A stretch of DNA of 64,000 nt from contig NZ_CP127161.1 of NCBI RefSeq assembly GCF_030263895.1, forward strand, positions 1,736,001-1,800,000, read 5' to 3'. A model generated the notes under the pieces. It was not told where the DNA came from. It searched no databases and worked only from the letters and a program-made list of their open reading frames with translations. The first letter of the stretch is position 1. Each line of letters opens with the position of its first letter. This DNA comes from Proteiniborus sp. MB09-C3. Its GTDB lineage: Bacteria > Bacillota > Clostridia > Tissierellales > Proteiniboraceae. The translations under genes and the position numbers were made by a program. Of the stretch, positions 1 to 64,000 are shown in pieces.

Positions 1-330
1 AATGCAGTTAAATACTCCAATGAAAAAGTTGATAGCTTTATTTGGTTAAAAACTGGTTTTGATAGCATAAAGAATCGGTATTATTTAAGGATTTCTGATA
101 ATGGTGTTGGGGTGCTGGATTCTGATCTTCCTTTTATTTTTGATAAAGGATTTACAGGAGATAATACCAATAGAAAGCAGTCCACTGGCATAGGATTGTA
201 TCTTGTAAAGAAATTATGTGATGAATTGCAGATTGAAATTGAAGTTGAGTCTGGATATGGGAAGGGATTTTCAATTCAATTATTGTTTCCAATAATTGAG
301 ACTCAGAAGACATTGTCCACTCGATTTTAG
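1..330 (+). CDS. Sensor histidine kinase, C-terminal ATPase domain (5' end outside window)
   Basis: The open frame enters from the left edge and ends at a TAG at 328-330. The visible part is the HATPase/GHKL domain of a membrane sensor kinase: N-box NAVKYS right at the edge, G1 box DNGVG, F-box region IFDKGFTG and G2 box STGIGLYLVKKLC. The sequence TGIGLYLVKKL is typical of the small intramembrane-sensing (BceS-like) kinases that work with a response regulator and a peptide-detoxifying ABC transporter. That subtype is an inference, because the sensor and dimerisation domains lie outside the window. No response regulator follows on this side, so any partner would be upstream. Confidence 0.88.
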   Translation, partial: NAVKYSNEKVDSFIWLKTGFDSIKNRYYLRISDNGVGVLDSDLPFIFDKGFTGDNTNRKQSTGIGLYLVKKLCDELQIEIEVESGYGKGFSIQLLFPIIETQKTLSTRF

Positions 331-509
331 ATTATATTGTTCTAGTCTTCCAATATGATGAACATCTTATGATAAAATGTATTTTGTTTGGCGGACAAAG
401 ATATAAATGATATAGTGAAATTAATTCTCGATTTTGATGCATAAAATAACAGCTTAAGTATTAAAGCTGCATAAAAAAATTAATGAAATAAGCAATAGGG
501 GGCGCTTAA

Positions 510-1058
510 ATGGGGTTGTTATCGGATTTCAGTCAATCCAAAGATAGAGCAGAGCTTTTCTTTATCTCAGAAATGAAGAAAGAAGCTGGTTCAAATTTCT
601 ACTATGAGGATTTATGTACTTACATGCTTGGTCGGATTGTAGAAAAAGTGAGTGGCAAAATAATGTTGGATTATTTAAAGCCTCGTATGTTCGATATGTT
701 GGAAATTGTAAATCCCCAATGGAATACCTGCCAGCATGGTCATACATCATGTTCAGGCGGCTTGTATCTGAATACTGAGGAATTTTCTCGCATTGGGATA
801 ATGTTACTATAAAATGGGGTATACAAGGATAAGCAAATCATTCCTAGCGGCTATGTAAATCGCATGCATACTGAATGGGTAGATACCACATCCAAAAATG
901 ATGCCGAAACCAGAGGTGGTTACGGTTATCAGGTTTGGAAATGTACTCCACCAAACACAAGGATATACTGCGCGCAATGTGGAGTGATATTCTCCCAAAA
1001 TTGTAGGATGAAAGTTGGAGGTGTAAATAGCGCAAGGGAATTGAACCATATCTGTTAG
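510..1058 (+). pseudogene. Decayed beta-lactamase-like serine hydrolase (class C / CubicO type)
   Basis: Residues FYYEDLCTYMLGRIVEKVSG and the later GLYLNTEEFSRIGIMLL resemble the middle of class C beta-lactamase-like hydrolases. A TAA at 810-812 interrupts the frame where the family usually has a Leu (LLLNG). The same frame reopens at once and still reads IIPSGYVNRMHTEW and GGYGYQVWKCTP, another family signature. The N-terminal third that would carry the catalytic SxxK serine is missing, and the C-terminal end loses similarity after about position 960. It is therefore truncated at both ends and broken by a nonsense codon. A GGGGG ribosome-site-like stretch precedes the ATG at 510. A sequencing error could explain the stop but not the missing ends. 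Confidence 0.75.
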
Positions 1059-1276
1059 TCTTTTTGATTTTCTATGTATAGCTTAATAAAACTTTCTATG
1101 TCAAATCTACTTAGTTGAGATAAATCATCTTGAATTAAGTGAAAGAAACAGCTTGGGATTTCTCCTTGCTTTAAATTTTTCCTAATACATGGATCACATC
1201 CTAAATCGTGATTGTGAGGGTTCAATTTGCAATTTAAATCTTTACAGGTACAAAAATGAGTATGTTTTTCCGTCAT
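1055..1276 (-). CDS. Small cysteine-rich protein (DUF6485-like)
   Basis: A 73-residue cytosolic protein beginning MTEKHTHFCTCKDLNCKLNP. The Cys/His pattern C-x-C-x4-C ... HNHDLGCDPCIRKNLKQGEIPSCFF matches my memory of a short conserved clostridial family (DUF6485). The cysteines suggest metal or iron-sulfur binding, but no function is established. I place the start at the ATG at 1276 because AGGAG (about 1285-1289) is at normal spacing from it. A TTG three bases upstream is the alternative. It is convergent with the decayed hydrolase, and the two 3' ends touch. Confidence 0.75.
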   Translation of the reverse strand: MTEKHTHFCTCKDLNCKLNPHNHDLGCDPCIRKNLKQGEIPSCFFHLIQDDLSQLSRFDIESFIKLYIENQKD

Positions 1277-1329
1277 CAATACATCTCCTATCTTATAGTT
1301 TTTATACTCTATTTACTTAGACAGTTATC

Positions 1330-1467
1330 TATATTTTTAATTTTATCAAAACTTTTAGAAAAACAAAAGGAGTTCTCTATGGACTAACAGGTTACTACCT
1401 ATCGCATATGGGTAATGATTAAGAGGCCTTTGTCCAATGGTTTAAAAAAAACAATATGAAAGAATAA
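1330..1467 (+). pseudogene. Possible decayed coding remnant of unknown family
   Basis: One forward frame reads protein-like sequence, KGVLYGLTGYYLSHMGND, then a TAA at 1420-1422, then EAFVQWFKKNNMKE and a TAA at 1465-1467. The composition and continuity across the stop look like the tail of a former gene. I do not recognise the family, and there is no start or ribosome site in frame. It may be chance. Confidence 0.25.
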
Positions 1468-1538
1468 GTAGAAAATAGCAAGTCTTTTATTGGTTAATAG
1501 TATATATTGTATTATATAATAAAAGAAGGAGTGCGGAA

Positions 1539-2624
1539 ATGAAGAGAGTATTTCTAATCTGTCTATGTATACTTTTGAGTGTTTCAACTTTTCATGTTGC
1601 AAGTGCTGTTGGCACAAGAGATTTGGCTTTTGAGATGGAATTAGCTTTAAATTTAAAGAAATTGGGCTTATTTAAAGGTGTTGGAGAAAATGAAAATGGA
1701 GAAACAGTGTTTGAGCTTGAAAGAAAAATGAACAGGGTTGAAGCTTTAGTTATGCTTGTTCGTGCCCTAGGGAAGGGAGCAGAAGCCGAAAAATATCCTA
1801 AAACACATCCGTTTACAGATGTACCAGCTTGGGCTGATGGTTATGTTTCGTATGCTTATGACGAGAGGATAACTAAAGGTGTTTCTAGTAATATTTTTGG
1901 TATAGAATCAGATATATCTTTAGAAATGTATTTGACCTTTATGTTAAGAGCATTGGGTTATAATGAAGGAGAAGGTAAAAATTTTGTATGGACTGAACCT
2001 TGGATTTCAGCTTCAGTAAGCGGAATATTTCCAGTTCAAGTACAAAGTGATTTTCTACGTGGAGATGCTGTTACTGTGACTACAGCTGCATTATACTCAA
2101 ATTTAAAAGATTCTAAAAATAAGCTTCATGAAAAGTTGATATGGGATGGAGTTTTTTCCTTAGATCAATTTCAACATGAATATCCTGTAAATCCTCTTAT
2201 CAAAGATTCTTTTTATGAATATGAGAGTTATAAAGAGGCTATTATTGAGACTGAAAAATTGATGACTGTTGTAAAAAACAAAATTGAAACCGAAGAAGTT
2301 ACCATTCTGCACGGCGTGACAGACACTCCACATGGTCAGAGTACAAGGTTATATCTTGTTTATAAAGATAACTCCGAAATCAGTGGTAGTATAGTGGTTA
2401 GATTACCTTTACCGACAAAAAATTTTATTGGAGAAACAGCAGATGTAAGAGAAATTAGTTTAAGTGAAGATGGCTTAGTATTAAATTACTCTAGTTATTT
2501 TGAGGAGCGCTTAGTAGTCGAAGTTGGTACTCCAAATGAAAGAGTTATACACGAGGCTGGTACATACTCTTATACAACTGTTTTAGAGACAGGAATAACC
2601 TCACTTGTAATTATTCCTAAGTAG
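1539..2624 (+). CDS. S-layer homology (SLH) domain protein, secreted
   Basis: A 361-residue protein with a signal peptide (basic MKR, hydrophobic VFLICLCILLSVSTFHVASA, cleavage near residue 23). Residues about 35-150 carry SLH-type repeats: ELERKMNRVEALVMLVRALG, then HPFTDVPAWADGYVSYAYDERITKGVS, then SLEMYLTFMLRALGY. These modules normally anchor proteins non-covalently to pyruvylated secondary wall polymer. The second half (about 230-361) is beta-rich, has no family I recognise, and lacks a catalytic motif I can see. AGAAGGAG precedes the ATG at good spacing. It is monocistronic, with an AraC regulator about 90 bp downstream. Confidence 0.85.
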   Translation: MKRVFLICLCILLSVSTFHVASAVGTRDLAFEMELALNLKKLGLFKGVGENENGETVFELERKMNRVEALVMLVRALGKGAEAEKYPKTHPFTDVPAWADGYVSYAYDERITKGVSSNIFGIESDISLEMYLTFMLRALGYNEGEGKNFVWTEPWISASVSGIFPVQVQSDFLRGDAVTVTTAALYSNLKDSKNKLHEKLIWDGVFSLDQFQHEYPVNPLIKDSFYEYESYKEAIIETEKLMTVVKNKIETEEVTILHGVTDTPHGQSTRLYLVYKDNSEISGSIVVRLPLPTKNFIGETADVREISLSEDGLVLNYSSYFEERLVVEVGTPNERVIHEAGTYSYTTVLETGITSLVIIPK

Positions 2625-2717
2625 TTTTATAAATTTTAAGGCTGACTTAAGTGGTCAATCATATCTTAGTTAACAAAATCAGCGTTGAATTTGCAGGGTG
2701 AGAAAGAGGGAAAATAG

Positions 2718-3482
2718 ATGGAGTATATTGGCATATCTGAACAATTTGTAGTGATGTTTGGGGGTGAACAAAATGAATATAGCCATTCCCACTATGGAAT
2801 TCAACTGCTTATTCCAACAAATAGGTTAGAGATAAATGGAAACATGACAAATGGATTGGTGTTTATAGATAGCAATGTCCAACATCTTGTTTATGGAGAT
2901 GGAAAGATCCTATCCCTGATATTCAATCCAGAATCAGAGATCGGACAAAAGATTAAACAATACTATTTCAAAGATAAAAGTATTGAATATTTTTATAACC
3001 TTGAAATATCTAATGCTATGAAAAGAATTGACAACATTATTACAGATATAGAGGCAGTAAAAAGACTTATAATAATGATTCTAGAGCAATTAGTGGGAGA
3101 TATTGAGCTTGCTGAACAATTAGATAAAAGAGTAAAGGATATGATTAATTATATTAAATTCAGTGACTTTGAACATTTAAGATACGAGGATGTTATTAAT
3201 AATGTTTTTTTATCAAAATCACGGGTAACTCATTTGTTCAAAAAGGAAATGAGGATTCCTCTTATGAAGTATATAACTTGGAAAAGATTAATTAATGCAT
3301 CTAAGACATTGATTATTTCTCAAAAAACTATTACAGATACTGCCTATTTATATGGATTTGCTGATTCAGCACATTTCTCTCGTGTATTCAAAGAAAACTT
3401 TGGAATTAGCCCCAGTCAAATAATTCAGAAAAAGCAAAAAGATAGCCGTCTCGTTCATGTTTTTAATATGGATTTCCTTTAA
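2718..3482 (+). CDS. AraC family transcriptional regulator
   Basis: A 254-residue protein. The N-terminal part (1-130) looks like a cupin-like sensor fold (SHSHYGIQLLIP, GLVFIDSNVQH). The C-terminal two helix-turn-helix units of the AraC/XylS family occupy about 150-245, with the classic tail ITDTAYLYGFADSAHFSRVFKENFGISPSQ. AraC proteins of this size usually activate an adjacent gene in response to a small ligand. The next gene, 25 bp downstream on the same strand, is a decayed alpha/beta hydrolase, so the local target is probably lost. AGAAAGAGGG precedes the ATG. Confidence 0.9.
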   Translation: MEYIGISEQFVVMFGGEQNEYSHSHYGIQLLIPTNRLEINGNMTNGLVFIDSNVQHLVYGDGKILSLIFNPESEIGQKIKQYYFKDKSIEYFYNLEISNAMKRIDNIITDIEAVKRLIIMILEQLVGDIELAEQLDKRVKDMINYIKFSDFEHLRYEDVINNVFLSKSRVTHLFKKEMRIPLMKYITWKRLINASKTLIISQKTITDTAYLYGFADSAHFSRVFKENFGISPSQIIQKKQKDSRLVHVFNMDFL

Positions 3483-3507
3483 GATAGATATTAAAGGAGA
3501 GGATATT

Positions 3508-4420
3508 ATGTCATTTGAAAAAATCTTTGAAGATATTAACTTTAACTTTCAGGTGAACCGTGTATTGTCCTTTGGAGATGTAGCTTGTGATAGGGAAGAA
3601 ATATATAAAGCTGCCACAAAAATATATGACTTTTACATGGTATATAGAATGGCGGAATATTGCAGAGATTGCTGAAAGAGAAGGCAGATATATGCATAGC
3701 ATGTATTACTACAGAATGTCAGAATTTATGTTAACAGATGATAATCCGGATAAGGATGCTATGTATTATAAATGTGTTGAAGTATTTGATAAAGCTATGC
3801 CTAAAGCTATTAAGCATAAAGTCCCATATAAAGATGGATATTTACCATGTCTAGCAACTGAATTACATCCTTCTAATAAAACAATAATAATTCATGGTGG
3901 ATATGATTCTTTTATTGAGGAATTTTATATTGTAGCTGAATGGTTTGCACAATCTGGATATAATGTAATTTTATTCGAGGGCGAAGGACAAGGGGGGACT
4001 CTTAGGCAAGGCATGAGATTTAATGAAAAATGGGAAAACTCAGTAGGAGCTATATTAGATTACTTTAAGCTTGAGAAATCAGCATTAGTTGGAATATCAT
4101 GGGGTGGGTATTTTGCTTTAAGGGCAGCAGCTTTTGATAAACGCATTACTCATGTAGTATGTTATGATGGACTAGACGTTATGTTCCACCTAGTAGATGA
4201 ACCAGTAAGGACTTTGTTTAAGTTCATGTATAAATTGTAGCTTAAAGCTATTATAAATAGTTTAGTCAAAAGAAAAATGGCAAAAGATAGTTTAGCAAAT
4301 TGGGGAATATCTCATGGTATTTATATTACAGGAACCAATACCCCTTTTGATTTTAGTTTTTGGCATATAACAAGGTATTTTATTTATCAATTCAAGGAAA
4401 TTGGCGGGAGTATTTTCTAA
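3508..4420 (+). pseudogene. Decayed alpha/beta hydrolase (FrsA/dipeptidyl-peptidase-like)
   Basis: AAAGGAGAGG precedes an ATG at 3508 that starts MSFEKIFEDINFNFQVNRVL. Around 3635-3655 the reading frame shifts. The following frame continues the protein as WRNIAEIAEREGRYMHSMYY, then IIIHGGYDSFIEEFY, then the nucleophile elbow GISWGG with Ser in G-x-S-x-G. A TAG at 4238-4240 interrupts this frame, yet the codons after it still read SLVKRKMAKDSLANWGISHG and GTNTPFDF, so the stop is a nonsense mutation. The last part, with the catalytic Asp and His region, is absent or scrambled before the next stop near 4420. One frameshift, one nonsense codon and a missing 3' end make this a pseudogene. Confidence 0.82.
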
Positions 4421-4657
4421 CGAAGATACCCCGTTTTTTATGCCCTTTTTAAAAAATGCTTGGATACAATCTTAGGGAAAACCTTAGATTCCTAACACAT
4501 ATAAACAGTAGTAAGGCTTGAAAAGATAATAGAATAAATATTATATTAAGGGATGATATGTCAATATATGCTAACATCTTCTTTTTTGCAATAAGAATAA
4601 TTTTTAGCATGTAGTACAATATGATTAGATAAATATTTTAAATATATTTATTATTTT
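4421..4657. other. Intergenic stretch
   Basis: About 240 bases of AT-rich DNA between the decayed hydrolase and the ECF promoter of the next operon. No coding potential, RNA gene or strong hairpin was seen in it. Confidence 0.5.
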
Positions 4658-4686
4658 TGAAACTTTTAACTTTTGCTATACGAATA
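4658..4686 (+). promoter_or_regulatory. Candidate ECF-sigma promoter of the 4724 operon
   Basis: TGAAAC (4658-4663) followed by TTTT, a 17-base spacer, and CGAATA (4681-4686). This resembles the TGAAAC/CGTA promoters used by ECF sigma factors such as SigW. It lies about 38 bp before a sigma gene, so autoregulation is the natural reading. It is inferred from motif and position only. Confidence 0.55.
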
Positions 4687-4723
4687 TAATTAGTAAGAGG
4701 ATAAAGAAGGGGAAGATGGTGCT

Positions 4724-5272
4724 TTGGTTAGAGAAAACAGATTAATAAGTAGTATACAAAGAACAGGAAATAGAAAATCGGCTGATGAACTGATTAGAAA
4801 ATATTATGATGAAATCTATACTTATGCATATAAACAGATTTTAGACAAGCATACTGCCATGGATGTGACTCAGAATATTTTTATATCTATGCTCCAATCC
4901 CTTTCAACCTATGATGAAAAAAAGGCCGGATTTCGTACTTGGCTTTATAGAATTGCTACGAATAAAATCATTGACTATTTTAGAAAAAATTCAGCTGAAA
5001 GAAAAATGATAGTTGATATAGGAGAATATGAAATACAAGATCAAATTATGTTTACATTAAATATTGAAAATAAGGAATTATTATTTAGATTGCAGGATTT
5101 TATTAATTCATTTGACATGAATTCACAGCAAATTTTTCGGTTAAAGATATTTGGAGAATACAGTTTTTCTCAGATTGCAGCAAGCTTATCCTCGCCAGAA
5201 TCAACGATAAAATCAAAGTATTATAGATTGTTAAAAATAATAAGAGAGGAGTTTAAGGATGAATATAATTAA
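4724..5272 (+). CDS. ECF-type RNA polymerase sigma factor
   Basis: A 182-residue sigma-70 family protein. Region 2 is HTAMDVTQNIFISMLQSL followed by FRTWLYRIATNKIIDYFRK. Region 4 is YSFSQIAASLSSPESTIKSK near the C-terminus. The start is a TTG preceded by AAGGGGAAG, and no better in-frame ATG exists. It overlaps the next gene by 14 bp, suggesting translational coupling to the membrane protein that occupies the usual anti-sigma position. The candidate ECF promoter upstream suggests self-activation. Downstream ABC-2 exporter genes appear to be its operon targets. Confidence 0.88.
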   Translation: MVRENRLISSIQRTGNRKSADELIRKYYDEIYTYAYKQILDKHTAMDVTQNIFISMLQSLSTYDEKKAGFRTWLYRIATNKIIDYFRKNSAERKMIVDIGEYEIQDQIMFTLNIENKELLFRLQDFINSFDMNSQQIFRLKIFGEYSFSQIAASLSSPESTIKSKYYRLLKIIREEFKDEYN

Positions 5273-5990
5273 GCCTACAAATAGTGAAAAGGATAGGGCT
5301 ATAGAAAATATTTTATCAGAGGGATTATCTAAGCCAGATAGTATTTGGCATTTCTGCGACAGAATGTATCATTCACTTGGACTTAAGTTTATTTTCTTCG
5401 ATATAATACAGGCAATAATAATGGCAGTTGCTGTAACAATTGGATTTAACCTGCTTTACCCTCTATCTCCACAGCCAAATATGTACTCAATATTATTTGC
5501 GATATCCCCATTGTTTTTTATTACAGTTGTATTCTTTACAGAATTTATTGAGAGAAATGACAGTCTTTATGAACTGAAAATGACGCTTAAATATACTATT
5601 CAGCAGGTAATTATCTTTCGGATTTTGTGCTATTCACTGATAAGTATGTTAATATGCATTTTCATAAGCAGTAGCATACCAGATACCTATAATTTTCTTA
5701 GAGCAGTTTCCATTGCTCTAAGCGGATTATTTATATGTGCTCTTATGACTATCTATATTATGAGGTGCTTTAAAGGACGCTGGATTCATTTTACTTCATT
5801 GGTGGCATGGGGAGTAACTGTATTTTTGCCGGTTTTGATTTTTGGTGAAGGCTGGGAGTTATTATTATCACAAATTCCCATAGGTATAACTATTGTCGTA
5901 GCTGTAATCGGATTTTATTTGTATATTAGTGAAATAAAAAAACTAATTAATATGAGCAAAAAGGAGGTTGAATATTATGTTGGTAGTTAA
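5259..5990 (+). CDS. Multi-pass membrane protein, possible anti-sigma regulator
   Basis: A 243-residue protein with a cytosolic N-terminus of about 45 residues and about six hydrophobic segments between roughly 48 and 228. No zinc-finger anti-sigma (HC2) motif is visible. Its position, overlapping the sigma gene and followed by the ABC genes, is where an anti-sigma or signal-receiving membrane subunit normally sits, so that role is inferred from context. A similar-sized membrane protein holds the same position in the operon at 31019. AGGAG precedes its ATG inside the sigma coding region. Confidence 0.7.
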   Translation: MNIIKPTNSEKDRAIENILSEGLSKPDSIWHFCDRMYHSLGLKFIFFDIIQAIIMAVAVTIGFNLLYPLSPQPNMYSILFAISPLFFITVVFFTEFIERNDSLYELKMTLKYTIQQVIIFRILCYSLISMLICIFISSSIPDTYNFLRAVSIALSGLFICALMTIYIMRCFKGRWIHFTSLVAWGVTVFLPVLIFGEGWELLLSQIPIGITIVVAVIGFYLYISEIKKLINMSKKEVEYYVGS

Positions 5991-6828
5991 CAATGTTACA
6001 AAAGAATACAATGGATTCACTGCACTTGAGGATATAAATATTGAGTTCCAAAATGGAGTATATGGTCTTCTTGCACCAAATGGAGCTGGCAAGACTACTT
6101 TGATAAAAATGATTACCACTCTTCTTTTCCCTACAAAGGGGCAGATACTTTGGGAAGGTACAGATATCAGGGCGCTAGACGAAAAATACAGAGATATTAT
6201 TGGATACCTTCCACAGGACTTTGGATATTATAAAAACTATTCACCAAGACAGTTTCTTGAATATTTGGCAGCATTGAAAGGTATTGAAAGGCATATTTCA
6301 AAGAGCAGGATAATAGAACTTCTGGAAGTGGTTGCTTTGGGGGATGTAATTGATAAGAAAATGCGTAAGCTTTCAGGTGGGATGATTCAGAGGGTTGGCA
6401 TTGCTCAGGCACTTTTAAATGATCCAAAGATTCTTATATTAGATGAGCCAACAGCAGGTCTCGATCCAAAGGAGAGAGTTCGTTTTAGAAACATGATTTC
6501 CAGTCTATCAAAGGACAGGATTGTTATATTATCAACTCATATAGTTTCTGATATAGAAACAATTGCAAACCATGTAATCATGTTTAAGGATCATAGACTG
6601 TTTTACAATGATTCTCCATCTAATATATGCAATACTCTCATGGGAAAAATCTATGAGACCTGGGAAATCGAAAATGTTAAAGTGCCTCATATTATGTTGA
6701 CTCAAAGACAGGAGGGTGACAATACTCTTGTAAGATTTGCCTGTGATACAAAATATACTGGGGAAGCACGTAGAGTTACACCTACATTAGAGGATGTATT
6801 TTTATATGTGTATAATGATGGGGTGTAA
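5977..6828 (+). CDS. ABC transporter ATP-binding protein (ABC-2 exporter type)
   Basis: A 283-residue ATPase. Walker A is APNGAGKT near residue 34, the Q-loop is in YLPQDFGYY, the signature is LSGGMIQRVGIAQ, Walker B is ILILDEPTAGLDP, and the switch His is in LSTHIVSD. The start is the ATG at 5977: AAAGGAGG sits immediately in front of an upstream TTG at 5968, too close for that codon. It overlaps the previous gene by 14 bp. Together with the two permeases that follow it should form an exporter for a peptide, lipid or drug. The substrate cannot be read from sequence. The ATPase at 31732 is a close relative. Confidence 0.93.
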   Translation: MLVVNNVTKEYNGFTALEDINIEFQNGVYGLLAPNGAGKTTLIKMITTLLFPTKGQILWEGTDIRALDEKYRDIIGYLPQDFGYYKNYSPRQFLEYLAALKGIERHISKSRIIELLEVVALGDVIDKKMRKLSGGMIQRVGIAQALLNDPKILILDEPTAGLDPKERVRFRNMISSLSKDRIVILSTHIVSDIETIANHVIMFKDHRLFYNDSPSNICNTLMGKIYETWEIENVKVPHIMLTQRQEGDNTLVRFACDTKYTGEARRVTPTLEDVFLYVYNDGV

Positions 6829-6830
6829 GT

Positions 6831-7991
6831 ATGAGAATTTATAAGCTTGAATTTAAAAAGTTACACTCATCATTCACATTATGGGCCTTAATCATCCTAT
6901 TTTTGACTTTCAATATCCTTTTGGTGGTTAACAGCTCGTGGAACAGGTATCCAGATTTTATAGGAAAAACATCTTATAAAACAGGATATGTATTAAATGA
7001 AAATTTTTATGACAAATTATTGCAAACACAGGCAAGTGATATGGAAACTAGCTATTTAGAACAGCTTAAGCTAGATGTTCATCAGATTGGAGATGTATTT
7101 GATGATTATATAATAACTGACGTGGGTGAGAAGTATATAGCAGCATCGGGTGCACCAGATAAATTTGCAGAAACCATACGCAGCAAATACTCTGAATTAC
7201 AAAAGGTAGTGGATAAAAAAGCAGAAAGTAATGAATCCATGACACTGTACTTTGCTACTGCTACTTACAATATGCATCAGCTATTATTTAAAAATCTTAC
7301 AGGTTGGTTGATTATTGAAGGAATACTTATATCAGTACTTTTGATTTTACTTTCATTAGGATATGAAAATAGCAACAGGACAGAAAGCATAGTATATTCA
7401 ACAAAGACAGGAAGAAATATCCTAAGGGCTAAATTTGCTGCTTCAATATCGGCTGGGCTGGGTGTTTATTTGCTTTTAGCTATTATTACTTTTGTAATAT
7501 ATTTCAGTATCAATGATTATAGTGGAATTTGGGGCAGCAGTGTTTCAAGTGCTTTTAATTATAGATACGATATGATTGCAGGATTAAGACCCTTTGTTAC
7601 ATGGCACAGCCATAGTGTTTTTACTTATTTACTTGTAACCGTATGTATGAGTGTAGGATTGATTTTTTCTTTTGCCCTCATGGCTTTTATCGTGGGAATT
7701 ATGATAAGAAACAGCTATATAAGCTTTTTTGTATTTCTAACTGTAAATACTTTAATGGTTGCTATACCTTTAAGGATATCAAATGCTACATTAATTAGCT
7801 ATTTTATTAAATACTATTCAATGCTTTCACCAGTCTGGCTGTGGCTTAAGCATAGCCTGTGGTTTACTGACGGAGATTTTGATATCCTGTGGAAACATTT
7901 TGAGACTAAGGGACTAGGTATATCAACGCTTATTTTAATAGCTATTACTATACTAGCTGTTAAATTATTTAAGAGGAGGGATATCACATGA
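6831..7991 (+). CDS. ABC-2 type transporter permease 1
   Basis: A 386-residue membrane protein with the ABC-2 layout. A first membrane helix (about 16-36) is followed by a large outside loop with charged helices (about 40-150), then about five helices from 155 to the end (SVLLILLSLGY, LGVYLLLAIITFVIYF, VCMSVGLIFSFALMAFIVGI). It starts 3 bp after the ATPase stop and overlaps the next permease by 4 bp (ATGA), so the three genes are coupled. It is probably one half of a heterodimeric channel. Confidence 0.85.
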   Translation: MRIYKLEFKKLHSSFTLWALIILFLTFNILLVVNSSWNRYPDFIGKTSYKTGYVLNENFYDKLLQTQASDMETSYLEQLKLDVHQIGDVFDDYIITDVGEKYIAASGAPDKFAETIRSKYSELQKVVDKKAESNESMTLYFATATYNMHQLLFKNLTGWLIIEGILISVLLILLSLGYENSNRTESIVYSTKTGRNILRAKFAASISAGLGVYLLLAIITFVIYFSINDYSGIWGSSVSSAFNYRYDMIAGLRPFVTWHSHSVFTYLLVTVCMSVGLIFSFALMAFIVGIMIRNSYISFFVFLTVNTLMVAIPLRISNATLISYFIKYYSMLSPVWLWLKHSLWFTDGDFDILWKHFETKGLGISTLILIAITILAVKLFKRRDIT

Positions 7992-9175
7992 GAATAATTT
8001 TAAATGAGTTTAAAAAAATATGGAATATAAAGCTTCTTCTTGTAGCTATTATAATTGGTGCTTTATTTTACATGATCTTTATGGCAGATTTTATAGAGGG
8101 ATTTAAAAGAAACCATTCCTCGATTGAAGAAGCAGAGTATGCCATGAAGATGACACGAAGCTATGGTGCCATGATTACAGATAAGCAACTTTTCGAGTTC
8201 ATGAAAAAAGAAAGAGAAGCTCTCATATCTGAAGCAGAAGGATATATAAATACATTCCCTATTTTTTCTGAAGTAGGCATATATAAATTTAAAGATTATG
8301 AAGATACTTATAGTAAGGAGGATGTAACAGAAAGAGAGTATGAGGCTATTTGGACATTGCTTAGAGAGAAAGGTAATTTTGTAAGATTTAAATTACAGGC
8401 ATTGGACGTACTCGAAGAGCGATATTATAATTATCCTAAATACACATTAGAAAGAGCTTTAAATTCGCAAGATACACCTAAAAGAGAATCAGTTCGTTTA
8501 CAGGAGATAAAGGAAAAAGAGGAATATAGAAATATTATGGATGGGTATTCCCTTGAGAATACAGTCTCATATTCAATCTATTTAGCTATTTTGACTGTAT
8601 TAACAGTACTTGTGTTAGTTTCGCCACTTATTGCTAATGATCGTTCAATTAACATTAACCTGCTACAATACAGCTCCAATAATGGAAGAAGGATTTTGCT
8701 CCAGCAGTTTATTTCTATTATTATCTCAGCATTTATGGTCACTACATTATGTGTTTTAATTTTTGGAGCTATTTATACTAAAAATGGTACATTTGTTTTC
8801 TGGAACAATGGACTTACCTCATTTTTGAATTTTAGAGCAGATTTTTTCTGGTTTGATTTATCTTATGGACAATATATTATACTTTATATTTTACTCTTAT
8901 ATACTTTGGCTATAGGATCAGCAGCATTGGCATTTGTCGTTTCAAGATTCAGTCAGAATCTGATAGCAGTGATAATGAAGCTTATTCCAATATTTGGCAT
9001 AATTGCATTTACTAGCTTTGCAGTATTTCTTTATACCTTCAGCGATAAAAATTTCTTTTACAAATTTACTGGAATTCCATGGTTGGAGCCAATTGCATGT
9101 GGGATTATACTACTAGCAGGATTGACTTTATCCATGTATATATTGCATAGAGAGAAAGAAATTGATGTATTATGA
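7988..9175 (+). CDS. ABC-2 type transporter permease 2
   Basis: A 395-residue protein with the same plan as its neighbour: one N-terminal helix (LLLVAIIIGALFYMIFM), an extended charged extracytoplasmic segment to about 195, then about five helices (TVLTVLVLVSPLIAND, YIILYILLLYTLAIGSAALAFVV). It starts in the ATGA overlap with permease 1 and ends the operon. The outside segment is rich in acidic and basic residues, as in transporters involved in antimicrobial-peptide or envelope-stress resistance. That substrate class is only an inference. Confidence 0.84.
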   Translation: MRIILNEFKKIWNIKLLLVAIIIGALFYMIFMADFIEGFKRNHSSIEEAEYAMKMTRSYGAMITDKQLFEFMKKEREALISEAEGYINTFPIFSEVGIYKFKDYEDTYSKEDVTEREYEAIWTLLREKGNFVRFKLQALDVLEERYYNYPKYTLERALNSQDTPKRESVRLQEIKEKEEYRNIMDGYSLENTVSYSIYLAILTVLTVLVLVSPLIANDRSININLLQYSSNNGRRILLQQFISIIISAFMVTTLCVLIFGAIYTKNGTFVFWNNGLTSFLNFRADFFWFDLSYGQYIILYILLLYTLAIGSAALAFVVSRFSQNLIAVIMKLIPIFGIIAFTSFAVFLYTFSDKNFFYKFTGIPWLEPIACGIILLAGLTLSMYILHREKEIDVL

Positions 9176-9496
9176 TATAATGCCAGTAAGATTAGTATTC
9201 TTCAGGGATTCATATAAAAAGGGAATAAGGAATGACAAAGATTTTAAACTGAACAGAATAGGGTGAAAAATCAATATCGAATGTTGACGTATTCTAATAT
9301 GAAAGGATAAGGAGTGCTTTGAAGCCCCTATTTTTAAGTTCAGGGAAAACATATCAAGGGCTTAAGCGTATGTGATTATGTTGACAGATAATATAATAGC
9401 TGTTTTATAATAAGTCATATGATGATGGATTATTTGCAAACAACTTACTATGTATTATATTCTTGAATACAGATGAAGAATTAAGGAGGTGGTAAC
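9176..9496 (+). promoter_or_regulatory. Intergenic region with candidate promoter for the TetR gene
   Basis: No gene is seen in this stretch. TTGACA (9381-9386) and TATAAT (9406-9411) are 19 bases apart (TTATAA at 9405 gives 18), a slightly long sigma-A spacing. They lie about 85 bp before the TTG start of the TetR gene. Confidence 0.45.
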
Positions 9497-10066
9497 TTGG
9501 CACAGCAATATACCAGAAAAGTGATACGCGAGGCATTCACAAAGATGTTGAATGAGCGTCCACTTAACAAAATCACAGTTAAAGATATTGCTACAGCATG
9601 TGAGATCAATAGAAATACCTTTTATTATTACTATACAGATGTATATGCACTTTTGTCAGAGCTTTTCCAAACAGAACTTCAGACGGTCATTGATGAATAC
9701 AATGACACGCTTTCTTGGGAGGAGAGCTTTATTGTGGCTACTAAATTTGCTTTAGAAAACAAGACAGCCATTTATCATGTATATAATTCTATGCAAAGAG
9801 AAGAATTAGTAAATTATATATACAATGTATCAGGAAATGTCATGATCCGGTATGTTGAAAAAGTTAGTGATGGTATTTTAGCTTCCTCAGAAGATAGAAA
9901 GCTGATTGCTTCCTTTTATCAGGGTGCTCTCACTGAAATGGTACTGCGATGGATTGCTTCTGGAATGAAGGAAGACCCTAATACTATAATCAGACGAATA
10001 GGGCAGCTTTTCGATGGAAACATTGAATTATCCCTTAAGCGAAGTGCTGATTTGAATGATGACTAG
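9497..10066 (+). CDS. TetR/AcrR family transcriptional regulator
   Basis: A 189-residue protein starting at TTG, with AAGGAGGTGG nine bases upstream. The N-terminal helix-turn-helix is ITVKDIATACEINRNTFYYY (about residues 24-43), the TetR signature. The C-terminal ligand domain (about 70-180) resembles the DhaS/TetR_C_8-like group with a conserved FYQGALTEMVLRWIASGM. It is followed by a strong terminator and then the oleate hydratase gene on the same strand. That makes it the likely regulator of fatty-acid-responsive expression of that enzyme. This link is from context. Confidence 0.9.
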   Translation: MAQQYTRKVIREAFTKMLNERPLNKITVKDIATACEINRNTFYYYYTDVYALLSELFQTELQTVIDEYNDTLSWEESFIVATKFALENKTAIYHVYNSMQREELVNYIYNVSGNVMIRYVEKVSDGILASSEDRKLIASFYQGALTEMVLRWIASGMKEDPNTIIRRIGQLFDGNIELSLKRSADLNDD

Positions 10067-10129
10067 TAAAAACAATAGGAAATTCCTTCTTATTAGACAT
10101 TTTAACCTAAATGCCTAAAGATTAAGCAA

Positions 10130-10168
10130 ATAAACTGCGGTGTTCAAATTTTGGACACCGCAGTTTAT
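10130..10168 (+). terminator. Intrinsic terminator after the TetR gene
   Basis: A perfect 14-bp stem (ATAAACTGCGGTGT / ACACCGCAGTTTAT) with an 11-base loop, followed by TTTAT. It separates the TetR transcript from the oleate hydratase gene. Confidence 0.85.
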
Positions 10169-10229
10169 TTATCTAATGAAAAAGGCATAGAAAAACTATA
10201 TTATAGATTTATACAAATCCTACAGATAA

Positions 10230-10239
10230 TAAGTACTTA
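10230..10239. promoter_or_regulatory. Small palindrome, possible TetR operator
   Basis: TAAGTACTTA is a perfect 10-bp palindrome about 130 bp before oleate hydratase. It is a plausible TetR-type half-site arrangement, but it is short and could be chance. Confidence 0.25.
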
Positions 10240-10367
10240 CAAAGTTAAAGAAAAACTTATTATTTATTTACACCATGTGGGCATACTAAAGAGTGGATAT
10301 TAAAGAACTCTAAACATATATAGTAGCCTTTAGAAGACTATTAAAAATTAAGAAAGAGGGAGATAAA

Positions 10368-12161
10368 ATGAAATTAAAGACACATGATGATAGACTTACG
10401 CTTACAAATGGAACTTATCATTCTTTAGTAAATGCGAGAAAGCCTAAAGGAATTGAAGACAAAAAAGCTTATTTAATTGGTACAGGAATTGGTGCTTTGG
10501 CTGCTGGTTGTTTTTTAATTCGTGATGCTCATATGGATGGCAGCAAGATTACTTTCTTAGAGCAATTAGATATTCCTGGTGGATCTTTGGACGGTGAGGT
10601 TCGTCAAAATATGAATTATGTAGCACGTGGCGGACGTGAAATGGGTCATCATTTTGAGGTTTTATGGAGCTTGTTTAGTTCATTACCATCTACAGAAGAT
10701 CCTAATATGACTGTTTTAGATCATTTTTATTATACAAATTATGATGATCCAAACTTTAGTAATTGTCGTATTACTAAAAATCAAGGTGAACGCTATGACA
10801 ATGGAAAATTTAATCTGGGTCAAGATTTAGCAAAAGAATTAGCTGCTTTTGTAAGCATAAGTGATGACGAACTTCAAAATAAATCTATTGAAGATGTTCT
10901 TTCTGAAGAACTTTTAAACACTGATTTCTGGACATATTGGAGAACAATGTTTGCATTTGAAAACTGGCATAGTGCTTTAGAGATGAAATTATATATGAAT
11001 CGTTTTATTCATCATGTTGGAGGCCTACCAGATCTTTCTGCTTTACAATTTTCAAGACATGATCAATATACTTCATTTGTAAAACCTATGGTTAAATATT
11101 TGGAAGACAATGGTGCTAAATTTGAATATGGAATTACTGTAGACAATGTTGAGTTTTCAATTTCAGATGATAAAAAGGTTGCAAAGAAAATAGTTGCAAC
11201 AGATAAAACTGGAAAGGATATTTTTATTGACTTAACAGAAAATGATCTAGTATTTATTACTAATGGTTCTATGACTGAAGGTTCTGGATATGGTGATGAC
11301 AATACTCCTGCTCCATTTAATAGGGAACCAGAAGGATGTTGGAGGTTATGGAGAAACATAGCGGCTCAATCAGATGAATTTGGAAACCCAGATAAATTCT
11401 GTACAGATACAGAAAAATCTAATTGGGAGTCTTGTACAGTAACCTGCCATGATGAACGTGTTCCTAAGTATATTGAAAAGATCACAAAACGTTCGCCATA
11501 TGGAGGACGTACTGTAACAGGCGGTATAGTTACAGCTATTGATTCTTCATGGTTGATGAGCTGGACAATAAACCGTCAAGAACAATATTATGGACAACCC
11601 GAAAAAGATGTTGTAGTTTGGGTATATGGTTTGTTTTCTGATGTTCCTGGAGATTACATTAAAAAGCCTATGAGAGATTGTACTGGTAAGGAAATCACAA
11701 AAGAGTGGTTATATCATATAGGTGTTCCTACTGATCAAATTGAAAAGTTAGCAGAATCATGTAGTTCAGTTCCTGTTATGATGCCATTTATTACATCTCA
11801 ATTTATGCCTCGTGAATTTGGAGATCGTCCATATGTTGTACCAAAGAATGCAGTAAATTTTGCTTTTCTTGGACAATTTGCTGAAACATTGGATGATCCG
11901 GGACGTGATACTGTGTTTACCATCGAATACTCAGGACGTACGGCCATGGAAGCTGTATATGTTTTGACTGGAGTTGAAAAAGGAGTTCCTGAGGTATTTT
12001 CTTCGAGATACGATATCCGTTATTTGTTAAATGCGGGTAAGTGCTTACTAGATGGAGAAAAACCAGAAATTAATTTATCACCATTAGCTAAGCGTAAAAT
12101 TATAAAACAAATAGCAGGAACAGATATTGAAAAGTTGTTGAAAGAATATGAAATTATTTAA
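10368..12161 (+). CDS. ohyA: Oleate hydratase (fatty-acid double-bond hydratase)
   Basis: A 597-residue protein, the full family length, that adds water to the cis-9 double bond of unsaturated fatty acids to give 10-hydroxy acids. It uses FAD as a structural cofactor. The N-terminal dinucleotide site is GTGIGALAAG (about 38-47), and the acid E near 91 lies in the family motif RGGREM. Other family blocks are NWHSALEMKLYMNRFIHHVG and SQFMPREFGDRP. It is a soluble or membrane-peripheral enzyme usually linked to detoxification of host or environmental unsaturated fatty acids. AGAAAGAGGGAG precedes the ATG. The gene is monocistronic between two terminators, behind a TetR regulator. Confidence 0.95.
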   Translation: MKLKTHDDRLTLTNGTYHSLVNARKPKGIEDKKAYLIGTGIGALAAGCFLIRDAHMDGSKITFLEQLDIPGGSLDGEVRQNMNYVARGGREMGHHFEVLWSLFSSLPSTEDPNMTVLDHFYYTNYDDPNFSNCRITKNQGERYDNGKFNLGQDLAKELAAFVSISDDELQNKSIEDVLSEELLNTDFWTYWRTMFAFENWHSALEMKLYMNRFIHHVGGLPDLSALQFSRHDQYTSFVKPMVKYLEDNGAKFEYGITVDNVEFSISDDKKVAKKIVATDKTGKDIFIDLTENDLVFITNGSMTEGSGYGDDNTPAPFNREPEGCWRLWRNIAAQSDEFGNPDKFCTDTEKSNWESCTVTCHDERVPKYIEKITKRSPYGGRTVTGGIVTAIDSSWLMSWTINRQEQYYGQPEKDVVVWVYGLFSDVPGDYIKKPMRDCTGKEITKEWLYHIGVPTDQIEKLAESCSSVPVMMPFITSQFMPREFGDRPYVVPKNAVNFAFLGQFAETLDDPGRDTVFTIEYSGRTAMEAVYVLTGVEKGVPEVFSSRYDIRYLLNAGKCLLDGEKPEINLSPLAKRKIIKQIAGTDIEKLLKEYEII

Positions 12162-12185
12162 CGACATTCCGAGTTAGATAGCTTG

Positions 12186-12223
12186 ATTAAAATCCCGATT
12201 GTTTTAAAATTCGGGATTTTAAT
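12186..12223 (+). terminator. Intrinsic terminator after oleate hydratase
   Basis: A perfect 13-bp inverted repeat, ATTAAAATCCCGA / TCGGGATTTTAAT, with a 12-base loop. The 3' arm supplies the T-rich run. Confidence 0.8.
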
Positions 12224-12245
12224 TTATATTTATTTATTATTCATA

Positions 12246-12273
12246 TTGTAGCTTGATATGTTGATAATATAAT
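12246..12273 (+). promoter_or_regulatory. Candidate sigma-A promoter of the AAA/propeller/vWA operon
   Basis: TTGTAG (12246-12251), a 16-base spacer, and TATAAT (12268-12273), 28 bp before the GTG start at 12302. The -10 box is perfect and the -35 box is moderate. Confidence 0.5.
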
Positions 12274-12301
12274 AGAATACTATACAAAGGAGGAAGCTTC
12301 T

Positions 12302-14413
12302 GTGAAAGAGCAAGAAAGTATGAAACAGGCTCATATTCCTACTATAGAAGAAATGCAAAGCTGGTATGAAGAAGATTTGCGAAGAGAAGCCTTAAAATCA
12401 TCGGGATATGAGAATGATAAAAGAATAGATGAACAGGGAGCATTTTTTAGGGCTTTTCGAAAATTTGAAAAAATGGACAGCAAAATCCTTTCCGATTCTA
12501 GGAAAAATAATTTGTATTACGAAAAATATAAAGCATATGTAGAAGAGGAAACAATCAATAAGGGCAAAAAGATACAGGAAGTTGAAAATTCGATTGAATA
12601 TGAAAGGTTTTTTCTCCGTTGGGAAAGGAGGGTCAATAGCGAGAGTAACAATTACAGTCATTATGGCAGTAATTCAGCTACAAGATATCGAGTTGACTGC
12701 ATAGAAAAATTGGAAAAAGAGTTAGAAATAATCCTGAAAAACTCTCCAGAAGCATGGGAATTTTATTATAGACGTCAATTGATAAGCGATATAGAAACTC
12801 AACACGAGCAACGTCTAGTAACTGTTCCTTACGTAGTTAAAGCAAAACAAAAAGTAATAGAATCATTAAATTTAGGTGTTCCTGTATATATTGTAGGACA
12901 TTTAGGAAGTGGCAAAACACAATTAGCAACTGAGGCAGCCTTGGATTTTACTATTCAAAATAAAATACAAAGAGAATTAGAGGAAAAAATGGAGGATTGG
13001 TTTTCTGCAAATCCAAATGCTACAGAAAAAGATGCCATTCAAAAATTTAGAGAATTTAATGAAGAAAGAAATCTCTACTATAAAAATATTTTAACTAATG
13101 GAAGTAAAGAGGAAATAAAATCTTTACAGCCGTTGTTCATATCTGGTTCGCATAATTTAACTTACGAAGATATGTTCGTAGAAAAAACCTTGTCTCTCAA
13201 ACACAGTTTTTCTCAAGGCTCCTTTGCAGATTATCTGAATATGATTATAGGAGATTTTTATGAGTGGATGGATGATCACAGAACAAGACTAGAGCAGATG
13301 ACTGATGAGGAGCAGTTGCAGCTTAAGATTCAAATATGGAAAAGCTTTTCTGATTTATTGGTAGCAAGTAACAGTGCTTTTGGTACTGAAATCAAAAAAA
13401 TAGAAAGAGAAATTTTGATTGCAGTAAAAGAAGGTCGTCCCGTAATTGTAGACGAATTAAATACAATTGCAATGCAAAACTTAATTGCTTTGAATGATAT
13501 ATTACAACGTCATGCAGGAAATACAGCATACATTACAGGTGTTGGTCCTGTTTTGATTAAATCAGGATTTGGATTTATTGGTACAGGAAACCTGTCAACT
13601 CAAATGGTCAATTATGAAGGAACAAATGAGTTAAATCCGGCCTTTAAGTCACGTTTTGTAACTATTGAATACAATTATGTACCTCAAAAGATAACTGGTT
13701 CCTTAGAAGACCAAGAGTTTCCAGAAGAAAATGAGCTTTTTAGAATAATAATGGCACAGTTAGCTGATAAAAATGGAAATATTCATATTCCTGATTCCAG
13801 AAGGACACTAGAAGAGTTATTTCGCCTCTCTCAGCTGTGCAAGGTTACTCAAAATGTTTTTATGGGTAAGTGGAGAGATAATGAAGTTCAAAAAGAATCT
13901 GGAATGGATGAACTAGAGTTGAGAGAATCTGTATTATCAATCCGAAATATTTTACACGTTTTAGATAATTGGAATCAAGGCGAAGAAAAAGATTTGAGCA
14001 AAGCTTTATGGGATGGTTTTATTAGTTCAATAACCTATCCCGATGATCAAAACTATATTCTCTCACAAGCGGTGCGTTTTGGATTTTTCCCTATAGAAGA
14101 AGGGTGGAATATTGAAACTAAAGGTATAGGAGAGGCAACCACAACCTATGACGAGATTCGTACTCGTCCATATCACTATGTTCGCCCATCAATGGAAACT
14201 TTAAGCTATTTGGATGTAGTTCATCTGATATTTGGGAAGGGAACCCCCAGAAGAACTTTGCCAAAAGAGCTAAAAGAAACTTTTGAAGCTGAAATTGGTG
14301 ATTCAATACGAATTGATGTGAAAAAATATCAAAAATTAGACCAACAATTATCTCATTTAGAGCATTCAAAGGATATACTTGAATACTTAGAAGATAATGG
14401 AGGAGAAAAATGA
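12302..14413 (+). CDS. MoxR/dynein-like AAA+ ATPase of a three-gene operon
   Basis: A 703-residue protein starting at GTG, preceded by AAAGGAGGAAG. Residues 1-185 are a charged helical region. The AAA+ core carries Walker A GHLGSGKT (199-206), a long helical insert (about 215-375), Walker B VIVDEL (381-386), sensor-1 FIGTGN with Asn near 430, and an arginine-finger-like ELNPAFKSRF near 444-453. The order and the GTGN/SRF motifs fit the MoxR/RavA/dynein (AAA_5) branch. The C-terminal 200 residues are helical. Such ATPases remodel a target with the help of a vWA partner, and a vWA gene is third in this operon. It overlaps the next gene by 4 bp. Specific function is unknown. Confidence 0.85.
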   Translation: MKEQESMKQAHIPTIEEMQSWYEEDLRREALKSSGYENDKRIDEQGAFFRAFRKFEKMDSKILSDSRKNNLYYEKYKAYVEEETINKGKKIQEVENSIEYERFFLRWERRVNSESNNYSHYGSNSATRYRVDCIEKLEKELEIILKNSPEAWEFYYRRQLISDIETQHEQRLVTVPYVVKAKQKVIESLNLGVPVYIVGHLGSGKTQLATEAALDFTIQNKIQRELEEKMEDWFSANPNATEKDAIQKFREFNEERNLYYKNILTNGSKEEIKSLQPLFISGSHNLTYEDMFVEKTLSLKHSFSQGSFADYLNMIIGDFYEWMDDHRTRLEQMTDEEQLQLKIQIWKSFSDLLVASNSAFGTEIKKIEREILIAVKEGRPVIVDELNTIAMQNLIALNDILQRHAGNTAYITGVGPVLIKSGFGFIGTGNLSTQMVNYEGTNELNPAFKSRFVTIEYNYVPQKITGSLEDQEFPEENELFRIIMAQLADKNGNIHIPDSRRTLEELFRLSQLCKVTQNVFMGKWRDNEVQKESGMDELELRESVLSIRNILHVLDNWNQGEEKDLSKALWDGFISSITYPDDQNYILSQAVRFGFFPIEEGWNIETKGIGEATTTYDEIRTRPYHYVRPSMETLSYLDVVHLIFGKGTPRRTLPKELKETFEAEIGDSIRIDVKKYQKLDQQLSHLEHSKDILEYLEDNGGEK

Positions 14414-15648
14414 AAATGAATTTTTCAGTAGATGGAAAGAGCTTTAAGAGTCAAGTTAAGGCTCTAAGAGAAAAACTAAATGAATGCCGAAGAAATGGAA
14501 TTTTAGATGATGGCTTTGAAGAACAACTAGACAAACTTTCACAAATAGAAGAAGAGTTATTGGCTGATTTAATTCCGTATTACCGAGTTTATGCAAATAA
14601 TATCAAAAAGACTTCAATGCAAATAAATTCGATAAAGCAATTAGGTGCTTTTACTTTTGACAGTTTTTTAAAAAGTACATTGAGGATTAATAAAAATCTT
14701 TTTATTACAAGTGGTATAGATGGTAAAGTTCAATTTTTTTATATAGATATTGGAGATGATTTTTCTAATCACAATCGAATTGAAGTGGAGTGGAGCCCTC
14801 CCATTAAAGAAATAAAGGAGACAATTTCGTTTATATATAAATTGAGTGATAAAGAAATTTTGATTTTAGGAGTAAGAGGGGGTTGCTATATACTTTCAAG
14901 CAATAACTTTGATAAAATACCCGATTTTAATGAAGAAATCAAAATTAAAAGGATTCAAACAGATAATGATTTTGACGGATTTGGAAGATGTTTAGCAATT
15001 AGAGATAATTTATTTGTAGTGGAAAATGGAGAAGAAAAGTTAAATCTATTTGAAATTATAAAAGAAAGTAGTGAGTATCGTTTAGTTTTTCATAAAGAAA
15101 TATATTGCACTATCCCAAACTGGACAGCATTGGAAAAAATAAATGATGATTATTTTGTAGCTGGGACAAAGATGGGGGAATTCTATTTTATAGAATATGA
15201 GAACAAACAGCTTACTATTAAAGAAAAAATTGAATTTCTAAATTATGAAATAAGACAAATTAGATGTCTAGAGGATGAAAATGGCAATAGAAATTCTCTT
15301 ATAGTGACAGGCAACAACGGTAAGCTTAATATATTTTCTTTATATGAGGATTCAAAAACTATAAAAATAGAATTGAACGATTTGAGAGGAAATTTATTTG
15401 ATGTTCAATCTGAAAGAGGCACAGCTGTAGTTTTAAGTGAAGATGGAATTATATATTTACTTGAGGAGAATTTTGGGGATTGGTATCTAAATGAAGAGGT
15501 GACTATCAAAGATATCTTTTTTACAAATATCTTCAAATTAGATATTTCAAAATACTTGCTCATGGATATAGAAGGTAAATTAAGTTTGCTACACATTGAT
15601 AGAATTGATACACCAAAAGCTTTGTGGGATTTACCACTTTATCAATAG
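14410..15648 (+). CDS. Beta-propeller-like (WD40-type) protein of the AAA/vWA operon
   Basis: A 412-residue cytosolic protein without signal peptide. Residues 5-65 form a likely coiled coil (VKALREKLNECRRNGILDDG and onward). From about 75 to the end, units of some 45-60 residues repeat the pattern of short beta strands with a G-x-h-x-hh ending: SGIDGKVQFFYID, GVRGGCYILSS, GTKMGEFYFIEYE, GNNGKLNIFSLYE, SEDGIIYLLEE, DIEGKLSLLHID. This is the look of a degenerate WD40/propeller. I read it as a substrate- or partner-recognition platform for the ATPase and vWA proteins. It starts in an ATGA overlap with the ATPase, with GGAGGAG upstream. No enzyme motif was seen. Confidence 0.68.
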   Translation: MKMNFSVDGKSFKSQVKALREKLNECRRNGILDDGFEEQLDKLSQIEEELLADLIPYYRVYANNIKKTSMQINSIKQLGAFTFDSFLKSTLRINKNLFITSGIDGKVQFFYIDIGDDFSNHNRIEVEWSPPIKEIKETISFIYKLSDKEILILGVRGGCYILSSNNFDKIPDFNEEIKIKRIQTDNDFDGFGRCLAIRDNLFVVENGEEKLNLFEIIKESSEYRLVFHKEIYCTIPNWTALEKINDDYFVAGTKMGEFYFIEYENKQLTIKEKIEFLNYEIRQIRCLEDENGNRNSLIVTGNNGKLNIFSLYEDSKTIKIELNDLRGNLFDVQSERGTAVVLSEDGIIYLLEENFGDWYLNEEVTIKDIFFTNIFKLDISKYLLMDIEGKLSLLHIDRIDTPKALWDLPLYQ

Positions 15649-15663
15649 TCAGGAGGGATGAGT

Positions 15664-17607
15664 ATGTTTGACTTTGATGAACAAGCTCTAGTTGAAGAAT
15701 CTAAAAAACATTGCGAAGAATTTTTGCAAAAAGAAAAGCGTTCATTAGCCACATTTACTGTAGATTCTAGTTTGCTGTATATTCCTGATTCAAAATTACA
15801 GAGATTTCTATTAGATCCTTCCAAAGGAGTTTTGTACTTGCCCTTGGAAAGTTTTTTGGATAGAAAATTAGATGACAATCAAATCATGTGGCATATTTAC
15901 TATGAGCTAGCATTATATCATGATTGGAAAAAGCAAACTAAAAAATACCTTAATAGAAAAAAAGATTGGCAGAAAGAAATTGATCGCATGACAAGCTATA
16001 TTCTAGCTAGAATAAAAAAAGAAGGACTGGAAAAGGATCCTGCATATCAACCTAAAATTATTTCGAATTATGTGAGAAAAGAAATTCTAGATTTTTTATA
16101 TCTATTGGATAAGTATACATCTTTTTTGAGAGTTTTCCAGATGTGCCCTATATACAGAGATAAAGAAAACTTTGAAAAAGTTGTTTCACATATGAAGCAA
16201 ACAGGCAAGACTACTGAGTCAATTTCACAAAAGCCTAGACATAGAGCTTTTGTGAACAGCTTTTTAATTATTGAATTATATGAAATTGAACCTAAAATTG
16301 AAGGATGTGTTGAAAATCCTTTTGATAGAAAAGTTTTAAATCAGCCTTTTTTTGAGTTTATTCATTATCAATTAATCAGACAGATAAATAGTGATGAAGG
16401 AATTTTAGAAAGAGATCCATTCATTCGCTCTTTTATATTTCCAACTTTTGAGCAATTATGGAAACAAGAAATTGATGAAATGATGTTTTATAAATCAAAA
16501 GGACAGAAAGAAGAGCGAGTTGAAGGAAATAAAAATCCTTTTGAACAGTCTAAAGCAGATGAAATACCAGATTTACTAGAATCTACCCAGGAAGAAGTGG
16601 AGAAGATTTTAGAAGAAATGCTAGATCAGCAGGATAAAATAAGTACCAGCGTACAAAATATTATGCAAGGTAAAGTAGATTTAGAGCCTTATGGGATTAG
16701 TCAAACAGATCAACAATTGTTTCAATTTTATTCGAATAAAATGAAATCGGAAAGGGAACAAATGCGTCAGTTTTGGAAAAAGCTAATAGGAGATGCTAAA
16801 AAAGAAATAAGTGTGAAAAAAGATGGTCAAATAAAGGGAAAGCTAGATATAAGTAGCTTTATTAACTATTATCCAGATTTTGTGGAAGCTGAAAAGAAGG
16901 GAAATTACAAAAACCTTCCGATTTTTAATAGATACTTATTAGAGCCTCAAACAGATATATTGCCTGAAAGGATAGAGATTTCTTTTGTAATAGATAATTC
17001 AGGCTCAATGAATGTGTCAAAAATTGAGGCGGCGAGAAAAGCTTTAGCAGTGACATTGCTATCAATAGATGATTTTAATCGATATTTGAGAAGCAATGCA
17101 GAACAATTGAATCAAAAAGTAGAAGTTTTAAGTGAAACCTGGTTTTATGGAAGTAAGTACTATAATGTTAAAGAATTTAACGATAAAAATGCGAAGGTAA
17201 AAGAAAAAAGCGACATAATTCGCTCAATTGTAAAGCTAGATGCAGCAGATGGAGCAACTGACGATGCAAGCTGTCTTAAAGAAATATCTAATAGAATTAC
17301 GTCCATGCAGGAAAGTGAACTCAAAAAAGGAAAGCAAATAAAAATAGTATTTGAAATTACAGATGGTGCATCAAGTTTTCCAGGATCAGCAAAGGAAGCT
17401 GTACAAGAATTATTATCTAAAAATGTCGAAGTCTATGCATTTCAAATAGGAAAAAATAGTGAAACAAATGAAAAGATTTTTAATTTCGTATGGAATGAAG
17501 GATACAAACAACCGCATGGAGTAATTATTGGTGAACAAGTAGAAAAACTACCTATAGAATTGTTAAAAGCAGTAGGGAAAAATATGCAATCTATTTTCAA
17601 TAATTAG
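15664..17607 (+). CDS. vWA-domain (MIDAS) partner protein of the AAA operon
   Basis: A 647-residue protein. I choose the ATG at 15664 because AGGAGG (15651-15656) abuts an earlier ATG at 15658. Residues 1-400 are mostly helical, with acidic, glutamine-rich stretches. The C-terminal von Willebrand A domain (about 436-640) has a complete metal-ion-dependent adhesion site: D-x-S-x-S in FVIDNSGSMN (about 444-448), Thr in DGATDD (about 532) and Asp in EITDGAS (about 567). A C-terminal vWA behind a long helical region is the architecture of ViaA/CoxE-like partners of MoxR-family ATPases. It starts 15 bp after the propeller gene and is followed by an operon-end terminator. Confidence 0.85.
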   Translation: MFDFDEQALVEESKKHCEEFLQKEKRSLATFTVDSSLLYIPDSKLQRFLLDPSKGVLYLPLESFLDRKLDDNQIMWHIYYELALYHDWKKQTKKYLNRKKDWQKEIDRMTSYILARIKKEGLEKDPAYQPKIISNYVRKEILDFLYLLDKYTSFLRVFQMCPIYRDKENFEKVVSHMKQTGKTTESISQKPRHRAFVNSFLIIELYEIEPKIEGCVENPFDRKVLNQPFFEFIHYQLIRQINSDEGILERDPFIRSFIFPTFEQLWKQEIDEMMFYKSKGQKEERVEGNKNPFEQSKADEIPDLLESTQEEVEKILEEMLDQQDKISTSVQNIMQGKVDLEPYGISQTDQQLFQFYSNKMKSEREQMRQFWKKLIGDAKKEISVKKDGQIKGKLDISSFINYYPDFVEAEKKGNYKNLPIFNRYLLEPQTDILPERIEISFVIDNSGSMNVSKIEAARKALAVTLLSIDDFNRYLRSNAEQLNQKVEVLSETWFYGSKYYNVKEFNDKNAKVKEKSDIIRSIVKLDAADGATDDASCLKEISNRITSMQESELKKGKQIKIVFEITDGASSFPGSAKEAVQELLSKNVEVYAFQIGKNSETNEKIFNFVWNEGYKQPHGVIIGEQVEKLPIELLKAVGKNMQSIFNN

Positions 17608-17730
17608 TTGGGTAAACGTAAAATCTAACCCGCATTTACTGTTCCCTGTGTAGCAGGAATTCTTGCTATAACAAGCCTTTCTGTAATACAATACACAAAG
17701 ATACTTTTCTCATTTTATAAAATTTCTATC

Positions 17731-17780
17731 AAAGCTGTGTTTTTATTTGTTGATATCATGCTATAAATAGCAGCTTTTTT
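17731..17780 (+). terminator. Terminator of the AAA/propeller/vWA operon
   Basis: AAAGCTG (17731) pairs with CAGCTTT (17771). An inner perfect palindrome TGCTATAAATAGCA (17759-17772) is followed by GCTTTTTT. Either fold gives a stem followed by six T. Confidence 0.7.
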
Positions 17781-17825
17781 AATCGTAATTATACAAGTTT
17801 TGACTGCAGATATTCGAAATGTAGA

Positions 17826-17862
17826 GAAAAATAAGGAGCAGTTCATATGAATCGCTCCTTAT
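17826..17862 (-). terminator. Terminator of the minus-strand sigma/anti-sigma operon
   Basis: On the minus strand, ATAAGGAGC ... GCTCCTTAT (9 bp, with CATATGAA in the loop) is followed by TTTTTC. It lies directly after the stop codon at 17875. Confidence 0.8.
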
Positions 17863-17874
17863 CTACAAACCACA

Positions 17875-19176
17875 TTATTTCTTAATCTGCTGTAAGATAT
17901 CAAACATTGCCTCTGATGAAGCACCTTTTATTCTGAGTTCCACTAAGATATCTCCATACAGTACACTGAATCGCATTCGCGGACCTGGCTCATCGCCTGA
18001 GTCTGAAACCTCATAAGTTCGTGACTTCACTGCCTCAAGTGTCAGCTCCTCACTAAGAAAGATAGGATTATCTACGATCTCCCGTAATTCGTTAGGAACA
18101 GAATCTGCACGAGGAATAGGATATAGTGAGAGGTCATAATTGCCTGTGTCTTCAATAGAGGTAATTCTCATTTTGTCGCTTTCATCTAGTGTTGAAACAT
18201 GCCAGTCTATATATCCCATGCCTTTTACCCAATAGGCGCTCAGTTCATCCCCCTCTTGATTGATAAAGCGCAAGGCCTCCTCGAAAACAAACCCGTCTGG
18301 GATTGTTGCCGGTAAATACTTTCCGAAATCAACGTCTGCACGAGCCTCATCCAGATTGAGTTGATCGTTGTGCAGCTCGGGTACGATAGGATGGAATACG
18401 CTTAGATCAGCTGTTCCTCCCTTAATGAGTGTGCCAATGAGGGCGGAGAATTCTTCCTTAAGGGTTTCCTTTTCTGTTTCTTTGCCGCCAAGCTCTACAT
18501 AATAGGCTATATCCGAAAGCTTGAAGGATGCAAAATAGATGATGTTTTTCTCACCCTTGCTGTTCGGCTTGGTCTCAAAATATCCTGCTGCGACTGATGT
18601 TCCAAAGACATCTGAGTTTTTAATATCGCCCTCCATTATATAATCAATTATTATCTCATTAGGTGAAATCTGGATATACGTCTTAAGGCCAGATGCAGAT
18701 ACTGCGTGAGCATCAATATTAAATAAGGAGACATCGCTTTCATTGCTCTGAAAATTTGCAGTGGCTGTAACGCTATGTGTATCTGATAGGTCGGGAAAAA
18801 CAGCCTTAAGTTCATCAATAGTTAGCTCTTGCCAGAAATGTCCCTGTATTACACAGTTATCGGATGTGGAAAATAGATTGTTAGTTTTATTGAAATACAA
18901 TTCGTAATCCTTTGATGTATCAGGTGTATATATATTTAGGTCAGATTGTGAAGCTAACAGATTATTTTCTGGCGTAAGTTCTGCATTACGTTGCATTAAT
19001 TGAGGTATTACAATTACGCTCAGCAAGACTACAGCAAGGCAGGCAAAGACTGTGGCGTAACGCTTAGCCATGATATGGCTACGAATAGGTCTGGTATTGG
19101 TAGTGCAAGACACAAGTTTCTGGTGCAGTGTGTCTGAAACTGATATTTTATTCATATATTCGTTATATGCTTTCAT
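17875..19176 (-). CDS. Membrane-anchored probable anti-sigma factor / DUF4367-like sensor
   Basis: A 433-residue protein. It has a cytosolic N-terminus of about 40 residues, a single transmembrane helix (YATVFACLAVVLLSVIVIPQ, about 40-60) and a large extracytoplasmic part. The start is the ATG at 19176, six bases from AAAGGAGG, not the ATG abutting it at 19182. It overlaps the sigma gene by 14 bp, the typical sigma/anti-sigma arrangement. I infer that the short cytosolic part holds the sigma factor and the outside domain senses a signal. The outer part (LPATIPDGFVFEEALRFINQ and later beta strands) resembles DUF4367-type domains. GC content looks somewhat higher here than in the neighbouring genes. 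Confidence 0.75.
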   Translation of the reverse strand: MKAYNEYMNKISVSDTLHQKLVSCTTNTRPIRSHIMAKRYATVFACLAVVLLSVIVIPQLMQRNAELTPENNLLASQSDLNIYTPDTSKDYELYFNKTNNLFSTSDNCVIQGHFWQELTIDELKAVFPDLSDTHSVTATANFQSNESDVSLFNIDAHAVSASGLKTYIQISPNEIIIDYIMEGDIKNSDVFGTSVAAGYFETKPNSKGEKNIIYFASFKLSDIAYYVELGGKETEKETLKEEFSALIGTLIKGGTADLSVFHPIVPELHNDQLNLDEARADVDFGKYLPATIPDGFVFEEALRFINQEGDELSAYWVKGMGYIDWHVSTLDESDKMRITSIEDTGNYDLSLYPIPRADSVPNELREIVDNPIFLSEELTLEAVKSRTYEVSDSGDEPGPRMRFSVLYGDILVELRIKGASSEAMFDILQQIKK

Positions 19177-19654
19177 AGTCATCCTCCTTTAAAACAGATT
19201 TGAGCTTTTGACGTGCACGAGTCAGGTGGCTTCTGATGGTAGATTCCTTTCGCCCGGTTAGCCCAGAAATATCCTTAATAGAATAACCTTCGTAATAAAA
19301 CAAATGGATAACAGCTCGGTATTTAGGTGGTAAGGCCATAATCTGCTCCAACAATTCATACTGCTCTGCTTCCCCAGCAGGATATGAATCGAGAAGCTGC
19401 ACCGTGCGTTTTCGCCAAGGAGATCGCAGGAGGCTATTACAGAGGTTCACTGTTACCCTGATAAGCCATGCTTTTTCATGATCTTCTGACTCGAATTCTG
19501 GAGTCTTCTCATAAGTACGAAAAAATGTCTCCTGCACCACGTCCTCGGCATCAGATACGTTTCCCATAATAGCTAGTGCAGTACGATAAAGTCTATTTTC
19601 ATGTTTTGTTACAAATGCTTCAAAGTCCTTCGGCCGATAGGACTTATATGCCAT
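19163..19654 (-). CDS. ECF-type RNA polymerase sigma factor
   Basis: A 163-residue protein starting MAYKSYRPKDFEAF. The ATG at 19654 has a textbook AAAGGAGGTGAT nearby; a longer upstream frame is ignored for this reason. Region 2 is GNVSDAEDVVQETFFRTYEK followed by KAWLIRVTVNLCNSLLR. Region 4 is YYEGYSIKDISGLTGRKEST followed by IRSHLTRARQKLK. This is the SigW/SigM/RpoE-like group. The anti-sigma-like gene is translationally coupled downstream, and a self-recognised promoter candidate is upstream. Confidence 0.93.
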   Translation of the reverse strand: MAYKSYRPKDFEAFVTKHENRLYRTALAIMGNVSDAEDVVQETFFRTYEKTPEFESEDHEKAWLIRVTVNLCNSLLRSPWRKRTVQLLDSYPAGEAEQYELLEQIMALPPKYRAVIHLFYYEGYSIKDISGLTGRKESTIRSHLTRARQKLKSVLKEDDYESI

Positions 19655-19685
19655 TTGTATCACCTCCTTTAACTCTTTCAACCTA

Positions 19686-19714
19686 TATACGCTTTAGACG
19701 ATAAAAAAGCTGCA
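19686..19714 (-). promoter_or_regulatory. Candidate ECF-sigma promoter of the 19654 operon
   Basis: On the minus strand, TGCAGC (19714-19709) followed by TTTTTT, a 17-base spacer, and CGTATA (19691-19686). The CGTATA box and T-rich element after the -35 are typical of ECF promoters. It ends 31 bp before the start codon. Confidence 0.5.
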
Positions 19715-19882
19715 AAGTATCCTGAAAAAATATATTAGCTACAAATATTGACCTAGAAAGAATGACTATAAACTGAAATTCTATTTTGCATAGATATGAT
19801 AGAATGTTTTAGATTGTATGTCCTAATTATGAAAGTACTATGGCTATATTTCGTTGAGCTGTCCTCCTGTGTTATATTTATA

Positions 19883-22114
19883 CTATTTTATATCATTTAT
19901 CAGCATTCCTAAAGGTATAAATAAATAGGTTAGTATCAAAGCTGCAGCTATTGTACCTGTATCATTAAATAAGAAGATAGCTATTCCGCCTAATAAAATC
20001 ACAATAAATCCTTTAAATAAATTAGGATAGCTCTCACGGATTTTTATTAGAACTTCATTTTTACGTCTATATAATAAAATCGTTAAAATAGCTTGCAAAA
20101 ATAAAATGATATTCCACGAAGCATGAATTAAGTTCCAAAAGACTTGACCTAGCTTGGAACCAATTATCTCAAAAAACTTACTCCAACCACCTGCTATTAA
20201 AGATTCCAGTGCTTTTCCTGCATGAGTGGGGCTTGGATTAAATAAGGCATCCAATGCGGCTAGCATAATGATACCTACAAAGACTCCAGCAACTATAGCT
20301 GTTATTTTTGTTAGAGAAATTTTTTTATCAAAGATTGCCAGTAAAGCAAATAAAGAAATTAACATAGCGGACAATGTTCCACCCATATTAGCTCCTAAGA
20401 AAGGGCTAAGAGCTACTATTACCAAAGACATATAAAAAGTTATAAATACAGCCATAATAGATCTATTAATTTTATATAGATGAAACAATGAAAATATACT
20501 TAATAAAGTAGAACCCAGCAATATCCCCATATAGTCGTTACCTATGCCATAAAACCTTCCGCCTGCAATAGCATCTGATCCCAAAGGAGAAATAATCATC
20601 AACTTTTCCACAAAATAAATATCTATCAACAGCAGTACGCTAGTTGATAATCCTAAAATAGCCATAGCCATTAAATTTTTTCTGAAGATTTTATTTGAAA
20701 TATAAGCTATAATAAATGCACCGCCACAGACATAGATAAGATCAAAAATTATGGATTTATAGCCAAACAGCGAGACAGTCATCATTGTTAAAGGTGTTGC
20801 TATTATTGCTAGACTTAGATAATTAAGAATCTTATCTGGCAATCCTTTCCACCTTGTAAATCGAGGTAAGTAAAATCCAATTAAAGTTATACCTGTTAAA
20901 ATAATAAAAGACCAGTGAAAAATACTTCGATATTTCCTCAAATATAAAAATTGCGCTTGATTGCTAAGTAAAATTTGTATGGGATTTTCATTGCTTACTG
21001 CTTGCATTGGTTCTCCAATAAAACCTTCAGGTGAAGTAATGTCAAAAAAATTTAGAATAGTAGGTCCAAAATCAAAATTGGTGACTAATCCTTCTCTACG
21101 AGTTGTGATTGAGGTTAACAATCCTTTTTTGGTGTTAGTACTTGACATAATGACAGGAGTTAAAGCAAAGTTACCTTGATTAATCATTTCTCTTGAAGGA
21201 TTAGGGGCTATGACCATAAATAAGGTTTTTTCTAGATCGACTTTTTTGATAACTTGACCAAGGAATGTATCAGCTCTCTCAATAGCTCTAATCTTTTGTT
21301 CCTCTCTAACATAATCCGTAGTTAATCGGTCAGTTTTCTGTATTCTTGCAGTATCCCCATAATCTATAAATAACATATCCACGTGGGGTAAAATACGCTC
21401 TAATTCCTCTAATAACTTCTCCTGATTCAACTTGATTCCACCTAAAACATTAATATCACTAATTAATAGGTCAGAGCCTACAGAGCCAAAGGGAATTACA
21501 CCATTTTCATCCATAGCCAGCATGGTGACTTCTCTGGCTGGTGTATTTAAATCACTATTTCCTGCAACACCAATGACAAGACCTTTTTCCTTAGCTATTT
21601 TACCCAGAAGCCCAACCTGGTTATTAGGGGTAATATCTAAAGCAGTTCTTTTTATATCTCCAATGGCAACATTTATTATTTCACCATCTGGAGGGGTTTT
21701 ACCAGTATATAATTTGTAAAGGTCGCTAGCTGCAATATATTCTGGTGTCGAGTTATAGTTCGATAGAGGATACATCTTATTCCTTTCGAAAGCTAATCCA
21801 CCCTGAGTAGATGCCAAGGTTCTTACACCCATCCCCAAGCTAAGATAGGTGCTTCCTTTATTAAGTGAACTTGATCTTGCTCGTGTATTCATAAGCCCTA
21901 TAGCTCCATGTTCAAGCAATAGGTCAATGCTTGGAGTGTTGCTATTAAGTATTTCTTCCAAGCTGACTTCATCCAATATTAATATAATGACTTTTTTGCC
22001 TTCGATATTATCAGAGGCAGCCACTGTTTGGGGAATTAGCATACCTAAAACAAGGCACATCATTAAAGCTAAATGCAATGTATATTTAAAGATAATCTTC
22101 CAACTTTTTTGCAA
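19883..22114 (-). CDS. Alkaline-phosphatase-fold membrane protein of unknown function
   Basis: A 743-residue protein with a signal peptide (LALMMCLVLGMLIPQTVAAS). Residues about 40-375 form an extracytoplasmic domain resembling the alkaline phosphatase/sulfatase superfamily: VIILILDEVSLEEIL at the metal-site strand, NTPSIDLLLEHGAIGLMN, then FIDYGDTAR and NFDFGPTILNFFDI. From about 395 to the end there are about eleven membrane helices, including a conserved-looking loop AGGRFYGIGNDYMGILLGS. The fusion suggests an envelope polymer or lipid-head-group enzyme that moves or anchors its substrate, but the reaction is unknown. The ribosome site AGGGAGGAAC lies upstream of the ATG. Monocistronic. 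Confidence 0.7.
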   Translation of the reverse strand: MQKSWKIIFKYTLHLALMMCLVLGMLIPQTVAASDNIEGKKVIILILDEVSLEEILNSNTPSIDLLLEHGAIGLMNTRARSSSLNKGSTYLSLGMGVRTLASTQGGLAFERNKMYPLSNYNSTPEYIAASDLYKLYTGKTPPDGEIINVAIGDIKRTALDITPNNQVGLLGKIAKEKGLVIGVAGNSDLNTPAREVTMLAMDENGVIPFGSVGSDLLISDINVLGGIKLNQEKLLEELERILPHVDMLFIDYGDTARIQKTDRLTTDYVREEQKIRAIERADTFLGQVIKKVDLEKTLFMVIAPNPSREMINQGNFALTPVIMSSTNTKKGLLTSITTRREGLVTNFDFGPTILNFFDITSPEGFIGEPMQAVSNENPIQILLSNQAQFLYLRKYRSIFHWSFIILTGITLIGFYLPRFTRWKGLPDKILNYLSLAIIATPLTMMTVSLFGYKSIIFDLIYVCGGAFIIAYISNKIFRKNLMAMAILGLSTSVLLLIDIYFVEKLMIISPLGSDAIAGGRFYGIGNDYMGILLGSTLLSIFSLFHLYKINRSIMAVFITFYMSLVIVALSPFLGANMGGTLSAMLISLFALLAIFDKKISLTKITAIVAGVFVGIIMLAALDALFNPSPTHAGKALESLIAGGWSKFFEIIGSKLGQVFWNLIHASWNIILFLQAILTILLYRRKNEVLIKIRESYPNLFKGFIVILLGGIAIFLFNDTGTIAAALILTYLFIPLGMLINDIK

Positions 22115-22696
22115 ACTAATGTTCCTCCCTTAAAGTGATTTATATAAGGCAATCTATTTGAATCAACTTAAGATTAATATGATATCTGAGACAATAATTA
22201 TTGTAGTATTAATAGTTTTATCAAAATCTTCAGTATTATTTTCAAGATTATTAATTTTAAAATCACCTAAAATTATACTAGGATAAAAAAATATCTTGAA
22301 CCCTAATGAATCAAGACATTCACTTTTGTCTTATAATTTTCCAGAATCGTTTAAAGAGCTAAAATTATATTAGCATAAGATAATTTCCATTTCAATTTGC
22401 TATTTATTATTAGAGTTTCTCCATTTTTGGGAAAGTTAAAAGCTAAATCACAAAAATTTTCATATTACCCGTTTTTTAGGAGCAAAAGACAATTGATATA
22501 AGGTATTTTGATGATGATAGCCTTGGTGTCGTTGGACAAATGAAAATATTGAAGATATAATAAGGATATTATATGATAAATAAAGAAATATTAGTCATTT
22601 TAGCAGTTAATACCGCGATGCCCTTCTCAGTATGAAATATAGTAAAATAATTTAGTCTAAATTTACCCTTAATTTCAATATTAAGAGGCATATACT
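22115..22696. other. Long AT-rich intergenic region
   Basis: About 580 bases between the divergent gene at 22114 and the ATPase remnant at 22697. No intact gene or RNA was seen, and no frame is long or clearly conserved. Confidence 0.4.
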
Positions 22697-22810
22697 ATGA
22701 AAAAGAAACTACACATTGATGATTATATTTCTTTTTATATAGATGAAGAAAAAATACATATATTTGATTATGAGACAAGCATGAGAATTTTTAATAAACA
22801 AGAGGTGTAA
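22697..22810 (+). pseudogene. Remnant of an importer ATPase C-terminus (MsmX/UgpC-like)
   Basis: A 37-codon frame ending MSMRIFNKQEV-type sequence. Its core FYIDEEKIHIFDYETSMRI resembles the last strand of the C-terminal regulatory domain of sugar-importer ATPases, which typically end in D..K.H.FD.ET...I. It lies 86 bp before the binding-protein genes of an importer operon that has no intact ATPase. I infer that the operon once carried its own ATPase. Too short to be sure; a small real peptide is the alternative. Confidence 0.42.
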
Positions 22811-22896
22811 AACAATTTACAATAAGAACATGGAGATATAAAATGACCAGATTTAATCGAGGATATCAGGTTAAGAGAAGGGAGTTGTAAACTAAA

Positions 22897-24294
22897 TTGA
22901 AATATAAAATAATACGGAAGATTATTGTAGTCTGTATGGTAGTAATTATATTATCTGGATGTTCAAATGATGTAAAGATAGACAATAATCATCCTGTTAT
23001 AAAAAGCAATAATGAATTAAGTGGAAAATTGACAGTAACGACTGTTTTCGATGGATATATTGACATATTTGCAGAGGAATTTATGGATATGCATCCTAAC
23101 GTGGAGATTGTAGTAGAACGACCAGATGAGAATAAGGCTGCATATATGTATCGAGTCGCTATAGACTTGTTAAGTGGTACAGCTAGTGATTTGATAGATT
23201 TAAGCGGTCTAGATATCAACTATAAAGCTCAAAGCGGTCTATTAGTCAATATATACGACTTTATGGACAATGACCCGGACTTTGATAAATCTGATTATTA
23301 CACCAATATTTTTGAAGCTATGGAATATGAAGGAGGCTTATATGCCATGCCTTTATCATTCAATTATGATATGGTGTATATTAGTAAGCCTTTATCAGAA
23401 AGTATAGGTTTAGACTATGAAGGATATAAGAACATAAGCTATACTGAAATGCTTGATATCTATGAAAATGTAAAAAAGATCCATCCTTCACCAGAGGAAT
23501 TTTATCTTATGCCTGGTGTTTCAAAAGAATCTTTTTTTAAGTATGAATCTGTTGATTTTTTCGATATTGAAACTGGAGATGCTAATTTTGATAGTGAGGA
23601 ATTTATCCAGCATTTAAAGCTTACAAAAAAGCTGAATACAGTTTATCATCCAGACACTCAGGAGTGGGATTTTACACGTGTAGGAGTTAGAAATGAAGAT
23701 TTTTTAATAAGAGATTTTATGTTCGCTAAATTTACAACTACTGACATAGATTTGAAAAATATGATGGTTGAATTTGAAAATACCATAAGTCCTATACCAT
23801 TTATAAGTAGTAAAGGAAAGGCGCCATTCAGCAACTTACTTTCAACATATGCTATTTCTAATAATAGTGAAAATAAAGAGCTGGCATGGGAGTTCTTAAA
23901 ATATTGTGCATCTGCTAAGGAACTACCTGTATTTGAAAGCGAAGAAGATGAATACAAATACTCTTTTATGTTTTGGGGAAATATACCAATAAATATTGAG
24001 AATTTTTATACCCATTTCAGACATAGTTTTGAATCCGAGATTAAGTGGTATAAAGAAAACGGACTTGATGGTAATTGGAAATTTACAAATGAAGAAGAGA
24101 AGGAAAAAATGTTTCAAGATACTTTAGATCAAATACATAAATGGAATCAAGAAAGAAATGTATTAGTTGGAAATCTGGAATTAACACATCTACTAAGAGA
24201 AGAACTGGATAACTATTACTATTATGACTTAGCAACGGCCGAAGAAACAGCGAAAATTATTCAAAACAAGGTTTTTACCTACCTTAATGAGTAG
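22897..24294 (+). CDS. Sugar-type ABC transporter substrate-binding lipoprotein 1
   Basis: A 465-residue extracellular solute-binding protein of the carbohydrate (family 1) type, starting at TTG with AAGGGAG twelve bases upstream. The lipoprotein signal is VVIILSGC, lipidated on Cys near 22. Family features are the first-lobe strand LTVTTVFDGYIDIFAEEFMD with MHPNVEI, and SNNSENKELAWEFLKYCAS near 320-340. It is paralogous to the next gene: both end in YYYYDLATAEETAKIIQNKV-type sequence. The ligand cannot be deduced, although family 1 members usually bind oligosaccharides. Confidence 0.88.
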   Translation: MKYKIIRKIIVVCMVVIILSGCSNDVKIDNNHPVIKSNNELSGKLTVTTVFDGYIDIFAEEFMDMHPNVEIVVERPDENKAAYMYRVAIDLLSGTASDLIDLSGLDINYKAQSGLLVNIYDFMDNDPDFDKSDYYTNIFEAMEYEGGLYAMPLSFNYDMVYISKPLSESIGLDYEGYKNISYTEMLDIYENVKKIHPSPEEFYLMPGVSKESFFKYESVDFFDIETGDANFDSEEFIQHLKLTKKLNTVYHPDTQEWDFTRVGVRNEDFLIRDFMFAKFTTTDIDLKNMMVEFENTISPIPFISSKGKAPFSNLLSTYAISNNSENKELAWEFLKYCASAKELPVFESEEDEYKYSFMFWGNIPINIENFYTHFRHSFESEIKWYKENGLDGNWKFTNEEEKEKMFQDTLDQIHKWNQERNVLVGNLELTHLLREELDNYYYYDLATAEETAKIIQNKVFTYLNE

Positions 24295-24322
24295 AATTTT
24301 ATATAGTGGGGAGGAGAAGCAT

Positions 24323-25774
24323 ATGAAAATAAAACATATACTCAGAGAGATTGCCGTTGTTTGCATTGTAACAATTATGCTGTCTGGATGTTCTTCTTCA
24401 AAAAATAATACAATAACAAATGATAATATGATGACAAAGGACAACAACGAATTAAGCAAAACGATGACAAAAGACAATAATGAATTAAGCGGAACATTGA
24501 CAGTCACAACCTTTTATGACGGATACATAGATATTCATGCAAACAATTTTATGGATATACACCCTAATGTGGATATTCAAATTATAAGCCCAGATGAAGA
24601 TGGATTTGAGACATGGGAGGGGTATGCTAATAGAGTAGCCGTAGAGATTATTACAGGAAAATCAACCGATTTAGTAGATTTATCCAGTTTAGATGTAAAT
24701 CTATATGCTGATAGTGGATTATTATGTAATTTGTATGATTTTATGGATTATGATTCTGCATTTAACAAATCGGATTATTATACTAATATATTTAAAGCTT
24801 TGGAATATGATAATAATCTTTATGCAATACCCTTTACATTTTTTTATCATATGGTGTATATAAGCAAGCCTATGGCAGAAAGATTAAAATTGGAATTAAC
24901 AGACCAAGTAGGGATAGATTATAAAGAAATGATAAATATATATAAAAAAGCCAAAGAATATCATCAGTCGCCAAATAGTTTTGGACTTATGCCTGGTGCC
25001 GTGAAAGAGAGCTTTTTTAACTATGAAGTTATAGAGTTTTATGATGCAAAAAATAAAACGGCTTGGATTGATGGAGAGGATTTTATACAGCATTTGAAAG
25101 TTACAAAGGATATCTATACGGGATATTCTCCAGACAATCCAGGAGGATGGAGCATGACACGTATAGCGAATGGCGATGATGATTTTATGAAATCAGACTA
25201 TATGTTTTCAAAATTTGAATCAAATGCTATAGATTTATATAATATGATGATAAAATATGAAAACGTAAGTAATCCTCCTATACCCTTATTAAATAGTGCT
25301 GGCAATTTACCATTTACTACTACTTTTTCTTCTATGTATGTAATACCTCAAAGTAGTTCAAATAAGGAACTGGCTTGGGAATTTTTAAAATACTGTATAT
25401 CTGAGAAGGAAATATCGGATTTTGAAAATGAGGAAGAAGAAATGTTATACTTTATGATGTATCAAGGATGGATACCTATAAATATAAAGAATTTTTATAC
25501 ATCTTTTAGATATAATTTTGAAAAAGAGATAGAACTTATAGAAAAAGCAGGATTTGATGTTAAATGGAGATCAGATAATAAAGAGAAGTTAATAAATGAA
25601 ACTTTAGACCAAATTAACAAATGGAACTCAGAAAGAAATAAACTGATTTCGGATTTTGAATTCTGGACTTTGTTAGAATCAGATCTGAGAAATTATTACT
25701 ATTATGATTTAACGACAGCAGAAGAAACAGCCAAAATCATTCAAAATAAAGTAAGTTCTTATTTAAATGAATAA
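24323..25774 (+). CDS. Sugar-type ABC transporter substrate-binding lipoprotein 2
   Basis: A 483-residue paralogue of the preceding gene. The ATG at 24323 is chosen because GGGGAGGAG lies just upstream and the lipoprotein signal (CIVTIMLSGCSS) then starts at the correct place. After the Cys there is a short direct repeat of MTKDNNELS. The body shares blocks such as LSGTLTVTTFYDGYIDIHA, NKELAWEFLKYCIS and DLTTAEETAKIIQNKVSSYL with the first gene. Two adjacent binding proteins with one permease imply ligand diversification after tandem duplication. Twenty-eight base pairs separate the two genes. Confidence 0.88.
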   Translation: MKIKHILREIAVVCIVTIMLSGCSSSKNNTITNDNMMTKDNNELSKTMTKDNNELSGTLTVTTFYDGYIDIHANNFMDIHPNVDIQIISPDEDGFETWEGYANRVAVEIITGKSTDLVDLSSLDVNLYADSGLLCNLYDFMDYDSAFNKSDYYTNIFKALEYDNNLYAIPFTFFYHMVYISKPMAERLKLELTDQVGIDYKEMINIYKKAKEYHQSPNSFGLMPGAVKESFFNYEVIEFYDAKNKTAWIDGEDFIQHLKVTKDIYTGYSPDNPGGWSMTRIANGDDDFMKSDYMFSKFESNAIDLYNMMIKYENVSNPPIPLLNSAGNLPFTTTFSSMYVIPQSSSNKELAWEFLKYCISEKEISDFENEEEEMLYFMMYQGWIPINIKNFYTSFRYNFEKEIELIEKAGFDVKWRSDNKEKLINETLDQINKWNSERNKLISDFEFWTLLESDLRNYYYYDLTTAEETAKIIQNKVSSYLNE

Positions 25775-25801
25775 AATTTAAATAAATGAAAGGGAAAGCA
25801 T

Positions 25802-27565
25802 ATGAAAATAAAACGTGTGAAAAAAGATAGGCTATTACCATATATATTACCTAGCTTATGTGGGATATTGTTTTTTTATGGTATCCCCTTTATATTGTCC
25901 TTTTATTATGCCCTATTAAATAATATGGGTGAGAAAAAGCTTATAGGTCTAAAAAACTTTTCAAATACATTACAAAATCCAATGTTTCAAAGGGGTTTAA
26001 AAAATCAAAGCCTTTTTATAGCTATTGCCGTTCCTTTATGCTTTATTTTAGCTTTATTTTTTGCATTGCAAATAATGAAATTAAAAAAAGGTAAAAAGCT
26101 TATATTCTTAATATCAATAATACCCTTTGTTATTCCATCAGGTACAAGCATATATTTTTGGAAGTGTATTTTTGATGTCAATGGACTTGCTAATAAAATT
26201 CTTTATTCCTTAAATATCCCTATGGTTAACTGGTATAATAGCAAATGGGTCATGGCTATTGCTGTGATTATATTTATTTGGAAAAATGTAGGGGCTACAA
26301 GTTTGATATTGTATGTAGGTCTTAATCAAATACCTAAAGAGTATTATGAAATATCTGATATAGAAGGAATAAATAGATTTCAGAAATTCTATAAAATTAC
26401 TTTAGTATATCTTACACCGATTATTTTTATTTCTATAATATTGTTAGTAGTTAATTCATTTAAGATTTTTAAAGAGATTTACTTATTGTTTGGGAACTAT
26501 CCAGGTGAGAACATATATCTGTTACAGCATTATATGAACAATCATTTCTTTAGATTAAATCTACAGAAGTTAACTACAGCAGCATATCTTCTATTTGTAA
26601 TAATTGGAGTTTTCATATGCTTAATGTTTTTATTGCAAAAACGCTATTCAGATACTTTTAATACGCTTAATTTTGACGGGAGCTATAAAAATACATATAG
26701 TAAAAGAAATAGCTACTTTGCTAGTAGCTTCTCAATTATAATGGGATTACTTTTTTTATTGCCTATAATATTTATTATATCTAATTCATTTATGGGTGAA
26801 TTAGAGATTATTAGTAGGTATACAAAAGATATTACACAATATAATGTGACTGATTTGACAGCAAATGGTATGCATTTTGTCAATATAGGATTTATTTCAG
26901 ATAATCCTACTATTAGCAGCTATTTAAATGTATTATTTAATAATCCTAAATATCTAAAAGCATACCTGAATTCTATACTAATCATTGTGCCTATTCTAGT
27001 AGGTCAGAGTATTATTTCTCCATTGGCTGCATATGCCTTTGAGTATAGTAAATGGAGGTATAAAGAAATATTATTTTTTATTTATATATTAATAATGCTA
27101 ATGCCTTTACAAGTCCTTTTAGTGCCTAATTATCTTGTCGTAGATTGGTTAGGGCTTGTAGATACACATTGGGCAATTATACTTCCTGCTATTTTTAATC
27201 CAATAGGTGTGTTTATTATACGATTACAATTAAAAGGCTTTCCTAAAGAATGTATTGAAGCAGCACAAAATAATGGAGCTACACATTTTCAAATATTTAA
27301 ATATATTGTTTTACCAAATATGAAGTCATCCATAGCAATATTGGTAGTATTAATATTTACAGAGTATTGGAATGTGATAGAGCAAGGAATTGTATTTCTT
27401 AAAACTTCGAGCTTAGAGCCGTTATCAATATATTTATCGCAAATTGTAGATGAGAATCTAGGTGTGTTTTTTTCCACTTCATGCTTATATCTGATACCTG
27501 TTTTCATAATTTTTTTTATTGGGAGCAAGCTTTTGTCAAGTAATGATAATAAAAGTGTTTTATAA
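25802..27565 (+). CDS. Fused double permease of a carbohydrate ABC importer (MalF-like plus MalG-like)
   Basis: A 587-residue protein containing two complete binding-protein-dependent permease domains in one chain. The first half (about 1-285) has the MalF-like start (YILPSLCGILFFYGIPFIL) and an EAA-type coupling loop EYYEISDIEGINRFQKFYKI. The second half (about 300-580) has the MalG-like layout with coupling loop ECIEAAQNNGATHFQIFKYI followed by VLPNMK. Each half has about six membrane helices. These subunits are normally separate genes. AAAGGGAAAGC precedes the ATG, 27 bp after binding protein 2. No ATPase follows, so a shared MsmX-type ATPase elsewhere is probably used. Confidence 0.88.
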   Translation: MKIKRVKKDRLLPYILPSLCGILFFYGIPFILSFYYALLNNMGEKKLIGLKNFSNTLQNPMFQRGLKNQSLFIAIAVPLCFILALFFALQIMKLKKGKKLIFLISIIPFVIPSGTSIYFWKCIFDVNGLANKILYSLNIPMVNWYNSKWVMAIAVIIFIWKNVGATSLILYVGLNQIPKEYYEISDIEGINRFQKFYKITLVYLTPIIFISIILLVVNSFKIFKEIYLLFGNYPGENIYLLQHYMNNHFFRLNLQKLTTAAYLLFVIIGVFICLMFLLQKRYSDTFNTLNFDGSYKNTYSKRNSYFASSFSIIMGLLFLLPIIFIISNSFMGELEIISRYTKDITQYNVTDLTANGMHFVNIGFISDNPTISSYLNVLFNNPKYLKAYLNSILIIVPILVGQSIISPLAAYAFEYSKWRYKEILFFIYILIMLMPLQVLLVPNYLVVDWLGLVDTHWAIILPAIFNPIGVFIIRLQLKGFPKECIEAAQNNGATHFQIFKYIVLPNMKSSIAILVVLIFTEYWNVIEQGIVFLKTSSLEPLSIYLSQIVDENLGVFFSTSCLYLIPVFIIFFIGSKLLSSNDNKSVL

Positions 27566-27608
27566 TAGTGTATTAAAAAAGAATTGAAAAATAGAGAGGC
27601 ATAAAATA

Positions 27609-27684
27609 TGGATTTTATTCATCTAAAGAAAAAGAGGTGATAGTATTGGCTAAACATGAATTAAGTATATTAAAATCTAAATGA
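27609..27684 (+). other. Two tiny peptides after the permease (10 and 12 codons)
   Basis: ATG at 27609 gives MDFIHLKKKR then stop. Its last codons contain AGGTGATAGTA, a ribosome site for a TTG that gives MAKHELSILKSK then stop. The second resembles the first residues of importer ATPases (MAK-x-EL), so it could be the 5' scar of a lost ATPase. This is speculative. Confidence 0.2.
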
Positions 27685-27716
27685 AAGTAAATCATTATCC
27701 AAAATAAAAATTCTAA

Positions 27717-27766
27717 TGCACCTCCAAAAGCTAAAAATTATTGTCTAACTTTTGGGGCGCACTTCA
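27717..27766. repeat. Inverted-repeat scar resembling insertion-sequence ends; possible convergent terminator
   Basis: TGCACCTCCAAAAGCTAAAA faces TCTAACTTTTGGGGCGCACT within 50 bases, with CCAAAAG/CTTTTGG pairing inside. Read on the minus strand the right end is TGAAGTGCGCCCCAAAAGTT, which resembles terminal repeats I recall for IS3/IS150-group elements. It lies between convergent genes and may also terminate both. The element identity is from memory and unverified. Confidence 0.4.
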
Positions 27767-27799
27767 AAAGTAAATATACTTGATACCATAAAATATATA

Positions 27800-29704
27800 T
27801 TATATCTTTAAGTTCTTGCTAATAAGATTTACTAAGGCTTCGGCCCCCTTAGAATTTAAATGTACACCATCTTGTCCAAAATATTCAGGATGTTTAGAAG
27901 CTATAGAATACCAGTCAATTAAGGTTACATTTTTTCGTTCTTCAGCTTTTTCTTTTAAGGTTTTGTTGACCTTACTTTCCCAGGAACGTGGCACACGGGT
28001 ATTTATTAAAAAGATATGTGACTTTGAGAAAGAGTCAAGCAGTTTATTAATTTGTTTACTTGTAAAGTAGCCATTTGCTCCTAGTTCAATGATAACTGCT
28101 TTATCAGAAGCATTAAATGCAGTATACTTAGCAGCTAAAGTTATTGCTTCAGACATTTGCCTTCCAACTTTTCCATCGATTGTGATGTTGTTATACTTTT
28201 CATTAAGGCTTTGAGTAATATTTAGCATAATAGAATCTCCAATAGCCAATATTTCCTTATAAGCTTCAACTGCTGTTGATGAAGTGTCTTCATTATTATT
28301 ATTATTAGAAATTACCGAACTTTGTTCGTTAGAATTTACTTCTCTATTCTTACTAGAACTCAGTTCATTTTTTTCAGTAGATATGCTTTTATCTTTTTCA
28401 TCAAAACTTGTATTAGAAGCTTTGTCTTCAGAAACTTGATTTGTATCTATCTCAGATGGATGTGCTTCGGCTTTCCCAAAGCTTGGCCTTACTTTTGTCA
28501 TATTAACAACGCCAATCACAAGTGATATAGCCACTAGTACTGATACTACAGCTGTAGTTTTTTTTGCAAAGGTTAAAGATCTCCTCTTGATGAAATTTAC
28601 AGCTAAGTAATTACAATATTTTCTAAACCCAAGCTTTCGTATTGGAAGCTCTATAAAACGGTATGAATACTCTGCAATGATACATGTAATAATCAGCTGA
28701 AAAAAGACACGTAAATATGATGGATTTCCTATTTCATAAATAGGAGTACTTAAGACCATAATAGGATAATGCCAAAGATATATTCCATAGGATCTTGTAC
28801 CAATCCAACGCAGAGGCTTCCATGAAAGTATAGGGCCTAAAATCCCTTTTGGATGACACACACATGCTATAAGTAAAGCCGTGTTCAAGCTAAACAAAAA
28901 CAATCCACCTCTATATAAAAAAGAGTTATATTCATCTATAAATATAGCGCTAAAAATAAAGATAGAAAAAGTAACAATACTTATGAGCTTTAACGCATTT
29001 TTGTGCTTTATAGAAGCTTCCTTAGTGAAAGGTTTACTGTTTGCCAAAACAGCTGCTAGGAAACCCCCTATTAATAATTCAAAAGCACGAGTATCTGTCC
29101 CATAATATACACGGCTTGGATCAGCAGTTGGATTATAAAGTATACCCATCAAAGTTGCTGAAACTAAGGCTCCGATAAAAATCATATTTGAAAGCTTGTT
29201 GGCTTTTTTACTAATTCTTAGTCCTATTATGAGTATAAATGGCCATAAAATATAAAATTGCTCTTGTACTGCCAAAAACCAAATATGCTTCAAAGGAGAT
29301 GGAGAGCCAAAGCTATCAAAGTAAGAAAGCTTATGATAAATAAACCACCAATTAGTTGTGTATGAAATAGAAGATATTGTATCACCTAAGAGGTTTGCTA
29401 AAAGTCCATGGTTAAAAAGTACCACCCATAAGAAAGTGACTATAATCATTAAATAAGCAGAAGGTAATAGTCTGCGAAGACGACCTTTCCAAAAAGTTAT
29501 TACTTTAAAGTTTTCTTGTGACAATAAAATCTTAGAGGTTACTAGATAACCAGATAAGACAAAAAAGATATTAACTCCTAAGAATCCTCCTCTAGCCCAG
29601 CTAAAGCTGAAGTGATAAAAAACCACAAATAAAATTGCAAAGGCACGAAGCCCATCTAATCCTGTTATATAACGACGACTGTGTATAGTACTCAATATAG
29701 ACAT
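27800..29704 (-). CDS. OatA-like peptidoglycan/polysaccharide O-acetyltransferase
   Basis: A 634-residue protein of the acyltransferase-3/SGNH fusion type. The N-terminal membrane domain (about 10-350, ten or so helices) begins YITGLDGLRAFAILFVVFYH and holds GFLGVNIFFVLSGYL. A short basic stretch and one more helix lead to a low-complexity Ser/Asn/Glu linker (about 420-470). The extracellular SGNH esterase-like domain (about 475-634) has block I AIGDSIM with the nucleophile Ser, LGANGYF as block III, and DGVHLNSKGA with the catalytic Asp and His. Known members O-acetylate muramic acid and give lysozyme resistance. Other wall sugars are possible. AGGAGGAG precedes the ATG. Confidence 0.9.
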   Translation of the reverse strand: MSILSTIHSRRYITGLDGLRAFAILFVVFYHFSFSWARGGFLGVNIFFVLSGYLVTSKILLSQENFKVITFWKGRLRRLLPSAYLMIIVTFLWVVLFNHGLLANLLGDTISSISYTTNWWFIYHKLSYFDSFGSPSPLKHIWFLAVQEQFYILWPFILIIGLRISKKANKLSNMIFIGALVSATLMGILYNPTADPSRVYYGTDTRAFELLIGGFLAAVLANSKPFTKEASIKHKNALKLISIVTFSIFIFSAIFIDEYNSFLYRGGLFLFSLNTALLIACVCHPKGILGPILSWKPLRWIGTRSYGIYLWHYPIMVLSTPIYEIGNPSYLRVFFQLIITCIIAEYSYRFIELPIRKLGFRKYCNYLAVNFIKRRSLTFAKKTTAVVSVLVAISLVIGVVNMTKVRPSFGKAEAHPSEIDTNQVSEDKASNTSFDEKDKSISTEKNELSSSKNREVNSNEQSSVISNNNNNEDTSSTAVEAYKEILAIGDSIMLNITQSLNEKYNNITIDGKVGRQMSEAITLAAKYTAFNASDKAVIIELGANGYFTSKQINKLLDSFSKSHIFLINTRVPRSWESKVNKTLKEKAEERKNVTLIDWYSIASKHPEYFGQDGVHLNSKGAEALVNLISKNLKI

Positions 29705-29996
29705 CTCCTCCTACTTCCTTAATTTGAACAGATATTAGAGATAAGCAATTTCAAATTTAAGCAAAATATTTAGAACAATTTGTGATTTTAGTAATAAAAT
29801 TCAAAAATGTTTAATTAAATTGTGAGGTTGCTTATCTATAGTTATAATCTCTAACTTAAGTATACTAGTTTAAGGGTTAGAAGAAGTTTCAAATAGGTTA
29901 TATAAGGATTACAATACAGTTACAAAAATATTATTGCTTGATTATTCATCTAAGTAATGCCCTGAGCATATATAATATCTTTTGAGGTATAAGATT
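29705..29996. other. Intergenic region
   Basis: AT-rich stretch upstream of the OatA-like gene. It must contain that gene's promoter, but no clear -35/-10 pair stands out. No coding frame was seen. Confidence 0.4.
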
Positions 29997-30222
29997 ATGG
30001 CGAGATTTGACAATAGACCTGTTACGACAAATAACATTCTGATTACCATAGAAGAGCTACTGACGAGAGTAAATGCACAAATTAACGGGCATATCAGAGA
30101 TATAAGTTCTTCCTAAGAATAGAGACGAAGCAATTCAGAAACATTTTTCAATATCTGTACCATGTGTAGGCATTTTAAAAATATTTAAGTTGTTTACTAT
30201 ATATGACGAAAATGGCAATTAA
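29997..30222 (+). pseudogene. Possible decayed small gene of unknown family
   Basis: ATG at 29997 (GAGG sixteen bases upstream) gives a 39-residue peptide beginning MARFDNRPVTTNNILITIEE. After its stop at 30114-30116 a +1 frame (30106-30222) reads AIQKHFSISVPCVGILKIFK and TIYDENGN. Two protein-like frames joined by a shift suggest a decayed gene, but I do not recognise it and chance cannot be excluded. Confidence 0.25.
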
Positions 30223-30241
30223 ATTATTTGTTATGCAAAAC

Positions 30242-30289
30242 ACGGATAAACAGCGAGACCATATTTGCGATGGTTCGCTGCTTATCTGT
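30242..30289. repeat. Long imperfect hairpin in a gene-poor region
   Basis: GATAAACAGCGAGACCAT (30245-30262) faces ATGGTTCGCTGCTTATC (30270-30286), about 16 of 18 paired with one bulged G, extending outward through ACG/TGT. The seven-base loop is ATTTGCG. There is no T-run on either side, so it is unlikely to be a simple terminator. Confidence 0.6.
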
Positions 30290-30563
30290 TTATCTCTAAG
30301 ATGTTTATAAGTGGACGTTCTTTTTTGTTACTAGATAAAGAATTACATCCTTTTTGAATAATAGTTACTAAGCGTAATGGCCAACATAATTTCTAACAAC
30401 AAAACCGAGGTTATCATTATTATAGCAATGATATTGACTTGTAAAAAAACCATAGCCATAATATCATAGTAATAATTTAATATCAAGCAAGCTTTCCATT
30501 TAAAAAAATACCCGCACATTTTACATTGCTTAACCGTTATACATATTGAAAGGAGGTTTTTTC
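30290..30563. other. Intergenic region before the third sigma operon
   Basis: No gene was seen. A weak CGTTAT at 30535-30540 could be an ECF -10 box, but no convincing -35 element lies 16-17 bases upstream. Confidence 0.35.
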
Positions 30564-31022
30564 GTGTCTTTAGAGCTCAAAGACCAGTATGACAAAATAT
30601 ATAAATACTGCTATTTCAAAGTGAAAAATTTACAGCTTGCAGAAGATTTGACACAGGAAACCTTTCTTAAATTTTTTAGCCAAAATTCCTATATTAGTCG
30701 TGGAAAGCCACTTGCATATCTTTATACAATAGCTAAAAATTTATGCATCGATACATATAGAAAAACTGAAATGATGCCATTAGATGAAAGTATTTCTTCA
30801 GAAAATACACTTGAAGATTTTGAAACATATTTTACTATAAGACAGGCTATATACACTTTACCAGAGGATTTGCAGGAAATTGTGTTCTTACGGTTTGTCA
30901 ATGAATTGCCAATGGTAGAAATCAGTAACATCATAGGTATCTCACGATTTAGTGTGTATCGAAGAATAAATAACGCATTAAAAGAATTGAAGCTTATTTT
31001 AAGAGAGGAGGATTTTTCTTGA
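30564..31022 (+). CDS. ECF-type RNA polymerase sigma factor
   Basis: A 152-residue protein starting at GTG 30564. The codons upstream (KGGFF) are only the AAAGGAGG ribosome site, so the TTG at 30546 is rejected. Region 2 is NLQLAEDLTQETFLKFFSQ followed by PLAYLYTIAKNLCIDTYRK. Region 4 is ELPMVEISNIIGISRFSVYR. It overlaps the downstream membrane protein by four bases (TTGA). The operon order sigma, membrane protein, ATPase, permease repeats that at 4724. Confidence 0.9.
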   Translation: MSLELKDQYDKIYKYCYFKVKNLQLAEDLTQETFLKFFSQNSYISRGKPLAYLYTIAKNLCIDTYRKTEMMPLDESISSENTLEDFETYFTIRQAIYTLPEDLQEIVFLRFVNELPMVEISNIIGISRFSVYRRINNALKELKLILREEDFS

Positions 31023-31756
31023 ATAAAAAATTTAAAATGCAAATAAAATCGGCATTTAATATACCATCGCCTGCAAGAAAAGATGAATTTTTGCAAAGTA
31101 TCAATTTCCCGAAAGCAAAATATAGTGATTTCATTTTCAGTCAAATAGGTTACATCAGAAAACGTATTTGGATAATGTCAGTTTCCTTGGTAATAGTTGT
31201 CTTGCTTGGCTTGAGATTAGTTCATATTGAGAACATATTCAAGCTTCTATGGATCATATCTTCTGTGCTACCATTTATAGCCTTGGCTGCTGTCATGGAG
31301 ATTTCTCGAAGTACCTCTTATAATATGGCAGAATTGGAGATGAGTTGTAGGCATAGCTTGGCTGATATTGTGCTGGTACGTTTAGGGGTAATAGGGAGTT
31401 CAAATTGTATTGCTTTTTTAGTGCTTTTATTACTATTAAACGGAAGTACAGATTATAGCTTCTGGCGTTTGGGAATCTATATGCTTGTTCCCTTTATGCT
31501 AACCTGTACACTATCACTATCTATATTAAACCATGGGAAAGTAAAGGAAACAGCCTATGTTTGTGGAGGTATCAGCTGCTTTGTCAGTGTGTTAAACAGT
31601 GTTTTAGTATATTTAACACAGGATGCATTTACTGATCGATACTTATATTTATGGGAGATTATATTCTTTGTTTTACTCATCCTAACTATTTTACAGACAG
31701 TTAAACTTATTAAGAATATGGAGGAATTACAATGGAGCTTGCAATTGACCGCTTAA
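31019..31756 (+). CDS. Multi-pass membrane protein, possible anti-sigma regulator
   Basis: A 245-residue protein starting at TTG in a TTGA overlap with the sigma stop, with GAGAGGAGG twelve bases upstream. A cytosolic N-terminus of about 45 residues is followed by about six hydrophobic segments (IMSVSLVIVVLLGLRL, IISSVLPFIALAAVMEI, CIAFLVLLLLLNG and others). Length, topology and gene position match the protein at 5259. A sigma-restraining role is inferred only from that position. It overlaps the ATPase gene by 25 bp. Confidence 0.7.
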   Translation: MNKKFKMQIKSAFNIPSPARKDEFLQSINFPKAKYSDFIFSQIGYIRKRIWIMSVSLVIVVLLGLRLVHIENIFKLLWIISSVLPFIALAAVMEISRSTSYNMAELEMSCRHSLADIVLVRLGVIGSSNCIAFLVLLLLLNGSTDYSFWRLGIYMLVPFMLTCTLSLSILNHGKVKETAYVCGGISCFVSVLNSVLVYLTQDAFTDRYLYLWEIIFFVLLILTILQTVKLIKNMEELQWSLQLTA

Positions 31757-32601
31757 CAAAGCAATATCAAAATAAAATTGCCGTTGATAGAATTTCTTTG
31801 ACATTAACGAAAGGTGTTTATGGACTTTTAGGTGCGAACGGTGCAGGAAAAACAACCTTAATGCGGATGATGTGTGGGATTTTAAGACCAACAAATGGAG
31901 AGATTAAATTTAATGGAATAGATGTAACTCACGAAGACTATCGTGATGTACTCGGATATTTGCCACAGGATTTTGGATACTATCCTGAATTTACAGCAAC
32001 AGAATTTTTGTGCTACATGGCGAGCCTTAAGGGCTTAACAAAGCATAGGGCAAAAGCAAAATCGGCAGAACTTTTAGAGATTGTATCCCTATCCAATATG
32101 GCAAAACGAAAAATCAAAACCTTTTCAGGAGGAATGAAGCAGCGTCTTGGAATTGCTCAGGCAATGCTTAATAATCCTAAAATTTTGATTTTGGACGAAC
32201 CAACAGCAGGGCTTGATCCCAAAGAGCGTGTACGTTTTCGTAATATTATTTCACAGCTTGGGACTGATAGAATTGTATTGTTGTCAACTCATATAGTGTC
32301 TGATATTGAAAATATTGCAGGAACTATTTTAGTAATGAAGGATGGTCAAATTATCCACCAAGGCAGTTTAGAGGAAATTATCAAGGCTATTGATGGCAGG
32401 GTTTTTGAGTGCATTGTTGATAGTAAAACAGCAGAAAAATTAGCAGCTATATATCCAATTATCAATATAAGACAAGAGAATGACAAAACGTTTTTGCGTA
32501 TTGTATGTGATAAAAAACCTTCTGAAGATGCTATTTGTGTAAAAGCAACCTTAGAGGATTTATACCTATACTATTTTAGTGAGGTGAGTCAAAATGAGTA
32601 G
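31732..32601 (+). CDS. ABC transporter ATP-binding protein (ABC-2 exporter type)
   Basis: A 289-residue ATPase. Walker A is GANGAGKT, the Q-loop is YLPQDFGYY, the signature is FSGGMKQRLGIAQAM, Walker B is ILILDEPTAGLDP and the switch is LSTHIVSDIE. It is strikingly similar to the ATPase at 5977 through the central region (PKERVRFRN, RIV-LLSTHIVSDIE), which suggests the two operons are paralogous. GGAGGAATTACA precedes the ATG inside the upstream gene. It overlaps the permease by 8 bp. Confidence 0.93.
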   Translation: MELAIDRLTKQYQNKIAVDRISLTLTKGVYGLLGANGAGKTTLMRMMCGILRPTNGEIKFNGIDVTHEDYRDVLGYLPQDFGYYPEFTATEFLCYMASLKGLTKHRAKAKSAELLEIVSLSNMAKRKIKTFSGGMKQRLGIAQAMLNNPKILILDEPTAGLDPKERVRFRNIISQLGTDRIVLLSTHIVSDIENIAGTILVMKDGQIIHQGSLEEIIKAIDGRVFECIVDSKTAEKLAAIYPIINIRQENDKTFLRIVCDKKPSEDAICVKATLEDLYLYYFSEVSQNE

Positions 32602-33871
32602 TTTTTTTGATATAATAAGCTTTGAGTATAAAAAGCTTTTTAAAAGAAAAAGTACTATGATTAGTTTATTTTTGCTTTTAGTTGTTGTAGTGTTTTTAGG
32701 CATTATATCGGTTAGTGGTGCCAGCTATTGGCATTCAGAGAGTGGAGTATCCGCATTTGAAGCTATGAAGCTAGACAGAGAAGTTATTCGTTCAAAAGCA
32801 GGACTAATGGATGTTGCTTTTATAAAAGAAGCAATTGAACAAAATGCTATTATGATTGCTAACGATGAAAACTATATTATTAACGATTATGGCAGATATT
32901 TAAAAGGCGATGCCTATATAAAATATGTTTTGCCATATAAAAATGCTGTTAATATGTTAAATATCATGTACGAGGTAAACACTGAAAATCTTAGTACGGA
33001 TGGCTTGCAATTCTTTAATATGGACAATGTAAAGCCCATAGATACACTTACAGTTAAAGATGCTGAAAGCTTTTATGCAACTATAAATCAGGCTTCGGCT
33101 TCATATATTAATAGCTTACCTAATTTGTCTCAAAACGAAAAAGGAAGGCATATTGATATGCTCTCACAGGTAAAAATACCTTACTACAATGACCATTATG
33201 ACGGATATTTGAATTTTTATAAGCGTTTAAAAGTAATAGCTTTGATTTTGATGATTGTTATTGCAATTTGTATTTCACCCATTTTTGCAAATGAATATTA
33301 TTTAAAAACAGACCAGATTATATTGTCATCAAAATACGGAAAAAGCAAAGTTATCTCTGCAAAACTGTTTACAGGAGTGACATTTTCATTGAGTGTGTCA
33401 GTCGCTACACTATTTGGTTTTCTGCTATTGATGTTATTGATACATGGCTTTAGTGGAGCTAATATGGCAATTCAGACAATAGCTTTTTATTCAACATATC
33501 CTCTTACTATATTACAAGCAAGTTTAGTAGCTATTGTTGTTACTGTTTTTGTAATTTTGTTTTTTGGAATGTTAACTATGCTATTTTCATCTTGGTTTAA
33601 ATCTCCATTTTTTGTTATTACAATGTCATTTTTACTTTTATTTATACCTGGATTATTTAATGTATCCCATAATAACCGATTAATATATCAGATACTTCAG
33701 ATATTTCCTGCAAAGGCAACTGAATTTTCTAATATTTATTCTAAGTATTTGTTTGAAATTTTGGGTTTTGTGTTTATTCCAGCAACATTCTACATTATCT
33801 TTTCACTAATTAGCTCACTATTGATTATTCCGCTTACTAAGCGTGCTTTTAAAAATCATCAGATAGAATAA
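32594..33871 (+). CDS. ABC-2 type transporter permease
   Basis: A 425-residue membrane protein. One helix near the N-terminus (MISLFLLLVVVVFLGIISVS) is followed by a large extracytoplasmic region (about 45-210), then about five helices (LILMIVIAICISPIFANEYY, VSVATLFGFLLLMLLIHGF, VAIVVTVFVILFFGMLTMLF). This operon has a single permease where the 4724 operon has two, so the channel is probably a homodimer. Substrate unknown. It ends the operon; an acetyltransferase follows after 22 bp. Confidence 0.85.
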   Translation: MSSFFDIISFEYKKLFKRKSTMISLFLLLVVVVFLGIISVSGASYWHSESGVSAFEAMKLDREVIRSKAGLMDVAFIKEAIEQNAIMIANDENYIINDYGRYLKGDAYIKYVLPYKNAVNMLNIMYEVNTENLSTDGLQFFNMDNVKPIDTLTVKDAESFYATINQASASYINSLPNLSQNEKGRHIDMLSQVKIPYYNDHYDGYLNFYKRLKVIALILMIVIAICISPIFANEYYLKTDQIILSSKYGKSKVISAKLFTGVTFSLSVSVATLFGFLLLMLLIHGFSGANMAIQTIAFYSTYPLTILQASLVAIVVTVFVILFFGMLTMLFSSWFKSPFFVITMSFLLLFIPGLFNVSHNNRLIYQILQIFPAKATEFSNIYSKYLFEILGFVFIPATFYIIFSLISSLLIIPLTKRAFKNHQIE

Positions 33872-33893
33872 CGAAAAAAAGCGAGGGTGGCAA

Positions 33894-34355
33894 ATGAATG
33901 ATGTTATAGTAAAACAGCTAGGCAATGATGATAAAATTCCATACGAACTACTTCTTTTAGCAGATCCATCAATTGAGGCAATTAATGATTATGTACATAG
34001 AGGGGGCTGTTATGCTGCGTATGTTAATAATATTGCTATTGGAGCTTATGTAATAATAAAAACAAGACCATTAACTCTAGAGCTTGTAAATATTGCAGTT
34101 AGTGAAGCATATCGAGGCAAAGGAATAGGTAAGATGCTAATCCTCAGTGCAATAGATATGGCAAAGAATGAAAAAGCAAAGGTTTTAGAGGTTGGGACAG
34201 GAAATTCTAGTATATCTCAGCTAGCACTTTATCAAAAATGTGGATTTCGAGTAGTCGGTGTAGATAGAGATTTCTTTAAAAAACACTATAAAGAAAAGAT
34301 AATAGAAAATGGAATTGAATGTGTAGATATGATTAGATTAAGCATGGATTTATAA
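33894..34355 (+). CDS. GNAT family N-acetyltransferase
   Basis: A 153-residue protein with the acetyl-CoA pyrophosphate loop in YRGKGIGKMLILSAIDMA (R-G-x-G-x-G type), a preceding beta strand (LTLELVNIAVSEA) and the C-terminal SQLALYQKCGFRVVGVDRDF. GNAT enzymes move acetyl from acetyl-CoA to an amine; the acceptor is unknown. AGGGTGG precedes the ATG. It may be co-transcribed with the ABC operon, since no terminator separates them. Confidence 0.9.
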   Translation: MNDVIVKQLGNDDKIPYELLLLADPSIEAINDYVHRGGCYAAYVNNIAIGAYVIIKTRPLTLELVNIAVSEAYRGKGIGKMLILSAIDMAKNEKAKVLEVGTGNSSISQLALYQKCGFRVVGVDRDFFKKHYKEKIIENGIECVDMIRLSMDL

Positions 34356-34460
34356 TCATATATTTAAGTAAAAATATTGTTTAAATGAAAAGAGTGATGA
34401 TCTCTTATTTGGTAAAGGTGGGTTTACTTTAGAGGTGTAAAGCAAATAATTTCAGTCATT

Positions 34461-34501
34461 AAAGGACCTATGCTTTAACTATGGTTTTAGCATAGGTCTT
34501 T
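34461..34501. terminator. Bidirectional terminator between convergent acetyltransferase genes
   Basis: AAAGGACCTATGCT pairs with AGCATAGGTCTTT around a 14-base loop, flanked by A-rich and T-rich ends. It serves the plus-strand gene ending at 34355 and the minus-strand gene ending at 34551. Confidence 0.75.
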
Positions 34502-34550
34502 GCATTTAATTCGTTATTGCTGAATAATATAAGAATAAAGGGAAGGAAAG

Positions 34551-35069
34551 TTAGTTAGTTGTTACTGTAATACTATATTTGTACAGATATTCATTTTTTT
34601 CTTCATCAAAAACAGTTTCTAATAATCTACCATTGTTCTTTTCTATAATTTTCTTAGAGCCCATATTGTCTATATTACAAGTTAAAACTGCTTCTTTTAT
34701 TCCTATATTTATGGCCTTTTCCAATGACAGTTTTAAAATCTGAGAACCATAACCTCTATTTCTGTAATCTGGTGATATGTCATAACCTATATGTCCAGAA
34801 TATTTTTTCTCTTGGTGTCTAATTCTCACTACTCCTACAACTTCTTTTTCATCAATTAACCAGAATGTTGAAGTTACAACCTCTCCCTGAGGTAAATCGC
34901 TTCCCTTTGAATAATTGTGCAAGTCGTTTAAATAATCTTGGAAATTTTCTAAGGCCTTTTTATATTTATTAAAATAATGTTCATCATTTATTTTTCTGTA
35001 TGTTAGAGCATAATTTTCAAAACTCTTTTGATATTGTTTATTAGGTTCAGCTAAAAATAAATTTTTCAT
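34551..35069 (-). CDS. GNAT family N-acetyltransferase
   Basis: A 172-residue protein. The central strand GVVRIRHQEKKYSGHIGYDI leads to the acetyl-CoA motif YRNRGYGSQILKLSLEKA and then VLTCNIDNMGSKKIIEKNNG. This layout (FWLIDEKEVVGVVRIRH) is common in RimJ/RimL-like or small-molecule acetyltransferases of clostridia. Acceptor unknown. GGAGGATAATTT precedes the ATG. Confidence 0.9.
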   Translation of the reverse strand: MKNLFLAEPNKQYQKSFENYALTYRKINDEHYFNKYKKALENFQDYLNDLHNYSKGSDLPQGEVVTSTFWLIDEKEVVGVVRIRHQEKKYSGHIGYDISPDYRNRGYGSQILKLSLEKAINIGIKEAVLTCNIDNMGSKKIIEKNNGRLLETVFDEEKNEYLYKYSITVTTN

Positions 35070-35269
35070 AAATTATCCTCCATTATATCATTGCTCATTA
35101 CTTTCATTTTATATAGTATCATACTAAGAAAGAAAATACTTGCACTAAGTGCTATTTTAACTAATACTATAGCATAAGAAAAAATTAAAATAAAGAATAA
35201 AAACTTCATAATTTCTTATTATTGAAATGAAGGAATAATTATGTAATAATGTGCTTGGGAGGTGTTGAA

Positions 35270-35545
35270 ATGATAGAAGTAAAAAAAGGAATTAGAAGCT
35301 TTTATATTGGAGACTCAGAAGAAAATCCGTTAGCAGAAATGACCTTTGTTCCTACAGGTAACAATCTTATTATAATTGATCATACATATGTGTCAGATGA
35401 ATTAAATGGACAAGGTGTTGGGAAACTTTTACTAAAAGAATTAGTTGAGTGGGTAAGAAGTGAGAACAAGAAGATAGTTCCCCTTTGCCCCTATGCAAAA
35501 GCACAGATGGAAAAGAATGAAGAATATCACGATATGATATATTAA
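35270..35545 (+). CDS. Small GNAT-like N-acetyltransferase (YjdJ type)
   Basis: A 91-residue protein of the minimal GNAT form: LAEMTFVP, IIDHTYVSDELNGQGVGKLL with the acetyl-CoA loop, and IVPLCPYAKAQMEKNEEYHD with the conserved C-P-Y that may be catalytic in this family. The ATG at 35270 follows GGGAGGTGTTGA; an upstream ATG at 35249 lies before the ribosome site and is rejected. It is followed 42 bp later by a small conserved gene. Confidence 0.88.
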   Translation: MIEVKKGIRSFYIGDSEENPLAEMTFVPTGNNLIIIDHTYVSDELNGQGVGKLLLKELVEWVRSENKKIVPLCPYAKAQMEKNEEYHDMIY

Positions 35546-35587
35546 TGATAGTGTAGATGGTTTCAAAGCTGTAGAAGGAGTTAGAAA

Positions 35588-35812
35588 TTGGACAATATAG
35601 ATAAGCGAAATAAGCTTAAAGAAGAAATTTTTTCGTATAGGGTATCAAAAGATAATAAAGTATTTATTTTCTGGCATGAAAAACAAGTAATGATTTTAAA
35701 AGGAAGAGAAAGCGAAAAGTTTTTATCGAAAATATCAAAAGCAGATACAATGGAAGCACAATTAATAATGGCTAAAATCACTGGTAATTTTAAACGTGGA
35801 AATGAAAAATAA
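35588..35812 (+). CDS. Small conserved protein of unknown function
   Basis: A 74-residue basic protein starting at TTG, preceded by AGAAGGAG. It reads FSYRVSKDNKVFIFWHEKQV, then LKGRESEKFLSKI and AQLIMAKITGNFKRGNE. I recall similar short proteins in Bacillota, ending in the same K.TGNFKRGNE, with no assigned function. No membrane helix or metal motif was seen. Confidence 0.7.
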   Translation: MDNIDKRNKLKEEIFSYRVSKDNKVFIFWHEKQVMILKGRESEKFLSKISKADTMEAQLIMAKITGNFKRGNEK

Positions 35813-35842
35813 TCAAAGTAAGATTATAGCTATGGAAACGGA

Positions 35843-36013
35843 TTAGAATCCGATTAATTGATTTCTTGCACTAAGTTTAGCTTTACTACATTCAGTAGGT
35901 TTCTTATCATAATTATTTTCAAGAAAGCTCTGGTACGTGGAGTATGGACATGCTGTATACATTAAAGTCGGATCAGGATTTAGATTATTATTTGGATAAT
36001 AATATGAATTCAT
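35843..36013 (-). CDS. Small Tyr/Asn-rich protein, 56 residues
   Basis: ATG at 36013 is preceded on the minus strand by CGAAAGGAGTAAAACAG, a strong ribosome site. The peptide starts MNSYYYPNNNLNPDPTLMYT, contains ACPYSTYQSF and a second Cys, and ends QLIGF. The Tyr/Asn/Pro-rich N-terminus resembles small spore-coat or spore-surface proteins of clostridia, but I cannot name a family. It is supported by the ribosome site and amino-acid composition. Confidence 0.6.
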   Translation of the reverse strand: MNSYYYPNNNLNPDPTLMYTACPYSTYQSFLENNYDKKPTECSKAKLSARNQLIGF

Positions 36014-36302
36014 CTGTTTTACTCCTTTCGATAAGAAATATTTAATATATTCCTTTCTATTTTTATATTATTCAGTTTTATATCATAAGTTCCAATAAAG
36101 CTGGAGTGACAAGCCTGCCTTTAGATAGTAGTGTATATTCCAATATGTAAAAGCTATTGCAGAGAAAAGATAAATGACTCAATTGGACAGTGCCTTTATT
36201 ACTAAAGACATAATTTAAAAGTATAAAACATAACCTTTGAGATAACCTTCTAAAAGAGGGTACTATATAGATATTGTAATAAAATTTTTAGGAGGTATTT
36301 TG
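36014..36302. other. Intergenic region between divergent genes
   Basis: AT-rich stretch between the 56-residue gene (minus) and the pirin gene (plus). It should hold both promoters. No coding frame was seen. Confidence 0.35.
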
Positions 36303-37145
36303 ATGGATAGAAAAATTAAAAAATATTTTATTGGTAGACCTTCTCAAGATGGAGCAGGAGTAAAGCTATACCGGACCTTTGGATATTATGAAATTCCTGA
36401 GTATGACCCATTTCTAATGATGGACTTTTTTGACTCTACTAATCCTGATGAATACATAAAAGGATTTCCGTGGCATCCACATAGAGGAATAGAAACAGTT
36501 ACTTATTTGATATCAGGCAGAATAGAACATCAGGATAGTTTGGGAAATAAGGGTGTTATTGGGGATGGAGACTGTCAATGGATGACTGCAGGTTCAGGTA
36601 TTCTCCATCAAGAAATGCCTAAGGCAAGTTCAAGAATGCTGGGAGTACAAATTTGGTTAAATCTACACAAAAAGGACAAAATGACTTCACCGAAGTATGG
36701 TGATATTACAAAGGACATGATACCAGTTTATAGGGATGATAAAGAGGCTGTTCATATAATAGCTGGCAGCTATAAGGGTTTAATTGGCCCTATGGAAGGT
36801 GGAAAGGAGATCGAACCAACATTCTTTGATGTAGAGCTTAATCCTAATGAGGAATTTGTATTTAATATAGATTCTTCCTTTAATGCCTATGCATTTTTAA
36901 TTGAGGGTGAAGCAAATTTTGATGTAGAAGAAGAAAAAATAATTTCTTATCCTAATGGAGTATTATACGAAGATGGGGATACAATAAGAATTAATACTAA
37001 GGATAAAGCAGCAAGATTTTTATTGCTGGCTGGTAAGAAGATAAATGAACCAGTAGCTTGGGGTGGCCCTATAGTAATGAATACAAAGGAAGAATTAAGC
37101 TTAGCATTTAAAGAATTAGACGAAGGAACATTTATTAAAAAGTAA
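36303..37145 (+). CDS. Pirin family protein (bicupin)
   Basis: A 280-residue double-cupin protein. The metal site in the first cupin is HPHRGIETVTYLISGRIEHQD (two His, then Glu/His), followed by GDCQWMTAGSGILHQEMP, which is the pirin signature. Bacterial pirins bind iron and include quercetin 2,3-dioxygenase-like members; the true role here is open. AGGAGG at normal spacing selects the ATG at 36303 over a TTG three bases earlier. Monocistronic. Confidence 0.93.
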   Translation: MDRKIKKYFIGRPSQDGAGVKLYRTFGYYEIPEYDPFLMMDFFDSTNPDEYIKGFPWHPHRGIETVTYLISGRIEHQDSLGNKGVIGDGDCQWMTAGSGILHQEMPKASSRMLGVQIWLNLHKKDKMTSPKYGDITKDMIPVYRDDKEAVHIIAGSYKGLIGPMEGGKEIEPTFFDVELNPNEEFVFNIDSSFNAYAFLIEGEANFDVEEEKIISYPNGVLYEDGDTIRINTKDKAARFLLLAGKKINEPVAWGGPIVMNTKEELSLAFKELDEGTFIKK

Positions 37146-37201
37146 AACCATACATATTAATCACATGGCCTAGTTAAAAATATAGTTTAGTGGAGGTTAG
37201 A

Positions 37202-38410
37202 ATGAAGACAATTGCAATTGCAGGGACCTTTGACACAAAGGGGGCTGAGTTTTCTTATGTAAAAGAATTACTTGAAGGCTTAGGGTTAAGTACTTTTACA
37301 ATTCATACAGGAGTATTTGAGCCAGCCTTTAAGCCAGACATATCAAATTGCGAAGTTGCAAAAGCAGCTGGAGCAGACATAAAAGCTCTTGCTGCAAAAA
37401 AAGATAGAGCATTAGCAACTGAAATATTGTCAAAAGGTATGGAAAAGTTGGTGCCTGAGTTATATAAACAGGGTAAATTTGATGGAATTATATCCTTTGG
37501 AGGTAGTGGAGGAACTTCACTAGTAACACCAGCAATGAGGGCACTGCCTATTGGCCTACCAAAAGTTATGGTATCAACAGTTGCCTCGGGAAATACTGCT
37601 CCTTATATTGGCACAAGTGATATTGTTATGATGCCATCTGTAGTAGACGTCTCAGGGGTGAATTCAATTTCCACAAAAATTTTCACTAATGCGGCCTTTG
37701 CTATAGCTGGAATGGTTAAATTCGAAAATTCAAAAGTATTAGAGAAAAAGCCTTTAGTAGCAGCCACTATGTTTGGTGTAACAACTCCATGTATAAATGC
37801 AGCAAGGGAATATCTTGAGGATAGAGGATATGAGGTTCTTGTCTTTCATGCTACAGGTATAGGCGGCCAAACAATGGAAGCGCTTATTGAAGCCGGGTTT
37901 ATTGAAGGCGTTTTAGATATAACAACTACGGAGTGGGCAGATGAAATCATAGGAGGCGTTTTAAATGCTGGTCCGCATCGTTTGGAGGCAGCAGGTAAAA
38001 ATCATATTCCACAGGTTGTTTCGGTAGGTGCTATTGATATGTGTAATTTTGGGCCTTATGATACGGTGCCTAAGGAGTTTGAGGGACGTAAATTATATAA
38101 GCATAATCCTACAGTAACGCTTATGAGAACAACTGTAGAGGAAAATGAGGCCATTGGTAAAAAAATTGCGGAAAAATTAAATATGGCAAGGGAAAAAACA
38201 GCATTGTTTTTACCTCTCAAGGGTATATCAAGCATAGATGTAGAGGGTCAGCCATTTTATGGACCTGAGGAAGATAAAGTGCTTTTTGATGCCTTAAGAA
38301 ATGGGGTAAACAGAAATGTAGTAGAGATAGTCGAAATGGATTGTGCCATAAATGATGTGGAATTTGCAGAAACTACGGCACAAAAATTGATAGATTTAAT
38401 GAGTATATAG
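37202..38410 (+). CDS. Tm-1-like ATP-binding domain protein (UPF0261)
   Basis: A 402-residue protein homologous to the N-terminal domain of the plant Tm-1 protein. Motifs are AIAGTFDTKGAEFSYVKELL, IISFGGSGGTSLVTPAMRAL, MVSTVASGNTAPYIGTSDI and ITTTEWADEIIGGVLNAGP. The ATG at 37202 follows TGGAGGTTAGA; an in-frame GTG at 37190 precedes the ribosome site and is rejected. It is followed 45 bp later by the partner that corresponds to the other half of Tm-1. The pair probably acts on one small metabolite, but the reaction is not established. Confidence 0.92.
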   Translation: MKTIAIAGTFDTKGAEFSYVKELLEGLGLSTFTIHTGVFEPAFKPDISNCEVAKAAGADIKALAAKKDRALATEILSKGMEKLVPELYKQGKFDGIISFGGSGGTSLVTPAMRALPIGLPKVMVSTVASGNTAPYIGTSDIVMMPSVVDVSGVNSISTKIFTNAAFAIAGMVKFENSKVLEKKPLVAATMFGVTTPCINAAREYLEDRGYEVLVFHATGIGGQTMEALIEAGFIEGVLDITTTEWADEIIGGVLNAGPHRLEAAGKNHIPQVVSVGAIDMCNFGPYDTVPKEFEGRKLYKHNPTVTLMRTTVEENEAIGKKIAEKLNMAREKTALFLPLKGISSIDVEGQPFYGPEEDKVLFDALRNGVNRNVVEIVEMDCAINDVEFAETTAQKLIDLMSI

Positions 38411-38455
38411 TGAATATGAAATAAAAAATACAATATTAAGATATTGGAGGTTTTT

Positions 38456-39289
38456 ATGAATATAATGACAAGAAAAAAGATTATGGCGAAATTTAGAGAA
38501 CAGGTTAAGAATGGAAAGATACTAGTAGGAGTTGGAGCTGGAACGGGTATTACTGCTAAAAGTAGCGAGGCTGGCGGAGCAGATATGCTTATTATTTATA
38601 ATTCTGGAAGATATAGAATGGCAGGTCGGGGTTCATTAGCAGGTTTATTATCATATGGAGATGCAAATCAAATAGTAGTTGATATGGGCTATGAAGTACT
38701 TCCAGTAGTAAAAGATACACCAGTACTTGCAGGAGTTTGTGGAACAGATCCTTTTAGAATCATGGATGTATTTTTAAAACAATTAAAAGATCAAGGATTT
38801 AGTGGAGTTCAAAACTTCCCAACTGTTGGTTTGATTGATGGTGTTTTCAGACAAAACCTAGAAGAAACAGGTATGGGATATGGTCTGGAAGTAGAAATGA
38901 TTAGAAAAGCACATGAATTAGATATGCTTACTACCCCTTATGTGTTTGATCCAGAGCAGGCAAGGGACATGGCAGCAGCAGGAGCAGATATTTTAGTAGC
39001 TCACATGGGTTTAACTACAAAAGGTACTATTGGAGCCCAAACTGCTCTTACATTAGACGATTGTGTGAAGAAAATAGAAGCAATTATAAAAGCAGGAAAA
39101 CAAGTAAATTCAGATATTATGGTAATCTGTCATGGTGGACCAATTGCAGAACCAGAAGATGCAGCATATGTAATTGAAAGAACAGAAGGAATTGATGGTT
39201 TCTTTGGCGCATCTAGTATTGAAAGATTTGCAGCCGAAAGAGGAATAAAGGCACAGACGGAAGCGTTTAAATCGATAACAAAGAAATAA
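38456..39289 (+). CDS. Phosphoenolpyruvate hydrolase-like TIM-barrel protein (Tm-1 C-terminal type)
   Basis: A 277-residue TIM-barrel protein of the PEP hydrolase/mutase-like group. Motifs are [59 protein letters not shown] and [20 protein letters not shown]. The ATG at 38456 follows TTGGAGGTTTTT. It forms an operon with the UPF0261 gene, and in plants both domains are one protein. I infer a two-subunit enzyme or sequential enzymes. Confidence 0.9.
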
Positions 39290-39619
39290 AAATATACTGG
39301 GTTCTAATCCATTTAACTAAAGGGACGAAGCACAAGCTTTGAGAATTTACGTACAGGAGTTTTTATCATTAGATAAAAAATGCATGATTTTAGAATTATG
39401 CATTTTTTGTTTTTTCATAATGTATAAGCTATAGCAGTGTTAATATTATTGTGAAATAGATATAATTATCAAATATGACATACATATGCCTTATTTATAA
39501 TGTATGATTACTTTATAGATATATAATGTTATAATGAAGATAAATCGTAAAAAGACCGTAAGCTTTAAGGAAACATAGAGTATTTTGATGAGAAGATTAT
39601 AAAAAATTGGAGAGATGAC
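39290..39619 (+). terminator. Intergenic region with terminator of the Tm-1-like operon (hairpin 39375-39416)
   Basis: AAAAAATGCAT (39375-39385) pairs with ATGCATTTTTT (39398-39408) and is followed by GTTTTTTC, a typical intrinsic terminator. The rest of the stretch is AT-rich leader for the glycosylase gene with no coding frame. Confidence 0.8.
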
Positions 39620-40447
39620 ATGATAGAATTACCAGAAGCTATTACTATAGCTCAACAGATTAATGAAACTATCAGTGGAAAAAAAATTAAAGATGTTATT
39701 GCAGCTCAGTCTCCTCATAAATTTGCATGGTATCATGGTGATCCACAAGAGTATTATGATTTGCTTGTGGACAAGGTAATAGGAGAAGCAGCAGGTTTTG
39801 GAGGTCTTGTAGAAATCAATGTAGAGGATGCTGTGATATTATTGGGAGATGGGATAAACTTGAGGCTTCATGGAGAAAAGGAAAAACGGCCTCAGAAGCA
39901 CCAACTATTAATTGAGTTTGAAGATTTTACAGCAATAAGTGCATCAGTTCAGATGTATGGTGGAATATGGTGTTTTAAAGAAGGAGAATTCAAAAATACA
40001 TATTTTCTACAAGCAAAGAGTAAGCCTTCACCACTTTCAGATAAATTTGACAAAGCATATTTTGACAGTATTATTTCAGCCCTTGAGGTTGAAAAACTTA
40101 GCGCAAAGGCATTTCTTGCAACAGAGCAAAGAATACCTGGCCTTGGGAATGGCGTGTTACAGGATATTCTCTATAATGCTAGAATCCATCCAAAGAAGAA
40201 GATAAGAGCGTTTACTGCAGAGAATAGGGATAATCTTTATGATTCAATAAAATCTACTCTTGCAGAAATGACTTTCCTTGGCGGTAGAGATACTGAAAGA
40301 GATTTGTTTGGATGTTTTGGCAGCTATAAAACTAAGCTTAGTAAAAACACTGTCGATAAACCATGTCCAATATGTGATACTATCATTAAAAAAGAAGCTT
40401 ATATGGGTGGAAGTATATACTATTGCAGTGAATGTCAGAAAAACTAG
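39620..40447 (+). CDS. Fpg/Nei family DNA glycosylase-like protein with atypical N-terminus
   Basis: A 275-residue protein with the Fpg/Nei layout. The N-terminal beta sandwich begins MIELPEA, the helix-two-turn-helix is around QRIPGLGNGVLQDILYNARI (about 172-192), and a C-terminal zinc finger CPIC...CSEC lies at about 250-272. Canonical members start (M)PELPE, where Pro1 is the catalytic nucleophile. Here the residue after Met is Ile, while the Glu-Leu-Pro-Glu after it is kept. Base-excision activity through Pro1 therefore looks impossible as annotated, although DNA binding is likely intact. GGAGAGATGAC precedes the ATG. Confidence 0.85.
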   Translation: MIELPEAITIAQQINETISGKKIKDVIAAQSPHKFAWYHGDPQEYYDLLVDKVIGEAAGFGGLVEINVEDAVILLGDGINLRLHGEKEKRPQKHQLLIEFEDFTAISASVQMYGGIWCFKEGEFKNTYFLQAKSKPSPLSDKFDKAYFDSIISALEVEKLSAKAFLATEQRIPGLGNGVLQDILYNARIHPKKKIRAFTAENRDNLYDSIKSTLAEMTFLGGRDTERDLFGCFGSYKTKLSKNTVDKPCPICDTIIKKEAYMGGSIYYCSECQKN

Positions 40448-40518
40448 AGAACATTTTGTATTCATGAAGTGGAGGAATGTAGATAAATTTGACATTAGAT
40501 AGAGCAGAGGTGAATCAA

Positions 40519-41553
40519 ATGAAAGTATATTATAATTCCAGTATATGGAGTAAAGGTAAAGGGCCTTGCGGATTGGCACAGAAGACAAACTGGGAATTTG
40601 AATATGCAGGGACTAAACGCATTATTCCTGCCATATATCGTTTTTCTCAAGGTATTGTTTTTGATATTATCACTATTTTAGATGAGAAAAAGCTTCGTAA
40701 ATTTTTTGAAAAGTACGAAGCCATTGAAGAGACATTGACACCATTACAGCGGCGTTGTGCAGAGCAGGAGCATCCTTATCAGTCTGTACCAATAAAAGAA
40801 ATATTTATAAATGAAAAACAGGTGGAAAATGGTTATTCATCTAGCGGTGCAATGAGTATACCGTGGGAAAAACAAAATGATGAGTTGATCTCCTTGCAAA
40901 GGGCATATTCATCAATTTTAAAAGATACATCCTGTTTTGCTTGTGAACGCTTTTGCGTGCCGTATCCTGAAACAGATTCTAAAATCCAAAAACTACTGCG
41001 TTTTTTGAGATTGATTAAAGTAGATAAAATAAAGTTATGTACCTATCCTATGGAAGAATTTTTTCCTTTGGATATACACTTTAAAATGTCAGTAAATGAA
41101 GAGCAAAAAGAGTTATGCTTTAATCATCCTATAACAGGAATAAAACATACGTTATTTTTTCAGAATGCAGAGACTACAGAATTTCCTATTACAATAAACA
41201 GAAACCGTATCCTTTATAATATGCATTTAATGTATGAAATAGAGCCTGCTTTACCACAGGGAGACACTTTGCAGTTTGGCACTAGTATACAATATACAGA
41301 GCCAGAGCCCATAGTTGATGGATTTAGTCCTGATTCGGCTTCATCTATTGGTATTATCGGTGGAGCTGATGGTCCTACGGCGATCTTTATTTCATCAAGT
41401 GACAAGGGAAAAAAGATACCCTGTGGTCATCATGGATTACCTCTTCATAGCTGTTTATCTGTACTGAGTTTTCAAAACGAGGATGCTTCGAATTTTATCA
41501 TAGAGGGAATTAATATAGAAAAATATGGTAGCTATGAGTATAACCTTCAGTAA
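40519..41553 (+). CDS. Unrecognised protein with a GIIGGADGPT motif
   Basis: A 344-residue cytosolic protein starting MKVYYNSSIWSKGKGPCGLA; the ATG at 40519 follows GAGGTGAATCAA. It contains several Cys/His (FACERFCVPYP, PCGHHGLPLHSC), which may bind a metal. At about 277-295 it carries SIGIIGGADGPTAIFIS, which I recall from the start of sodium-pump decarboxylase beta subunits, where it lies in a membrane context. No membrane helix surrounds it here. Function unknown. It ends at a bidirectional terminator. Confidence 0.7.
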   Translation: MKVYYNSSIWSKGKGPCGLAQKTNWEFEYAGTKRIIPAIYRFSQGIVFDIITILDEKKLRKFFEKYEAIEETLTPLQRRCAEQEHPYQSVPIKEIFINEKQVENGYSSSGAMSIPWEKQNDELISLQRAYSSILKDTSCFACERFCVPYPETDSKIQKLLRFLRLIKVDKIKLCTYPMEEFFPLDIHFKMSVNEEQKELCFNHPITGIKHTLFFQNAETTEFPITINRNRILYNMHLMYEIEPALPQGDTLQFGTSIQYTEPEPIVDGFSPDSASSIGIIGGADGPTAIFISSSDKGKKIPCGHHGLPLHSCLSVLSFQNEDASNFIIEGINIEKYGSYEYNLQ

Positions 41554-41622
41554 CCTGAGCAAATTATACATAATGGATATTATAGGCATTGGAAATTTAC
41601 AAGTTATCAAAAATAAATAAAA

Positions 41623-41647
41623 AATGCACTGAGATTTTCAGTGCATT
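41623..41647. terminator. Terminator between the GGADGPT protein and rubrerythrin 1
   Basis: AATGCACTGA / TCAGTGCATT, with A-run on one side (T-run for the minus strand). It is almost the same as the terminator after rubrerythrin 2 at 45013, including the flanking TAATTTTAATATTT. Confidence 0.8.
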
Positions 41648-41691
41648 AATTTTAATATTTTATAAAGTTTACTGCTTTGCCAATAACTTGA

Positions 41692-42285
41692 TTAATATGT
41701 CTCTACAAAAAGCTCAAAATGTGCTTGTGGATGGATACAAGCTGGACATACTTCAGGTGCATTTTGACCTTCGTGTACATATCCACAATTTCCGCATTTC
41801 CATAATACTTTTTCTTCTTTTTTGAAGACTCTATCATTTAATATATTATCAGCAAGTTTATTAAATCTAATTTCATGTGCTTTTTCAGCAGTAGCTATAG
41901 CTCTAAAAGCAACTGCTATCTCTTTAAAACCTTCTTTTTCAGCAACATTTGCAAATGCTGGATACATATCTGCCCATTCTTCATTTTCCCCGCTTGCTGC
42001 AGCTTTTAGATTATCTAATGTACTGCCTTGAGCAACAGGGAATGTAGCTTCTATATCTATAGTAGCTGGAAGCTCATCCTTTAATCCTGCAAGCAAAAAC
42101 TTATAAAATCTTTTTGCGTGTTCTTTTTCATTGTCAGCTGTTTCAATGAAAATATTTCTAATTTGTTTAAAACCTTCTTTGTCAGCTACAGAAGCATAGT
42201 ATGTATAACGATTTCTAGCCTGTGATTCTCCTGCAAATGCCTTCATTAAGTTTTCTGCAGTTTTTGTCCCCTTTAAATTACTCAT
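41692..42285 (-). CDS. rbr: Rubrerythrin 1
   Basis: A 197-residue non-heme iron peroxidase that reduces hydrogen peroxide in the cytosol. The ferritin-like diiron domain is about 1-145, with repeated Glu motifs in [16 protein letters not shown] and [14 protein letters not shown], and [15 protein letters not shown]. The C-terminal rubredoxin-like domain has CGNCGY and CPAC (about 160-180). AGGAGGAAAAA precedes the ATG. Just upstream is the remnant of a perR C-terminus, in the same order as the intact perR-rubrerythrin pair at 45046-46005. Confidence 0.95.
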
Positions 42286-42300
42286 TTTTTCCTCCTCATA

Positions 42301-42440
42301 TCAGTGATTTTTATTATTAGGGCATCTAGGACAGATGCTTTTAAAATAAACATTTTTCATTAGTTTTAAAATTACTTAGTTGATTATAATTGGAATCTTG
42401 CCATTTTTGCAAAATCCTGTTCAAAATTTTATATATTTTT
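42301..42440 (-). pseudogene. Remnant of a second perR gene (C-terminus)
   Basis: The minus strand, 15 bp before rubrerythrin 1, reads NVYFKSICPRCPNNKNH then stop. It matches the end of the intact PerR (DVYFKGICPKCTNQNN). Shifting one base near 42355 extends the match backwards: DSNYNQLSNFKTNEK versus the intact DSFNSKDLNGFRIDNK. About 45 codons survive, with a frameshift and no start. The metal-binding C-x-x-C of the PerR tail is kept. The phosphatase gene stops 10 bp away and may have replaced the rest. Confidence 0.75.
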
Positions 42441-42450
42441 TTTAACAACT

Positions 42451-44847
42451 CTATTTTACTGGAAGAATCAGTTCTTGTCCAATTTGAATCATATTAGGAT
42501 TTCTGATAATATCCTTGTTAAGATTATAAATTTCAATGTAACGAGTACCGCTTCCAAGTTGTTTTAGAGCAATATTCCATAAGCAATCACCTTTAACAAC
42601 AATATAAGTTACTATTGTTGTGTCTTCTTTATCTATATTGTCTGTATTGCTTATCTCATCGGTTTTATCTTCTTTTTCAATTATTAACTCTGTAGAAAGA
42701 TTAGTTTTTAATGTTTCAATTTGTTCATTTGTCATACCACCAGAAAGAAGATAGTTCTTTGCGCTTTCTTCAAGGCTTGTTTTATCTAAATCATCGGTTC
42801 CTGAAATAAATTTAAGCATTGCAAGTACATCCTCAGAAATCAGTTTGTATTGTTGGGTATCTTTTTGAACATCGTAATAATTAATGTAGCTTAGCATATA
42901 ATCTTCAACAATTTCATCCTTTGATGCACCCATTAAAGAGCCAAGCAATGCTGCAAAAAAGCCTGTACGATCCTTACCCTCAGTACAGTGGAAGAGGTAA
43001 GGTCCTTTATTCTCTGACATGAATACTAAACCTTTAATAATACTTGATTTAAATTCATTACTTTTATATGCAAGCCCCATATTTAGAGGTAATACATGAC
43101 TGTTTTTATAAAGCTCTGCATAATATGGTGATGCAAAATCATCTGCTTCAAGATAAGTACTAATGTTTTCAGGCGAATCAGCAAGATTAACAACAGTATT
43201 TACTTTAGCTTCCTTAATTAGATTATCTGAATAGGATGCACGTCCAAGTTCATTATTTATTGGGCTTGAGCTGCGATAAAGAATGCCTTTTGTGATGTTA
43301 CCCATTGTAATATTACGGAAGTTAGCAAATACATCATCAGAGGAATAATCTTCACGATTATTTGTACGTTCTAATTTACGAATCTCGTACTGAACAAGGT
43401 ATTCCTCAGGACCAGTGAGCATAATAGTTACTTTGTCGCCAATTTTTACATCGGCTATTTCGTTAAGCTTTCCATAGTTGATACATATTCCTATATTGGT
43501 ATGTCCTGGATATGCACGAACTAGTGGATATCCACTGTCTACATAGTAACCATCTAGAAATGGAGCTTCAAGTACAAAACCGTTATCAAATATAGCCGTT
43601 ACCATATCACCAGCTTTAAAGCCTAGATTATAGAAATCTTCAATTGAAATATCAGTTAAAGCATGACCGTATTTTTCAATTTCTGTAACTGTAGCTGATA
43701 CATTTGGAGTTTTATAGATTGAATCAACTGAAAGCTTTTCTTTAAGGGATTTAATCTCAGCCGAAGTCATGCCAATTTTTTGAAGATAGTTCTCAGCAGA
43801 TGCCGCAAGGTCAACTTCTGAAATATCAGCTCCTTTTTCATATCCACTGACAGTAGTAGTTAAGGAAGCTATGATATTACTTTTTGCTATAGAAGTATGC
43901 TGCTCACTGCCTTCTTCAACTCCGTAATAGTTCTCGTATGTAGTCATATAATCAGCAACTACTTCATCAAGCTTTGCACCCATAAGGGATTCTAATACAG
44001 CACTTACGAAGCCTGCACGGTCTTTACCCTCAGTACAGTGGATAAGATATGGTCCATCATTTTTGCTTAAGAAACGAAGTCCCTCAGCTAATTTTTTCCC
44101 GAAGTCTTCTCCTGAAATATCAACACCCATATTCAGACTTATAACCTTACCTGCTTCATAAAGAGATTTGTAATATTCAGAATCGAAATCATCTAATGCT
44201 ATATAGCTTTCAATTTCTTCCTCAGAATCAGCTAAATTAAGTACTGCTCCTATTCCAACAGCTTCAGCTAGTGCATTAGAATAAGCTGCACGACCTAGTT
44301 CATTATTTATAGGACTGCTGCTCCTATATAAAACAGCAGGCTTAATTCCTGTAGTTGTAATATTGCGAAAGTTAGCAAATATAGAATCAGTTGCATAATC
44401 AGAGCGTACATTTGTACGTGTCAATTGATGGAGCAGATACTCCGAAAGATATCCTTCTTTTTCTAATAATGAGAATGATACTTTGTCGCCTACGTTTACA
44501 TTGTATGTAGTGGAAAAGTTACCCATGTTTATAGCAACAACGAGTAAATTGTTTTTCTGGTCATCACGCACTACAAGACTTCCAGTATCTACATCACTAT
44601 AGGATGTACAGAAAGGAATTTCAAGTACGTTATCACCTACTGTAACTTTGAGTATATCACCTAACGCATAGCCTGCATCATAGAGGGCCTTAGGTTCAAT
44701 ATCCATTGTAAGGTTGCCATATTTTTGTACCTCAGCAACAGTTCCTAATACATCTGCATAGCTGTTTTCTGCTTTTGCTATGACAGGAAGTGAAAATGCC
44801 ATAACAGTAACCAAAAGCAGTGCAATAATTCTTCTTGTCTGTTTCAT
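42451..44847 (-). CDS. Secreted double tyrosine-phosphatase protein with C-terminal LysM
   Basis: A 798-residue protein starting at ATG 44847, after GAGGAGGAGAA; the ATG at 44862 lies inside the ribosome site. The signal peptide is IIALLLVTVMAFSLPVIAKA. There are two similar halves. Each has an N-terminal beta segment (GTVAEVQKYGNL and ATVTEIEKYGHA), then a Y_phosphatase3-type domain (NFRNITTTGIKP / NFRNITMGNITK) with the active-site loop HCTEGKDRAG (Cys near 271) and HCTEGKDRTG (Cys near 620). The catalytic Cys-x5-Arg is intact in both. A LysM wall-binding domain ends the protein (IVVKGDCLWNIALKQLG, about 745-795). It should act outside the membrane on phosphorylated tyrosine, inositide or another phosphoester. 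The substrate is unknown. Confidence 0.9.
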   Translation of the reverse strand: MKQTRRIIALLLVTVMAFSLPVIAKAENSYADVLGTVAEVQKYGNLTMDIEPKALYDAGYALGDILKVTVGDNVLEIPFCTSYSDVDTGSLVVRDDQKNNLLVVAINMGNFSTTYNVNVGDKVSFSLLEKEGYLSEYLLHQLTRTNVRSDYATDSIFANFRNITTTGIKPAVLYRSSSPINNELGRAAYSNALAEAVGIGAVLNLADSEEEIESYIALDDFDSEYYKSLYEAGKVISLNMGVDISGEDFGKKLAEGLRFLSKNDGPYLIHCTEGKDRAGFVSAVLESLMGAKLDEVVADYMTTYENYYGVEEGSEQHTSIAKSNIIASLTTTVSGYEKGADISEVDLAASAENYLQKIGMTSAEIKSLKEKLSVDSIYKTPNVSATVTEIEKYGHALTDISIEDFYNLGFKAGDMVTAIFDNGFVLEAPFLDGYYVDSGYPLVRAYPGHTNIGICINYGKLNEIADVKIGDKVTIMLTGPEEYLVQYEIRKLERTNNREDYSSDDVFANFRNITMGNITKGILYRSSSPINNELGRASYSDNLIKEAKVNTVVNLADSPENISTYLEADDFASPYYAELYKNSHVLPLNMGLAYKSNEFKSSIIKGLVFMSENKGPYLFHCTEGKDRTGFFAALLGSLMGASKDEIVEDYMLSYINYYDVQKDTQQYKLISEDVLAMLKFISGTDDLDKTSLEESAKNYLLSGGMTNEQIETLKTNLSTELIIEKEDKTDEISNTDNIDKEDTTIVTYIVVKGDCLWNIALKQLGSGTRYIEIYNLNKDIIRNPNMIQIGQELILPVK

Positions 44848-45012
44848 ATTTCTCCTCCTCATAAGATTATTTGATAATCTTCTATGTACAAGCTCATTTA
44901 AATTAGAAGATCAATTTAATTATACCATTTCTCCGTTAATATTACCATAATAGCCCAAGGAATTCAGAGGAAAGGGAAGGGAGAAACTATATATTAACTA
45001 CTGAAATAAAAA

Positions 45013-45041
45013 AATGCACTGAGACAATTTCTCAGTGCATT
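45013..45041 (-). terminator. Terminator of the perR-rubrerythrin 2 operon
   Basis: AATGCACTGAG / CTCAGTGCATT with a seven-base loop, followed on the minus strand by a run of seven T. Near-copy of the terminator at 41623. Confidence 0.85.
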
Positions 45042-45045
45042 AATT

Positions 45046-45540
45046 TTAATATTTGATAAATTTTGAACCTGGTACACCACAAATGCTGCATTTTTCTGGA
45101 ACGCTTTTCTCGATGTTTCCACATACAGGGCAAAGATAGTAGAATACTTCTTCTGATTCATCAATATTTTCTAGTGCTTCTTTATAAAGCCTTGCGTGTA
45201 CCTTTTCAGCTTCCATAGCAAAAGTAAATGTTCTAATTGCTGCTTTGTCGCCTTCTTCTTCAGCAACCTTTAAGAATCCTGGGTACATGCTTTCAAATTC
45301 ATATGTTTCACCATTTACTGCATCTTGAAGGTTTTCAGAAGTAGATAATATTTTGTTAGCTACCTCTAGGTGCTTCTGAGCGTGTAGAGCCTCAGCATCG
45401 GAAGCTGCTCTAAATAATTTAGCTGCATTGGTTTTTCCTTCTGCCTCAGCCTTCTTTGCGTAAGCTAAGTACTTTCTGTTTGCTTGAGATTCACCAGCAA
45501 ATGCATCCATTAAATTGTTAAGTGTTTTGTTTTCTGACAT
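45046..45540 (-). CDS. rbr: Rubrerythrin 2 (short form)
   Basis: A 164-residue rubrerythrin. The diiron four-helix domain has FAGESQANRKYLAYAKKAEA, SDAEALHAQKHLE and FTFAMEAEKVHARLYKEALE. The C-terminal rubredoxin-like knuckles are CPVCG and CSICG. It is shorter than rubrerythrin 1. It follows perR by 42 bp and is closed by its own terminator. This is the peroxide-response operon expected for an anaerobe. GGAGGAGATATA precedes the ATG. Confidence 0.95.
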   Translation of the reverse strand: MSENKTLNNLMDAFAGESQANRKYLAYAKKAEAEGKTNAAKLFRAASDAEALHAQKHLEVANKILSTSENLQDAVNGETYEFESMYPGFLKVAEEEGDKAAIRTFTFAMEAEKVHARLYKEALENIDESEEVFYYLCPVCGNIEKSVPEKCSICGVPGSKFIKY

Positions 45541-45582
45541 TATATCTCCTCCATTTATTTAAATTTATTATATATTGGCTAT

Positions 45583-46005
45583 TTAATTATTTTGATTAGT
45601 ACATTTTGGACAAATACCTTTAAAATACACATCTTTATTATCAATTCTAAAGCCATTTAAATCCTTAGAATTAAATGAATCTATGTTTATTTCAAAATCA
45701 TATATAGTTCTACAGGATTCACATTTAAAATGTCCATGATTTTCTGTGACTATATCATATCTAGTTTCATTATCTTCTATGGTTATTAATTTTACCAATC
45801 CAGCTTCTATCAAAGTATTTAATGTATTATAGACAGTAGTTTTTGACAAGGTAGGGATTTCTTTATGAAGATCGCTATAAATCTGATCTACAGTAGGATG
45901 GCACCTATGATTAGCGACATATTCCAATACCTTAAGCCTTTGATGTGATAAACGAATATTTTTATTTTTCAATTTTATTGATAAATCCTCAAAAGCTGTT
46001 TTCAA
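45583..46005 (-). CDS. perR: Fur family peroxide-responsive repressor (PerR)
   Basis: A 140-residue Fur-family metalloregulator. The winged helix is RLSHQRLKVLEYVANHRCHP then TVDQIYSDL and LSKTTVYNTLNTLIEAGLVK. The regulatory site motif is ENHGHFKCESC, and the C-terminal zinc site is CPKC. Fur-family identity is certain; PerR is chosen over Fur because it sits directly ahead of a rubrerythrin gene. In PerR proteins, iron-bound His residues are oxidised by peroxide, releasing the repressor. Candidate operator palindromes lie upstream. A decayed copy of this gene precedes rubrerythrin 1. Confidence 0.88.
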   Translation of the reverse strand: MKTAFEDLSIKLKNKNIRLSHQRLKVLEYVANHRCHPTVDQIYSDLHKEIPTLSKTTVYNTLNTLIEAGLVKLITIEDNETRYDIVTENHGHFKCESCRTIYDFEINIDSFNSKDLNGFRIDNKDVYFKGICPKCTNQNN

Positions 46006-46041
46006 TTAACTCACATCCCCAATAATTGAGTGATTAATAAA

Positions 46042-46071
46042 TGTAATGGTTATCAACATGTAATGATTACA
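46042..46071. promoter_or_regulatory. Candidate PerR/Fur operator
   Basis: TGTAATGATTACA (46059-46071) is a perfect 6-1-6 palindrome of the AT-rich Fur/PerR type. It is preceded by the looser copy TGTAATGGTTATCA (46042-46055). They lie 37-66 bp upstream of perR, where autoregulation would place them. Confidence 0.5.
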
Positions 46072-46246
46072 ATATAATTATAAATTCAAAATTAAAATTT
46101 GTCAAGCAGAAAATATATTTTTTATGAAAAAAGGATATAGATATGAGTATTAAGTTTAAAATATTTATTTTACTACTCATCAAATACGTAATTATAAAGG
46201 TAATCGATATATGTAGTATTAATCTTTTTAAAGAAATTATTTCTAC

Positions 46247-46274
46247 TGTAACTTTTTGTTTTTTCAAACGAATA
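46247..46274 (+). promoter_or_regulatory. Candidate ECF-sigma promoter of the 46301 operon
   Basis: TGTAAC (46247-46252) followed by TTTTT, a 16-base spacer, and CGAATA (46269-46274), 26 bp before the sigma start. It resembles the candidate at 4658. Confidence 0.55.
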
Positions 46275-46300
46275 ATATATGAAAGACAATGGAGGCCTCT

Positions 46301-46855
46301 ATGTTAGATGATAAAATTCTTTATAAAAACTTTCTTGAAGGCAGTATAAATGCCTTTGAGACACTTGTGCTTACACACAAGGACAACTTAATATATTTTA
46401 TTTCTCGATATACTGGTTATATCTTTGCAGCCGAAGATATTGCTCAGGATGTATTTGCCTATGTCTATGTTTATAAGAAAAAATATAAATTTAACTATTC
46501 TTTTAAAACTTATATATATACATTAGGAAGGAATAAAGCCATAGACTATGTAAGAAAGCAGTCAAAGCTAAGTATAGTTTCATTTGAGCAAGATAATGAA
46601 ATGCTGTTTAGTGAAGACAATTTAGAAGAAAATATAATAAAAGACGAAGAAAAAAGACTATTACTTAATAGCTTGAAAAAGTTAAAGCCTGATTATGAAA
46701 AAGCCATTTATCTTGTAGATTTTGAGGATTTATCTTATGGAGAAATATCAAAAATTCTAGGAAAAACTCTAGGCCAAACAAAGGTATTAATTCATAGAGC
46801 TAGAAAGGCCCTGAGAAAAATATTGGAGGAAGGAGCTGGACAAGATGAAAGATAA
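46301..46855 (+). CDS. ECF-type RNA polymerase sigma factor
   Basis: A 184-residue protein starting at ATG 46301; GGAGG lies just upstream and the ATG at 46289 is before it. Region 2 is FAAEDIAQDVFAYVYVYKKK followed by FKTYIYTLGRNKAIDYVRKQ. Region 4 is LSYGEISKILGKTLGQTKVL followed by IHRARKALRK. It overlaps the next gene by 11 bp. The operon continues to the MBOAT/DHHW acylation pair, so I infer regulation of envelope acylation. Confidence 0.92.
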   Translation: MLDDKILYKNFLEGSINAFETLVLTHKDNLIYFISRYTGYIFAAEDIAQDVFAYVYVYKKKYKFNYSFKTYIYTLGRNKAIDYVRKQSKLSIVSFEQDNEMLFSEDNLEENIIKDEEKRLLLNSLKKLKPDYEKAIYLVDFEDLSYGEISKILGKTLGQTKVLIHRARKALRKILEEGAGQDER

Positions 46856-47465
46856 CAGAGGCTTCCTAGAAGGTGTGTATAATAAGGCTAAGCTATTAGA
46901 AAGAAAAAAAGCTAAAAGAAGCATGGTCTACAAAAGATATGCGAGGTTATCAACTGTGGCAGCTGCTATAGTTATAGCAATCCCCCTATTGCTATATAGA
47001 GGCCAAAGTTCAGTTCCAAAAGGTTACACTGAGATTCATCAAATTCAGACACCGAGGGTATACAGTATAGATGATCCTATGCTTAATTTCTATACCGCAG
47101 AGTATATAATAGCGGGAGAGACTAGGGAAGTCGGCAAAAGTCAATTTGCAAAAGAAGATAATTATATATATACAGATATTACAATAAGAGTAGAACAAGT
47201 TTTTTTAGGAGATATCCATAAGGATGAAATAATACTTAGAGTCAAAGGAGGAAAGGTAAAAAAAGAAAAAGTTTTTTCTGTAATGGAAGGTGAGTTTAAA
47301 AAAGGGTCAAAATCCCTATTATTCCTTCAGGAGAGAGAAGGAATATATTATCTAGTAAATGGTAGCGAAAGCCAATTTTTAGAGGCGGAAAAAAATATAT
47401 TTATAGATAAGCAAGGAAACAAATACAAATTAGATGACATAAAAAATTATATAAATCGGAGGTAG
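46845..47465 (+). CDS. Single-pass membrane protein, probable anti-sigma factor
   Basis: A 206-residue protein. A basic cytosolic stretch of about 37 residues is followed by one helix (STVAAAIVIAIPLLLYRG, about 38-56) and an extracytoplasmic beta-rich region (about 60-206) that I do not recognise. The overlap with the sigma gene and the topology (short inside, large outside) are typical of anti-sigma factors. GGAGGAAGGAGC precedes the ATG. Confidence 0.72.
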   Translation: MKDNRGFLEGVYNKAKLLERKKAKRSMVYKRYARLSTVAAAIVIAIPLLLYRGQSSVPKGYTEIHQIQTPRVYSIDDPMLNFYTAEYIIAGETREVGKSQFAKEDNYIYTDITIRVEQVFLGDIHKDEIILRVKGGKVKKEKVFSVMEGEFKKGSKSLLFLQEREGIYYLVNGSESQFLEAEKNIFIDKQGNKYKLDDIKNYINRR

Positions 47466-47469
47466 AAAA

Positions 47470-47997
47470 GTGAAAAAAGTATTTGGTCTATTTTTAGCAA
47501 TAATAATGATGGCTTCATTCTTAGTTGGATGCACCTCTAAGAATGAAGCAAAAGAAGTGGATTTAAAGGAAATACATTCTGCAGTAAAAGAAGCTTTTGG
47601 TGAAGATTATCATCCAAATAGAGAGTTGACTGCAGAAGAGATAGAAAACTTTACAGGTATAAAGGAAGCAGAGATAGAATCATTTATAGCAGAGACACCA
47701 ATGATAAGTGTTAATATAGATACATTTATGGCAATCAAAGCTAAAGAGAATAAAGGATCTGAAATAGAAGAGAGCTTAGAAAAGTACAGAAAGTTTCTTG
47801 TAGAGGAATCTGTACAATATCCTATGAATATAGCCAAGGTAAATGCTGCTAAGGTAGTTAGACATGGAGATTATGTTTTCTTTTTAATGCTTGGAAAATT
47901 AGATGATAGACAAGAGGCAACAGATGAAGAAAGGCTTGAATTTGCAAAAGCAGAGGTGCAGAAGGCAGAAGAGGCTATCAATAAGTTTTTTCAATAA
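47470..47997 (+). CDS. DUF4358-like lipoprotein
   Basis: A 175-residue lipoprotein with lipobox ASFLVGC (Cys near 21). The body (MISVNIDTFMAIKAKENKGS, then VKEAFGEDYHPNRELTAEE and the ending KAEEAINKFFQ) resembles DUF4358, a family I recall beside MBOAT/DHHW pairs in clostridia. It starts 4 bp after the previous stop with GGAGGTAGAAAA upstream. It may be an accessory subunit of the acylation machinery. Function not established. Confidence 0.75.
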   Translation: MKKVFGLFLAIIMMASFLVGCTSKNEAKEVDLKEIHSAVKEAFGEDYHPNRELTAEEIENFTGIKEAEIESFIAETPMISVNIDTFMAIKAKENKGSEIEESLEKYRKFLVEESVQYPMNIAKVNAAKVVRHGDYVFFLMLGKLDDRQEATDEERLEFAKAEVQKAEEAINKFFQ

Positions 47998-48078
47998 ATG
48001 CACCGAGCTCCAAATTTATGTGAGTGAAAACGAGCAAATAAATTTGAGTTGCGAGACTGCTTATTACGGAGGTTTAAT

Positions 48079-49491
48079 ATGGTTTTTAGCAGCATATTGT
48101 TTTTATTTTATTTCTTACCCTTTGTTTTAATAGTGTATTTTATATCTCCTAGAAAGTACAGGAATTTTATTTTATTAATAGCAAGTCTCTTTTTCTATAG
48201 TTGGGGTGAGCCTAGATATATATGGATTATGATATTTTCAACAGTCCTTGATTATACTTGTGGCAGGCTTGTTCATTATTATAAGGGGAACAAAGATCAA
48301 AACAAGGCAAGATTGTGGTTAGGAGTATCAGTATTTGTTAACCTAGGGCTATTAGGTTTTTTCAAGTACTCTGATTTCATCATATCTAATATAAATGAAA
48401 TATTAGGCTTCAGTATTCCATTATTAAATCTTACTCTGCCTATAGGAATATCTTTTTATACTTTTCAAACCATGTCCTATACTATAGATGTTTTCAGAGG
48501 AGATACAAAGGTGCAAAACAACATTATTTCTTTTGGAACCTATGTAACTCTATTCCCACAGCTTATAGCAGGTCCTATAGTCAGATATCAAACTGTAGCA
48601 GAGGAGTTAAACCAGAGGACAGAATCCTATGATTTATTTAGTGAAGGCATAAAAAAGTTTTTATTAGGGCTGGGAAAGAAGGTATTATTAGCTAATAATA
48701 TCGGCTTGCTATGGAATAATATATCTAATCAAGGGATATCAAATATTCCAGTATTAACAGCTTGGCTTGGTATATTTGCTTTTGGTTTTCAAATATATTT
48801 TGATTTCTCAGGATATTCAGATATGGCAATAGGCCTTGGAAAAATATTCGGATTAAATTTTTTAGAAAACTTTAATTATCCATACATGTCTAAAAGCATT
48901 ACAGAGTTTTGGAGAAGATGGCATATATCTTTAGGTACATGGTTCAAGGAATATCTATATATCCCTTTAGGCGGCAATAGAAGAGGAAGATTTAAGCATA
49001 TTAGAAATATACTGATAGTTTGGATTCTGACAGGTATATGGCATGGTGCTAGTTGGAACTTTGCCCTATGGGGACTGTTTTTTGGAATTATATTGATTTC
49101 AGAAAAATTGTTTCTACTAAATCTATTGAATAGAATACCTTCATGTCTGGCTAGGATTTACACATTATTTTTAGTCCTTATATCCTGGGTAATATTTGCC
49201 TTTGATTCTATAAAGGACGGGTTAAATTATATTAGAGTTTTATTTGGATTGGGAAGTGTTGGTGTTTTTAATCATACATCTTTGTACATGCTATATACGA
49301 ATGTACTGTTATTTTTAATTCTCGCAATAGGTTCAACAGATATACCTAAAAGATTATGGAATCGTGTGAATAATAGATTTAATAAGATATCATGGGTAGC
49401 AGAGAATGTATTTTTGTTCTTAGTGGCAGTATTATCAATAGCATATCTAGTAGATCAATCTTACAACCCATTTTTATATTTTCGCTTTTAG
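48079..49491 (+). CDS. MBOAT family O-acyltransferase (AlgI/DltB-like)
   Basis: A 470-residue membrane protein starting at ATG 48079 after GGAGGTTTAAT. It has about ten helices. MBOAT hallmarks are FFKYSDF, LPIGISFYTFQTMSYTIDVF, ISFGTYVTLFPQLIAGPIVR and the catalytic His in LTGIWHGASWNFALWGLFFG. AlgI-like enzymes hand acyl groups from the cytosol to an extracellular polysaccharide or wall polymer. The next gene is the usual extracellular partner. It belongs to the fourth sigma operon. Confidence 0.93.
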   Translation: MVFSSILFLFYFLPFVLIVYFISPRKYRNFILLIASLFFYSWGEPRYIWIMIFSTVLDYTCGRLVHYYKGNKDQNKARLWLGVSVFVNLGLLGFFKYSDFIISNINEILGFSIPLLNLTLPIGISFYTFQTMSYTIDVFRGDTKVQNNIISFGTYVTLFPQLIAGPIVRYQTVAEELNQRTESYDLFSEGIKKFLLGLGKKVLLANNIGLLWNNISNQGISNIPVLTAWLGIFAFGFQIYFDFSGYSDMAIGLGKIFGLNFLENFNYPYMSKSITEFWRRWHISLGTWFKEYLYIPLGGNRRGRFKHIRNILIVWILTGIWHGASWNFALWGLFFGIILISEKLFLLNLLNRIPSCLARIYTLFLVLISWVIFAFDSIKDGLNYIRVLFGLGSVGVFNHTSLYMLYTNVLLFLILAIGSTDIPKRLWNRVNNRFNKISWVAENVFLFLVAVLSIAYLVDQSYNPFLYFRF

Positions 49492-49501
49492 GAGGAACTT
49501 T

Positions 49502-50626
49502 ATGAGAGAAAAAGCAAGAGTAATAATATTTATGGGGCTACTATTATCCTTGTCTATAGGGAATATAGTCTCACCTAAAAATGTGTTTTCAAGTAAAGAG
49601 AACAGATATTTACAGGGGAAGCCCAAGTTTAACCTCAGCACCATAATATCTGGAGATTATAGTAAGGACTTTGAAGCTTATACAACAGACCAATTTATTT
49701 TGCGAGACAATTGGATAATGCTAAAGACAATTGGAGATTTATCTTTGTTAAAGAAGGATAATGGTAGAATATACTTTGGAAAGAATGGATATTTGTTTGA
49801 TGCAGATAAAGAAATAGACGAAGATCAATTGATTAAAAACATAGATAGCATCAATATTTTTTTAGATAAGATGAACAAGTATGATATTCCAGTTACTTCC
49901 TTACTGATACCTAGTAAATCCACAGTTCTGCATAATGAGTTGCCTCTATATGCACCAGTAGTAGATGAAGATCATATTAGAAATAAACTAGAGTTCTCCT
50001 TGAACAAAAATATTAGGCTAATAAGCTTAGTAAAAGCCTTAAGCAAAAATTCTAATAAATATATTTATTATAAGACGGATCATCATTGGACTACACAAGG
50101 AGCTTTTTATGCTTATGAATACTATATGAGAGCAATAAATGAAAATCCTTTAAGTGAGGAGGATTTTATAATAAAAAAGGTATCCGATGATTTTTGGGGC
50201 ACCAATTATAGAAAAGCTAATTTTTATCAAGGAGAACCAGATGAGATATACATTTATGAACCAAAAAAAGAAATAAAATATAAAATAAAGATTAATGGCA
50301 AGGAAGAAACTCACAGCTTATATGATGAGACTTATTTAAATAAGACAGACAAATATTCATATTTTTTAAGTGGAGATAAATCATTAATAGAAATAGAAAC
50401 ATCAGTAAAAAACAATAAAACCTTATTAGTAATAAAGGATTCTTTTGCAAACAGCTTTATTCCATTTCTGATAAATCATTATGAAAAAATTATAGTGGTA
50501 GATCCAAGATATTTTAATATGGGTATGGAAGAGCTTGTAAATGAAAAGGGAGCTGATGAAGTATTACTTCTTTTTAATGAACAAAACTATGCGAAGGAAA
50601 AGTCTTTATTTGTTTTGGGAATGTAA
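49502..50626 (+). CDS. DHHW family protein (AlgJ/AlgX-like acylation partner)
   Basis: A 374-residue protein with one N-terminal membrane helix. The catalytic-type motif is KTDHHWTTQGAFYAYEYY (about residue 192 onward). A Ser-containing SLLIPSKSTV lies near 135-144, and IKDSFANSFIPFL near 313-325 fits the SGNH-like fold of AlgJ/AlgX. These proteins finish the O-acylation begun by the MBOAT partner, on the outer face of the membrane. AGGAGGAACTTT precedes the ATG. It is the last gene of the operon. Confidence 0.9.
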   Translation: MREKARVIIFMGLLLSLSIGNIVSPKNVFSSKENRYLQGKPKFNLSTIISGDYSKDFEAYTTDQFILRDNWIMLKTIGDLSLLKKDNGRIYFGKNGYLFDADKEIDEDQLIKNIDSINIFLDKMNKYDIPVTSLLIPSKSTVLHNELPLYAPVVDEDHIRNKLEFSLNKNIRLISLVKALSKNSNKYIYYKTDHHWTTQGAFYAYEYYMRAINENPLSEEDFIIKKVSDDFWGTNYRKANFYQGEPDEIYIYEPKKEIKYKIKINGKEETHSLYDETYLNKTDKYSYFLSGDKSLIEIETSVKNNKTLLVIKDSFANSFIPFLINHYEKIIVVDPRYFNMGMEELVNEKGADEVLLLFNEQNYAKEKSLFVLGM

Positions 50627-50671
50627 AGGAGTCACCGGTTTAGATTATTATTTCTTAAAGATATATGAATC

Positions 50672-50740
50672 CATGAAACAGTGAGAAGGAGCAGGAGACA
50701 AAAGCATTTTAAATCTGCTCCACTTTCATGTTTGTAGCTT
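50672..50740 (+). terminator. Terminator after the MBOAT/DHHW operon
   Basis: GGAGCAG (50688-50694) pairs with CTGCTCC (50715-50721). An outer CATGAAA/TTTCATG pair (50672/50724) extends the stem with an internal loop. A TTTTTTT run follows near 50739, close to the convergent MATE gene. Confidence 0.6.
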
Positions 50741-50746
50741 TTTTTA

Positions 50747-52138
50747 TCAATGAGACTCGTTAACAAGTCCTTTTGTGCGCCATTTACCTTTCTTGAAGTA
50801 AATCGTAGTTATAATTGCTCCCATCGTCCAAGAAACTAGCAAGGAAATGAAAGTAGCTTCAGGTCTTCCAGTAGGATAAGCAGCACTTCGTGTTAAATAG
50901 GCAATACTATAGGCTACAGGTACACGAATAACAACTGTAGTGATAAGTGAAATCCACATAGGTGTCATTGTATCTCCTGCACCACGCATGACTCCAGATA
51001 AGCTTTGAGTTACTGCCATTGCAATATAGCCTACTGCAAGAATTCTCATCATATGCATACTTAAATCAATCAATTCTATAGTGTCTGTGAAAACAGCCAT
51101 AAGATATCTGCCAAAAATCAAAATTAAAATAGTTATCATAGTAGAAACTCCAACAGCAATCATAGTACCATCTTTAGTGCCTTTTTCTACTCTATCTATT
51201 TTCTTAGCACCTATGTTTTGCCCAGTATATGTTGTCATTGCACTTCCAAAAGAGAAGTTTGGCATCATAGCAAATCCGTCTACACGCATAACAATGACAT
51301 TGCATGCAATAACAAGCTCACCAAAACTATTGGTCAAGGATTGAACAACAATCATAGCAAGAGAAAATATTGCCTGTGTCAAGCCTGATGGCAGACCAAG
51401 CTTTATGAGTCTATAAGAGTATTCCTTATTTAGCTTCAACATTTTCCACTTTAATTCAAAATTACTTTTCATTTTTATTAATTTAATAATACAGAGTACT
51501 GCCGATATTCCTTGAGCAATGATAGTTGCCAATGCAACTCCAGGAACTCCCATATTTAGCTTTGCAACAAACAAAATATCAAGTATTACGTTTATAATTG
51601 TAGAAGCAAGTAAAAATATAAGTGCTGATAAGGAATCGCCAAGACCGCGCAGAACACCGGACAAAATATTATAGTAGGCAAAACCTGCAATGCCAACGAA
51701 ATAAATGATAAGGTAATCTGCACACCAGTCAATGATAGTATCTGGCGTATTAAGAAAATTAAGTAATGGTCTAGTGACAATAGGGCCGATGATCATAATT
51801 GCTATAGAGGCTATAGCAGTAAGGGATATACATATACCAATGGTATGAGAGAGCTTTTCACGGTCTTTAGCTCCGAAATACTGAGCTACCATAATACCTG
51901 CACCAACAGAAATACCGACAAAAAGTACAAGTAAGAGATTTAATATGGGAGCGGCACTGCCAACGGCAGCCAGTGCAAAATCGCCAACGTATTTACCAAC
52001 AATAATGGAATCAGCAGTATTATAAAATTGTTGTGCTATATTACCAATCAGCATTGGTATTGCAAATTCAGTAATTCGTTTCCAAGGAGTACCTTCTGTT
52101 AAATCCTTTGGGGCAAACAATTCTTTGAATTTTGTCAT
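50747..52138 (-). CDS. MATE family multidrug exporter
   Basis: A 463-residue protein with twelve helices, the full MATE length. The two homologous halves begin around FAIPMLIGNIAQQFYNTADS (IIVGKYVG follows) and GLPSGLTQAIFSLAMIVVQS. It exports cationic drugs or metabolites with Na+ or H+ antiport. It most resembles the NorM/DinF-like clostridial group. Substrate unknown. TAGGAGGTAGATAT precedes the ATG. Monocistronic. Confidence 0.93.
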   Translation of the reverse strand: MTKFKELFAPKDLTEGTPWKRITEFAIPMLIGNIAQQFYNTADSIIVGKYVGDFALAAVGSAAPILNLLLVLFVGISVGAGIMVAQYFGAKDREKLSHTIGICISLTAIASIAIMIIGPIVTRPLLNFLNTPDTIIDWCADYLIIYFVGIAGFAYYNILSGVLRGLGDSLSALIFLLASTIINVILDILFVAKLNMGVPGVALATIIAQGISAVLCIIKLIKMKSNFELKWKMLKLNKEYSYRLIKLGLPSGLTQAIFSLAMIVVQSLTNSFGELVIACNVIVMRVDGFAMMPNFSFGSAMTTYTGQNIGAKKIDRVEKGTKDGTMIAVGVSTMITILILIFGRYLMAVFTDTIELIDLSMHMMRILAVGYIAMAVTQSLSGVMRGAGDTMTPMWISLITTVVIRVPVAYSIAYLTRSAAYPTGRPEATFISLLVSWTMGAIITTIYFKKGKWRTKGLVNESH

Positions 52139-52256
52139 ATATCTACCTCCTAAAAATTAATAAGTTGTAAAAATCGATTATTCCTTTTTCTTCGTCTATA
52201 TAAACTCAGATAGAATCTAGTTTATATTAATAGCCTCAATTTGTCAATTTAGCGCA

Positions 52257-52305
52257 GTGAAACAAAATGAGTGTTCCTATAATCGGAGCACACATTTTGT
52301 TTCAC
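52257..52305. repeat. 49-bp near-perfect palindrome
   Basis: The left arm, GTGAAACAAAATGAGTGTTC plus one C (52257-52277), pairs with the right arm at 52285-52305, which ends CATTTTGTTTCAC; 19 of 21 positions match. The loop is TATAATC. Neither side has a T-run, so it is not a classical terminator. It lies between the MATE gene's promoter side and the end of the moxR gene and may be a miniature repeat. Confidence 0.75.
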
Positions 52306-52442
52306 TTCAACTTTTCCTGTATTCTGCTTTCACAAACTTAAGATGGTAATAAGTTACAGGATTCCAATTCGTAATGAGTTTCTCCATACTGCTGAGGATA
52401 ATTTAGATATCCCATTAATTTAACTACCAGCTTTAAATCTAA

Positions 52443-53381
52443 TCATTTTATTTTCACGGGTACAAAGACACTATTTAGAACTCTACTTAGAACATCTTCA
52501 GTATTTCTTTTCTCGATTTTAGCCTCTGGTGAAAGAATCAGTCTATGTCCCAGGACAGATGCTGCCATACTTTTCACATCATCTGGAATAACATAATCGC
52601 GACCTGATAAAAATGCCCTTGCCTTTGCGGCCTTTAATAAATCAATAGAGGCTCTAGGGCTAACTCCTAGCTGTAAATCCTTATAATTACGAGTTGCATT
52701 GGAAATACCTACAATATAGTCCATAATATCATCATGGACTGTTAAATCATCTACTCTAGATTGCATCTCTAATATATCATCATTTGATGCAACAGGTTCA
52801 ATAAGGTTGAGATTTTTTATTGATTGATAGTTCTTTAGTATTTCTATTTCATAGGATTTTCCTGGATATCCAAGTGACAAACGCATCAAAAAGCGATCAA
52901 GCTGTGCTTCTGGCAATGGGAAGGTTCCCTGATATTCAAGCGGATTTTGAGTTGCTAGAACCATAAATGGCTTCTCCAAAACATAGTGACCTTCTTCTGT
53001 AGATACTTCTCCTTCCTCCATAGCCTGTAGTAAACTAGACTGAGTTTTTGGAGAAGTTCTGTTAATTTCGTCAGCCAAAAATATTTGATTGAATATGGCA
53101 CCTTTTTTAAAAGAAAAGGTTCCGGTGTCTTTGTCATAGATACTAACTCCTATAATATCTGAAGGCATTAGATCAGGAGTAAATTGAACTCTTTTATAAG
53201 ATAAATCCATACTTCTTGCAAGGGCTTTAACAAGAGTAGTTTTACCGACTCCAGGCACATCTTCTATTAATAAATGACCTCTTGCAAGTATAGCAATCAA
53301 AACTTTTTCCAATACATCGTCCTTACCAATTATGACTTTCTTTAGATTTTCTAAAATATCCAATGCTTTTCTATTATTCAT
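52443..53381 (-). CDS. MoxR family AAA+ ATPase (intact copy)
   Basis: A 312-residue ATPase starting at ATG 53381 after GGGGGAAGAC. Walker A is GVGKTTLVKA in DVPGVGKTTLV, Walker B is IFLADEINRT, the sensor region is VLATQNPLEYQGTFPLPEAQ and the arginine finger follows in LDRFLMRL. MoxR proteins act as chaperone-like regulators for DUF58 and transglutaminase partners, the two genes directly upstream of it here. Unusually it lies downstream of them with its own promoter region. A collapsed second copy is fused to the DUF58 gene. Confidence 0.93.
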   Translation of the reverse strand: MNNRKALDILENLKKVIIGKDDVLEKVLIAILARGHLLIEDVPGVGKTTLVKALARSMDLSYKRVQFTPDLMPSDIIGVSIYDKDTGTFSFKKGAIFNQIFLADEINRTSPKTQSSLLQAMEEGEVSTEEGHYVLEKPFMVLATQNPLEYQGTFPLPEAQLDRFLMRLSLGYPGKSYEIEILKNYQSIKNLNLIEPVASNDDILEMQSRVDDLTVHDDIMDYIVGISNATRNYKDLQLGVSPRASIDLLKAAKARAFLSGRDYVIPDDVKSMAASVLGHRLILSPEAKIEKRNTEDVLSRVLNSVFVPVKIK

Positions 53382-53400
53382 GTCTTCCCCCATTTCAAAA

Positions 53401-53497
53401 TTGACATAAAATTTGAAATAATCTTGTTATTATAAATATATCATTTTCTAAATTAAATAAAAATGTTAAGTGAATTTGTTTCAAAAAATTAATGTAG
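53401..53497 (-). repeat. Duplicated upstream region, copy 1 (before intact moxR)
   Basis: About 97 bp before the intact moxR is about 80% identical to 57246-57341 before the DUF58 gene (shared ATAATCTTG, ATCATTTTCT/ACCATTTTCT and TTTGTTTCAAAAAATTAA). On the minus strand TATAAT (53434-53429) is a possible -10 box. The duplication includes promoter and the first codons of moxR. Confidence 0.75.
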
Positions 53498-53543
53498 CTT
53501 TTATTTTAGATATCTTTTTATTGTTGTAACTCAATTTGTGATA

Positions 53544-55889
53544 TTATTTAATTTTGCTTACCGAATGTCCTTTTTTCATATATTTACGATAATAATAGAC
53601 TATAGGATTCCTGTTTCTAAGATATTTTTCAAGATCTTTTCTGTATTCCTTTAGCTCCATTATATCTTCATCAGAAGCAGGGAAGCCTCCGTATTTACTT
53701 CTAACAAAGATATCTGTTATCTCAAATGTTCCTTTTACATTGTATGTGTACAATCTGTGTACAGTTCGTTTAGCATATTCATAGTGGGTCTCTCCAGATT
53801 TCTGAGGATAACCTAGAAATTCTATAAGCTTAACTATTTGTCCATACAAACAAATAACTCTATCATTATTTGATAATTTTTTAGTCTGAGCTTCCTGATA
53901 AACATATTTCGAAAATCCTATCAAAAACCGCATGGGAAGCATCAATAGCAAGACAATTAGGAGACTATCTGCAATCTTTTTTCGCAATTCAAATTCATTA
54001 GGTATATTTTTGGCTGGCTCGTTATAGGCTGGATTATTTTCGTCGTATAAAATATCTATGCCATTGTCTATTATTTGATTATAGAAATTAATCACAGGGC
54101 TTTTATTATTCAAGTCTATTTCATCAGTAGTTTTATCATGTAAGTCTATTCCATTGATAGTTATATCGTCAACTTTATCTTCAACAGGCTGATAATCTTC
54201 TAATCTAGGCTGTACAGGATAAGCAGGTGTAGGTTCAAAGGTCATCCAGCCAACGGGCTCTATAAATGCTTCCACCCATGCATGAGCATTTTTACTTCTC
54301 ACCTCATATATTCCAGGCTCATCTGTTTCCTGAGTCAAATATCCTTCAACATATCTGCTAGGTATTCCTTCAAGCCTAAGCATTATTGCCATAGAAGTAG
54401 CAAAATAGGTACAGTAACCCTCTTGTTCCTCAAATAAGAAATAATCAATGAACTCCTTCCCTTCCGGTACCTGGTTTACATTTAGATTATATTTATAGTT
54501 ATTTCGAAGAAAGCCTTCAATGGCTTGTGCTTTTTGAAAATCATTGTGTGAATCCTTAACTATTTCCTTAACTAGGTTTTTTGTCCTTGATGTTATTCTA
54601 TCTTTAGGTATCTGGAGGTATTCTTCTATACTGGTCATATATGTCCTTTTTTGATTTATACCAAGGGATATCAACATCCCATATGGAAGTGGCTTCAGTG
54701 CTTTGACAGTATAACTTTCCCTATCATGGACTCCCTCTGAGAAAAATAAAATATTATCACGATTTACATTCAAAATGTGGTAGTCTTCAGAGTAGACTTC
54801 TACTGCTCTATAAGGGCTAAAAATAGTTGTTGAGGCAAAGGAACGATTAGTAATAGTAATATATTTTTCATCATAGTAGGTTTCTTGTTCGTATTCCGAA
54901 AGTCCGCTAAAATCTTGTTTTAGTTTATAATTTCTTAAAGGACCTGTGATTGTCTTCCATTGATCTCCAGTATATGTATGCTTTACACTTCCTCTGAGAT
55001 ATATATTATCGTCTGAATATACTGTCATGATTTTCTTGTCGCTTAAGCTTACAGGTCCCCCTAATTTTGAGCTACTTTCGTGATAGTCAGTAAATGAAAA
55101 ATCAAATATTGAGGCTTTGCTTGACTCTCTATCAGAAATATCATTGGAACGTAAGTCTTCAATACCTGGAAAGGCATTATAAACTGCTTGATACAGCCAA
55201 GGCCATCCTATATAGCTGTTACTTTTAGGCAAAAGCAGTGCTATAGAGACAATTAATATACTATACGTAATAGCTATTTTAAGCCAGCGTACATAGGAGC
55301 CTTCGAAAGAGTAGCTTGTTGAATTTTTAACCTTCGTTCTTTCCTTGCAATATTTATTTAAACCCATAAGAACAAAAAAGAATATAAAAAATATAGAAAT
55401 CATCAAATATGCCTGATCGTAGTAATTGTACCAGTAGACAAGGAATAAGCCTATATAAACAGGGAGCAGCCAATAGATACTTTTACTTTTAAACAGTATG
55501 AAGGCAGTAAAAAATGATAGGAAAACTATTAATATTCCCCAGAGCAGAAGTAAATTATCCGAGGCAATGTTTTCTTTGCCTTGGAGATTATTGATAATAT
55601 TATTGAACAAATAAATAGCTTTATCTGCCATAAGAAAGGCTATAGGTGTGATAAAACGATGTACTAGAATAATTCCTAAAACACAAGCAGTTAAAAGAGT
55701 AAATAAAACAATTGGATTTAGTAAAAAAAACTTGACTACCATACTTCCTATAAAAACTATCAGAATTTGCATTATAATATTTAACCTTAAATCCATTCCC
55801 AAACCAAGCATGTACACGAGGCTAAACACTAGAGAAGCATAAGCAAGGTTAAATATAAGCTTTTGAATTCTATCTGATAATCTATACAT
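53544..55889 (-). CDS. Transglutaminase-like membrane protein (TgpA type)
   Basis: A 781-residue protein. Residues about 10-215 hold six or seven membrane helices, then a large extracytoplasmic region with a transglutaminase-like core: the catalytic Cys in EGYCTYFATSMAIMLRLEGI (about 480-500) and His in NAHAWVEAFIEPVGWMTFEP. One more helix (about 655) precedes a cytosolic tail. The family is usually partnered with MoxR and DUF58, and the natural substrate is unknown. It overlaps the DUF58 gene by 8 bp. GGAGGTATA precedes the ATG. Confidence 0.9.
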   Translation of the reverse strand: MYRLSDRIQKLIFNLAYASLVFSLVYMLGLGMDLRLNIIMQILIVFIGSMVVKFFLLNPIVLFTLLTACVLGIILVHRFITPIAFLMADKAIYLFNNIINNLQGKENIASDNLLLLWGILIVFLSFFTAFILFKSKSIYWLLPVYIGLFLVYWYNYYDQAYLMISIFFIFFFVLMGLNKYCKERTKVKNSTSYSFEGSYVRWLKIAITYSILIVSIALLLPKSNSYIGWPWLYQAVYNAFPGIEDLRSNDISDRESSKASIFDFSFTDYHESSSKLGGPVSLSDKKIMTVYSDDNIYLRGSVKHTYTGDQWKTITGPLRNYKLKQDFSGLSEYEQETYYDEKYITITNRSFASTTIFSPYRAVEVYSEDYHILNVNRDNILFFSEGVHDRESYTVKALKPLPYGMLISLGINQKRTYMTSIEEYLQIPKDRITSRTKNLVKEIVKDSHNDFQKAQAIEGFLRNNYKYNLNVNQVPEGKEFIDYFLFEEQEGYCTYFATSMAIMLRLEGIPSRYVEGYLTQETDEPGIYEVRSKNAHAWVEAFIEPVGWMTFEPTPAYPVQPRLEDYQPVEDKVDDITINGIDLHDKTTDEIDLNNKSPVINFYNQIIDNGIDILYDENNPAYNEPAKNIPNEFELRKKIADSLLIVLLLMLPMRFLIGFSKYVYQEAQTKKLSNNDRVICLYGQIVKLIEFLGYPQKSGETHYEYAKRTVHRLYTYNVKGTFEITDIFVRSKYGGFPASDEDIMELKEYRKDLEKYLRNRNPIVYYYRKYMKKGHSVSKIK

Positions 55890-57225
55890 TATATACCTCC
55901 AATGCCTCTCTAATATTAGTATTGTGATCTAAGATATATATAGGTATATTTTCTCGCCTGAGCATTATCTCAATTTCTCGATCAATATATCCCATGCTAT
56001 TTTCCATATCAGTTATAAGGATGAAAAGAGGGTTGAAATTTCTCATTTTAAGTTGAATCCCTAGTGTACCCATCTCTTTATCAAAATTTGGAGTTATAAT
56101 AATCACTGTTGAATTTTTTTTTAGAGTCTCAATTCTAGTTATGAGTAGAGACTTGAAGTCAATAGCACCATTACCCTTAAATCTTGCTAAAGCTTCAAGA
56201 AAAGGCTTATAGTCAGATTTTTGTTGACCTTGTATTTGTATATATTTCTGAGCATCCTGAGTTTCTAGACTTACGTCTATGCCTTGATCTAAACAGTAAT
56301 TAATTATGCTGAGAGCAGCACTTGCAGCTTTATCCTCAATATGGCGATTTACATCGCGTTTGTAGTGCTTTGATTCATTGTCAATGAATATTGTAGCGTA
56401 GGTATCACCGTAGTTTTCATATTCTCTAATAATAGGGATATCTTTTTTTGCTGTAAGCTTCCAATGGATAGCCTTGACAGAGTCACCTTCTTTGTATTCC
56501 CTTAAGGATGCAATCCTGCTTTTATCCTGAAATACTGTGTTTTGTATCAGAGCCTCTCCAGATTGATGGCTAGAGGTTATTTTAAATGTGGATAGTTTAG
56601 TTGCTTTTGGATAGACCAAAATAGAAGTGGTACTACTAATCTTTTTCTTGAAAGAGTAAAATCCTAATACGTCATGTACTGTTACAATCATCTCTTCAAG
56701 TTCATAATAACCTCTTCTTTTTAAAGTTATAGTTTCACTATGGGCAAAGGTTCCTTTTTTTTCTAATGATAGAGCTACAATAGGAGAATTATTTCCTATG
56801 AGCTGTTTTGAGATATTACTATGAATTTCTAAATAGGGAATATGAAAAATACTATCGTTTTTCACCTCATATTCTAAGATAATGCTTCCACCAGCGAATA
56901 AGGATTCACTTGGAACCCTAATATAGCCTTTTAAATTCATGAGAATAACTAGATTATAAATTAGTGGGATAAGGAATGTGAGCAAAAATATATAGAATAA
57001 AAAATAGGGAATAGTTCCGCCGACGAGAAGTACAAAGATAAAAATAGTTAGAAATATTAATAAGAAACCGATTTTAAATTTGCTCATTTTGTTGCTACTA
57101 ATCAAGATTCCCTTTAGAACATCTTTGGCATTTCGTTTTTTGATTTTAGCTTCTGGAGAAAAAATAAGTCTATTTATGATTTTCTTTAGATTTTTTAAAA
57201 TATCTAATGCTTTTCTGATGTACAT
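55882..57225 (-). CDS. DUF58 family protein fused to a collapsed moxR remnant
   Basis: A 447-residue protein translated from ATG 57225 with TAGGAGGACGAT upstream. Residues 1-16 (MYIRKALDILKNLKKI) copy the start of the nearby MoxR (RKALDILENLKKV). Residues 17-45 (NRLIFSPEAKIKKRNAKDV onward) copy its last 30 residues. The DUF58 part proper begins at MSKFKIGF (residue 47, position 57087) with two membrane helices (about 50-90) and the DUF58 signature ASLREYKEGDSVKAIHWKLT near 250-270. The ATG at 57087 has no ribosome site. The enzyme therefore seems to be made with a 46-residue moxR-derived tag. DUF58 proteins are usually the vWA-like partners of MoxR. Confidence 0.88.
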   Translation of the reverse strand: MYIRKALDILKNLKKIINRLIFSPEAKIKKRNAKDVLKGILISSNKMSKFKIGFLLIFLTIFIFVLLVGGTIPYFLFYIFLLTFLIPLIYNLVILMNLKGYIRVPSESLFAGGSIILEYEVKNDSIFHIPYLEIHSNISKQLIGNNSPIVALSLEKKGTFAHSETITLKRRGYYELEEMIVTVHDVLGFYSFKKKISSTTSILVYPKATKLSTFKITSSHQSGEALIQNTVFQDKSRIASLREYKEGDSVKAIHWKLTAKKDIPIIREYENYGDTYATIFIDNESKHYKRDVNRHIEDKAASAALSIINYCLDQGIDVSLETQDAQKYIQIQGQQKSDYKPFLEALARFKGNGAIDFKSLLITRIETLKKNSTVIIITPNFDKEMGTLGIQLKMRNFNPLFILITDMENSMGYIDREIEIMLRRENIPIYILDHNTNIREALEVYNV

Positions 57226-57245
57226 ATCGTCCTCCTATTTTGAAA

Positions 57246-57341
57246 TTGACGAAAAATTAGAAATAATCTTGATATTATAACTATACCATTTTCTGATTAT
57301 ATTGAAAATGATAAGTAAATTTGTTTCAAAAAATTAAATTA
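57246..57341 (-). repeat. Duplicated upstream region, copy 2 (before DUF58/moxR remnant)
   Basis: Counterpart of 53401-53497; see that entry. Here it drives the DUF58-transglutaminase operon. It adjoins the collapsed moxR codons, which proves the duplication covered promoter and gene start together. Confidence 0.72.
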
Positions 57342-57378
57342 TATGGAAGAATACCTACCTTTAACTACATAGAAAATT

Positions 57379-57413
57379 ATATTTGACATACATAAAACAT
57401 ATTTGACGTTCAT
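57379..57413 (+). promoter_or_regulatory. Direct repeat and candidate promoter of the ArsR-type gene
   Basis: ATATTTGACATACAT (57379-57393) is repeated as ATATTTGACGTTCAT (57399-57413), offset 20 bp. The second copy contains TTGACG; 17 bases later TATATA (57426-57431) could be its -10 box. The repeat is a plausible operator for the autoregulator downstream. Confidence 0.4.
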
Positions 57414-57463
57414 CTAATATAATGATATATATAAATTAAGACGAAGAAAGGAGAGCATTATAA

Positions 57464-58546
57464 ATGAACTATAGTATTCGCAATACACCAAATTGGCTAT
57501 TTGAAGCAGCAGCATGTATTTCAGAGCAATATTTAAATCACGAAGAAAAAGTAATAGAGAATCATAACAAGTTTGGAATGACAAAGGAAGAAATGACAGT
57601 TTTTTTTAAGAATTATAAGGCTTATAAAAAAGCTGTACTTGAAGAAATTACGCCTATTTGTAATAATTATTCCTCATTAAAATGGCTCTTTGAACCATTG
57701 AAAACTGAAACAGAAGAGAAGGACCCCATTGGACTTTCTATAGTAACCTTTTGGGAGGATAGAATATCTTCAGATATAAATGAAGAGGAGATTGATGAAT
57801 TTTTAGATGAGCTTATATCAAGTATAATATCCGAATATACAACTGACACAGAAAAGAAAGATTTGGTTATTAAAAGTCTTTCGGATTTAGTAAATATACT
57901 TGATAATGATAATATTGACGATAGCTTTAAAATGCAGTTAATAAAGCTATATAACAATAGATATGAAGTCTTTGGGAAACTGTGGGAAATGCTCCATTTA
58001 TGTATTCCCATTTGCCAAAAGCATTTTTATATTATAAAGGAAGATTTTGAGAGAGCCTTAGAGTCATTAGAAAAAATAGACGACTTGGGAAAATTTATTG
58101 ATTCATCTGTGGCTATAAAAATAAACACAAATCTCAACTATAATATCTATCTCAGCATATTACATTTTAATGGATTTAGGATGGAGCTTCATAGTGCTAT
58201 GGATTATTGTTATATAGGTATTTACTTTTTCTCATTAGTGGATTTAAAAGAAAAAAATAGATTCAATGATAGTGATATGATTACTGACTTAAAGGCTCTT
58301 AGTGATGTTACAAGGCTTAAGATGATACATATTCTTTTAGAAAAAAATATGTATTTGCAGGAGCTAGCTGAAAACTTAGGGCTAACTCCTTCAACTGTTT
58401 CTCATCACATTAATATTTTACTAAAATCAGAATTGATTTCAATTACAATGGTTAGAGATGAGAATACAAGAAAAGTTTTTTATGAAATAAATAGAGCAAA
58501 GCTGGAGAGCATAGGAGACTCTATAAAAAAACTAGCAGCAATTTAA
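57464..58546 (+). CDS. ArsR-type winged-helix regulator with long N-terminal domain
   Basis: A 360-residue protein. Residues about 270-350 form an ArsR winged helix: DLKALSDVTRLKMIHILLEK, then LQELAENLGLTPSTVSHHIN with the recognition helix. The first 260 residues form an acidic, helical domain I do not recognise; a ligand-sensing role is plausible. ArsR members are normally about 100 residues, so this is a fusion type. GAAGAAAGGAGAG precedes the ATG. Seventeen base pairs separate it from the following ABC transporter, which it probably controls. Confidence 0.82.
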   Translation: MNYSIRNTPNWLFEAAACISEQYLNHEEKVIENHNKFGMTKEEMTVFFKNYKAYKKAVLEEITPICNNYSSLKWLFEPLKTETEEKDPIGLSIVTFWEDRISSDINEEEIDEFLDELISSIISEYTTDTEKKDLVIKSLSDLVNILDNDNIDDSFKMQLIKLYNNRYEVFGKLWEMLHLCIPICQKHFYIIKEDFERALESLEKIDDLGKFIDSSVAIKINTNLNYNIYLSILHFNGFRMELHSAMDYCYIGIYFFSLVDLKEKNRFNDSDMITDLKALSDVTRLKMIHILLEKNMYLQELAENLGLTPSTVSHHINILLKSELISITMVRDENTRKVFYEINRAKLESIGDSIKKLAAI

Positions 58547-58568
58547 GATTAAGAGGAGGAATTTGAAT

Positions 58569-60365
58569 ATGAAGGGAAAAATTGATTATCCTTTTTTCAA
58601 AATGATAAAGCGCTTACTTAAAAATGTAAGAAATCAAAATAAAAAGATATATATTTGTTTTGTGATTTATACTATTGCAGCGACAATATATCCTCTTTTT
58701 TCAGTTGTACTTCCCAAGCTTTTAATTGGAGAATTATCTCTTGGCAATGCTGCAAATGTGGAAAATATACTTGCTATTATCTTAGGATATTTATTGCTAA
58801 CGTCTATTTTTGGATTTATCAGGACCTATATGAAGGATTTTGCCTATCCTCAAATTACAAGACTTAGAATAGATTATATAAGAGATACCTTTGATAAAAT
58901 TGTAAGCATTGATTATAAGTATATGGAGGATGCAACCTTTTTTGAGAAAAATGGCAAGGCTATGGAGGCTACAAGCAGCAATAATAACGGAGTAGAGGGA
59001 GTATATCATAAGCTCTTTGAGACTCCATCTATGCTTATAACCACAGTGATTTTTGTAGTATTCATAGGCATGTTAAATATCTTCATATTATTTGGATTAA
59101 TATTGAATATTATTGTGTCCATGTGGATAAGCAGACGAGTTCATCACTATAGATATGGTAAGCAAGAAGAACTTACCCATGCAGAAAGAAGAAAACGCTA
59201 TTATTATACAACAACTCATGACTTTGCCTATGGTAAGGACATTAGAATTTATAACTTCAAAGATAGAATTTTAAACAATTACTCAAAAGAAATATTGGGC
59301 TATATAAATATACATAAGATGATAGCGAATAAAGAATATGCATTGGGTTTTTTAGGGCTAATTACACTTTTATTAAGTGATTTAGCTACTTATGGCATAC
59401 TTATCTATAAAACAATAAATGGCATGTCCATAGCAGATTTTTCTATGTATCTGGCGGCAATAGTTAGCTTATCGCTTCTTTTGAAGACACTAATAGAAAA
59501 CATTTCTTTTACCATAAATGAAGGTCAGTATGTCCATGACTTCTACGAATTCATGGATAAGGACTTAGGTGAAGAGGGAGGAGCAAGAGGGGCAATAAAA
59601 GATGATACCCTTGAAATTGAGTTTAAGAATGTAAGCTTTAAATATCCTAACACAGATAGATACATATTTAAAAATTTAGACTTTAAAATCAATAAAGGTG
59701 AAAAATTAGCTATTGTAGGTATTAACGGAGCAGGCAAAAGCACATTGATTAAGCTGATGACAGGACTTTTTGATGTTACAGAAGGAGAAATCCTAATAAA
59801 CGACATACCTATAAAGGAATTCAATAAAAAAGAATTGTTCTCCATGTTTTCAGTAGTTTTTCAGGATGTCAATATTCTTGCATATACAATAGGAGAAAAT
59901 GTTGCATGCACCTCTAATGAAATAGATAAAAATCGGGTTATGACTGCACTTGATAAGGTTGGATTAGGAAGCAAAGTAAAAGACTTTTCAAAAGGACTTA
60001 ATCAAATGATGCTTAAGATAATCGAAGAGGATGGTACTGAGTTCTCAGGCGGTGAAAGTCAAAAGCTTGCCATAGCAAGAGCCCTTTATAAAGATGCTAA
60101 TATGGTAATAATGGATGAACCAACTGCTACATTAGATGCACTAGCAGAAGCAGAAATCTATGAAAGCTTTAGCGAACTTGTTAAGGGGAAAACAGCTATT
60201 TATGTTTCTCATAGAATGTCTAGCAGTGTTTTCTGCGATAAAATACTTATAATTGATGAAGGAAAAATATCTGACTTTGACAGCCACGAAAATCTTATGG
60301 AGAAAAAGGATAGCTTGTACTATAAATTATTCCAATCTCAGGCTGTTAATTATCAATTTAACTGA
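58569..60365 (+). CDS. ABC transporter with fused permease and ATPase (type IV exporter half)
   Basis: A 598-residue half-transporter. Six membrane helices (about 25-320) precede a nucleotide-binding domain: Walker A GINGAGKS, Q-loop VVFQDVNIL, signature FSGGESQKLAIARALYKD, Walker B MVIMDEPTATLDA and switch YVSHRMSS. The ATG at 58569 is nine bases after GAGGAGGA; a TTG at 58563 is too close. Normally such proteins dimerise and export lipids, peptides or drugs. No second half-transporter is adjacent, so it is likely a homodimer. Co-transcribed with the ArsR-type regulator. Confidence 0.92.
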   Translation: MKGKIDYPFFKMIKRLLKNVRNQNKKIYICFVIYTIAATIYPLFSVVLPKLLIGELSLGNAANVENILAIILGYLLLTSIFGFIRTYMKDFAYPQITRLRIDYIRDTFDKIVSIDYKYMEDATFFEKNGKAMEATSSNNNGVEGVYHKLFETPSMLITTVIFVVFIGMLNIFILFGLILNIIVSMWISRRVHHYRYGKQEELTHAERRKRYYYTTTHDFAYGKDIRIYNFKDRILNNYSKEILGYINIHKMIANKEYALGFLGLITLLLSDLATYGILIYKTINGMSIADFSMYLAAIVSLSLLLKTLIENISFTINEGQYVHDFYEFMDKDLGEEGGARGAIKDDTLEIEFKNVSFKYPNTDRYIFKNLDFKINKGEKLAIVGINGAGKSTLIKLMTGLFDVTEGEILINDIPIKEFNKKELFSMFSVVFQDVNILAYTIGENVACTSNEIDKNRVMTALDKVGLGSKVKDFSKGLNQMMLKIIEEDGTEFSGGESQKLAIARALYKDANMVIMDEPTATLDALAEAEIYESFSELVKGKTAIYVSHRMSSSVFCDKILIIDEGKISDFDSHENLMEKKDSLYYKLFQSQAVNYQFN

Positions 60366-60700
60366 TAAAGAGTGAAACTTGATTTGAAGAAAATATGATA
60401 TTAGATATTTTTGATTTAAAAATTCTGTTCGCAACTAATCAAGTAAAAATCAGGCTCTATTAAATTTTATAGAATAAAGGGAATTCTCGACAAGTATAGA
60501 ATTATTATTGTAGCTATAATTGCATACAATACAATTAGGGCGAATAATGAAAGGAAAAAAGCTATTTATCTTTGCCTTACTGAAAATGACTATTTTAGGT
60601 CGTATGACCAACAAATCAGTTTTTAATTCGTACAATTGAGTGCTTCAAGGTACAAGATTAATAGAATTGTGAATGAGAATATTATAAAGGGGGACTTCAA
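60366..60700. other. Intergenic region
   Basis: Contains no intact gene that I can support. An AAGGGGGACTTCA ribosome site at its right end serves the small membrane protein. Confidence 0.4.
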
Positions 60701-60994
60701 ATGACATTTCATAACCTGAACGACCCAGTAGGATTCCCAAGTAACAACCATAATCGAAATTATTATAATAATAGTGGTAGAGGCGGTGGGGGCACTGATG
60801 ATGTTGTTTCTATTGGTACATGGGTTTTAATACTAATACTGACAGCTATTCCAGTTGTAAATATTATCTCTTTATTTGTTATGGCTTTTGGAATAGGCAA
60901 TCAAAATATTAAGAACTATGGTAAAGCAGCATTGATAATTATGGGAATTGGAATAGTTTTAGCCATGCTTTTAGGTGCTTGCTCTGATTTTTAG
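60701..60994 (+). CDS. Small Gly/Asn-rich two-helix membrane protein
   Basis: A 97-residue protein with AAGGGGGACTTCAA before the ATG. The N-terminus is polar and low-complexity (FPSNNHNRNYYNNSGRGGGG). Two helices follow: WVLILILTAIPVVNIISLFV (about 42-65) and AALIIMGIGIVLAMLLGACS (about 75-95). I do not recognise a family. Such small proteins are common in clostridia and are sometimes stress-induced. Monocistronic. Confidence 0.7.
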   Translation: MTFHNLNDPVGFPSNNHNRNYYNNSGRGGGGTDDVVSIGTWVLILILTAIPVVNIISLFVMAFGIGNQNIKNYGKAALIIMGIGIVLAMLLGACSDF

Positions 60995-61006
60995 ATAACA
61001 AATAAT

Positions 61007-61046
61007 CGAGTAGGAGGAAAATAATTATTTATTTTCCATCCTCTCG
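61007..61046. terminator. Hairpin after the small membrane protein
   Basis: CGAG-TA-GGAGGAAAATA (61007-61023) pairs with TATTTTCC-A-TCCTCTCG (61030-61046) with two small bulges. There is no T-run, so it may be a terminator or another RNA structure. Confidence 0.45.
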
Positions 61047-61183
61047 TACAAACAAGAAAACTATTAGATACTTGGCAGTTTGTTAAGACAGTTTAAAAAT
61101 TGATCTGACTTAGCAAATTGGATAATTAAACTAAGCTCTATTTACTTATGGCTATCATAAACATTTAAACAGTATAATATGCA

Positions 61184-61627
61184 TTAATGAGGATAATCTT
61201 CACCATTTTTTACGGTTATTTCCCTTTTATCAATAGCTTCATTACAATGAGGACAATAATATTGTATATTGATTTTATGGTTACATGAACTGTGAACAAG
61301 CTCTTTATAGCATTTATTTAAATGCCTTTCACCCCATAGGATTATACTATAAAAAACATTATCTAAATCCTTGCCGCTCTCAGTAAGTACATATCTATAG
61401 CGAGGAGGATGAGATTGGTATAGAACTGGTATAATTAAACCGTCTTCCTCTAAGCTTTTTAATCGATTGGAGAGTAGGTTGCTGGGAATACCCTCTAGAT
61501 TCTCCAGTATAGAATTATAAGTGTCATATCCATTAGACAATTGGCGTAAAATAAGTAATGTCCACTTATCTCCTATAATGTTTAAAGTTTGTGCAATGTT
61601 ACAGGGTAAATTATATTGATTTTTCAT
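61184..61627 (-). CDS. HxlR family transcriptional regulator
   Basis: A 147-residue winged-helix protein of the HxlR type: CNIAQTLNIIGDKWTLLILR, then SNRLKSLEEDGLIIPVLYQ and PPRYRYVLTESGKDLDNVF. A Cys-rich C-terminal extension has CNHKINIQYYCPHCNEAIDK, longer than the family norm, and may bind metal. The N-terminal Cys resembles the redox-sensing Cys of YodB/HypR members. It lies downstream of and on the same strand as the CcdA-TlpA gene, with 113 bp between. A redox-regulatory link is inferred. Confidence 0.9.
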   Translation of the reverse strand: MKNQYNLPCNIAQTLNIIGDKWTLLILRQLSNGYDTYNSILENLEGIPSNLLSNRLKSLEEDGLIIPVLYQSHPPRYRYVLTESGKDLDNVFYSIILWGERHLNKCYKELVHSSCNHKINIQYYCPHCNEAIDKREITVKNGEDYPH

Positions 61628-61740
61628 ATGTGAAAAACTCCTTCCTACGAATACTAATCATTCCTAATTAACTACTAGGCATTGCTTAAAGCTTGTAAGC
61701 TTTTTTAGGCTACTCAAAGCTTATTTTGCTAACAAAATCT

Positions 61741-63039
61741 TTAATCTTTGGTATCTAAGGCTTGCTCTATAACGCTTTTCATAATGTCCTTTGTAAGCAT
61801 TCCAGGAGCATAACCAATAATATTACCTTCCTTATCTATTAAGAAAGTAGTAGGCAAGGAAGAAATACCATAGATACTAAAAATTTCACCGGATTCGTCA
61901 AATACTACAGGAAAATTTAATTCGTTATCTTCTAAAAACGTGGTTATTCCTTCTTTATCAGTTTCACGGGTATTTAAGTTATATTCACTTCGTGGATTAG
62001 CAACTCCTAAAAATACTACATCATCTTGATTTTGATTATATTCATCATAAAGTGCTTGTATATCTGGCATTTCTTTTCTACAAGGAGGGCACCAAGTTGC
62101 CCAGAAATTCAAAAATATTACCTTTCCTTTATAATCGGAAAGCGTGTGATTGCTGCCATATTGATCTGTCAATGTAAAGTCAAAGGCAGGTATAATCTTT
62201 GGGTCAGAACTATTTTCATCTTCTGTCTGTTTATTATTATCGACGCTTGACGAATCTAAATCATCATTTAGGTCTTCTTGATGTGTACCGTTGCTTTCTG
62301 TTGAAACGAAAGAATTTAAGTATCCTGAGATGCCGTTCATCCATCCTGTAAAGGTCATGATTCCCATGATAATGAGGATAACCCCTCCAGCTTTTACTGT
62401 ATGCTTTAATAATTTTTGGTGTTTATCTAAAAAGTTTAGTGCTTGGGTAGTGAATAAACCTAATATCATGAAAGGTATAATAAATCCTATGGCATATAAA
62501 AACACTAGTAAATTTCCCACAAGAGAGCTGCTGGCACTTGATGCTAATATTAGTACAGAAGAAAGGGCAGGGCCAACACAAGGAGTCCAAGCGAAGCTAA
62601 ATGTAAATCCCATGATAAAAGCAACTAATGGATTAGTTTTCTTTTGACTTAAATTGTAATTAAATCTTCTGTCACGATGAAGAAAACTCAACTCAAATAC
62701 ACCAAGCTGAAATAAACCTAAAACTATAATAAGTATTCCAGCTAAACGAGTAAACAACAACTGATTATTTTGAAAAAATGAGCCTACAGCAGTAAAAGAC
62801 ATTCCTAAAATAAAGAATGCGAAGGATATTCCCAATACAAAGAATATAGTATGAAAAAGTACTTTTCTTCTATTATAGCTAATGCTCCCATCCTCTCCTA
62901 TATCATCTGTATTTCCAGCTAAATATCCCATATAGATAGGAATTAACGGAATGATACAAGGTGAAAAGAAGGATAAAAAGCCTTCAAGAAATACGAGAAT
63001 AAAGCTGATACTATTTGTGGATATCAATGAATTAAACAT
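61741..63039 (-). CDS. CcdA-TlpA fusion (thiol-redox membrane protein with thioredoxin domain)
   Basis: A 432-residue protein starting at ATG 63039, behind GGGGAGTGATTCT; the GTG 15 bases earlier precedes the ribosome site. Residues about 1-240 form a CcdA/DsbD-like six-helix domain with its two key Cys in FFSPCIIPLIPIYMG and FAWTPCVGPALSSV. Past a short linker (about 250-280, Asn/Asp/Ser-rich) comes a TlpA/ResA-type thioredoxin with active site WCPPC (FWATWCPPCRKEMP, about 325). It moves reducing equivalents from the cytosol to the cell surface, to reduce oxidised proteins or peroxides. In most genomes the two are separate genes. Confidence 0.93.
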   Translation of the reverse strand: MFNSLISTNSISFILVFLEGFLSFFSPCIIPLIPIYMGYLAGNTDDIGEDGSISYNRRKVLFHTIFFVLGISFAFFILGMSFTAVGSFFQNNQLLFTRLAGILIIVLGLFQLGVFELSFLHRDRRFNYNLSQKKTNPLVAFIMGFTFSFAWTPCVGPALSSVLILASSASSSLVGNLLVFLYAIGFIIPFMILGLFTTQALNFLDKHQKLLKHTVKAGGVILIIMGIMTFTGWMNGISGYLNSFVSTESNGTHQEDLNDDLDSSSVDNNKQTEDENSSDPKIIPAFDFTLTDQYGSNHTLSDYKGKVIFLNFWATWCPPCRKEMPDIQALYDEYNQNQDDVVFLGVANPRSEYNLNTRETDKEGITTFLEDNELNFPVVFDESGEIFSIYGISSLPTTFLIDKEGNIIGYAPGMLTKDIMKSVIEQALDTKD

Positions 63040-63065
63040 AGAATCACTCCCCAACTATTTGCTTT

Positions 63066-63117
63066 ATTTTATCATAGTAACTTTATATATTCAAGTAGGT
63101 TTATTATATAAAGTTAC
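63066..63117 (-). promoter_or_regulatory. Promoter with operator-like palindrome before CcdA-TlpA
   Basis: GTAACTTTATATA (63077-63089) and TATATAAAGTTAC (63105-63117) are a perfect 13-bp inverted repeat, 15 bases apart. On the minus strand a promoter TTGAAT (63094-63089) - 17 bases - TAAAAT (63071-63066) overlaps the left arm, so a bound protein would block RNA polymerase. The HxlR regulator nearby is one candidate. Confidence 0.6.
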
Positions 63118-63257
63118 ATAAAAAATAAGACGAGCTGTGTTATAAATTATTTTAATAAGGAATGATTTTTCTATATCGTTTTATGATACAGAAGATCATT
63201 TTATTGTGGTATATTAATTATATAAGAGAATACTTTTTTTGTGAGGAGGATTGTTTC

Positions 63258-64000
63258 GTGAACAATGAAGCATATAAGAAATACGATTTTGAGACAGTTA
63301 TTGATAGGAAAAATACAGGATCAGCAAAATGGGAACAATTAAAGGAGTGGAATCCTAATGCCTCAGAGAGAGCTGTTCCATTTTCAGTTGCTGACATGGA
63401 ATTAAAGAGTCCGCCTGAGATAATAAAAGGGCTTCAAGAATATATTGGTTCAAGTATTTTGGGATATACTATACCTACGGAAGATTATTATGGTGCAGTA
63501 TGTGGATGGATGAAAAAAAAACATAATTGGGATATAAAGCAAGAATGGATTGTTAATACTCCTGGTGTAGTCACAGCCTTTTATGCTGGGATAAAGGCTT
63601 TCACTGAACCTGGAGATGGAGTAATAATCATGCCACCTGTTTATTTTCCATTTTATAGTGCAATAGAGCTAAATGATAGAAGCATAGTAAAAAACCCATT
63701 AATAAATGCAGGAACAAGGTACGAAATAGACTATGAAGATTTAGAAAAAAAAGCCAAGGATCCTAAAAATAAGGTTTTATTATTCTGTAGTCCTCATAAT
63801 CCTACTGGTAGAGTGTGGAGAAAAGAAGAATTAGAAAAAGTAGCAGATATATGCTTAAGAAATGATGTATTTATTATATCGGATGAGATTCATGGTGACA
63901 TTATTATGCCAGGCCATGAGCACACTGTATTTGCCACTATTTCTGATGAAGCTGCAAATAATATGATAGTTTGTACGGCACCAAGCAAAACCTTTAATAT
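63258..64000 (+). CDS. MalY/PatB-family aminotransferase/C-S lyase (3' end outside window)
   Basis: At least 247 residues from GTG 63258, with GTGAGGAGGATTGTTTC upstream. PLP-dependent fold type I. The N-terminal block (ERAVPFSVADMELKSPPEII) is the MalY/PatB hallmark. The central block HNPTGRVW with Asn/Pro/Thr/Gly is the family's PLP-site motif, DEIHGDIIM holds the pyridine-nitrogen Asp, and PSKTFN at the edge holds the expected PLP lysine. These enzymes cleave cystathionine or cysteine conjugates, or act as aminotransferases. Starts divergently from CcdA-TlpA. Confidence 0.9.
   Translation, partial: MNNEAYKKYDFETVIDRKNTGSAKWEQLKEWNPNASERAVPFSVADMELKSPPEIIKGLQEYIGSSILGYTIPTEDYYGAVCGWMKKKHNWDIKQEWIVNTPGVVTAFYAGIKAFTEPGDGVIIMPPVYFPFYSAIELNDRSIVKNPLINAGTRYEIDYEDLEKKAKDPKNKVLLFCSPHNPTGRVWRKEELEKVADICLRNDVFIISDEIHGDIIMPGHEHTVFATISDEAANNMIVCTAPSKTFN

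Follow-up and report, generated by a model that had tools for sequence, protein, structure and literature searches.

An AAA+ ATPase, a propeller protein and a vWA protein encoded behind an oleate hydratase: a probable dedicated remodelling machine

The window analysed here is a stretch of 64,000 nucleotides from Proteiniborus sp. MB09-C3, covering positions 1,736,001-1,800,000 in a 3.88 Mb contig. On its + strand lie, in order, genes for a TetR-type regulator, an oleate hydratase (OhyA) and three proteins that we call A (703 aa), B (412 aa) and C (649 aa), the last three forming a single tight cluster. The features, in coordinates of the window, are as follows.

9497-10066, + strand: TetR-type regulator (TetR_N and TetR_C_8, Pfam 1e-22), a usual member of the unit
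10368-12161, + strand: OhyA, an oleate hydratase of the OhyA/MCRA family (597 aa), the candidate client
12186-12223, + strand: terminator-like hairpin between OhyA and A (sequence and intergenic hairpin scan)
12302-14413, + strand: A, a MoxR/dynein-branch-like AAA+ ATPase with a long Walker A-B insert (GTG start, good RBS)
12896-12919, + strand: Walker A of A, GHLGSGKT, residues 199-206 (alignment of A relatives)
13442-13456, + strand: Walker B of A, VIVDE, residues 381-385 (alignment of A relatives)
14410-15648, + strand: B, a helical hairpin and beta-propeller protein (ATG start, 4-bp overlap with A)
14434-14589, + strand: N-terminal helical hairpin of B, residues 9-60 (AlphaFold model, conservation)
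14614-15600, + strand: beta-propeller of B, residues 69-397 (AlphaFold model, structure matches)
15658-17607, + strand: C, with a helical N-terminal region, a linker and a C-terminal vWA domain with a complete MIDAS (Pfam VWA, AlphaFold model, NorD and Rea1-MIDAS matches)
16804-16953, + strand: conserved segment before the vWA core of C, residues 383-432 (conservation, structural alignment)
16993-17007, + strand: MIDAS motif DNSGS of C, residues 446-450 (invariant in relatives)

The initial annotation described A, B and C as three genes on one strand, two of them joined by a 4-bp overlap, and the open reading frames (12302-14413, 14410-15648 and 15658-17607, all +) agree with this description. 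It began the unit at 12302. This boundary does not stand, because an invariant partner, OhyA, lies directly upstream at 10368-12161.

The AAA+ motifs of A are well preserved. Among 23 relatives, the Walker A, Walker B, sensor 1 Asn and Arg finger positions (GHLGSGKT, VIVDEL with D384/E385, N430 and R451) are invariant or nearly so, and Pfam AAA_5 (dynein-related) was matched in all 23. The long insert reported between Walker A and Walker B is real, since 179 residues separate K205 from D384. By its sequence A appears MoxR-like, a description that does not tell MoxR proper from the wider dynein-related branch, and an hhalign comparison of A with a single canonical MoxR sequence, the window's own, was not significant. 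A search for distant A homologues in 398 genomes of the phylum at 1e-8 found none outside its own genome, in a sparse sample whose first screening could overlook some.

The middle protein had been read as a coiled coil followed by a propeller, and structure prediction bears this out. The AlphaFold model of B (pLDDT 89.2, pTM 0.87) consists of a helical hairpin (residues 9-60) and an all-beta domain (residues 69-397) that matches WD40/G-beta-type propellers with Z scores of about 24. B is the fastest-evolving member of the set, with 27% identity where A has 52%; nevertheless, its hairpin and last blade are better conserved than most of the propeller, suggesting that B may have a docking end and a variable surface. 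In two loci (L055 and L058) B is fused to A. Giant B proteins in two others (L051 and L061) were rejected as runs of masked N.

The vWA domain, at the C-terminal end of C in its AlphaFold model, is supported by a Pfam VWA match (1e-9), and the MIDAS residues D446, S448, S450, T534 and D569 are invariant in 31 relatives, as expected from the complete MIDAS noted earlier. The top structural matches of the C model include Rea1-MIDAS (Z 20.8) and NorD (Z 18.8, 228 residues, 4.1 A). The alignment to NorD residues 382-645 starts at residue 348 of C and covers the vWA region together with the segment before it. Within that segment, residues 383-432 have conservation values of 0.71-0.73 and, judged by position, may be equivalent to the pore "finger" of NorD. 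A structure search with the whole of C gave no fold match for its N-terminal 340 residues among the matches listed; this part has, as an impression only, a degenerate zincin-like look (HIYYELALY). In hhalign comparisons with single RavA and ViaA sequences, A and C reached probabilities of 2% and 9%, which are not significant.

Oleate hydratases are enzymes that add water to unsaturated fatty acids. The OhyA of the window matches Pfam MCRA (1.4e-201) and S. aureus OhyA (7kav, 668 bits), and its alignment with that stand-alone member of the same enzyme family shows an intact RGGREM catalytic loop, in which the role of Glu82 has been described for the S. aureus enzyme (PMC7948970). OhyA attaches to membranes by its mobile C-terminus, and the conformation of the enzyme depends on FAD (PMC10847778, PMC7948970). 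Every OhyA linked to A-B-C falls in one branch of the OhyA tree, which differs from stand-alone OhyA in an N-terminal extension and an LDxPG insertion, both absent from 11 other OhyA compared, and usually in the presence of the A-B-C genes. Inside the branch, no residues separated A-B-C-bearing from A-B-C-free OhyA at the thresholds used. Most of the 47 loci described below have a TetR homologue, generally upstream of OhyA and after C in two, and in 35 loci it belongs to a single protein cluster. No convincing shared palindromic TetR operator was found upstream of OhyA.

The linkage of A-B-C to OhyA emerged when 84,980 species genomes were scanned with the alignment of A as the query, OhyA itself not being used. 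The scan found 47 relatives of A, spread over Clostridia, Tissierellia, Vagococcus and Erysipelothrix. OhyA lies directly upstream of A on the same strand in 47 of 47 loci, a count inflated by descent and transfer and not equal to 47 independent events, with a gap of 47-268 bp and no intervening gene. The co-occurrence of the three genes elsewhere, which the initial annotation had proposed to check, is clear: A-B-C stand in the same order in nearly all 47 loci, the exceptions being loci on short contigs or with masked sequence or frameshifts, two in which A and B are fused, and one with an internal deletion. Narrower samples gave the same picture. In the same order, 18 of 150 genomes have C, and OhyA is upstream in each (two are interrupted by contig ends); by a strict count, C is present in 17 of 38 genomes with OhyA versus 1 of 112 others (Fisher 4e-11). 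In a class sample of 391 genomes, OhyA adjoins A in all eight genomes with a full-length A. The linkage is kept where identity to the window's proteins falls as low as about 49-50% for A and about 21% for B, and it therefore reflects more than recent copying. Divergence is strongly correlated among A, B and C (r 0.97-0.98) and also correlates with that of OhyA (r 0.80-0.88). When all flanking proteins were clustered, only TetR and a generic ABC-transporter ATPase cluster were otherwise widely shared.

The converse does not hold. OhyA is often present without A-B-C, even inside the linked subfamily, where the three genes are missing in 16 of 68 rows and at least five gains or losses fall on well-supported tree branches. 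For example, two genomes encode an OhyA 90-93% identical to that of the window with no A-B-C behind it (G056 and G809), and in a third (G810) a truncated remnant of A behind OhyA shows the decay of A-B-C. Because OhyA is seen without A-B-C and A-B-C never without OhyA, the genomic data strongly support a one-way dependence of A-B-C on OhyA, as expected for an accessory machine. The A-B-C-free members of the same subfamily also argue that A-B-C is not needed for basal OhyA activity. One could suppose that a mobile cassette carries the genes together passively, with no functional dependence, and identities of 83-88% across different families do suggest transfer. However, the linkage persists although A, B and C have diverged deeply, the flanks share no mobile-element family, and A-B-C has been lost where OhyA was kept, all of which makes passive co-transfer very improbable.

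Given that A-B-C stands directly behind OhyA wherever it is found, it is most likely a dedicated helper of OhyA, and we consider it probable that the three proteins are an ATP-driven remodelling machine for the upstream oleate hydratase. A, B and C would form a complex with OhyA as its client. By analogy with described AAA+/vWA machines, A may form a MoxR-type ring, the finger segment of C may plug the pore of this ring, and the MIDAS metal site of C may grip an acidic surface residue of OhyA. B would dock by its helical hairpin and position OhyA or the membrane surface to which OhyA binds. ATP hydrolysis would then pull on OhyA and switch its state; a stalled product- or FAD-bound enzyme could be freed, or OhyA could be lifted from the membrane. 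The membrane binding and FAD-dependent conformations of OhyA offer states on which A-B-C could act. The initial annotation held defence, proteostasis and enzyme activation to be equally open. With an invariant oleate hydratase upstream this equal weighting cannot be kept, and the evidence favours enzyme activation.

The closest architectural parallel is CbbQO, which lies directly downstream of the Rubisco genes and whose CbbO vWA domain binds an acidic Rubisco residue (PMC4660213). Like A and C, CbbQ and CbbO are a MoxR-group AAA+ protein and a protein with a C-terminal vWA/MIDAS, encoded directly 3' of a client enzyme gene; the client is Rubisco there and would be OhyA here, and the Walker A-B interval of A is much longer than that of CbbQ. 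CbbQ-CbbO is not known to have a propeller subunit. Since the gene directly upstream encodes an oleate hydratase and not Rubisco, A-B-C is not a member of CbbQO. In NorQD, whose NorD aligns with C as described above, the finger of the vWA protein inserts into the pore of the AAA+ protein, and it has been proposed that ATP hydrolysis twists the vWA partner, remodelling the client (PMC13036017); that system serves metal insertion into a membrane complex, in nitric oxide reductase maturation, and has no propeller.

RavA-ViaA, another MoxR/vWA pair, is reported to bind lipids and to act on the flavoprotein FrdA, which ViaA binds (PMC10585395), and has neither a propeller gene nor an OhyA link. It also suggests the opposite effect on OhyA, because RavA-ViaA is reported to repress Frd via the ViaA-FrdA contact (PMC10585395). 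As a brake, A-B-C would hold or strip OhyA and so limit how far the cell hydrates the fatty acids of its own membranes. The genomic evidence for a brake is the same as for an activator, and the optional presence of A-B-C would suit a regulator; CbbQO, placed downstream of its own enzyme, is nevertheless an activase, and we regard a brake as unlikely. Activation of OhyA is the effect that we prefer over restraint.

Defence was also considered, since MoxR-vWA ternary conflict systems likewise combine MoxR, vWA and a third component, one type has beta-propellers (Kaur et al. 2020; PMC7159879), and the distribution of A-B-C is patchy. In the described propeller type, however, the propeller is fused C-terminally to the vWA protein, whereas B is a separate protein, and these systems occur in other phyla with a variable third component and no OhyA. 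At an E value of 0.001 no PADLOC model matched A, B or C (a weak ZorA match to C had an E value of 0.05), and no match to A-B-C was found in phage, plasmid or viral collections. A defence-island setting, also raised earlier, is not supported: the matches next to the locus are generic ATPase ones only, to a neighbouring ABC transporter. The locus has no variable effector, and OhyA is always alongside. An anti-phage or conflict role is accordingly highly unlikely. The proposal of a MoxR-like/vWA remodelling pair with a third, propeller subunit, which the initial annotation did not recognise as a named system, has held up: B is modelled as a propeller, the genes recur together, and the set matched no family or defence model searched and no named system.

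An AAA+/vWA remodelling machine with its client gene alongside is of a known kind; what is new is the candidate client, together with a propeller that is a subunit in its own right and the long Walker A-B insert. In our literature search, which covered work outside the subscription literature, no paper joined oleate hydratase to a MoxR/vWA machine, and a paper on OhyA genomic context in Bacillales does not mention an ATPase or chaperone. We see about an even chance that A-B-C is a three-subunit, ATP-driven machine (MoxR-like ring, vWA gripper and propeller adaptor) devoted to a flavoenzyme that modifies lipids and, as such, the first activase or remodeller of a fatty-acid hydratase, with control over the enzyme's flavin or product cycle or its membrane attachment. 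Few MoxR/vWA machines have known clients, and oleate hydratase is a strong candidate that is easy to handle: it is soluble, its structure is solved and its assay is simple. Confirmation would extend ATP-driven remodelling to the detoxification of fatty acids at the surface of the membrane and add a propeller adaptor to the MoxR/vWA machine type. It might also help to explain performance differences among oleate hydratases, which are relevant to gut and skin bacteria that deal with fatty acids of the host, as well as to the industrial production of hydroxy fatty acids.

In the intergenic hairpin scan, roughly two thirds of the loci had a hairpin separating OhyA from A, often with a different sequence, and co-transcription of OhyA and A is therefore not assumed. 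The hairpin suggests separate control and, with the joint travel of TetR, OhyA and A-B-C, could mean that A-B-C belongs to the same fatty-acid response and acts on some other membrane or lipid protein, its link to OhyA reflecting a shared need. We find this quite unlikely, because conservation at the locus extends to no second gene family and A-B-C is confined to a single OhyA subfamily, which indicates OhyA itself as the client. Under activation of OhyA by A-B-C, the hairpin might allow much OhyA and little machine, an arrangement that would suit an enzyme and its activase. The promoter and terminator that had been described as bounding the set are less well supported: the 43 promoter-like matches lie within the range given by shuffled sequence (40.1 +/- 7.4), and the only terminator-like match on the + strand after C has a 5-bp stem. 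A stronger palindrome lies near 17831-17862, just behind a convergent minus-strand gene.

In two loci from uncultured Clostridiales, A (the AAA+ ATPase) and B (the helical hairpin and beta-propeller protein) are encoded as a single fused protein (L055:2121-4811 and L058:5424-8555), and these fusions support a physical association between A and B. Apparent giant B proteins in L051 and L061 were ruled out because the long N runs that extend from about position 12520 within and past B are database masking.

In Neofamilia massiliensis, a single genome that contributes both L064 and L145, the gene set at L064:9977-13154 has no B, while A is missing its C-terminal third and C (the vWA/MIDAS protein) its beginning, representing either decay or a two-part reduced form. 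At L139:4589-5347, a truncated remnant of A lies directly behind an oleate hydratase (OhyA) with 92% identity to OhyA in the window; this locus keeps OhyA while A, B, and C decay. A further, weak match to the MCRA family of OhyA (33 bits), in the same genome as the window (G000:C1:3571835-3572215), covers only the N-terminal part of the profile.

Two other window genes form an ordinary MoxR cluster:
52443-53393, minus strand, canonical MoxR (AAA_3)
53544-55889, minus strand, TgpA-like transglutaminase, adjoining the canonical MoxR
Profile comparison of this MoxR with A gave no significant match.

Elsewhere in the window, an 803-aa protein (42451-44862, minus strand) has an unusual domain mix: a SAM hydroxide adenosyltransferase C-terminal domain, two tyrosine-phosphatase stretches, and LysM. 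A formamidopyrimidine-DNA-glycosylase-like protein (39620-40447) neighbors a protein (40489-41553) that matches the oxaloacetate decarboxylase beta subunit over just 32 residues.
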